Source: an uncultured Lachnospiraceae bacterium (GTDB taxonomy: Bacteria > Bacillota > Clostridia > Lachnospirales > Lachnospiraceae). Taken from it: a DNA stretch of 32,184 bases. The notes below the pieces were generated by a model. The model had not been told where the DNA came from. It worked only from the letters and a program-made list of their open reading frames with translations, and did no database searches. Positions 1-32,184 of the stretch are shown one piece after another. Position numbers and translations under genes: made by a program. The number at the start of each line of letters is the position of its first letter. The first letter of the stretch is position 1. The stretch is from positions 1-32,184 of the forward strand of contig CALWGP010000015.1 in assembly GCA_944380095.1 (NCBI GenBank). The letters are read 5' to 3'.

Positions 1-1359
1 TCAGATTACCTTATGATCCAGCCATCTGCGGGAATGGAAGCGGAGCAAAAAGGCAGCGCCCCGCACCGTCCAGTCCGTAAACATGGCAATCCAGACGCCC
101 ATGGGCCCAAAGTCCAGGAAGCGGCAGAGGATGATGCACAGGCTTACCCGGAAAATCCACATGCTGGCGCAGGAGACGATCATGGAATATTTCACGTCCC
201 CTGCGGCGCGCATCCCGTATGCGGGAATGAAGGCGGGGATCCAGACCAGCGGTTTGACAACGGTGATAAAGGCGATCATCTGCAGACACATCCGGGCGCT
301 TTCCGCTTCCATGCCGCCCAGCACCGTGATGGGCCATGCGGCGGCAAATACCGTCAGACAGCTGAGAATGAGCACCAGCTCCGCAAACCAGGAGAGTTTT
401 TTCACATAGTAAACGGCCTCGTCCTTCCTCCCGGCCCCGATGCACTGTCCTACCACGGTCATCAGCCCGATGCCCACCCCCATGGCGGCGATGCCGTTTA
501 GGTTTTCCAGAATATTGGTCATGGCCTGGGCTGCAATGGCGGCGGTGCCCAGGGTGGAAACCGTGGACTGGATGGACAGTTTGCCGAACTGGAACATGCT
601 GTTTTCCACGCCGGAAGGGATTCCGATGGAAAGGATCTTTCGAATCAGGGGCCAGCAGGGACGGATTTTCAAATACTGCCGGACGCTGATGGGGTTTAAT
701 GGGCTGCGCAGCTGCCAGAGAACCACCACGGCACAGAAAATACGGGAAACGAGGGTGGAAATGGCCGCGCCCGCTACCCCCATGTCAAACCCCCAGATGA
801 GGACAGCGTTTCCGAATATATTCATAAAGTTGGAAATGACGGAAATGGTCATGGGCCCCCGGGTATTGTTCTGGGAACGAAAGATGGAAGCCCCGGCGTC
901 GTAGAGCCCGATAAAGGGGAAAGAAAGCAGCGTAAAGAAAAAGTAGGTCTGGGAATCCTGCATGACGGCCTCTTCCACGGAACCAAAGATCAGCCGCAGC
1001 AGGGGCGTCCGGAAAATAAGACAGAACAAGGACAGCAGGATGGACAAAGAGCCGGTGACAAAGAGCACCTGGGAGGCGGCGCGGTTTGCTTCTTTTTTAT
1101 TGTCGTTGCCCAGATACTGGGAACACAGGATCGCGCCGCCCGCGGCCAGGGCCGAAAATGCCTGGATGACAAGGACATTGATGGAATCCACCAAGGATAC
1201 GGCGGAGATGGCGGAGGAACCCACATTGCTGACCATAATGGTATCCGCAGTCCCCATCAGGGAAGACAGAAGCTGTTCCACCATGATGGGGAGCAAAAGC
1301 CTGCGCAGGCTTTTGGCAAAGTACAGATGCGGCTTTGTTTCCAGGTCCTTTTTTGGCAT
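1..1359 (-). CDS. MATE family multidrug/sodium antiporter
   Basis: Predicted inner-membrane exporter of the MATE family, which expels organic cations or other toxic compounds using a Na+ or H+ gradient. The 452-residue protein is hydrophobic throughout, with about 12 membrane segments in two related halves. The N-terminal segment GTADTIMVSNVG matches the usual MATE helix-1 signature, and the length is normal for the family. The start chosen is the ATG at 1359, preceded by AAAGGA at a good distance. A TTG 24 bases upstream is in frame but lacks a comparable site. It lies 43 bases after trkH on the same strand and is probably the last gene of the trkA-trkH-MATE transcript. The substrate cannot be told from sequence. 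Family assignment is secure. Confidence 0.9.
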   Translation of the reverse strand: MPKKDLETKPHLYFAKSLRRLLLPIMVEQLLSSLMGTADTIMVSNVGSSAISAVSLVDSINVLVIQAFSALAAGGAILCSQYLGNDNKKEANRAASQVLFVTGSLSILLSLFCLIFRTPLLRLIFGSVEEAVMQDSQTYFFFTLLSFPFIGLYDAGASIFRSQNNTRGPMTISVISNFMNIFGNAVLIWGFDMGVAGAAISTLVSRIFCAVVVLWQLRSPLNPISVRQYLKIRPCWPLIRKILSIGIPSGVENSMFQFGKLSIQSTVSTLGTAAIAAQAMTNILENLNGIAAMGVGIGLMTVVGQCIGAGRKDEAVYYVKKLSWFAELVLILSCLTVFAAAWPITVLGGMEAESARMCLQMIAFITVVKPLVWIPAFIPAYGMRAAGDVKYSMIVSCASMWIFRVSLCIILCRFLDFGPMGVWIAMFTDWTVRGAAFLLRFHSRRWLDHKVI

Positions 1360-1402
1360 ATCGTTTTCCTTTCGGCTGCACAATGCAGCAAATCCGGGTG
1401 GA

Positions 1403-2842
1403 TCAGAATTTTTTCCAGGTGCTTCTCATAAAGAGAAGAAGCAGGGGGAACAGTTCCAGACGTCCGGCCAGCATATCAAATGTCATCACCAGTTTGGAAA
1501 AATTGGAGAATCCCGAAAAATTCCCCAGCGGGCCCACGTCGCCCAGTCCCGGGCCGATATTGTTGAGCGTGGAGGCCACGGCCGTAAAATTGGTGATCAG
1601 ATCCTTATTATCCAGAGAAACCAGGAGAATGGAAAAAATAAAGATCAGGAGGTAGACGATGAGGAACACGTTGGTGGAACGGACCACTTCATGTTCCACT
1701 GCCTTGCCGTCAATCTGGATTTTTTTGATACTTCTCGGATGCAAAAGCTGACGCAGCTCCTTTTTGACGGTTTTGACCATGATCAGCAGGCGGTATACCT
1801 TGATGCCGCCGCCCGTGCTTCCGGCGCAGGCCCCCACAAACATCAGCATGACGAGGATCGTCCGGGAAAATTCCGGCCACAGGTTAAAATCCGTAGTGGC
1901 ATAGCCGGTGGTCGTGATAATGGAGCCCACCTGGAATGCGGACTGCTGCACCGCCTGCCCAAAATGGGAGAAATAGCCGCGGATGTTGACGGCGATGAGC
2001 AAAATGGCGGCCAGGATAATCAGCAGATAGGCCCGTACCTCTTCGCTTTGGAGCGCCTGCCTGCCCTTTTTGACGGCGAGCAGGAAATAGAAGTTAAAAT
2101 TCACGCCAAAAAGGATCATAAAGATGGTAATCACCACCTGCTGATAGGTTGTATAACCGGCGCAGCTGTCGTTTTTGATCCCGAAACCGCCGGTGCCGGC
2201 CGTGCCGAAGGTGATGGTCAAAGAGTCGAACAAAGGCATGCCGCCTGCAAGAAGCAGGACGATTTCCACCAGGGTCATAATGACATAAAGAATATACAGA
2301 ATCTTGGCGGTGGCCTGTACTTTGGGGACCAGGCGGCTGACGGAAGGGCCGGGGCTTTCCGCTTTCATCAGGTTCATGCGTCCGCCCACCGCCAGAGGGG
2401 GCAGGATCAGCAGAAAGACCAAAACCCCCATCCCTCCGATCCAGTGGGTAAAACTGCGCCAGAAGAGGATACAGCGGGGAAGTATCTCCACATCCGTAAA
2501 AATGCTGGATCCTGTGGTGGTAAAACCGGACACGGTTTCAAAAAGGGCGTCCACCGGATTGTGCAGGACGCCGGAAAACAGAAACGGCAGGGCGCCCATA
2601 CAGCTTAAGGCAATCCAGCCCAAAGCGGTGGAGACAAAACTTTCCCTCAGATAGAAGATATGGCTGGACGGTTTGCGCACCGTCAGGGGCAGGCCAATGA
2701 CCAGGCACAGCAGGATGGAAACCACGAAAGACCATCCCGCCTTTTCCCCGTAAATAAGGGCCGTGATACAGCCAAGGCTCATAAAGGCGGCCTCCAGGTT
2801 TAAAATCCAGCCGATAATATAAAAGACGATGGAATAATTCAT
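1403..2842 (-). CDS. trkH: TrkH/KtrB-type potassium uptake channel subunit
   Basis: Membrane subunit of a Trk/Ktr potassium uptake system, with 479 residues. It has the four pore-loop repeats of this family. The first filter, TTTGSS, is at residues 108-113, and later filters lie in TAGTGGFG, TTTGYATTDF and NNIGPGLG, each supplying the conserved glycine that coordinates K+. The length matches TrkH rather than the shorter KtrB. The ATG at 2842 lies only 10 bases after the trkA stop, so the two are co-transcribed and probably translationally coupled, since the upstream ribosome-binding site is weak. The cytosolic TrkA partner is the gene immediately upstream. Identity is secure; whether a Na+ gradient drives it is unknown. 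Confidence 0.95.
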   Translation of the reverse strand: MNYSIVFYIIGWILNLEAAFMSLGCITALIYGEKAGWSFVVSILLCLVIGLPLTVRKPSSHIFYLRESFVSTALGWIALSCMGALPFLFSGVLHNPVDALFETVSGFTTTGSSIFTDVEILPRCILFWRSFTHWIGGMGVLVFLLILPPLAVGGRMNLMKAESPGPSVSRLVPKVQATAKILYILYVIMTLVEIVLLLAGGMPLFDSLTITFGTAGTGGFGIKNDSCAGYTTYQQVVITIFMILFGVNFNFYFLLAVKKGRQALQSEEVRAYLLIILAAILLIAVNIRGYFSHFGQAVQQSAFQVGSIITTTGYATTDFNLWPEFSRTILVMLMFVGACAGSTGGGIKVYRLLIMVKTVKKELRQLLHPRSIKKIQIDGKAVEHEVVRSTNVFLIVYLLIFIFSILLVSLDNKDLITNFTAVASTLNNIGPGLGDVGPLGNFSGFSNFSKLVMTFDMLAGRLELFPLLLLFMRSTWKKF

Positions 2843-2852
2843 ACCGCAGAGC

Positions 2853-4214
2853 CTACTTTCTTAAAATATCCTGGATATCTTTCAGTCCCGTCTGCGTGGT
2901 GACGACGATGACCGTATCCCCTACCTGGATGCTGTCCTGGCCCCTGGGGATGTGGATTTTGCCGTGCCGGTTGATACAGCAGATCAGGAGGTTTGACTTG
3001 GTTTTTAACTGGGCTAAGGGGATGCCGGTAACGGCGGATTCTTCCCGGATGATAAATTCCAGGGCCTCGGCCCGGTTGTCCAAAATCTTGTACAGCGTTT
3101 CCACGTTGTTGCTCCCGATGGAATTGGAAAGGGCGCGGATGTACTGCAGGATATAGTCGGAAATCAGGTATTTGGGGTAGATGACGCTGCCGATGTCCAG
3201 ATTTTCGATGATCTCGGTGAAAGCGATCTTGTTTACCTTTGTCACCAGCTTGGCGTTGGAATTTTCCTTGGCAAAGAGGGACAAAAGCACGTTCTCCTCA
3301 TCCAGATTGGTCAGGGTCACAAAGGACTCCGCCTCCGCCAGCCCTTCTTCCAAAAGCAGCTGTTTGTCCGTGCCGTCGCCGCAGATAATGGTCGCCCCGG
3401 GCAGCAGTTCGCTGAGCTGCTCACAGCGTTCCCGGCTGCTTTCCACAATGCGCACGTCGATTTTCATGTCCAGCAGGGAATGGGCGGCATAGTAGGCAAT
3501 GGTGCCGCCGCCTACGATCATGGTGTTTTTTACCTGGTGGGTTTTCAGACCGATATTTCTGAAAAAGGCGGCCGCGCGGGCAGGAGAGGCAACGATGGAT
3601 AAAACGTCGTTGTCCTTTAAGACAAAATTGCCGTCCGGGATGGCGATTTCATTGCCGCGCTCCACGCCGCAGATCAGGATATCACTGTTGGTCTTGGAAG
3701 AAATCTGATGAATGGGCAGGTCGTTTAAGCCAAACTCCGGACGGATCCGGAATTTTAAAAGCTCCACCCGCCCCTTGGCAAAGGTGTCGATTTTAATGGC
3801 GGAGGGAAAACGCAGCAGCCGGGAAATTTCGGCGGCTGCGGCCAGCTCCGGGTTGATGATCATGGAAAGACCGAGTTTTTCCTTAATAAAAGAAAGCTCT
3901 TTGTTATAGATGGGATTGCGCACCCTGGCGATGGTGTGGCACTGTCCGGCCTTTTTGGCGATCAGGCAGCACAGGAGGTTGAGCTCGTCGGAACCTGTGA
4001 CAGCGATGAGGATATCCGCGTCCTCAATGCCTGCTTCCATCAGGGTATTGATGCTGGCGCCGTTTCCCAAAATCCGCATCCCGTCCAGGGATTCGGGAAT
4101 GCTTTGAAGCTTTGAGGAAGAGGAATCCACCAGTACGATATCGTGGTTTTCGGCGGAAAGCATTTCCGCCAGGGTAAGACCGACTTTTCCGCAGCCGATA
4201 ATAATAATTTTCAT
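2853..4214 (-). CDS. trkA: TrkA potassium uptake regulatory protein (double RCK)
   Basis: Cytosolic NAD/nucleotide-binding subunit that gates TrkH. The 453 residues form two RCK units. An N-terminal Rossmann fold has GCGKVG at residues 7-12 and an acidic VLVDSS end of strand 2. This is followed by a TrkA-C domain. A second Rossmann fold begins near VGGGTIAYY at about residue 232, and a second TrkA-C domain ends the protein. The start at 4214 (MKIIIIGCG) has AAAGGA upstream. A longer in-frame reading to 4280 adds only a low-complexity stretch and is rejected. It is the first gene of the minus-strand operon, with a sigma-A-like promoter at 4283-4310. Identity is secure. Confidence 0.95.
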   Translation of the reverse strand: MKIIIIGCGKVGLTLAEMLSAENHDIVLVDSSSSKLQSIPESLDGMRILGNGASINTLMEAGIEDADILIAVTGSDELNLLCCLIAKKAGQCHTIARVRNPIYNKELSFIKEKLGLSMIINPELAAAAEISRLLRFPSAIKIDTFAKGRVELLKFRIRPEFGLNDLPIHQISSKTNSDILICGVERGNEIAIPDGNFVLKDNDVLSIVASPARAAAFFRNIGLKTHQVKNTMIVGGGTIAYYAAHSLLDMKIDVRIVESSRERCEQLSELLPGATIICGDGTDKQLLLEEGLAEAESFVTLTNLDEENVLLSLFAKENSNAKLVTKVNKIAFTEIIENLDIGSVIYPKYLISDYILQYIRALSNSIGSNNVETLYKILDNRAEALEFIIREESAVTGIPLAQLKTKSNLLICCINRHGKIHIPRGQDSIQVGDTVIVVTTQTGLKDIQDILRK

Positions 4215-4282
4215 GTCCGTTCCTTTCGCCGCCGCAGCGGCTGTCCTTTGTCCTGAAAGTAAGTGAATGGAAATACGCAACT

Positions 4283-4310
4283 ATTATAGCACGATGGAAA
4301 AAGAATGCAA
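4283..4310 (-). promoter_or_regulatory. Sigma-A-like promoter for trkA-trkH
   Basis: On the minus strand, TTGCAT (4305-4310) and TATAAT (4283-4288) are separated by 16 bases. The -10 is perfect and the -35 matches four of six. It sits about 70 bases before the trkA start and is back to back with the valS promoter. Confidence 0.7.
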
Positions 4311-4317
4311 TTCAAGC

Positions 4318-4346
4318 TTGACTTTTTTTAGGGCTTTCATTATAGT
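4318..4346 (+). promoter_or_regulatory. Sigma-A-like promoter for the valS T-box transcript
   Basis: TTGACT (4318-4323) and TATAGT (4341-4346) are separated by exactly 17 bases, immediately before the T-box leader. The predicted transcription start is near 4353. The -35 box lies 7 bases from the -35 box of the divergent trkA promoter. Confidence 0.8.
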
Positions 4347-4352
4347 GTAGAT

Positions 4353-4645
4353 ATTCAGACAAAGGTAAGGACGAAGAGGAGTACGCACCCCATTGGCTGT
4401 CAGAGAGGATGCCCCGCCGGCTGTAAGGGCATTTCAGCACAGGATGCGGAACGTGGCTTCGGAACCGAAGGGCCAAACAGCGTTCCAGCCCGCAAAAGCG
4501 GCGGGCGTTTTAAGTAGGCCTTTCCGGCTGATCCCCGTTACAGGATGGAAAAGAGGCTGTCTGGGCGCAATGCCGGACAGTGAACAAAGGTGGTACCGCG
4601 GATGAAACGCCCTTTGACGAGCTTTGGCTTGTCAAAGGGTTTTTT
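4353..4645 (+). promoter_or_regulatory. T-box riboswitch leader, valine-specific
   Basis: A tRNA-sensing leader that lets valS be transcribed when uncharged tRNA-Val accumulates. The T-box sequence AAAGGTGGTACCGCGG is at 4586-4601, followed at once by an intrinsic terminator. In Stem I, CGAAG (4372-4376) pairs with CTTCG (4457-4461). Above it lies a specifier loop with AGTA (4380-4383) facing GAAC (4449-4452), closed by CGC (4384-4386) and GCG (4446-4448). The triplet after GAAC is GTG (4453-4455), a valine codon that fits the downstream gene. The class assignment is secure; the specifier position is my own fold by eye. Confidence 0.93.
4610..4645 (+). terminator. T-box-controlled intrinsic terminator
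   Basis: The arms CCCTTTGACGAGC and GCTTGTCAAAGGG form a 13-base stem with a GU pair and a short TTTG loop (4610-4639), followed by six T. This is the terminator that competes with the T-box antiterminator. Confidence 0.92.
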
Positions 4646-4704
4646 GTTCGAGTGAACGGACAAAAAGCAAACCAGGCGAAAAGATTGAAAATGCGGAGGT
4701 AAAA

Positions 4705-7383
4705 ATGAGCGTTCAAATGGAAAAGACCTACGACCCGCACGGGATCGAGGACAAAATCTATCAAAGATGGCTGGAGAAGAAGTATTTTCACGCAGAGGTG
4801 GACTATTCCAAAAAACCCTTTACGATTGTGATCCCCCCTCCGAATATTACGGGGCAGCTTCATATGGGACACGCGCTGGACAACACCATGCAGGATATCC
4901 TGATCCGTTTCAAACGGATGCAGGGCTATAACGCCCTCTGGCAGCCCGGTACGGACCATGCCAGCATCGCCACGGAGGTCAAGATCATCGAGAACCTGAA
5001 AAAAGAGGGGATTGACAAACATGACCTGGGCCGGGAAGGGTTCTTAAAGAAGGCATGGGAGTGGAAGGAAGAGTACGGCGGCCGTATTATCAACCAGCTT
5101 AAAAAGCTGGGATCCTCCTGCGACTGGGACCGGGAGCGCTTCACCATGGACGAGGGCTGCAATAAGGCCGTGACCGAAGTGTTCTGCAAAATGCATGAAA
5201 AGGGATGGATCTATAAGGGCAACCGGATCGGCAACTGGTGCCCGGTCTGCAAGACTTCCATTTCCGATGCGGAAGTGGTTTATGAAGAGCAGGCAGGACA
5301 TTTCTGGCATATCAAATATCCTTTGATCAGGGAAGACGGCAGCGTCAGCGATACGCAGTTTCTGGAGTTTGCCACCACACGTCCGGAAACCATGCTGGGA
5401 GATACCGCGGTGGCGGTAAATCCGGAAGACGACCGATACAAAAACCTGGTGGGACGAAAGCTGCTTTTGCCCATCGTCAACCGGGAAATCCCCATCGTGG
5501 CGGACTCCTATGTGGATATGGAATTCGGGACCGGCGTGGTAAAAATTACCCCTGCCCATGATCCCAACGACTTTGAAGTGGGCAAACGGCACAACCTTCC
5601 GGAAGTCAATATTTTAAACGACGACGCCACCATCAATGAAAACGGCGGGAAATACTGCGGCATGGACCGCTACGAGGCCAGAAAAGCCATCGTGGAAGAG
5701 TTAAAGCAGCTGGGCCTTTTGGTCCGCATCGAGGACTATACCCATAACGTGGGCACCCACGACCGCTGCGGCACCACCATCGAGCCCATGATCAAAAAGC
5801 AGTGGTTCGTAAAGATGGACGAGCTGATCAAGCCCGCCGTAAAAGCCGTAAAAGACGGGGAAATCCGCCTGGTGCCGGAACGGATGGAAAAAGTTTATTT
5901 CAACTGGACGGATAACATCAAGGACTGGTGTATTTCCAGACAGCTGTGGTGGGGACACCGGATTCCCGCCTACTACTGCGACGACTGCGGGGAAACCGTG
6001 GTAGCCAAGGAAATGCCTACCGTCTGCCCCAAATGCGGCGGAACCCATTTTACACAGGATCCGGATACCCTGGATACCTGGTTTTCTTCCGCCCTCTGGC
6101 CCTTTTCCACACTGGGATGGCCCGAACAGACGGAGGATCTGAAGTATTTTTACCCTACCGACGTGCTGGTGACGGGCTATGATATCATTTTCTTCTGGGT
6201 CATCCGCATGATTTTCTCCGGCTATGAGCAGATGGGGGAAAAGCCCTTCCATACCGTCCTGTTCCATGGACTGGTGCGGGATGCCCAGGGGCGCAAGATG
6301 AGCAAATCCCTGGGAAACGGCATCGATCCTTTGGAGATCATCGACAAATACGGCGCAGACGCCCTGCGTCTGACCCTGATTACGGGCAACGCCCCCGGCA
6401 ATGATATGCGCTTTTATCTGGAGAGGGTGGAGGCCAATCGCAATTTCGCCAACAAAGTATGGAACGCCTCCCGCTTTATCCTGATGAATATGGAAGGAAA
6501 GCAGATCCCGGCGGATGCAAGGGAATTTCTGGAGCCTGCGGACAAATGGATCCTTTCCCGTTTAAACCACGTGATTAAAGAAGTAACGGACAACATGGAG
6601 AGCTATGAGCTGGGCATCGCGGTGCAGAAGGTCTATGACTTCATCTGGGATGAATTCTGCGACTGGTATATTGAGATGGTAAAACCCAGGCTGTATGCAA
6701 CGGACGATGAAAAGAGCCAGGGGGCCGCGCTGTGGACCTTAAAGACAGCGCTGATCGACGCCCTGAAACTGCTTCATCCCTATATGCCTTTTATTACGGA
6801 AGAGATTTTTGGCAATATCCAGTCCGAAGAGGAATCCATTATGGTTTCTTCCTGGCCGGTGTATCGGGAAGACAGGAACTTTGAAAAAGAAGAAAGACAG
6901 ATCGGCCTGATCAAGGAAGCGGTACGCCAGATCCGAAACGTCCGTACCGGCATGAACGTGCCGCCCTCCAAAAAAGCCCACGTTTTCGTAGTGAGCACGG
7001 ATCCGGAAGCAGCGGCCGCCTTTGAGGAAGGAAAGCTGTTCTTCTCCTCCCTGGCAGGGGCGTCGGATGTGACTGTGCAGGAAAACAGGGACGGTATCGC
7101 AGAAGATGCGGTTTCCGTGGTGATTCCAAACGCGGTGCTTTACATTCCCTTTACGGAGCTGGTGGATCTTTCCCAGGAGATCGAGAGACTCAAAAAGGAA
7201 GAAAAGCGTCTGGAAGGAGAACTGGCCCGGGTCAACGGGATGCTGGGCAATGAAAAATTCTTAAGCCGGGCGCCGGAAAAGAAGATTGCCGAGGAAAAGG
7301 CAAAGCTGGAGAAATACACCCAGATGATGGAACAGGTAAAAGAACGCCTCGGCCAGCTGGAAAAGCAGACCGGACGCGCCTAA
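4705..7383 (+). CDS. valS: Valyl-tRNA synthetase
   Basis: Class I aminoacyl-tRNA synthetase that charges tRNA-Val. The 892-residue protein has the HIGH-type motif as HMGH at 53-56 within [13 protein letters not shown], and the KMSKS motif at 531-535. Between them lie an editing (CP1) region and a Cys-rich stretch (CDDCGE, CPKCGG). The C-terminal 65-70 residues form the charged, Leu-rich coiled coil typical of bacterial ValRS. The ATG at 4705 has GGAGGT four bases upstream. An in-frame extension back to 4624 would start inside the terminator hairpin and is rejected. The T-box leader regulates it, and folC follows 15 bases downstream. Identity is certain. Confidence 0.98.
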
Positions 7384-7398
7384 GGCAGGGGGGCGTTC

Positions 7399-8733
7399 AT
7401 GGAGTATGGGCAAGCGTGCCGCCGGATTGAGGAAACCGGGGCAAAGAAAAATTCCGTGGGCGACCTGGCGGCCTTTTACCGGTGGCTGGGACGCCCGGGA
7501 AGCGCCAGCCGGATCCTGCATGTGGCAGGGACCAACGGGAAAGGTTCCGTCTGCGCTTTTCTGACCGGCATCCTGTCTGCGGCAGGATACCGGGTGGGGC
7601 AGTTTACTTCGCCCCACCTGGTAACGCTGCGGGAACGGTTTTGGCTGGACGGCCGCCTGATCGGCGAGGAAACCTTTGCGCGGCTTTACGGCCTGCTGCA
7701 GGAGCGGCTTGCAGGATACAACAGGATCTTGGCACAGAGGAAAGAAAGCTGCCTGGAACTGACCTTTTTTGAAACGCTTTTCTTTTTATTCCTCCTTTGG
7801 ATCCGGCAGGAGGAACCGGATTTTGTAGTGCTGGAAGTAGGCATGGGCGGAATGCGGGACGCCACGGTGATTGCAGAAAAGCCTGCCGTGACCGTGATCA
7901 CAAAAATCGGGCTGGATCACTGCGCTTATCTTGGCGATACCTTGGAGCAGATCGCCGTTCAGAAAGCGGGTATTTTCAAACCCGGCGTACCTGCGGTCTG
8001 CTGGGATACGTGCCGGGAGGCGTCGCAGGTTTTTACACAAAGGGCGAAAGAACTGTCCTGTCCCCTTGTTTTGGTGTCGGAAAACGAGGTTGCTTTCTCA
8101 AAAATCCGGCAAAATGGCGTTGATTTTTTCATGGAGTCTGCGTATTATAATGATATTGAAGCCCGCCTGGCTACGCCGGCCTTATACCAGGCCCGGAACG
8201 CGGCCGTGGCGGTGCGGGTGATGGAGCAGCTTGCGCCTGCGCTGCGGCCGGGAAAGGAAGCGCTTAAGGCAGGGCTGTCCGCCATGCGCATCCGTGCCCG
8301 GATGGAAGAGATCCTGCCGGGGGTTTTCCTGGATGGGGCCAACAATCCGGACGGCATACAGACGTTCCTTTCCAGCGTGGCCGCCCGGGAAACGAAGCAA
8401 GAAAGGCTGCTTTTGTTCAGCGCCGCAGCGGACAAGGATACCTGCAGGATGGCAGAGCTTCTTGCCGGATCGGGCCTGTTTTGCCTGGCGGCGGTAACAG
8501 CCATGGACAGCGGGCGCAGCATGGACGCAGGGAGCCTGCGGGCGGTCGCCGGGATTTTAAACGGCAAAGGGCAGAAGGAACCTCTTGTCTTTGACCGTTC
8601 CGACCGGGCGCTTGAGTGGCTTTTGAAGCTGCAAAAAGACAGGAAAGCTGAGATTTATATCGTCGGGTCCCTCTATCTGGCGGGCGAAATCGTCCGGTAT
8701 GTAGAGGAGAAACGGGAGGTTTACTATGATTAA
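7399..8733 (+). CDS. folC: Folylpolyglutamate synthase / dihydrofolate synthase
   Basis: Mur-ligase-like enzyme that adds glutamate to folates, and in many bacteria also to dihydropteroate. The 444-residue protein has the ATP-binding loop GTNGKGS at residues 44-50, the downstream FTSPHLV segment, and a central DFVVLEVGMGG followed by DATVI, all typical of FolC. The C-terminal domain carries the DGANNPDG motif. The start codon follows a G-rich site (GGCAGGGGGG). It sits 15 bases after valS, so it is probably expressed from the valS transcript; a valS-folC pair is common in Firmicutes. Its last 8 bases overlap the next small gene. Identity is secure; whether it is mono- or bifunctional is not. 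Confidence 0.93.
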   Translation: MEYGQACRRIEETGAKKNSVGDLAAFYRWLGRPGSASRILHVAGTNGKGSVCAFLTGILSAAGYRVGQFTSPHLVTLRERFWLDGRLIGEETFARLYGLLQERLAGYNRILAQRKESCLELTFFETLFFLFLLWIRQEEPDFVVLEVGMGGMRDATVIAEKPAVTVITKIGLDHCAYLGDTLEQIAVQKAGIFKPGVPAVCWDTCREASQVFTQRAKELSCPLVLVSENEVAFSKIRQNGVDFFMESAYYNDIEARLATPALYQARNAAVAVRVMEQLAPALRPGKEALKAGLSAMRIRARMEEILPGVFLDGANNPDGIQTFLSSVAARETKQERLLLFSAAADKDTCRMAELLAGSGLFCLAAVTAMDSGRSMDAGSLRAVAGILNGKGQKEPLVFDRSDRALEWLLKLQKDRKAEIYIVGSLYLAGEIVRYVEEKREVYYD

Positions 8734-8881
8734 CTTCGAAGAAGAACTGAAAAAATTCCATCCCAGCCTGGAAATCGACGAGGCGGAGGATGTGATCATA
8801 AACCACAATTTAACTGATTTTACGGATATCCTGGTGGAGATGGTCAAAGACCATGAGGAGAAGGCGAAGGCGGACAAGTAA
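8726..8881 (+). CDS. Small acidic protein of unknown function (51 aa)
   Basis: A 51-codon gene that overlaps the last 8 bases of folC. It has a clear ribosome-binding site, GGGAGG, seven bases before ATG. The product starts MINFEEELKKFHPSLEIDEA and ends HEEKAKADK. It is rich in Glu and Asp, has no membrane segment or cysteine, and looks helical, with the heptad-like stretch DILVEMVKDHEEK near the end. The next gene begins 17 bases after the stop, so it is embedded in the valS-folC-TPR operon. I do not recognise a named family and make no claim about function. Good translation signals and operon position make it a real gene rather than chance. Confidence 0.8.
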   Translation: MINFEEELKKFHPSLEIDEAEDVIINHNLTDFTDILVEMVKDHEEKAKADK

Positions 8882-8898
8882 TCCAAAGGAGCGGTAAG

Positions 8899-10305
8899 AT
8901 GCAATGTTATAATTGTGGCGCGCAGCTGACGGAAAAGGATTTCTGTACCAACTGCGGAGCGGATGTTTCCACGTTTAAAAAACTGATCAGTTTTTCCAAT
9001 TATTATTACAATCAGGGACTGGAAAAGGCGCAGGTGCGGGATCTTTCCGGAGCGGTAGAGAGCTTAAAGCTGTGTCTGAAACTGAATAAATACCATATCG
9101 AAGCCAGGAACCTGCTGGGGCTTGTCTACTTTGAAACGGGGGAGACGGTTGCGGCCTTAAGCGAATGGGTGATCAGCAAAAACCTCCGCCCGGAAAAAAA
9201 CGTGGCGGACGATTATATCGACGCGGTGCAAAAAAGCCCGGCGCAGCAGGAGGCGCTGGCCCAGAGGAGCCGGAAGTACAATCAGGCGCTGGCCTACTGT
9301 TTGCAGGACAGCAAAGACCTGGCGGTGATCCAGTTAAAAAAGGTGCTCTCCGACAGCCCCAACTTTGTGCAGGCCCATCTTTTGCTGGCGCTTTTGTATA
9401 TTGACCGGGGAGACTGGGAAAAGGCGAAAAAGGAGCTTAACCGCTGCCTGAAAATCGACAGGGGCAATACCATGGCCCTGCGCTATATGAAAGAAGTGGA
9501 GGGCGCCCTTAAGGTGGAGGAAGACGGGAAGCTTCCCCGCAGGCAGAACCGGGAGGACGCCATCAAATACCAGAGCGGCAACGAGACCATTATCCAGCCG
9601 GTGAACCGTCTGGAGCCCAAAAAGAACACGGGATGGCTGTGGGCGCTGCTTGGCGGCGCGGCGGCGGGGCTTGCCGTGTCCTGGTTTCTGATCCTGCCCG
9701 CCAGGGTACAGTCCGCAAAAGCGCAGCTGAACAATAACCTGGTATCCGTTGGGGAAGAAGTGGACCGCAAAAACGCCCAGATCGACAGCCTGACGCAGCA
9801 GGTGGAGTCCCTGACCCGGGAAAATGCGGACCTTTCGGCCCAGACAGAGGCCCTGGCCGGGACAGACGGACAGATGAGCACGGTGGAAGCGCTGCTCAAT
9901 GCCGCTTATCTTTATATCGAGACGCCGGAGGATACGGAAGCGCTGTCAGAGGCGATTGACCGGATTGACCGGGAAACCATGGAAAGTCCGGATACTTCCG
10001 AGGCGGCGAGAAATCTTTATACGAAGCTTTTGGAGGATACGGGGACGGACCTGGCCAATTCCTATTATGACACAGGATATCAGGCCTACCGGTCCAACGA
10101 TTTTGACACCGCCATTGAAAACCTGCAAAAGGCGGTGACCTATGATCCGGAAAACGAGGAGGCGCTTTTTGCCCTGGCAAATTCCTACCGGGAAAAAGGG
10201 AACAGGCGGATGGCCATAGAAACCTATGAGCAGGTGATCGAGCTTTTCCCGGATACGGAAAAAGCCAGACAGTCACAGAACTATATTGACGACCTGCAGG
10301 AGTAA
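8899..10305 (+). CDS. Zinc-ribbon and TPR membrane protein
   Basis: 468-residue protein of unknown role. It opens with a zinc-ribbon (C3, C6, C16, C19: CYNC and CTNC). A first TPR array follows, covering about residues 35-195. A positively charged linker leads to one membrane helix at about 243-263 (WLWALLGGAAAGLAVSWF). Beyond it are a coiled coil (about 270-315) and a second TPR pair near the C terminus (about 395-465, DTAIENLQKAVTYDPENEEA). The likely topology has the zinc ribbon and first TPRs in the cytosol and the coil and last TPRs outside. The start has AAAGGAG at good spacing. It ends an operon, with a terminator 32 bases downstream, and precedes spoIIA. It may be a scaffold; function is not known. 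Confidence 0.85.
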   Translation: MQCYNCGAQLTEKDFCTNCGADVSTFKKLISFSNYYYNQGLEKAQVRDLSGAVESLKLCLKLNKYHIEARNLLGLVYFETGETVAALSEWVISKNLRPEKNVADDYIDAVQKSPAQQEALAQRSRKYNQALAYCLQDSKDLAVIQLKKVLSDSPNFVQAHLLLALLYIDRGDWEKAKKELNRCLKIDRGNTMALRYMKEVEGALKVEEDGKLPRRQNREDAIKYQSGNETIIQPVNRLEPKKNTGWLWALLGGAAAGLAVSWFLILPARVQSAKAQLNNNLVSVGEEVDRKNAQIDSLTQQVESLTRENADLSAQTEALAGTDGQMSTVEALLNAAYLYIETPEDTEALSEAIDRIDRETMESPDTSEAARNLYTKLLEDTGTDLANSYYDTGYQAYRSNDFDTAIENLQKAVTYDPENEEALFALANSYREKGNRRMAIETYEQVIELFPDTEKARQSQNYIDDLQE

Positions 10306-10337
10306 ATTTTTGCAGCAGTGAAAGAACGTACGAAAGA

Positions 10338-10368
10338 GGACACGGGAAGAAATCCGCGTCCTTTTTTT
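10338..10368 (+). terminator. Intrinsic terminator ending the valS-folC-TPR operon
   Basis: GGACACGG (10338-10345) pairs with CCGCGTCC (10354-10361), with one internal mismatch, followed by seven T. It lies between the TPR gene and spoIIAA. Confidence 0.8.
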
Positions 10369-10406
10369 GTACCATTTATTACTATTTTAGGAAAGAGGGA
10401 AAAAGG

Positions 10407-10715
10407 ATGCAGCAACAGTTTGAAGTGATCGACCACTATCTGATGATCCGGCTGCCGGAGGAAATTGACCATCGCAGTTCGTCGGAAATATCAAGGAGGG
10501 CGGACCATATGATCCTGGACCGGGAAGTGAGCGATGTGGTGTTCGACTTTTCGGACACAAAGTTTATGGACAGTTCGGGGATCGGCGTACTGGCAGGCAG
10601 ACACCGGAAAATTTCCTGTTTCGGCGGGAAGGTGTACGTGATTCATGCGGACGAAAGGATCCGCAGGATCCTGCGGATGTCAGGACTTACGGATCTGGTG
10701 GAAATCATGGAATAA
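10407..10715 (+). CDS. spoIIAA: Anti-sigma-F factor antagonist
   Basis: STAS-domain protein that, when dephosphorylated, removes SpoIIAB from sigma-F and so starts forespore gene expression. It has 102 residues, slightly shorter than the Bacillus protein. The phosphorylation motif is MDSSGIGV at 54-61; the second serine (S57) corresponds to the one phosphorylated by SpoIIAB. The ribosome-binding site is GAAAGAGGG before ATG. It is first in the usual spoIIAA-spoIIAB-sigF order. Family knowledge predicts control by sigma-H and Spo0A. A sigma-H-like element exists upstream (see findings), but a terminator lies between it and the gene, so the promoter is not settled. Identity is secure. Confidence 0.95.
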   Translation: MQQQFEVIDHYLMIRLPEEIDHRSSSEISRRADHMILDREVSDVVFDFSDTKFMDSSGIGVLAGRHRKISCFGGKVYVIHADERIRRILRMSGLTDLVEIME

Positions 10716-10748
10716 AGCGCACAGGCGCTTTGGAATTGGAGGAAGAGA

Positions 10749-11192
10749 ATGGAAAACGAAATCAGGATGGAGATGGCAGCGCTGCCGGAAAACGAAGGGT
10801 TTGCCAGAATCGCGGTGGCGGCGTTTCTGACGCCCTTAAATCCCACGGTGGAAGAAATCTGCGATGTGAAAACCGCCGTTTCGGAAGCGGTTACCAACGC
10901 GGTAATCCATGCCTACGACGGGCAGGGCGGCAGGATCAGGATTTCCTGCCGTCTGGAGGGGGATCTTTTACATATGGAAATAGAAGATTTCGGCAAGGGG
11001 ATTGAGGATGTGAAGCAGGCCATGGAACCTCTGTTTACCACACGGGCGGACCTGGAACGCTCCGGAATGGGGTTTGCGTTTATGGAAGCGTTTATGGACG
11101 GGCTGGAGGTGGAATCCACACCGGGAAAGGGGACGAAGGTGATCATGGAAAAGAAGCTGGGGAACGAACCCTGGGTATCCTGCGGGGAATAG
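10749..11192 (+). CDS. spoIIAB: Anti-sigma-F factor, serine kinase
   Basis: GHKL-family kinase that both holds sigma-F inactive and phosphorylates SpoIIAA. The 147-residue protein has the N box with catalytic E46 and N50 (SEAVTNAVIHAY), the G1 box DFGKGI near 79-84, and the G2 region SGMGFAFME near 105. These form the ATP site. GGAGG lies six bases before the ATG, and it starts 33 bases after spoIIAA. The C terminus ends with a short tail, LGNEPWVSCGE, that extends beyond the kinase fold. Identity is secure. Confidence 0.95.
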   Translation: MENEIRMEMAALPENEGFARIAVAAFLTPLNPTVEEICDVKTAVSEAVTNAVIHAYDGQGGRIRISCRLEGDLLHMEIEDFGKGIEDVKQAMEPLFTTRADLERSGMGFAFMEAFMDGLEVESTPGKGTKVIMEKKLGNEPWVSCGE

Positions 11193-11195
11193 CCC

Positions 11196-11945
11196 ATGGA
11201 AGAAGTATCAGTATTGATCCAAAAAGCGCAGGCCGGGGACAGCTGCGCCAGAGACATACTGATCGAAAAAAACCTGGGACTGGTGCATCACATTGTGAAG
11301 CGGTTTGCAGGGAGGGGATACGATCCGGAGGATTTGTTCCAGACGGGAACCATCGGCCTGATGAAAGCCATTGATCATTTTGACCTGCGTTATGACGTAA
11401 AATTTTCCACCTATGCAGTCCCCCTGATTGCGGGGGAAATCCGGAGATTTTTGCGGGACGACGGGATGGTGAAGGTTAGCAGGACCTTAAAGGAGATTGC
11501 CGCCCGGTTAAAGCAGGCCGGTCTGCAATACCAGACAGAACAGGGAAGGGAGCCTTCCTTACGGGAACTGTGCGAAAAGGCGGGGGTTTCCTACGAGGAC
11601 GCCGTCATGGCCATCGGCGCTTCGGGGGAAGTGGAGTCCATTGAAAAAACGATATATGAAGGGGACGGCAGGCAGATCCGGCTTCTGGATAAAATGGCCT
11701 CCTGTCCGGAAGACGGCCAGTGGGAGGATTCGGAAAAAAACCGTCTGCTGGATCGGATGTTTTTGCAGCAGCTGCTGGACGGGCTGACGCAGGAGGAACG
11801 CACCCTGATTACCCTGCGCTATTATGAGGACAAGACCCAGACCCAGATTGCAAAGCAGATGGGGATCAGCCAGGTGCAGGTGAGCAGGCTGGAAAAAAGG
11901 ATTCTTGTCAGGATGAAAAAGTGCGCCGGGGATTGTTCTTGTTGA
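11196..11945 (+). CDS. sigF: RNA polymerase sporulation sigma factor sigma-F
   Basis: Forespore-specific sigma factor (also called SpoIIAC) that drives early forespore transcription. The 249 residues show region 2 (NLGLVHHIVKRF, then YDPEDLFQTGTIGLMKAIDHF and FSTYAVPLIAGEIRRFLRDD), region 3, and the region 4 helix-turn-helix near the end (TQTQIAKQMGISQVQVSRLE). The start lies 3 bases after the spoIIAB stop with only a weak site, so translation is probably coupled. SpoIIAA and SpoIIAB next to it are its direct regulators. The closely related sigma-G is the main alternative, but operon context fixes this as sigma-F. Confidence 0.96.
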   Translation: MEEVSVLIQKAQAGDSCARDILIEKNLGLVHHIVKRFAGRGYDPEDLFQTGTIGLMKAIDHFDLRYDVKFSTYAVPLIAGEIRRFLRDDGMVKVSRTLKEIAARLKQAGLQYQTEQGREPSLRELCEKAGVSYEDAVMAIGASGEVESIEKTIYEGDGRQIRLLDKMASCPEDGQWEDSEKNRLLDRMFLQQLLDGLTQEERTLITLRYYEDKTQTQIAKQMGISQVQVSRLEKRILVRMKKCAGDCSC

Positions 11946-11967
11946 TTTGCGGCCGGGGGAGTATAAT
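11939..11967 (+). promoter_or_regulatory. Sigma-A-like promoter for the sortase gene
   Basis: TTGTTG (11939-11944) and a perfect TATAAT (11962-11967) lie 17 bases apart. The -35 overlaps the sigF stop codon. It would allow the sortase to be transcribed in vegetative cells, independently of spoIIA. Confidence 0.7.
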
Positions 11968-12015
11968 AGCGTTATTGAACGCCATCCACAGGCGAAAATA
12001 CAAGGGGGACAAAGA

Positions 12016-12846
12016 ATGTCTGATCAGGAAAGAAAAAAGAAGCGAAACGGCGGCAGGGGCCGGAAAAGAAAGAAAGGCAAAACCGGGGCAGCAGAAACCG
12101 TCCTGATGGCGGCGGCAGCCTGTGTCCTTGCCGTCAGCCTCTGGAAGCTGGGGGGGATCCTCTTGGAATACAAGGCCGGGACCGATGCCTACGTCGGGCT
12201 TAGAAGCTATGCCCTTCTGGAAACGCAGGAGGATGAAACGGAGCCGGAAGACGACTTTTTGATGATGAACGTGGATTTTGACGCCCTTTCTGAAATCAAC
12301 GGCGATTTTACGGCCTGGTTTTCCATGCCGGTGCTGAAACTGGATTATCCCGTGGTGCAGGGAGAAGACGACGAGTACTATCTGACCCATACGTTTGAGA
12401 AAAAGACCAACAGCGCAGGGGCGATTTTCATGGATTCTTCGGCGAATCCGGATCTGACGGATTTCAATACCTTCATTTATGGGCACAATATGAAAAACGG
12501 CAGCATGTTCGGCAAACTCAAACAGTTTGGGCGGGACGATAAGCTGTGCGATTCCGATCCCTATTTCTATCTGTATACGAGGGATACCGCGTATCGTTAC
12601 CGGATTATCAGCTATTATGTGACCACGGACGGCAGCAGCGCCTATTTGAAACCTGCCACCCAGGAAGAGTACGACGGATATGTCAGACAGGTACTGGCCA
12701 ATACCCCTTATGAGCCAAAAGAGCCCCTGCCGGACGGCCCCATGGTGACGCTTTCCACCTGCTACGGGCAGGCGGGGAGCATACAGCGCTTCGTGGTGCA
12801 CGGCGTGCTGGAGGAAACCAGGCCGCAGGCCGGAAGCGAAGAATAA
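12016..12846 (+). CDS. srtB: Class B sortase
   Basis: Membrane-anchored transpeptidase that joins surface proteins to peptidoglycan. The 276-residue protein has a very basic N terminus (RKKKRNGGRGRKRKKGK) and one membrane helix at about 27-50, placing the catalytic domain outside. The catalytic triad is visible: H157 (IYGHNMKNG), C249 (VTLSTCYG) and R258 (QRFVVHG). The TLSTC box, the NMKNGSMF stretch and the overall length fit class B. The ATG at 12016 has AAGGGGGAC upstream; an in-frame ATG at 11947 is next to the promoter and is rejected. It lies between sigF and spoVAA, which are usually adjacent in Bacillus. No sortase substrate with a sorting signal is seen in the window. The family is secure; the B class is likely. 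Confidence 0.92.
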   Translation: MSDQERKKKRNGGRGRKRKKGKTGAAETVLMAAAACVLAVSLWKLGGILLEYKAGTDAYVGLRSYALLETQEDETEPEDDFLMMNVDFDALSEINGDFTAWFSMPVLKLDYPVVQGEDDEYYLTHTFEKKTNSAGAIFMDSSANPDLTDFNTFIYGHNMKNGSMFGKLKQFGRDDKLCDSDPYFYLYTRDTAYRYRIISYYVTTDGSSAYLKPATQEEYDGYVRQVLANTPYEPKEPLPDGPMVTLSTCYGQAGSIQRFVVHGVLEETRPQAGSEE

Positions 12847-12848
12847 AG

Positions 12849-12877
12849 GAATAAAGCAGGAGGGATAGGGGATACTG
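12849..12877 (+). promoter_or_regulatory. Possible sigma-G/F promoter for spoVAA
   Basis: GAATA (12849-12853) and GATACTG (12871-12877), 17 bases apart, resemble the forespore sigma-G consensus (GNATR, about 18 bases, CATNNTA). It sits 34 bases before the spoVAA start, and sigma-G control of spoVA is known in Bacillus. Short motifs such as this occur by chance, so confidence is modest. Confidence 0.45.
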
Positions 12878-12910
12878 AAAGCAGGAAAAGCGAAGAAAGG
12901 AAGTGGCGCA

Positions 12911-13543
12911 GTGCCGAAAGAAACGCTTTACCTGAAACTGGATCAAAGCGTCCGGATTCCCTCCTGCCATATCTATGTAAAAGATCTTGGAAAGCTTTAC
13001 TGCCGGGACCGGGGCCTTTTGGACAGGATCCGGGGAAAAAAGGTCTATACGTTTCAGGAAGGGGACAGGGACGAAAAAGTGATTGGCGTGATGTATCTGA
13101 TCGCTTTGCTGAAGGAAGAATTTCCCTGTCTGGAAGTGGAAACGATAGGGGAAACGCAGACGGTGGTCCGCCGGGAAGGAAACGGGCAGGATTCTGCGGC
13201 ACTACAGGCCGTGAAAGTCTGTTTCGTATCCGGAATCTGTTTTTGCGGCGCTTTTTTTACCATTATGGCTTTCCATAACGATATCGGGGTGACGCAGGTT
13301 TTCCACCGCCTTTATGAGATGGTCACAGGGCAGGGCTCCGACGGGGCGACCGTGCTGGAAATCAGCTATTCCGTTGGCCTGGCCGTTGGAATCCTCCTGT
13401 TTTTTAACCATGTGGGAGGAAGGCGCATCACACAGGATCCTACGCCCATCGAAGTGGAAATGCGCCTTTATGAAAACGACGTGGACCAGGCGGTCGCAAA
13501 GGCGGCGGAGCGGGAAAAAAAGTCGCTGGATTTGGACGGATGA
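12911..13543 (+). CDS. spoVAA: Stage V sporulation protein AA
   Basis: Subunit of the SpoVA machinery that moves dipicolinic acid into and out of spores, expressed in the forespore and located in the inner membrane. The 210-residue protein has a soluble N-terminal half (YLKLDQSVRI, then DLGKLYCRD) and two membrane helices at about 99-118 and 150-168, as in Bacillus SpoVAA (about 206 residues). The start is GTG, with AAAGGAAG at a suitable distance. SpoVAB follows 19 bases downstream. Recognition rests on the pattern of conserved segments and on the order AA-AB-AC directly behind the sigF region, which matches Bacillus. Confidence 0.88.
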   Translation: MPKETLYLKLDQSVRIPSCHIYVKDLGKLYCRDRGLLDRIRGKKVYTFQEGDRDEKVIGVMYLIALLKEEFPCLEVETIGETQTVVRREGNGQDSAALQAVKVCFVSGICFCGAFFTIMAFHNDIGVTQVFHRLYEMVTGQGSDGATVLEISYSVGLAVGILLFFNHVGGRRITQDPTPIEVEMRLYENDVDQAVAKAAEREKKSLDLDG

Positions 13544-13562
13544 AGGATCCTGGGAGGTGTTT

Positions 13563-14057
13563 ATGATCTGGCGGCAGGCAGGAATGTGCGTTTTGGGATT
13601 CGGGGCGGGAATCCTGGTATCGGCGGGCGTTTTTACGGTGCTGCTGGCCGTTGGGCTGGTGCCGCGGTTTGCGGGAAGGACCCATACGGGGCGGCACATT
13701 TTCCTGTATGAGGAAATGATCGTCTGGGGAACGCTGACCGGCGTTTTTTTCAGTATATTTCCCGGATACGGGCAGATCGGGGCCTGGATTAGGACCCGGC
13801 TGTTCTTTGGCGCAGTTACGGTGTCGGCCTGGAAGTGGCTTTCCGGGGCGGCAGTATCCCTGGGAGGGCTTTTTTCCGGGATTTTTGTAGGGAGTCTGGC
13901 CCTGGCCATTGCGGAAATGCTGGACTCCATCCCTATTTTTACCAGACGGATCGGTCTTGGGCGGGGCCTGAAATCCCTGATCTGGGGCGTGGCGCTGGGA
14001 AAGCTGGCAGGAAGCCTGTTCTACTTTGCTTTTCATTTTTATGAAACAGGATTTTGA
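13563..14057 (+). CDS. spoVAB: Stage V sporulation protein AB
   Basis: Small integral membrane protein of the SpoVA system. From the ATG at 13563, with GGGAGG five bases upstream, the product has 164 residues, somewhat longer than the Bacillus protein of about 140. It has four or five hydrophobic segments: the first in GMCVLGFGAGILVSAGVF, later ones around VSLGGLFSGIFVGSLALAIA, and a last near the C terminus (LAGSLFYFAFHFY). The segment IPIFTRRIGLGRGLKSLIW is typical of the family. A longer in-frame reading from 13314 would overlap spoVAA heavily and is rejected. Gene order supports the call. Confidence 0.87.
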   Translation: MIWRQAGMCVLGFGAGILVSAGVFTVLLAVGLVPRFAGRTHTGRHIFLYEEMIVWGTLTGVFFSIFPGYGQIGAWIRTRLFFGAVTVSAWKWLSGAAVSLGGLFSGIFVGSLALAIAEMLDSIPIFTRRIGLGRGLKSLIWGVALGKLAGSLFYFAFHFYETGF

Positions 14058-14075
14058 AAAGGCGAAGGAGGATGT

Positions 14076-14531
14076 ATGGACGAAATGAATCAGAAGCAGT
14101 ATCAGGACTATATCAGGCGGGTGACGCCCACGCACAGTCTGCCGGCGCAGATGGCCCGGGCTTTTTTGACAGGAGGGACGATCTGCGTGCTGGGACAGGG
14201 GATTTTAAACGCGGCCGCGGCCGCAGGGATGGAGGAAAAGACCGCGGGCAGCGTCTGTTCCCTGGTGCTGGTGCTTTCCGGGGTCATTCTGACCGGATGG
14301 AATCTCTATCCTTCCATTACCAAGTGGGGAGGGGCCGGCGCACTGGTGCCCATTACGGGATTTGCCAATTCCGTGGCGGCCCCGGCCATTGAGTTTAAAA
14401 AAGAGGGACAGGTATTCGGGGTCGGCTGCAAGATTTTCACGATCGCAGGCCCGGTAATCCTTTACGGGGTTTTTGCCAGCTGGCTTTTAGGACTGATCTA
14501 CTGGCTGGTAAAATCCGCCGGGGCGCTGTAA
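14076..14531 (+). CDS. spoVAC: Stage V sporulation protein AC
   Basis: Membrane protein of the SpoVA system, thought to form part of the dipicolinic acid channel; the Bacillus SpoVAC behaves as a mechanosensitive channel. The 151-residue product matches that protein in length and segments: AFLTGGTICVLGQG near residue 30, then VPITGFANSVAAPAIEFKKEG near 90, and KIFTIAGPVILYGV near the end. The ribosome-binding site AAGGAGG is close to ATG. In Bacillus the next genes would be spoVAD and spoVAE; here they are not present in the following sequence. The related SpoVAE is shorter, so AC is the better call. Confidence 0.92.
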   Translation: MDEMNQKQYQDYIRRVTPTHSLPAQMARAFLTGGTICVLGQGILNAAAAAGMEEKTAGSVCSLVLVLSGVILTGWNLYPSITKWGGAGALVPITGFANSVAAPAIEFKKEGQVFGVGCKIFTIAGPVILYGVFASWLLGLIYWLVKSAGAL

Positions 14532-14554
14532 AGAAAAGAAAGGACAAAAGAAAA

Positions 14555-14968
14555 ATGATTATACTGGTATGTACGGACGAATCGGGAGGAATGCTGTTTC
14601 ACAAAAGAAGGCAGAGCCAGGACCGTATCCTGCGGGATAAGATCCTGGCTTTGACCGGGGACAGCGTTTTGTGGATGAACGCCTATTCCTACGGGCAGTT
14701 TCAGCAGGAAGGGGCCAAAAACCTCCGGGTGGATGAAGAATTTTTGCAGAAGGCCGCAGAAGGGGAGTTTTGCTTTGTGGAGGATAAGCCCTTAAACCTG
14801 GAGGACGAAAGGATCGAGGGGGTGATCCGGTACTGCTGGAACAGGACCTACCCTGCGGATCTGTTTTTGGATGAAAAAAAGCTGCGCGCCCGCTTTTTGC
14901 TGGCCGGCCGGAAGGAGTTTGCAGGCTACTCCCATGAAAAAATAACGCAAGAGGTATATGTAAGATGA
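14555..14968 (+). CDS. Uncharacterised 137-aa protein
   Basis: I do not recognise a characterised family. The 137-residue soluble protein starts MIILVCTDESGGMLFHKRRQ, continues SQDRILRDKILALTG, and has one notable aromatic stretch, LWMNAYSYGQF. There is no signal peptide, membrane helix or metal-binding motif. The N-terminal hydrophobic strand followed by D/E/S/G residues may be an alpha/beta fold beginning. It starts 23 bases after spoVAC with a purine-rich site and ends with a 4-base ATGA overlap onto the nuclease gene, so the two are translationally coupled and may work together, for example as cytoplasmic partner and secreted nuclease; that is inference only. It shows no HxHxDH motif, so a ribonuclease Z label would not be justified. 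Confidence 0.8.
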   Translation: MIILVCTDESGGMLFHKRRQSQDRILRDKILALTGDSVLWMNAYSYGQFQQEGAKNLRVDEEFLQKAAEGEFCFVEDKPLNLEDERIEGVIRYCWNRTYPADLFLDEKKLRARFLLAGRKEFAGYSHEKITQEVYVR

Positions 14969-15900
14969 GAAAACTGCGTCTGACCGGGGGGCTGTTGTTT
15001 TTGCTGCTTTGTATTTCGGGCCCGGCAGGCTGCGGCTCTTTGCCCGGATTAAAGGATATTCCCTGGGAAGAATTGACCGAAAGCGGCAAAAGCGGGGAAG
15101 AGTCCGCAAAAGCAGACTTTTCCGGACAGACGGTGGAGGTTTTGGCATGGAACGAAAGCCCCTATGTGCCGGTCCACGACAACGTCCCGTTTTTTGAGGA
15201 AGAAGATTTCGTGGAAGAGTCGTTTGAATCCTACGCCGATCTGGACGATCTGGGCAGGTGTGGGCAGGCGATAGCCAACGTGGGGACAGACCTGATGCCC
15301 GTCAAGGAACGGGAGGGCATCGGACAGGTGAAGCCCTCCGGCTGGCAGACGAAAAAATATGACAGCGTGGACGGAAAATACCTTTACAACCGGTGTCATC
15401 TGATCGGCTATCAGCTCACCGGGGAAAATGCCAACGAAAAAAATCTCATAACAGGGACCCGTTATCTGAACGTGGAAGGAATGCTTCCCTTTGAAAATAT
15501 GGTAGCGGACTACATAAAGGAAACGGGCAATCATGTGCTGTACCGGGTCACCCCCGTATTTTTGGGAGAAGAACTGGTGGCCAGGGGCGTGCTTTTGGAA
15601 GGACAGTCCGTGGAAGACAACGGGGAGGGAATCCAGTTTTGCGTTTATGCCTATAATGTCCAGCCGGGAATTGTCATCGACTATGCCACCGGGGACAGCA
15701 CAGAAGCAAGGCAGGACGGACAGACCGGGGAGGATGGGCAGGAGGAAACCTATATCCTAAACACCAACACCCGTACTTTTCACGATCCTTCCTGCGCAAG
15801 CGTTTCAGAGATGAAGGAAAAGAACCGGAAGGAGTTTACCGGCGGCAGGGAAACGCTCCTGAAGGAGGGCTATTCCCCCTGCGGGCGCTGCAGGCCGTAG
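14965..15900 (+). CDS. Secreted DNA/RNA non-specific endonuclease with Cys-rich tail
   Basis: EndA/NucA-type beta-beta-alpha-metal nuclease predicted to act outside the membrane. Of 311 residues, 1-22 form a signal sequence ending GPAGC, with C23 as a possible lipid anchor, though proline at -3 is not a perfect lipobox. The active-site block is YNRCHLIGYQLTG, with H145 as the expected general base (DRGH in classical members, NRCH here), followed by NEKNLITGTRYLN, which supplies the metal-binding Asn. A linker rich in Gly, Gln and Glu leads to a C-terminal module, TRTFHDPSC then SPCGRC, whose His and three Cys could bind zinc. It overlaps the preceding gene by 4 bases and lies next to a prepilin peptidase, which raises a DNA-uptake role, unproven. 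Confidence 0.88.
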   Translation: MRKLRLTGGLLFLLLCISGPAGCGSLPGLKDIPWEELTESGKSGEESAKADFSGQTVEVLAWNESPYVPVHDNVPFFEEEDFVEESFESYADLDDLGRCGQAIANVGTDLMPVKEREGIGQVKPSGWQTKKYDSVDGKYLYNRCHLIGYQLTGENANEKNLITGTRYLNVEGMLPFENMVADYIKETGNHVLYRVTPVFLGEELVARGVLLEGQSVEDNGEGIQFCVYAYNVQPGIVIDYATGDSTEARQDGQTGEDGQEETYILNTNTRTFHDPSCASVSEMKEKNRKEFTGGRETLLKEGYSPCGRCRP

Positions 15901-15929
15901 GAGTGTTTTTTTCAAAAGAGGAGGTAAGA

Positions 15930-16376
15930 TTGCAGATTATTGTATGGGGAGTGTGGCTGTGGATTCTGGTCCTGATTGCAAAACAGGACCGGCGGACCCG
16001 GACCATCCCGGACAGGCTGACGGCCTGCCTGATGGCGGCAGGGCTTTTGTCTGCCCTCTGGACGCCGCAGCCGGGAATGGTTCAAAGACTGGCCGGAGCC
16101 CTGGCGGTAAGCGTGCCGATGTTTGTCCTGAATATGGTCCGGCCGGGCGCTTTCGGGGGCGGGGATGTGAAACTGATGGCGGCGGGCGGGGTGATGCTGG
16201 GAGCCGGGGGGATCTGGCTGGCCTTTTGCCTCGCCCTTTTGCCGGCGGGGGGATACAGCCTTTTGCTTCTGAAAAAAGGAAAGGGAAAGAAGGCGGTTTT
16301 TGCCCTCGGACCCTTTTTGTGCGCAGGGATGGCGGCCGCCTGGATGGCAGGGCTTTTGGAAAGACTGGACCGATGA
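15930..16376 (+). CDS. Small A24-family prepilin peptidase
   Basis: Aspartic membrane protease that cleaves type IV prepilin-like leaders. The product has about 148 residues and lacks the N-terminal methylase domain, as in the short TadV/CpaA/ComC-core type. The two catalytic aspartates are expected in the cytosolic loops at RRTRTIPDRLT and in the GAFGGGDVKLM motif (GxGD). Hydrophobic helices surround both. I chose the TTG at 15930 because AGAGGAGG lies four bases upstream; an in-frame GTG at 15903 adds nine residues but lacks a comparable site. No pilin, secretion ATPase or pilus genes are in the window, so its substrates are elsewhere. It starts 29 bases after the nuclease gene. Confidence 0.85.
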   Translation: MQIIVWGVWLWILVLIAKQDRRTRTIPDRLTACLMAAGLLSALWTPQPGMVQRLAGALAVSVPMFVLNMVRPGAFGGGDVKLMAAGGVMLGAGGIWLAFCLALLPAGGYSLLLLKKGKGKKAVFALGPFLCAGMAAAWMAGLLERLDR

Positions 16377-16406
16377 GCCAAATTTGCATTTCGCGGGGGA
16401 AAATCC

Positions 16407-16436
16407 TTTACAAACCGGGGATTGTGTTGTTAAAAT
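16407..16436 (+). promoter_or_regulatory. Possible sigma-A promoter for the second TPR gene
   Basis: TTTACA (16407-16412) and TAAAAT (16431-16436), 18 bases apart, lie 37 bases before the TPR gene start, within the 97-base gap that follows the prepilin peptidase gene. Confidence 0.5.
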
Positions 16437-16473
16437 ATCGGATAGATTTTGCAGAGAAAAGAAGGATAGGGAA

Positions 16474-17754
16474 ATGAAGAGAAAACGCAGGCAAAGAAGA
16501 CGGAGGATCGTAACGGCGGCGGCAGCGGCCGTGGTAGTGGCGGCGGCAGGCAGTACGATCCTGTACTGGAACCTGCCGGGGACCAGGGCGGACCGGAAGC
16601 TGAACCGGGCCATGGACCTGATGACCGAGATGGATTACGTGCAGGCGGAGGAAGTCTATACACAGGCGCTGTCCATCGATGAAAACAGCGTCCGTGCCTA
16701 CCGGGGGCTGGCAGACGATTATCTGGCCCAGGGCAGGGACAAGGAAGCCTTGGACATTCTGAAAAAGGGCTATGAAGTTACGGGATCCGAAGTCCTTTTG
16801 CAAAATTACAGCGCAACGGTCTTAAACCGGGTGGTGGAAAGAGTCAACGAAGGGTCTGCGGATCTTTCCGATATCGAAAGCTGTCTGGATGTGCTGGAAG
16901 CGGATCCGTCCCGGAAAGAAGCGGTCAGCCTTCTGGAAACCTGTGCCGGCCGGGTGCTTGGCGACGGGGAAAAAAGCCTGGTATTATTGGAACGTTCAGA
17001 AGGGGATGATTCGTTTGACCGTTACTGTGGGATCCTGGAGAGGCTGTTTTCCCTGACAGAGCAGGACTCGGGCACTTTTTTGCCGGTCCTGGAACAATAT
17101 GCGGTGATCCAGGCGCCGGCCGTCTATTTAAGCCTGTCCAATGCGGACGAATACCGGGAGATTTTGAACAGGGCGCAGCAGCTGGGCGTTGAAGAGGCGG
17201 CAGGGATTTTAGCCTGTCTGGACAAGCAGGAGGAAGTCAGCGCTTACTTTGCCCCCATGTTTGAGGACTTTGAAGCGCAGAATTTTGAAGCGGCCAAGGA
17301 TTTTATTACAAACGACGCCTACGCACAGATCCGGGACGCTTTTATTTCCGACACGATGGAATACTGGTACGGCGGGACTTATATCCCGGTGACCAAGGAA
17401 GCCATTGTCTTTTTGCAGACGGAAAAAGGATGGATGTTTTCCTTTGTGGAAGACGATTCCTTAGCGGCGCCGACGGGTACCATCCGGGTATTGGGACAGA
17501 AAATGGAGGATCTGGGCGTACAGCGGTCCAGCATCGAATATGTGCCGTCCTATGACCCGCAGCAGTATTATCCCCATACGGAATATGAGATTGTTTACTG
17601 GAATACCATGGTCAGTGGCATTGCCACGGACAATACCAACGTGGTGTCCCGTATGAACTACCGGTTCGCGGAAAAAATCTACACGGCCCAGGGGATGGAA
17701 GCAAATATGATCTATGACTGGGGAGGCGCCAACGAAACCAGGAAAAAAGAGTAA
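16474..17754 (+). CDS. Membrane-anchored TPR protein of unknown function
   Basis: 426-residue protein with a strongly basic N terminus (KRKRRQRRRR), then a single membrane helix at about 12-33 (TAAAAAVVVAAAGSTILYW), so the rest is likely extracytoplasmic. Two TPR-like repeats cover about residues 38-105 (DYVQAEEVYTQALSIDENSV, then DKEALDILKKGYE). The middle is helical. The C-terminal third, rich in Tyr and Trp (YWYGGTYIPV, FLQTEKGWMF, HTEYEIVYWNTMV), may be a beta-rich ligand-binding domain. The start is the ATG at 16474; a longer in-frame reading from 16300 would overlap the peptidase gene. It resembles the zinc-ribbon TPR protein upstream of spoIIA in having a TM plus TPR layout but is not obviously a duplicate. 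Function unknown. Confidence 0.82.
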   Translation: MKRKRRQRRRRIVTAAAAAVVVAAAGSTILYWNLPGTRADRKLNRAMDLMTEMDYVQAEEVYTQALSIDENSVRAYRGLADDYLAQGRDKEALDILKKGYEVTGSEVLLQNYSATVLNRVVERVNEGSADLSDIESCLDVLEADPSRKEAVSLLETCAGRVLGDGEKSLVLLERSEGDDSFDRYCGILERLFSLTEQDSGTFLPVLEQYAVIQAPAVYLSLSNADEYREILNRAQQLGVEEAAGILACLDKQEEVSAYFAPMFEDFEAQNFEAAKDFITNDAYAQIRDAFISDTMEYWYGGTYIPVTKEAIVFLQTEKGWMFSFVEDDSLAAPTGTIRVLGQKMEDLGVQRSSIEYVPSYDPQQYYPHTEYEIVYWNTMVSGIATDNTNVVSRMNYRFAEKIYTAQGMEANMIYDWGGANETRKKE

Positions 17755-17779
17755 CGAAAGGATGCAGGAGCGGACTTTT

Positions 17780-18427
17780 ATGGGACGTTGTATCATCGTA
17801 GGGGCGGGAGAGCTGAAAAGCCGGACAATTGAAGTAAGGAAAGATGATTTTGTCATCGCCGCGGACGCGGGATTTTCCCACTGCAGGCGGATGGGCCTTT
17901 CCCCGGACTTAATCGTGGGGGATTTTGACTCCCTTCCGAAAGAAGAGCAGGCACGGCTGGAGCGGATCCGCAAAGAGGAGCCGCAGCGGCTGCTGACCCT
18001 CCCTTCCGAAAAAGACGATACGGATATGCTGGCGGCCATCCGGGAAGGCCTTGCAAAAGGCTGCCGGGAGTTTTTCCTCTACGGCGGACTGGGCGGCCGG
18101 CTGGGCCATACCATCGCCAATATCCAGTGCCTGAATTTTCTAAAGGAGAGGGGCGCTGCCGGATATCTTGCGGACGGGGATATGCTGGTGTTTTTGGCCC
18201 GAAACGAAACCATCCGCCTTCCGGAAAGGGAAAGCGGATGGCTGTCTTTGTTTTCCATGGGGGAAAGGGCGCAGGGGGTTACCTTAAAGGGTCTGAAATA
18301 TGAACTGACGGACGCCCTTATCACCAACAGCTTCCCGGTGGGTGTTTCCAATGAATTTATCGGAAAGGAAGCCGAAATTACCGTCCGGGACGGAACCTTG
18401 CTGATCCTCACCGCCCCGAAGGACTGA
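17780..18427 (+). CDS. thiN: Thiamine pyrophosphokinase
   Basis: Cytosolic enzyme that transfers pyrophosphate from ATP to thiamine, making the cofactor thiamine diphosphate. The 215 residues contain the family's nucleotide and metal sites: AADAGFSHC near residue 28, GDFDS at 47-51, DDTD at 79-82 and GGRLGH at 105-110, followed by the C-terminal thiamine-binding beta domain (SLFSMGE, then GLKYEL). Of two in-frame ATGs, 17780 has AGGAG nine bases upstream and gives the natural N terminus MGRCIIVGAGE; the ATG at 17762 is too close to its AAAGG. It follows the TPR gene by 25 bases. Its position away from the common rsgA-rpe-thiN cluster is unremarkable. Identity is secure. Confidence 0.93.
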   Translation: MGRCIIVGAGELKSRTIEVRKDDFVIAADAGFSHCRRMGLSPDLIVGDFDSLPKEEQARLERIRKEEPQRLLTLPSEKDDTDMLAAIREGLAKGCREFFLYGGLGGRLGHTIANIQCLNFLKERGAAGYLADGDMLVFLARNETIRLPERESGWLSLFSMGERAQGVTLKGLKYELTDALITNSFPVGVSNEFIGKEAEITVRDGTLLILTAPKD

Positions 18428-18454
18428 CGGATTCGAAAAATATATGTTCTATTT

Positions 18455-20233
18455 CTATTCTACGTTTTTAAACTGGCTCATATACAGATCGTAATAAAAT
18501 CCCTTTTTTGCCAAAAGCTGGGCAGCGTTGCCTTCTTCAATGATCCGCCCGTCGTCGATGACAAAAATCCGGTCCGCTTTCTGGATGGTGGAAAGCCGGT
18601 GGGCGATGACAAAGGAGGTCCGCCCGGCCAGCAGATGTTCAATCCCCTCCTGGACCAGGATTTCGGTGTTGGTGTCGATGCTGCTGGTGGCTTCGTCCAG
18701 AATCAGGATGCGGGGGTCGGAAACCATGGTGCGCGCAAAAGCCAGAAGCTGTTTCTGGCCGATGGACAGGCCGCCGCCCCGTTCCGAAAGCACCGTGTCG
18801 TAGCCCTGGTCCAGCTTCATAATAAAATCGTGGGCATTGACGGCCTTTGCCGCCGCCTCGATTTGTTCGTCCGTGGCATCCAGCCGCCCGTAGCGGATAT
18901 TGTCCCGGATGGTGCCGGAGAAGAGGAAATTGTCCTGGGTCATAACGCCCATCTGCCGGCGGAGACTTTCGATGGATACCTTTGTAAGGTCATAGTCGTC
19001 GATATAAATATGTCCTTTTTGAATGTCGTAAAACCGGCTGATCAGGTTGACGATGGTAGTCTTTCCGGCGCCGGTGGGGCCTACCAGGGCGATGGTTTCC
19101 CCGGGACGCACCCGGAAGCTGACATGGTCCAGCACCCGGCGCTGGCCGTCATAGGAAAAGGAAACGTCGTCAAAGGTGACCTGTCCCTGGATGGGGGGAA
19201 GTTCCTTTACATCCGGATCATCCTTGACGGAAGGCTTGGTATCCATGATTTCAAAGATCCGTTCCGCCCCGGCGATATTGGTGACAATCTGGTTGTAAAA
19301 ATTGCTCAGGTTCATAATCGGCCGCCAGAACATGGAAATATAGGAACCAAAGGCGATGAGGGTCCCCACGGAAACCCGGTCCGTCCCCAGGACGACAATG
19401 CCCGTAAAGTACAGGGAAATGGTGCCCAGTCCCCAGCAAAAGTCAATCACCGAGCCGAAGGCGTCGTTTAAACGGACCGCGTCGATAAAGGACTGGCGGT
19501 GTTCCTTTGTGAGGGTGAAAAAGGTATCCGCCGTTTCGCGCTCCGCGGTGAAACTCTGGATGATCCGGATGCCGGACAGATCCTCGTGGATGAAAGCGTT
19601 TAGGTTGGAGGACTTTTTCCGGTGGATCTGCCAGCGCTTATGGGAAAATACCTGGATGAACCACATGCAGCCGGCCATCAGGGGCAGGCTGACCAGGGAA
19701 GCGGCCGCAAGGACGGGATTTTTCACAAACATAATGGCCACTACGGCGCAGATGGTGAAAAAGTCCGGAAGCAGGGTGGTAACGCAGTTGCCCATCACAT
19801 CCTTTAAAGAATTGATATCCCCGATAATCCGGGCAAGGATTTTGCCCGTGGGACGGCTGTCAAAAAACTGGAAGTCCAGTGTCTGGATGTGGGTGTAAAG
19901 CTGCTGGCGGATGGTCACCAGGATATTGTTGCACAGTTTGGCCATGATCCACATGCGCAGCTTCACGCCCAGGATCATCAGGACGTTTAAGGATACCGCA
20001 AAAAGGATCAGACGAAAAAGGCCGGGAAAGTCCCCCGCAGAAATCCGGTTGTCAATGGCCTCTTCCATGATCAGCGGGTTAAGCAGGGTGACGCAGACGC
20101 AGAAAGCCATGATGGCAAGCACGCCGGCAATCTGTTTTTTGTAGTCCAGCAGATAGGAAAAAAGCCGCAGCAGCGTCTTCATTTTCCCCACTTCTACGCT
20201 GGTTTCATCGTCTTTATAGGAATTGAAAGCCAT
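18455..20233 (-). CDS. Heterodimeric ABC exporter, catalytic-Walker-B subunit
   Basis: 592-residue half-transporter with an N-terminal six-helix membrane domain and a C-terminal ATPase domain. It has Walker A GPTGAGKTT, Walker B ILILDEATSSID with the catalytic Glu, and an H-loop in IAHRLS. Its signature is LSIGQ (489-493), where isoleucine at 491 replaces glycine. The gene directly upstream, ending six bases before this start, encodes the partner with LSGGQ but no catalytic Glu, so the two complete one another. The ATG at 20233 has GGAGGTG upstream. It is the second gene of the operon and faces thiN tail to tail; I see no terminator in the 27 bases between. Exporters of this kind handle drugs, lipids or peptides; the substrate is unknown. 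Confidence 0.93.
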   Translation of the reverse strand: MAFNSYKDDETSVEVGKMKTLLRLFSYLLDYKKQIAGVLAIMAFCVCVTLLNPLIMEEAIDNRISAGDFPGLFRLILFAVSLNVLMILGVKLRMWIMAKLCNNILVTIRQQLYTHIQTLDFQFFDSRPTGKILARIIGDINSLKDVMGNCVTTLLPDFFTICAVVAIMFVKNPVLAAASLVSLPLMAGCMWFIQVFSHKRWQIHRKKSSNLNAFIHEDLSGIRIIQSFTAERETADTFFTLTKEHRQSFIDAVRLNDAFGSVIDFCWGLGTISLYFTGIVVLGTDRVSVGTLIAFGSYISMFWRPIMNLSNFYNQIVTNIAGAERIFEIMDTKPSVKDDPDVKELPPIQGQVTFDDVSFSYDGQRRVLDHVSFRVRPGETIALVGPTGAGKTTIVNLISRFYDIQKGHIYIDDYDLTKVSIESLRRQMGVMTQDNFLFSGTIRDNIRYGRLDATDEQIEAAAKAVNAHDFIMKLDQGYDTVLSERGGGLSIGQKQLLAFARTMVSDPRILILDEATSSIDTNTEILVQEGIEHLLAGRTSFVIAHRLSTIQKADRIFVIDDGRIIEEGNAAQLLAKKGFYYDLYMSQFKNVE

Positions 20234-20239
20234 ATTATT

Positions 20240-21970
20240 TTACACCTCCCCGTTAAGCCAGGACCCGTACTGGGCCTGCCATGTTTTGTAATAAAGCCCT
20301 TTTTGGGCAAGAAGCTGTTCGTGAGTGCCCCGTTCTGCCACGCGCCCGCCCTCCAGGACGAGGATTTCGTCGGCATGCCGGACCGCGCTGATCCGGTGGG
20401 CGATAATGATTTTGGTGGTGCCTTTCAGCTGCGCCAAAGATTGCTGGATGGCAAATTCCGTCTCCATGTCCAGGGCGCTGGTGGAGTCGTCCAGCACCAG
20501 CACGGGCGTATGCTTCGCCAGGGCCCGCGCAATGCTGATGCGCTGTTTCTGTCCGCCCGAAAGCCCCACGCCCCGCTCGCCGATGACCGTATCATAGCCG
20601 GATTCCAGCCGGTCGATAAATTCGGAAGCCTGGGCGTTTTGGGAAGCCGTAACCACTTCCCCGGCGGTGACGCGGCCTTTTTTCCCAAGGACCACGTTTT
20701 CGCGGATGGTATCGGAAAAAAGGAAAACGTCCTGCATTACGGAGGAAATGCTGCTGCGAAGCTGGGACAGGGACAGATCCCGGATGTTCACCCCGTCCAG
20801 ATAGATGGCGCCGTCCGTTGCGTCATAGAGACGCTGGAGCAGCTGGATGATGGACGTCTTGCCGCTGCCCGTAGCCCCCATGATGCCCACGGTCCCGCCG
20901 GCTTTTACATGGAAGGTGATGTCGCTTAAAATTTCGTGCAGGTCCGCTTTGTGGAAAGAAACGTGCTCAAAGCGGATATCGCCCTGTACCTGCTTTAGGA
21001 CTACGGGATGTTCGGACTGCGTGATCACGGGCTTTACCGCGTAGATCCGCTTGATTTTGCGATAGCTTCCCACTGCGGAGGAAAAGTCGTTGGACAGCCA
21101 GCCCAGCATCTCCATGGGCCAGACAATGTTGGTGGAATATTCCACAAAAGCGGTCAGGGTACCCAGCGTCATTTCGCCTTGCATATAGAGGAACCCTCCC
21201 AGAAGCAGGATGACCAGGGGAAGGAGCTTGCCGATCAGGGAAAACCAGGGGGAGTAGCGCACGAAAACCCTGGACTGTTTCATATTCAGGTCATAATAGC
21301 GGCGGTTGTGGGAAAGGAATTTGGCGATTTCAAATTTTTCGCGGGCAAAAGCCTTGACCGTGCGTACGCCGGCCAGATTTTCCTCCGCCACGGTATTGAG
21401 CGCCGCGTTTTCTTCGCTGATGTCCTCATAAATCTGCCCCAGGCGGCTTTCCATGCGCAGGGCCAGCACGGCGCAGAAAATCATGCAGCAGGTGGGCAGG
21501 ACCGCCAGCTTCCAGCTTAAGCTGTACATACAGACCAGGATGACCGTCACATGGAAGATGACTTCCAGAATCAGCATGCTGACATAGCCTACGGCATTCC
21601 AGATGCGGTCGATGTCATCCTTGACCCGGGCCATGAGTTCGCCGGTCTGGGTGCGGTCAAAAAATTCCGTGCTCAGCGACTGGATATGGGCAAACAGGTC
21701 GCGGCGCATGTCGGTGGCGATGGAGGCGGAGATACGGTCGAAGGTAAATTCCTTGGCGTAGCCGAAGATACACCGGCCCACGCCTACGGCCAGGATGCCT
21801 CCCAGAAGATATTTCAGCTTCTCCATTTCCCCGCCCACAATGACGTCGTCTACAATGTGACGGGTCAGCTGCGGGGACAGAAGATCCAGGGAAACGGCAA
21901 TCATCATGGAAAGGATCGCAAAAAGATAGCCCCCGATGTGCTGTCCCAGATAAGCGGTTAGCTTTTTCAT
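20240..21970 (-). CDS. Heterodimeric ABC exporter, degenerate-site subunit
   Basis: 576-residue half-transporter with six membrane helices and an ATPase domain: Walker A GATGSGKTS, canonical signature LSGGQ, and Walker B VLVLDDSTSALD, in which D495 takes the place of the catalytic glutamate. The H-loop histidine (IAHRIS) is retained. Together with the downstream gene this gives one competent and one degenerate ATP site, as known for TM287/288 and BmrCD. The ATG at 21970 has AGGGGG nine bases before it; a TTG 21 bases further upstream is in frame but not supported. It is the first gene of the operon. A weak TATTAT lies upstream but no good -35, so the promoter is unclear. Confidence 0.93.
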   Translation of the reverse strand: MKKLTAYLGQHIGGYLFAILSMMIAVSLDLLSPQLTRHIVDDVIVGGEMEKLKYLLGGILAVGVGRCIFGYAKEFTFDRISASIATDMRRDLFAHIQSLSTEFFDRTQTGELMARVKDDIDRIWNAVGYVSMLILEVIFHVTVILVCMYSLSWKLAVLPTCCMIFCAVLALRMESRLGQIYEDISEENAALNTVAEENLAGVRTVKAFAREKFEIAKFLSHNRRYYDLNMKQSRVFVRYSPWFSLIGKLLPLVILLLGGFLYMQGEMTLGTLTAFVEYSTNIVWPMEMLGWLSNDFSSAVGSYRKIKRIYAVKPVITQSEHPVVLKQVQGDIRFEHVSFHKADLHEILSDITFHVKAGGTVGIMGATGSGKTSIIQLLQRLYDATDGAIYLDGVNIRDLSLSQLRSSISSVMQDVFLFSDTIRENVVLGKKGRVTAGEVVTASQNAQASEFIDRLESGYDTVIGERGVGLSGGQKQRISIARALAKHTPVLVLDDSTSALDMETEFAIQQSLAQLKGTTKIIIAHRISAVRHADEILVLEGGRVAERGTHEQLLAQKGLYYKTWQAQYGSWLNGEV

Positions 21971-22018
21971 AAGTAAAAACCCCCTGATCAATAATAAGTT
22001 GTATGAATGGATTTAAAA

Positions 22019-22130
22019 GTATAAAAAAGTGTGCGCCGGGGCGCACACTCGCGCCGAGCGCGGTTGCCGTCAGGCAACACTCTACTTTTCGCGCGAGTGC
22101 GCATCCTCAGCGGAGCGTCTTTTTTTATAC
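22019..22130. repeat. Palindrome-rich intergenic element
   Basis: The 112-base element is bounded by GTATAAAAAA (22019-22028) and its exact reverse complement (22121-22130). Inside are an 8-base stem GTGTGCGC/GCGCACAC (22029-22048) with a CGGG loop, and a 6-base stem GTTGCC/GGCAAC (22063-22078) with a GTCA loop. A long-range pairing of GCGCACACTCGCGC (22041-22054) with GCGCGAGTGCGC (22091-22102) is an alternative to the first stem. This nested design suggests a dispersed palindromic repeat of REP or MITE type rather than unique regulatory DNA, but copy number cannot be judged here. Confidence 0.6.
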
Positions 22131-22163
22131 GATAGGAAATGAAATTTCCTATCGTATAAAAAA
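22121..22163. repeat. Perfect 20-base palindrome with 3-base loop
   Basis: The arm 22121-22140 and the arm 22144-22163 are exact reverse complements (core ATACGATAGGAAAT and ATTTCCTATCGTAT) around GAA. Each strand reads T6, hairpin, A6. It could act as a bidirectional terminator or as the end of the neighbouring element. Confidence 0.85.
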
Positions 22164-22193
22164 GAGCCGTTTGGGAAAGACTCCCGACGGCTC
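22158..22193 (-). terminator. Leftward intrinsic terminator 2
   Basis: On the minus strand GAGCCGT and ACGGCTC form the outer stem (22164-22193), with GGGA/TCCC inside, followed by six T (22163-22158). Its T run is also one arm end of the adjacent palindrome. It would stop leftward transcripts before the ABC operon. Confidence 0.8.
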
Positions 22194-22244
22194 CTTTGGG
22201 CGAAAACAGGCCCGCGTCCTGTCCGCGGCAGAAAAACCGGACAG

Positions 22245-22280
22245 AAAAAAAGCCGCAGCATAAAAGTCGATTGCTGCGGC
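22245..22280 (-). terminator. Leftward intrinsic terminator 1
   Basis: On the minus strand GCCGCAGCA pairs with TGCTGCGGC (22252-22280), followed by seven T (22251-22245). This is a canonical terminator just downstream of the 28-codon gene, and serves both it and any mntP read-through. Confidence 0.88.
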
Positions 22281-22289
22281 AAAACTGCG

Positions 22290-22315
22290 AAAACGGGATG
22301 AAACCATCCTGTTTT
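22290..22315. terminator. Hairpin at the end of the 28-codon gene
   Basis: AAAACGGGATG (22290-22300) and CATCCTGTTTT (22305-22315) pair over 11 bases, with one GU pair and a four-base loop. One arm touches the stop codon of the small gene. It lacks a long T run, so it may protect the 3' end of the transcript rather than terminate on its own. Confidence 0.55.
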
Positions 22316-22400
22316 AATGTATCGCGCTACCGGAGGCAATCTGAATATGATCATAATCGGCAGAATCCATTTTCATTCCAAACGCAGCGAACAATAACAT
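22314..22400 (-). CDS. 28-aa small protein beside mntP
   Basis: A 28-codon gene, too short for ordinary gene calling. Upstream is AAAGGAGGT, a full match to the 16S anti-Shine-Dalgarno, with seven bases between GGAGG and ATG. The product begins MLLFAAFGMKMDSADYDH and ends IQIASGSAIH. It has a short hydrophobic start (six residues) and a polar, acidic centre (D12, D15, D17, H18) that could bind a metal, though this is only a suggestion. There is no full membrane helix, cysteine or double-glycine leader. A promoter-like TTGACA lies upstream, and a strong terminator follows. It lies 103 bases after mntP on the same strand. I do not recognise it. Small-protein regulator, peptide signal or leader peptide are all open. 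Confidence 0.68.
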   Translation of the reverse strand: MLLFAAFGMKMDSADYDHIQIASGSAIH

Positions 22401-22456
22401 AACAGTACCTCCTTTCCTTAATTTTTGTTTTTTTGTGTCCTGCTTCGTATATCCTT

Positions 22457-22485
22457 ACCCTATCATCCGGGATAACAGCTGTCAA
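22457..22485 (-). promoter_or_regulatory. Possible promoter for the 28-codon gene
   Basis: On the minus strand a perfect TTGACA (22480-22485) is followed after 17 bases by TAGGGT (22457-22462), which matches only half of the -10 consensus. It lies just behind mntP, about 57 bases before the small ATG. Confidence 0.45.
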
Positions 22486-22503
22486 TCCCCTAATTGAAAT
22501 TTT

Positions 22504-23067
22504 TCAGAAAGCAAGAATCCCCAGATGCTCCAGCAGGATTTTAAGGCCAAGTAAAACGAGCACCAGGCCGCCGAAAAATTCCGCCCTGGAACGCCAGCGG
22601 CTGCCGAAGACGTTGCCGACTTTTAAGCCGGCAGCAGAGAGCAGGAAGGTGATGACGCCGATGAAGCTGACGGCGGGAACGATGGAAACTTTCAGAAAAG
22701 CGAAGGTGATTCCAACGGCCAGGGCGTCGATGCTGGTGGCCACGGCCAGGGGGAACATGGCGCGGACGCAGAAGGAACCGTCGCAGCACTCGTCAAAAGA
22801 AAAGGACTCCCGGATCATGTTCCCGCCGATGACGGCCAGCAGGACAAAGGCGATCCAGTGGTCGATGCTGGTGATGAGGGACGAAAAGGAAACGCCCAGG
22901 AAGTATCCGATCAGGGGCATCATGGCCTGGAACCCGCCGAACCACAGCCCTGTGACAAGGGACTGGCGGAAGGTGGTTTTTTGCACGGACAGCCCCTTGC
23001 AGACGGAAACGGCAAAAGCGTCCATGGACAGGCCGCAGGCAATGAGGAACAGTTCGAAAAGGCTCAT
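22504..23067 (-). CDS. mntP: Manganese efflux pump MntP
   Basis: Six-helix membrane pump of the MntP (LysE superfamily) type that exports Mn2+. The 187-residue protein has the two family repeats with conserved aspartates: LSMDAFAVS (D16) in helix 1 and TSIDALAVG in helix 4. [10 protein letters not shown] lies in helix 2. A Cys-containing loop, [10 protein letters not shown], sits between the halves. The ATG at 23067 has AAGGAG seven bases upstream. It begins 12 bases after the CDF gene, so the two share a transcript. No yybP-ykoY riboswitch fits in the short gap. Identity is secure; Mn2+ specificity is from family knowledge. Confidence 0.93.
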
Positions 23068-23079
23068 GGCAAAACTCCT

Positions 23080-24246
23080 TTATGTATAATCCTTATCAAT
23101 ATTTATGACGGCATAGTATTCCGGATTCTTTTTGCGGATCTGGGTTTCGATCCGGGATTTAAGCTGTGCGTCGTCAATGGAAAAATGATACGGCACCAGC
23201 ACGTCGAAAATCAGGTTGGTGTGGGTCGGCCCCCGGACGATCCTGAAATCGTGCATGGTGATCTTTGGATCGATTTCGGTCAGGATCTTTTGCACGGCCT
23301 GCTTTTGCTTCTTTGTTTCCGCATCGTCGTTTTCAATGGGATCCATGTGGATGACGGCGCTGCAGCGCAGCTGTGTCTGCAGTTTGCGCTCAATATTGTC
23401 GATGGTGTCGTGCAGACGCAGGATATCGCCCTTGGCAGAGACCTCCGCATGAAGGGAAATCATCACCCGGCCCGGGCCGTAATTGTGAACGATCAGGTCA
23501 TGCATCCCCAAAACGTCAGGACTGGACATGACAATGGAACGGATCTGGTCTACGAACTCTTTTTCCGGAGGCTGCCCTAAAAGGGGATTGATGGTGTCCC
23601 TTGCGGCCCCGATCCCGGCCCGCAGGATAAATAGCCCCACCAGCACGCCGCACCAGCCGTCTATGGGAAGGCCGGTGAAATGGTCGATCAGGGTGGACAA
23701 AAGGACGGCGAAGGTGGCCGCAGAATCGCTCAAAGAATCGGTGGCCGTGGCCTTCATGGCTGCGCTGTCAATGGCGGCGGCAATTTTGCGGTTGTACAGA
23801 TACATATAAAATTTAACCAGGATGGACGCCGCCAGAATCCCGATAATCACAGGGGAAAAATTAAGTTCCTGGGGATGGAGGATCTTGGAAACGGAACTTT
23901 TGATCAGTTCTGCGGCCATAAGGAGGATAATGCCGGAGACGATGAGCCCGGCCAGATATTCGATCCGGCCGTGGCCGAAAGGATGGTCCGGGTCCGGTTC
24001 CTGCCCGCTCATGCGAAACCCGATCAGGGTGATAATGGAAGAGCCGGCGTCGGACAGATTGTTGAAAGCATCCGCCATAATGGAAATGGAGTGGCTCAAA
24101 AGGCCGGCGGCAGCTTTCCCGGCAAATAAAAACAGGTTAAAGACGATGCCGGCCGCCCCGCAAAGGGTGCCGTATGCCTGGCGGACGGCGGGATTTTTGA
24201 CGTCCTGTGCGTCCGGGATCAGCAGGCGTGAAAGAAAAGTAATCAT
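23080..24246 (-). CDS. CDF-family metal exporter, likely Mn2+ type
   Basis: Cation diffusion facilitator of 388 residues, exporting divalent metal against protons. Six membrane helices are followed by a cytosolic dimer domain and a long C-terminal part (RIETQIRKKNPEYYAVI). The metal site is readable: N62xxxD66 in helix 2 (AFNNLSDAG) and D170xxxD174 in helix 5 (ATDSLSDS). Zinc exporters usually have His at two of these positions; an N-D-D-D set is, as I recall, that of the pneumococcal Mn exporter MntE. Pairing with mntP supports Mn2+. The ATG at 24246 has GAGG nine bases upstream. A very long in-frame extension upstream is antisense to gpmI and is rejected. Confidence 0.9.
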   Translation of the reverse strand: MITFLSRLLIPDAQDVKNPAVRQAYGTLCGAAGIVFNLFLFAGKAAAGLLSHSISIMADAFNNLSDAGSSIITLIGFRMSGQEPDPDHPFGHGRIEYLAGLIVSGIILLMAAELIKSSVSKILHPQELNFSPVIIGILAASILVKFYMYLYNRKIAAAIDSAAMKATATDSLSDSAATFAVLLSTLIDHFTGLPIDGWCGVLVGLFILRAGIGAARDTINPLLGQPPEKEFVDQIRSIVMSSPDVLGMHDLIVHNYGPGRVMISLHAEVSAKGDILRLHDTIDNIERKLQTQLRCSAVIHMDPIENDDAETKKQKQAVQKILTEIDPKITMHDFRIVRGPTHTNLIFDVLVPYHFSIDDAQLKSRIETQIRKKNPEYYAVINIDKDYT

Positions 24247-24277
24247 AAAAATGAACCTCGCTTCAGGGTTTCCTTTG

Positions 24278-24305
24278 ATTGTAGCATGTTTTTCCAAAAA
24301 AGCAA
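24278..24305 (-). promoter_or_regulatory. Promoter for the CDF-mntP pair
   Basis: On the minus strand TTGCTT (24300-24305) and TACAAT (24278-24283) lie 16 bases apart, about 32 bases before the CDF start. The leader is too short for a large riboswitch. No clear MntR operator was seen. Confidence 0.6.
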
Positions 24306-24328
24306 CTGAAAAAGTGAGTGCCTTTGCC

Positions 24329-24357
24329 TTGCGCCTGAAGGGAAAAACGTGTATAAT
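24329..24357 (+). promoter_or_regulatory. Sigma-A-like promoter for gpmI
   Basis: TTGCGC (24329-24334), 17 bases, then a perfect TATAAT (24352-24357), about 97 bases before gpmI. Of the 207 bases between the CDF and gpmI genes, the rest holds the divergent CDF promoter and a leader without an obvious structure. Confidence 0.65.
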
Positions 24358-24453
24358 TTCCCATGGACAATCACAGGAGGCCCTTCCTGACCGGCAGGGC
24401 ACAAAAGACACAATAAATAAGTAGAGATGCTGGATAAAGGAGATGGATTTATT

Positions 24454-25998
24454 ATGAGGAAAAAACCCGTTGTATTGATGATCCTGGACGGATACGGACT
24501 CAATGAGAGAAAAGACCACAATGCGGTGGCAGAAGCCAATACGCCGGTAATGGACTCCCTGATGAAGGACTGCCCCTTTGTGAAGGGCAATGCCAGCGGC
24601 ATGGCGGTAGGCCTGCCGGAGGGCCAGATGGGCAACTCCGAGGTGGGGCATTTGAACATGGGCGCCGGCCGGATCGTATATCAGGAGCTTACCCGGATTA
24701 CAAAAGAGATCCAGGACGGGACATTCTTTGAAAATCCCGCCCTGCTGGATGCGGTGAACAACTGCAAGAAGAACAACTCTTCCCTGCACCTGTACGGACT
24801 GGTTTCCGACGGCGGCGTGCACAGCCACAACACCCACATTTACGGCCTGCTGGAGCTGGCAAAGAGAAACGGCCTGGAAAAGGTATACGTACACTGCTTC
24901 CTGGACGGCCGGGATACCCCTCCGGCCAGCGGCAAGGATTATGTGGAACAGCTGGAAGAAAAGATGAAAGAGATCGGCACAGGCAAGGTGGCGTCCGTGA
25001 TGGGCCGTTACTATGCCATGGACCGGGACAACAACTACGACAGGGTGGAGTACGCTTACAAGGCCCTGACCAAAGGCGAGGGACTGACTGCCGAAAGCGC
25101 TTCGGCCGGCATCCAGGCTTCCTACGACAGACAGGAGACGGACGAATTTGTAAAGCCTACCGTTATATTGGAAAACGGCGCGCCCGTTGCCACCATCCAG
25201 GACGGCGACTCCATTATTTTCTTCAACTTCCGGCCTGACCGCGCAAGGGAAATTACCCGCGCGTTCTGCAACGACGAGTTTACCGGCTTTGAACGGGAAA
25301 AGAAGCTGGATGTAGTCTATGTATGCTTTACCGAATATGACCCCACCATTCCCAATAAAGAAGTGGCGTTCCACAAAGTGGAAGTGACCAATACCTTCGG
25401 TGAATGGCTGGCTGCCAACGGACTGAAGCAGGCCCGCATTGCGGAAACGGAAAAATATGCACATGTTACCTTCTTCTTTAACGGCGGCGTGGAAGAGCCC
25501 AACGAAGGGGAAGACAGGATCCTGGTCAACTCCCCCAAGGATGTGCCCACCTATGACTTAAAGCCCCAGATGAGCGCTTATGAAGTGTGCGACAGACTGG
25601 TGGAATCCATTGAATCCGGCAAATACGACGTGATTATCATCAACTTCGCCAACCCCGATATGGTGGGCCACACCGGCGTGGAAAGCGCTGCGGTCAAAGC
25701 GGTGGAAGCAGTGGACGAATGCGTGGGCAGGGCAGTGAAGGCCATTCGCGATGTGGACGGCGTGATGTTCATCTGCGCGGACCACGGCAATGCGGAACAG
25801 CTGGTGGATTATGAAACCGGCGCTCCCTTTACGGCACATACCACCAACCCGGTTCCCTTTATCCTGGTCAACTATGATGAGGGCTGGGGCTTAAGGGAAG
25901 GCGGCTGCCTGGCGGATATCGTCCCCACCCTGATCCAGATCATGGGGATGCAGCAGCCCAAGGAGATGACCGGAAAATCCCTGCTGATTCAAAAATAA
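24454..25998 (+). CDS. gpmI: 2,3-bisphosphoglycerate-independent phosphoglycerate mutase
   Basis: Cytosolic Mn2+-dependent enzyme that interconverts 3- and 2-phosphoglycerate in glycolysis. The 514 residues fit the family. The metal-binding D12 is in MILDGYG, and the phosphorylated serine S62 is in GNSEVGHLNMG. Further conserved blocks are FLDGRDTPP, FFNFRPDRAREITRAF, PDMVGHTG and ADHGNAEQL. The ATG at 24454 gives the natural N terminus MRKKPVVLMILDG, with AAAGGAG about 10 bases upstream; an earlier in-frame ATG at 24427 is rejected. It is monocistronic, ending at a terminator. Clostridial iPGMs depend on Mn2+, so its neighbourhood with Mn exporters is suggestive but may be chance. Identity is certain. 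Confidence 0.98.
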   Translation: MRKKPVVLMILDGYGLNERKDHNAVAEANTPVMDSLMKDCPFVKGNASGMAVGLPEGQMGNSEVGHLNMGAGRIVYQELTRITKEIQDGTFFENPALLDAVNNCKKNNSSLHLYGLVSDGGVHSHNTHIYGLLELAKRNGLEKVYVHCFLDGRDTPPASGKDYVEQLEEKMKEIGTGKVASVMGRYYAMDRDNNYDRVEYAYKALTKGEGLTAESASAGIQASYDRQETDEFVKPTVILENGAPVATIQDGDSIIFFNFRPDRAREITRAFCNDEFTGFEREKKLDVVYVCFTEYDPTIPNKEVAFHKVEVTNTFGEWLAANGLKQARIAETEKYAHVTFFFNGGVEEPNEGEDRILVNSPKDVPTYDLKPQMSAYEVCDRLVESIESGKYDVIIINFANPDMVGHTGVESAAVKAVEAVDECVGRAVKAIRDVDGVMFICADHGNAEQLVDYETGAPFTAHTTNPVPFILVNYDEGWGLREGGCLADIVPTLIQIMGMQQPKEMTGKSLLIQK

Positions 25999-26023
25999 AC
26001 CGAAGCCATACGGAAAATGACAG

Positions 26024-26064
26024 GAAACTGCGGAAACTGCTTGACAGGGTCCGCAGTTTCTTTT
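26024..26064 (+). terminator. gpmI terminator
   Basis: GAAACTGCGG (26024-26033) and CCGCAGTTTC (26051-26060) form a perfect 10-base stem, followed by TTTT. The loop contains the -35 box of the next promoter. Confidence 0.85.
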
Positions 26065-26069
26065 ATATT
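26041..26069 (+). promoter_or_regulatory. Promoter of the GntR-ABC operon, nested in the gpmI terminator
   Basis: A perfect TTGACA (26041-26046) in the terminator loop, 17 bases of spacer covering the right arm of the stem, then TATATT (26064-26069). It is a strong promoter and would read out of the terminator. Confidence 0.82.
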
Positions 26070-26071
26070 AA

Positions 26072-26119
26072 GTGTATGAATACAAATAGTACACCTAGTA
26101 CGATCCATACACGGTGTAT
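26072..26119 (+). promoter_or_regulatory. Operator-like repeats at the GntR operon start
   Basis: Just after the promoter are GTGTATG (26072-26078) and its inverted copy CATACAC (26106-26112), a direct repeat of TAGTAC (26087-26092 and 26096-26101), and a palindrome ATACAC-G-GTGTAT (26107-26119). These are plausible binding sites for the GntR protein encoded 25 bases downstream. Confidence 0.6.
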
Positions 26120-26143
26120 TTCCAAAAGGAAAGGAGCAAAGCG

Positions 26144-26509
26144 GTGATCATACTGGACTATCGGGACACCAGGCCCCTGTATGAGCAGATCGTGGATAAG
26201 TTCCAGACGCTCATTTTAAAAGGGGTACTGGAGCCAAACAGCAGGATGCCGTCGGTGCGCAGCCTGGCGGTGGAGCTGTCCATCAACCCCAATACCATCC
26301 AGCGCGCCTACAGCGAGCTGGAGCGCACCGGATTTATCTATACGGTGAAGGGCCGGGGAAACTTTGTGGCTTATGACGAAGGGCTCAAGGAAGTGCGGCG
26401 TCAGGAGATTTTTCAGAAGCTGGACAGCCTGGTGCGGGAGGCAAAGGAGCTGGGCATGACCGCACAGGAGCTTTGCGGCAGGATACAGGAGGGAGAAAAG
26501 CATGATTGA
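26144..26509 (+). CDS. GntR-family (YtrA subfamily) transcriptional regulator
   Basis: Winged-helix repressor of 121 residues, expected to bind its own promoter. The N-terminal domain (DTRPLYEQIVDKFQTLILKG, then MPSVRSLAVELSINPNTIQR and AYSELERTGFIYTVKGRGNF) is the complete GntR DNA-binding fold. The short C terminus (about 40 residues) fits the YtrA subfamily, whose members commonly control adjacent ABC transporters. The start is GTG at 26144, with AAAGGAG upstream; a longer in-frame start at 26114 would run through the palindromic operator and is rejected. Its end overlaps the ATPase gene by 8 bases. Inducers of YtrA-type systems are often cell-wall antibiotics; here unknown. Confidence 0.92.
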   Translation: MIILDYRDTRPLYEQIVDKFQTLILKGVLEPNSRMPSVRSLAVELSINPNTIQRAYSELERTGFIYTVKGRGNFVAYDEGLKEVRRQEIFQKLDSLVREAKELGMTAQELCGRIQEGEKHD

Positions 26510-27407
26510 GTTAAAGGGGCTGAGTAAGTCCTTCGGACAGATCGAAGCGGTGAAGGATGTGGACGTGACGATCCGGGAGAACGGGGTATTCGGGCTGATC
26601 GGCACCAACGGGGCCGGGAAAAGCACGGTGCTTCGGCTGATGGCGGGCGTTTTAAAGCCGGACGCCGGGCTTGCGCTGGTGGACAATATGCCGGTTTATG
26701 ACAATGTGGACGCCAAGGGAAAGATTTTTTTCATTGCGGACGAGCCCTACTTTTTTCCCAATGCGGCGCCAAGGGATATGGAACGCTATTACAGCAGCGT
26801 CTACCGGGGCTTTGACCGGGAACGTTTTTACCTGTACCTGGTGAAGTTTGGCCTGGACGGCAGGCGCCGGATCCGCACCTTTTCCAAGGGCATGAAAAAA
26901 CAGCTGGCCATTATCGCAGGGCTGTGCGCCGGCACAAAATATCTTTACTGTGACGAGACCTTTGACGGACTGGATCCGGTGATGCGCCAGGCGGTCAAAG
27001 GCGTGTTCGCAAAAGAAATGCAGGAGCGGGATTTTACGCCGATTATCGCTTCCCATAACTTAAGGGAGCTGGAGGATATCTGCGACCATGTGGGACTTTT
27101 GCACCAGGGAGGCGTCCTTTTGTCAAAAGACTTGGAGGAAATGAAGTGCAACATCCAGAAAGTGCAGTGCGTATTCTCTTCCAAGGAAGAAGAAAAGCGG
27201 CTGCTTTCGTCTCTGGTAATTGTCAGATGCGACAGGAGGGGATCCCTTCTGACGCTGACGCTGCGGGGGACAAGGGAGGAGACGATCGCCGCTTTCGCGG
27301 CGGCGGACTGCCTTTTCTGTGAAGTACTCCCCCTGTCTTTGGAGGAAATTTTCATCAGCGAGACGGAGGTAAAAGGATATGACGTCAAAAAACTTATACT
27401 GGGCTAA
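26502..27407 (+). CDS. ABC transporter ATP-binding protein
   Basis: Cytosolic ATPase of 301 residues, paired with the downstream membrane protein. It has Walker A GTNGAGKST at 34-42, a signature region FSKGMKKQL near 127-135 (SKGMK form, common in ABC-2 type drug and bacteriocin transporters), Walker B YLYCDETFDGLDP with the catalytic Glu, and an H-loop in IIASHNLREL. The last 90 residues form the extra domain often found in this class. The gene overlaps both neighbours (8 bases with GntR, 29 bases with the permease), so the three are translationally coupled. Identity as an ABC ATPase is certain; the substrate is unknown. Confidence 0.94.
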   Translation: MIELKGLSKSFGQIEAVKDVDVTIRENGVFGLIGTNGAGKSTVLRLMAGVLKPDAGLALVDNMPVYDNVDAKGKIFFIADEPYFFPNAAPRDMERYYSSVYRGFDRERFYLYLVKFGLDGRRRIRTFSKGMKKQLAIIAGLCAGTKYLYCDETFDGLDPVMRQAVKGVFAKEMQERDFTPIIASHNLRELEDICDHVGLLHQGGVLLSKDLEEMKCNIQKVQCVFSSKEEEKRLLSSLVIVRCDRRGSLLTLTLRGTREETIAAFAAADCLFCEVLPLSLEEIFISETEVKGYDVKKLILG

Positions 27408-29628
27408 ATGGATGGAAAATGTCCGCAGGCGGGGATGGACCTTCGCCCTTTGCTTTGTGGGGCTGTTTTTGCAGATGCCTGCGGTTGCCTGGATCGGTCT
27501 GTCCAGTGAGAAAAGCTATCTGGATTCCCTGATTGCCCAGGGGGCGGACAGCGTGCTCATTAACGACAGCAGGCTGCGGATGCAGTCCATTGCGGCGACG
27601 GCCGCGGGATTTAACGACTGGTATCCCGTGGTGGCGGGGCTGATAGCCGTTTTGCTGGCGGTCCATGGATTTTCCTTTCTTTACAGCAGGAAAAAAACGG
27701 ATCTGTATTTCAGCGTGCCCGTATCCGCGCCCAAACGGTATGTCCTGATCTGGGGAAACGGCATTTTTTCCTTCGCGGCCTGCTATCTGGTCAACCTGAT
27801 CCTGTGCCAGACGGGCGCCGTTTTGTTCGGGGCCATGACGCCGGAGGGGATGGCGCAGTCCCTGGTGGCCTTTTTGGTCAATCTGCTGGCCTTTGCGGCC
27901 ATGTACCAGCTGGCGCTGGTGGCGGTGATGCTGACGGGGAACGTCCTGTGCGCCCTGCTGGGATGCGCAGTGCTCTTTTTCTACGAAGGGGCGGTCCGGC
28001 TGCTTTTATCGGGACTGAAGTCGGTTTTCTTTTTTAGCTACTGCAGCGCGGACCAGAGGCGTCTGATGGGGCTGCCCTGGATTACCCCTCTTATTGGTTT
28101 CAAGGATTTTTGCGGCAGTATTGTCTATAACGGGGCCTCCATAAACAGCGCTTCGCCGGACAGCCCCTGGTGCGCCATGCTTTTGGAAGAAGTCCTTTTG
28201 CTGGTCCTGGCTTCGGTCCTGTTTGGAGCGCTGGCCTATTTTCTGTACCGCAGAAGGAAAACGGAAAGCTATCACCAGACGCTGGCCTTTTCCTGGATGA
28301 AGCCGGTACTGGAATTTTTGCTGGTGGTGCCCTTTTCCGTGGCCTGCGGCCTGCTCACAGGGCGGATGGCACAAGACTTCAATCTGTTTTTGTTCGGAGG
28401 CGCCCTGTTTGGCGTCCTGCTTGGACACAGCGTGATCCGGCTTGTCTATGAGCGGGACTTAAAGGCGGTGCTTCAGGGCAGGATCATGGCCCTTTGCTGT
28501 TTTGGGGCGGCCGTGCTTTCCCTGTGCGTTTTCCGCTTTGACCTGGCCGGGTTTGACAGCTGGATTCCCAAAAGGGAAAAGATCGAAAGCGTGGCTTTTT
28601 CCATGGAACATGAAAGGGGCAGCTTCGGATGGAACCAGCTGTCTTCAGACAGCGTGTCAGGCGGGGAAATGCTGGACCGGATGGAGTGCACCGACCCGGA
28701 TACCATCGACGCTTTGCTGTCCGTAATTTCCGTCTGGCAGGAGCAGCAAAAAAGGGAAGAGTCCGACGAGACGGCGGGAGAGGACTGGAAGGACCGGAAT
28801 ATCTGGGTGGTCCGCTACCGGCTCACCGACGGCCGCACAGCCTTTAGAAGGTTTTATGTGAGCCGGGAAAAGACGCCCGGGCAGCTGGATATACTGATGC
28901 GGGATCCGGCCTATCAGGACTGCCGTTACCAGATTTATGAACAAGCCATGCAGGACTGCATCGGCGAGATGGAGGTTTCCTATACCGACGGCGCAAGGGA
29001 GTATTTTTATACCATGGATAAAGAAGCGCTTCTGGAAGCGCTGCGGGAAGACTTCAGAAGCTACGGCTCCGACCTGATTGCTTCCCAGCTTCCCTGCGGG
29101 GCGCTGCGGCTGGAACTGCCCGCCGGAAAGCAGCAGGACGGGACCTATGACCTTGTCTGGGAATACCCGGTTTACCAGACCTTTGAAAAGACCAGGAGCC
29201 TGCTTGCAAAGAATGACATCGATGCCGCCGTGACGCAAAAACAGCCCTTCCTTTCGGCAAATGAGGTAGAAAAGATCACGGTGCTGTATTATCACTATAA
29301 CGACGGTGTTTATGAAGATCCCAAGGACGATCTTTTCTTTGAGCAGGAGGCGTCGGCCGTTTTGGTGCCGGAACAGCAGATCACCTGTGTCTTTACGGAA
29401 AAAGACGAGGTGGAGAAGCTTTTAGAGGCCCTCTATCCGGGGGAACTGATCAGCGTGGCGGCAGAGGCCGTGGCGGATCCCGGCGTGGATTACCGTTTTG
29501 ACGTCCGCATCAGTCTGACGCCGGAGGCGCTTAAGGACGGATACCGGGAGGGCGACGTCTACCTGATCCGGGACAGGGAACCGGATTTTTTGGAAAAAGC
29601 CGTGCGGGAAGCGGCGGTTTTCGGATAA
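27379..29628 (+). CDS. ABC-2-like permease with large extracytoplasmic domain
   Basis: 749-residue membrane protein, the presumed transmembrane partner of the preceding ATPase. About eight to ten hydrophobic segments occupy the first 395 residues (for example TFALCFVGLFLQMPAVAWIG, then VLLAVHGFSFLY, and SVACGLLTGRMA). The phrase KKTDLYFSVPVSAPKRY, early in the protein, is typical of ABC-2 permeases in YtrA-controlled operons. The remaining 350 residues are soluble, acidic and probably outside the membrane (for example FYVSREKTPGQLDILMRDP). I recall similar proteins from Lachnospiraceae only as uncharacterised (DUF-type) families. The substrate is not evident. The ATG at 27379 has GGAGGT and AAAGG upstream. 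Confidence 0.85.
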   Translation: MTSKNLYWAKWMENVRRRGWTFALCFVGLFLQMPAVAWIGLSSEKSYLDSLIAQGADSVLINDSRLRMQSIAATAAGFNDWYPVVAGLIAVLLAVHGFSFLYSRKKTDLYFSVPVSAPKRYVLIWGNGIFSFAACYLVNLILCQTGAVLFGAMTPEGMAQSLVAFLVNLLAFAAMYQLALVAVMLTGNVLCALLGCAVLFFYEGAVRLLLSGLKSVFFFSYCSADQRRLMGLPWITPLIGFKDFCGSIVYNGASINSASPDSPWCAMLLEEVLLLVLASVLFGALAYFLYRRRKTESYHQTLAFSWMKPVLEFLLVVPFSVACGLLTGRMAQDFNLFLFGGALFGVLLGHSVIRLVYERDLKAVLQGRIMALCCFGAAVLSLCVFRFDLAGFDSWIPKREKIESVAFSMEHERGSFGWNQLSSDSVSGGEMLDRMECTDPDTIDALLSVISVWQEQQKREESDETAGEDWKDRNIWVVRYRLTDGRTAFRRFYVSREKTPGQLDILMRDPAYQDCRYQIYEQAMQDCIGEMEVSYTDGAREYFYTMDKEALLEALREDFRSYGSDLIASQLPCGALRLELPAGKQQDGTYDLVWEYPVYQTFEKTRSLLAKNDIDAAVTQKQPFLSANEVEKITVLYYHYNDGVYEDPKDDLFFEQEASAVLVPEQQITCVFTEKDEVEKLLEALYPGELISVAAEAVADPGVDYRFDVRISLTPEALKDGYREGDVYLIRDREPDFLEKAVREAAVFG

Positions 29629-29637
29629 GAGTTTCAA

Positions 29638-29688
29638 TCCTGCATATACTGAACCCATATCAATGAAAGAAGGAGAGGATATGCAGGA
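29638..29688 (+). promoter_or_regulatory. Inverted repeat around the enolase ribosome-binding site
   Basis: TCCTGCATAT (29638-29647) and ATATGCAGGA (29679-29688) are exact reverse complements, 31 bases apart. The loop holds the Shine-Dalgarno (GAAGGAGAGG), and the right arm ends on the A of the enolase ATG. In RNA this could form a stem that affects translation. No terminator separates the permease and enolase genes. Confidence 0.55.
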
Positions 29689-30989
29689 TGAATGTGAAAT
29701 TGCCGATCAGAGAAGTGCGCGCGAGGGAAATTCTGGATTCCAGGGGAAATCCCACCCTGGAAGCGGAAGTGGTGGTGGAAAATTCCGTCACCCATGAACT
29801 GGCCTGCGGGAGGGCCAGCGTCCCTTCCGGGGCCTCCACCGGACAGTTTGAAGCGGTGGAGCTTCGGGACGGGGAAGTGAGATATTTCGGCCTGGGCGTG
29901 CGCAGGGCGGTGGAAAATGTGAACGCGAAGCTGAGGGACGCCCTGCTCTCCCAGGACGCCTCCTGCCAGCGTAAAATCGATGAACGGATTCTGGACTGCG
30001 ACGGGACGCAGAATAAGGAAAACCTGGGGGCTAACGCCTGTCTGGGCGCATCCATGGCGACGGCGCGGGCTGCCGCAGAGGCCCTTCATCTGCCCCTGTA
30101 CCAGTATCTGGGCGGGATCCACACGGTCTGTCTTCCGGTGCCCATGATGAACATTTTAAACGGTGGAAAACACGCGGATAACACGGTGGATCTGCAGGAA
30201 TTCATGATCGCCCCCGCGCAGGCGGAGAGCTTTGCGGAAGGGCTGCGGGTGTGCGCGGAGATCTATCACAATTTAAAGGGGCTGTGCAGGGAGAAAGGGC
30301 TCTCCACCGGAGTGGGGGATGAAGGAGGCTTCGCACCGGATCTGCCGGATGCCAGGAGCGTTCTTTCCCTGATCGTGGAAGCGGTGGAAAAGAGCGGGTA
30401 TACGCCGGGACACGATGTGAAAATCGCCATCGATGCTGCGGCCAGCGAACTATACGATAAAAAGGCAGGATGTTATTATTTTCCCGGGGAAAGCAAAATG
30501 AAAGGCCAACAGGTGTTCAGGAATACGGAGGATATGATCGCTTACTATGAAAAACTGGCCGGGGAATTTCCCCTGTTCTCCCTGGAAGACGGATTGGACG
30601 AAGAGGATTGGGACGGCTGGCAGCAGCTGACGGCCAGGCTGGGGAAAAAGCTTCAGCTGGTGGGGGACGACCTGTTCGTCACCAACGTCAAGCGCCTGGC
30701 GGCCGGCATCGAAAAAGGGGCGGGCAACGCGATCCTGGTCAAGGTGAACCAGATCGGCACCCTGTCGGAAGCCTTCGCAGCGGTGCGGCTGGCGAAGGAA
30801 AACGGCTTTAGAACCGTCATTTCCCATCGTTCCGGAGAGACGGAGGATGCCATCATCGCGGATATCGCGGTGGCCGTAAACGCGGGGCAGATCAAGACGG
30901 GGGCGCCCTGTCGGATGGACAGGGTGGCCAAATACAACCGGCTTTTGCGGATCGAAGAGGAGCTGGGCCCCTTCCGGAGGATCCGGTGA
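29688..30989 (+). CDS. eno: Enolase
   Basis: Cytosolic glycolytic enzyme that converts 2-phosphoglycerate to phosphoenolpyruvate. The 433 residues fit the family. Conserved blocks include [11 protein letters not shown], the loop [22 protein letters not shown], and [10 protein letters not shown] with the catalytic Glu. Metal ligands lie in [22 protein letters not shown] and [10 protein letters not shown]. The catalytic Lys is in VKVNQIGT, and SHRSGETED carries the substrate-binding residues. Some normally constant positions differ ([27 protein letters not shown]), so it may be a divergent or second copy. The ATG at 29688 has GAAGGAGAGG upstream. It follows the ABC permease by 59 bases with no terminator. 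Identity is certain. Confidence 0.97.
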
Positions 30990-30999
30990 AAAGAAAAAA

Positions 31000-31028
31000 T
31001 TGTAAACGGACGTTGTATCCTGTATACT
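31000..31028 (+). promoter_or_regulatory. Sigma-A-like promoter for the M3 peptidase gene
   Basis: TTGTAA (31000-31005) and TATACT (31023-31028) lie 17 bases apart in the 119-base gap after enolase, about 80 bases before the peptidase ATG. No terminator for eno was found there. Confidence 0.7.
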
Positions 31029-31108
31029 GACGGAAGGAAGGCGGCAAACCATCGGCCGAAGCGGGTGCGCCTTCGAAAGATTCCGTTTTGGCCGGGAAGG
31101 AGAACAGG

Positions 31109-32184
31109 ATGAAATTTCGGGACATGCCCTATGAAAGAGTGGACTATGACAGGGCGGAGGAGGAAATCCTGAGATTGACCAAAAAGGTCAAAGATGCGGA
31201 GAATCCGGAGGAGCTCTGGGCGGTTCATCAGGAGTATTATCGGGTCTACAAAGGCGTGGCGGATGCCATGACCATCGCCCATATCCGTCATGATGCGGAT
31301 GTGACGGACGAATTTTACAACGGGGAACAGGATTACTACGATGAGATCGGGCCGAAGCTGTCCAATCTGCTGACCGGATACCAGAGGGCGATTTTCGAAT
31401 CTCCCTGTCGCCCTTTTCTGGAGGAAAAGATCGGCAAGGTGGCCTTTGTATCCATCGAGAACGCCATGAAGAGCGTGGATGAGAGCATTATCGGGCTGAT
31501 GCAGGAGGAAAACGCCCTGACGACGGAATACAACAAGCTGATCGCTTCCGCACAGATTCCCTTTGACGGACAGGTGCTCAATCTGTCCCTGATGCGCCCT
31601 TACCTGACGGCATCGGACCGGCCGGTGAGAAGGGCGGCGTGGAAGGCTTACAGCGAGTACTTTTTGACCGTGGCGGAAAAGCTGGACGGGATCTACGACA
31701 GGCTGGTGAAGAACAGAACCGCCCAGGCGAAGGCGCTGGGATATGAGAACTATATCCAGCTGGGCTATTATCGGATGAACCGCAACAGCTATGGCAGGAA
31801 GGACGTGGAGAACTTCCGGCGTCAGGTGAAGGAAGTGTTCGTGCCTTTTGCGGAGGAAGTGCATGAAAAGCGCAGAAAGCGCCTGGGGCTTTCGAAGCTG
31901 TCCTACATCGACAATGAGGTCTATTTCCCCGACGGGAATCCGGCTCCTGTGGGCACGCCGGAAGAGATCTTAAAGACCGGTCAGCATATGTACGGCGAAC
32001 TGTCCGAAGAGACGAAGGAATTCTTCGATTTCATGATGGAAAATGAACTGTTCGACGTGTTTGGACGAAAGACGAAAAAGCAGGGCGGTTATATGACCTA
32101 TCTGTATAATTATGGGTCTCCCTTCATCTTCGCCAATTTTAACGGGACTTCCGGGGACGTGGACGTGATCACCCATGAGTGCGG
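31109..32184 (+). CDS. M3-family oligoendopeptidase, partial (cut by window end)
   Basis: The first 358 residues of an M3 zinc metallopeptidase (PepF-like), a cytosolic enzyme that degrades short peptides. The reading frame stays open from an ATG at 31109, with GGAAGGAGAACAGG directly before it, to the end of the window. The product starts MKFRDMPYERVDYDRAEEEI and is highly charged and helical, as in this family. The sequence YNYGSPFIFANFNGTSGD precedes VITHECG; HEC is the beginning of the HExxH-type zinc motif, so the gene is cut inside its active site. About 200 further residues are expected downstream. It follows enolase with its own promoter. Family identity is strong; the exact subtype is not resolved. 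Confidence 0.9.
   Translation, partial: MKFRDMPYERVDYDRAEEEILRLTKKVKDAENPEELWAVHQEYYRVYKGVADAMTIAHIRHDADVTDEFYNGEQDYYDEIGPKLSNLLTGYQRAIFESPCRPFLEEKIGKVAFVSIENAMKSVDESIIGLMQEENALTTEYNKLIASAQIPFDGQVLNLSLMRPYLTASDRPVRRAAWKAYSEYFLTVAEKLDGIYDRLVKNRTAQAKALGYENYIQLGYYRMNRNSYGRKDVENFRRQVKEVFVPFAEEVHEKRRKRLGLSKLSYIDNEVYFPDGNPAPVGTPEEILKTGQHMYGELSEETKEFFDFMMENELFDVFGRKTKKQGGYMTYLYNYGSPFIFANFNGTSGDVDVITHEC

Follow-up and report, generated by a model that had tools for sequence, protein, structure and literature searches.

A candidate ribosome-mediated transcription attenuator with a short leader ORF upstream of a heterodimeric ABC exporter operon in Lachnospiraceae

Introduction

Attenuation of bmrB-bmrCD in B. 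subtilis has been demonstrated experimentally with lincomycin, chloramphenicol, and erythromycin, and both translation of the leader and the binding of lincomycin to the ribosome were shown to be necessary (PMC4191407). The bmrB ORF has 54 codons, with the three predicted structures, the terminator among them, lying inside nt 60 to 162 (PMC4191407). Much shorter ORFs, of three codons each, control ABC-F ribosome-protection factors, i.e., uORF(MIN) of vmlR in B. subtilis and uORF(MRI) of cplR in C. difficile (PMC9226507, PMC10201436). Excerpts of two further reports bear on ABC transporters: a terminator, an antiterminator, and an anti-antiterminator are predicted before the drug-exporting ABC operon patAB of Streptococcus pneumoniae (PMC4319486), and the “ABC-leader” class, defined computationally, groups premature terminators that precede ABC transporters, among them a multidrug system of lactobacilli (PMC2965389). 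Our literature search found no Lachnospiraceae leader in which the Shine-Dalgarno sequence (SD) of the ORF pairs with an anti-SD; an earlier report in Dar et al. 2016 (Term-seq) is possible.

The DNA analyzed here is a stretch of 32,184 nucleotides from an uncultured Lachnospiraceae bacterium (the window), in which a 28-codon ORF precedes the genes for two ABC exporter subunits. It is highly probable that this ORF is translated and acts as the sensor of a ribosome-mediated transcription attenuator for the downstream heterodimeric ABC exporter operon, like bmrB-bmrCD. The ORF, its promoter and terminator, the exclusive pairings, and the linkage to the exporter are established by sequence and statistics.

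The leader ORF and its signals

The features of the locus, in the direction of transcription, are as follows.

22480..22485, minus strand: −35 box TTGACA of the leader promoter, read from the sequence
22457..22462, minus strand: −10 box TAGGGT, with a 17-nt spacer and an upstream TG (extended −10), read from the sequence
22406..22413, minus strand: R1, AGGAGGTA, the Shine-Dalgarno that serves the leader ORF and the predicted 5′ strand of the anti-antiterminator, an SD:anti-SD helix; the MFE fold pairs it with R2
22400..22314, minus strand: leader ORF MLLFAAFGMKMDSADYDHIQIASGSAIH, 28 codons, read from the sequence, with equivalents upstream of exporter orthologues
22330..22341, minus strand: R2, GATTGCCTCCGG, lying within the ORF, where it encodes (Q)IASG; predicted anti-SD and 5′ strand of the antiterminator, conserved in the genus
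22291..22313, minus strand: small hairpin GGATG GTTT CATCC after the stop, found by folding and nested in the predicted antiterminator
22269..22280, minus strand: R3, GCCGCAGCAATC, terminator 5′ arm and predicted alternative partner of R2 (nascent-RNA fold; own-versus-swapped pairing)
22245..22280, minus strand: T1, intrinsic terminator with stem GCCGCAGCA/TGCTGCGGC and then T7 (hairpin plus T run; fold)
22157..22197, minus strand: T2, second terminator GAGCCGTCGGGAG...ACGGCTCTTTTTT, −21.2 kcal/mol
21970..20240, minus strand: ABC exporter subunit 1, BmrC-like (Pfam PF00664 and PF00005), with Walker B LVLDD and a canonical LSGGQ
20233..18455, minus strand: ABC exporter subunit 2 (Pfam PF00664 and PF00005), with Walker B LILDE and a degenerate signature, LSIGQ

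The first-pass annotation had described an SD, an ATG, 28 sense codons, a TAA, a hairpin, a strong leftward terminator, and an upstream TTGACA, all of which were confirmed from the minus-strand sequence. The SD AAAGGAGGT is followed by ACTGTT and the ATG, giving a spacer of 6 nt after AAAGGAGGT and 7 nt after GGAGG; the combination of AAGGAGG, spacer, and ATG occurs only three times in the 32-kb window, both strands counted together, the leader ORF being one of the three. T1 begins 33 nt past the leader stop codon, and its arms (22280-22272 and 22260-22252) form a hairpin of −17.1 kcal/mol. The promoter layout recurs in three genus relatives (G012, G005, and G011), and T1 is followed by another terminator-like hairpin in each of the genus members that have the leader, four in all (the window, G012, G005, and G011; L005, L006, and L007 as loci), which suggests two-step attenuation. 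The last part of the ORF has complementarity both to the SD of the ORF and to the terminator arm, a feature that the first-pass annotation does not mention; nor does it mention the exporter genes that follow. In addition to this RBS-bearing short ORF, the leader has an intrinsic terminator before the structural genes and a predicted antiterminator overlapping the terminator 5′ arm, as leader-ORF attenuators do. The short ORF is very probably translated, and it has a promoter and a terminator of its own.

The exporter genes are the next genes downstream of the leader ORF, on the same strand. In subunit 1 the catalytic glutamate of Walker B is replaced by aspartate (LVLDD). The best single-subunit PDB match of subunit 1 is BmrC (YheI), at 328 bits, a likeness to bmrB-bmrCD; that of subunit 2 is TM0288, at 410 bits, with BmrD/YheH lower, at 334 bits. 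One degenerate ATP site is an established property of the heterodimeric exporters BmrCD, TM287/288, and LmrCD. Judged by its motifs, the pair in the window has unequal ATP sites, one of them degenerate, as such heterodimeric exporters do; in this it would resemble BmrCD and TM287/288, and it presumably transports drugs.

Mutually exclusive RNA pairings

The predicted pairings R1:R2 (SD:anti-SD), R2:R3 (antiterminator), and R3:R4 (terminator, R4 being the 3′ arm) are mutually exclusive. Terminators were located by hairpin and T run alone, as the first after the leader, and R2 was located by SD complementarity alone. The R2:R3 duplex was far more stable between a leader's own strands than between swapped ones (−14.0 versus −9.7 kcal/mol in 46 loci, with 0 of 10,000 permutations as good), and it remained so after clustering of the leaders to 42 (−13.6 versus −9.9 kcal/mol in 39 clusters); z scores for own versus swapped pairing were −8 to −10.

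In the window, the antiterminator would pair GAUUGC (22341-22336) with GCAAUC (22274-22269) and CGG with CCG, and the R2:R3 fold is the MFE structure (−26.1 kcal/mol) of a nascent transcript that begins at R2 and stops just short of the 3′ terminator arm, these folds being thermodynamic and leaving out cotranscriptional kinetics. All four genus leaders fold into a GAUUGC:GC(A/G)AUC plus CGG(C):(G)CCG antiterminator. The pairings in the window fall short of the strongest in the family: R1:R2 includes a G:U pair, and R2:R3, of ∼9 pairs with an internal loop, ranks 13th of 46 in the swap. Between 22420 and 21960, the minus strand folds much more stably than shuffled versions of it (z, −6.9), and part of this excess comes from an unrelated palindromic repeat.

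Distribution among exporter orthologues

A family-wide set (one genome for most genera), together with named loci, provided 141 distinct regions upstream of exporter orthologues, in which a leader was defined strictly as a short ORF led by AGGAGG and the opposite strand served as the control. Such an ORF was present in 106 of the 141 regions but in only 1 of 150 on the control strand, an excess over chance. About a quarter of the orthologue upstream regions have no leader under this strict AGGAGG criterion. Leader ORFs were found at 65 of 78 named orthologous loci and at none of 13 loci of paralogous ABC genes in the genus.

Orthologues of the exporter with 80 to 92% identity occur in four genus members. 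The nearest named relative is “Candidatus Eisenbergiella merdigallinarum,” with an exporter 92% identical to that of the window, which places the window in a Lachnospiraceae genome resembling Eisenbergiella. ORFs at the same position were found in G012 (MLLYAAFNPIDQNAVHDGFSHKIASGHFSR), G005 (MLWFAAAFQGINKASAPYTGAAHNTEIASGPRG), and G011 (MLLYAEQIRSIHNLTDDNVTIASGICVY); in G003 only 40 bases of contig precede the exporter. Eisenbergiella tayi DSM 26961 (L093) has the leader MSNGNRKITAASDNENRLGIASWYYNASLTF.

A sigma-70-type promoter (TTGAC-N17..19-TANNNT, ≤120 nt upstream of the SD) was found in 41 of the 42 leader clusters, with 0.3 expected from shuffles, and a terminator lay ≤150 nt from the leader stop in 39 of 42, compared with 2.4% in shuffles. 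In 90% of clusters, R2 ends 15 to 35 bases ahead of the stop codon (median, 20).

Conservation of RNA bases rather than peptide

The leader peptides, mostly of 23 to 50 residues, are largely unrelated. The peptide of the window has no family match in Pfam or NCBIfam, and a search for it in 98 relatives, a check proposed in the first-pass annotation, returned only the window itself and two matches at chance level. Among the four leader peptides of the genus, three start with MLL(F/Y)A and one with MLWFA, and the middle of the peptide diverges even where the exporters of the species are 92% identical.

The conserved element is instead a CCTC(C) near the end of the ORF, present in most leaders and encoded as IASG, ITSG, LPP, TACL, or SVCL. 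CCTC occurs in 72 of 106 leaders, with 16.3 expected from shuffling of codon order, and the exact 6-mer complement of the leader's own SD occurs in 54 of 106, with 1.9 expected from the same shuffling. Among the 69 leaders with a single CCTC, it begins at codon positions 1, 2, and 3 in 8, 49, and 12 cases, respectively. The anti-SD is thus read in three frames (e.g., ITSG, LPP, and ACL), and selection therefore acts on RNA bases and not on amino acids. Covariation is also seen beside this core: the triplet preceding CCTC changes with the bases following AGGAGG, e.g., TAA with TTA and CAG with CTG, with 189 of 207 pairs formed versus 170.5 when partners are swapped (standard deviation, 2.7). 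The length of ORF between R1 and R2 is strongly variable. No Rfam covariance model matched the leader at gathering score, either here or in 20 relatives, and permissive thresholds gave only chance matches, mostly on the palindrome.

Proposed mechanism and alternative explanations

Transcription is predicted to start ∼50 nt upstream of the ORF and to end by default at T1 (and T2). During normal growth, ribosomes would traverse the ORF and R2, emerging behind them, would pair with R1; R3 would then be free for R4, T1 would form, and the exporter would be off. A ribosome held at or near the ORF start, or a queue of ribosomes over the ORF, would mask R1, so that R2 would pair with R3 before R4 is made, blocking T1 and allowing polymerase to continue into the exporter genes. 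Any stall before R2 would be enough and the peptide sequence would be largely irrelevant, which may be why the peptides have drifted. The end of R2 would lie just upstream of the position of a terminating ribosome, and R2 could thus reach R1 once the last ribosome had passed. We infer that the ORF is translated and that the switch works in cells. Ribosome-inhibiting antibiotics are the likely natural signal because of the analogy with bmrB-bmrCD, vmlR, and cplR.

The same attenuator could instead respond to amino acid starvation or another translation stress, and its architecture does resemble that of the trp and his leader attenuators. Attenuation specific to an amino acid was rejected, as the 106 leaders neither share a codon nor show codon repeats (runs of at least three occur in 17, with 11.7 expected); the target, moreover, is a drug-type exporter and not a biosynthetic operon, and we regard a starvation or other such stress signal as unlikely.

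The peptide itself might be the product, i.e., a small peptide for export, or a signal, on which the ABC pair acts, as could be argued from the position of the ORF beside the exporter and from the MLL(F/Y)A or MLWFA start of the genus leaders. This reading is very improbable, given a middle that diverges between species with a 92% identical exporter, anti-SD bases in three frames, the lack of a family match, and an exporter in which Pfam finds no peptidase domain.

Selection on RNA bases rather than peptide and a predicted default product that is a terminated RNA of ∼200 nt would also suit an untranslated structured RNA or small RNA with an incidental ORF, but 106 divergent leaders keep an SD of at least 6 bases, correct spacing, and a frame open through R2 despite variable frame and length, which makes this scarcely credible.

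Equally hard to credit is a small protein that works with MntP or in metal efflux, which the first-pass annotation had raised as a possibility: the ORF does adjoin mntP in the window genome, G012, G005, and L094, but linkage follows the exporter and not mntP, the leader owns a separate promoter, and the peptide sequence is not conserved.

Neighborhood of mntP

In the window, mntP (PF02659) lies 103 bases before the leader ORF. In E. coli, MntS is a small ORF discussed with an MntP-type pump, and the likeness of the window leader to it is confined to this context and is an analogy only; linkage of the window leader with mntP is not conserved. In the fetched flanks of the 78 named orthologous loci, mntP was found at 2 and the ORF at 65, so the linkage that the first-pass annotation suggested looking for is not conserved. 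Inspection of the 400 bases after those mntP copies of G007, G004, G011, and G003 that are not next to the exporter revealed no such ORF. Conversely, the exporter orthologue of G011 has a leader ORF and no mntP upstream; the end of the gene before that leader resembles a cation-efflux-type protein found beyond mntP in the window. Of the earlier proposal, a real small protein possibly tied to metal efflux, the very probably translated ORF is thus supported and the tie to metal efflux or MntP is not, since linkage follows the exporter. An MntS-like small protein associated with MntP was accordingly set aside as a candidate.

Comparison with described attenuators

The preferred reading, a ribosome-mediated attenuator, places the window leader close to bmrB-bmrCD, with which it shares a short ORF, translated or predicted to be so, before a heterodimeric multidrug-type ABC exporter and the predicted set of terminator, antiterminator, and anti-antiterminator. 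By description, the two differ in that the terminator lies inside the coding region in bmrB and after the stop in the window and in that the predicted anti-antiterminator of the window uses the ORF's own SD, unlike that of bmrB. Because of these two differences, the leader is not classified as bmrB. With vmlR and cplR it would share the principle that a ribosome stalled on the leader ORF prevents formation of an anti-antiterminator or an ORF-sequestering hairpin, so that the antiterminator forms; the family of the window, however, has ORFs of ∼23 to 50 codons and would control a membrane exporter, and the SD of the vmlR uORF is described as single stranded, whereas an SD of the window type is predicted to belong to a helix.

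The patAB leader is similar in its predicted three-structure attenuator upstream of a drug-exporting ABC transporter operon, but transcription starts only 67 bp from patA and the excerpted report describes no leader ORF (PMC4319486). The “ABC-leader” class likewise comprises attenuators predicted upstream of ABC operons, and in the excerpt of its source no SD:anti-SD leader ORF is described (PMC2965389). Neither of these published exporter attenuators is described in the excerpts with the layout of the window (PMC4319486, PMC2965389).

The same design with different peptides appears to recur across many gut Lachnospiraceae. If the proposed mechanism is correct, a multidrug-type exporter in many of these bacteria is under an inducible control that annotation lacks and that escapes gene finders, peptide homology, and Rfam alike, and sub-inhibitory concentrations of ribosome-targeting drugs could turn on efflux in commensals. 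R1, R2, R3, and R4 provide a concrete, testable RNA logic, and short nonconserved ORFs may be recognized as real through conserved RNA complementarity rather than peptide conservation. More tentatively, such leaders may form a widespread, peptide-independent class of attenuators in Bacillota in which the ORF's own Shine-Dalgarno is the sensor strand that reports a ribosome at the ORF start, a single design through which many translation inhibitors would induce heterodimeric exporters; we regard this extension as plausible but somewhat less likely than not.

Other observations

Exporter homologues from other Bacillota families (L178, L181 to L185, and L189; 43 to 47% identity) are preceded by SD-led leader ORFs and then terminators, apparently in the layout seen in Lachnospiraceae. 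In L181, R2 TAGCCC is complementary by eye to GGGCTA of the terminator arm. The leaders of L181 to L183 have a common peptide end, LQDSPAFFE, unlike those of Lachnospiraceae, and this conserved end may reflect a specific stall there.

Between T2 and the exporter start, at ∼22010-22170, the window contains a multicopy repeat with 11 matches in its own genome, partial copies included, which comprises a 20-bp perfect palindrome and GC-rich hairpins. Close relatives are without this repeat, which stands at this place in the window strain only, and the distance from leader to exporter is 343 nt in the window versus 172 to 206 nt in genus relatives. With two more terminator-like hairpins, the repeat could lower read-through. 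Elsewhere in the window, at 4359-4617 on the plus strand, a T-box leader (RF00230) was matched at gathering score, with 97.4 bits.
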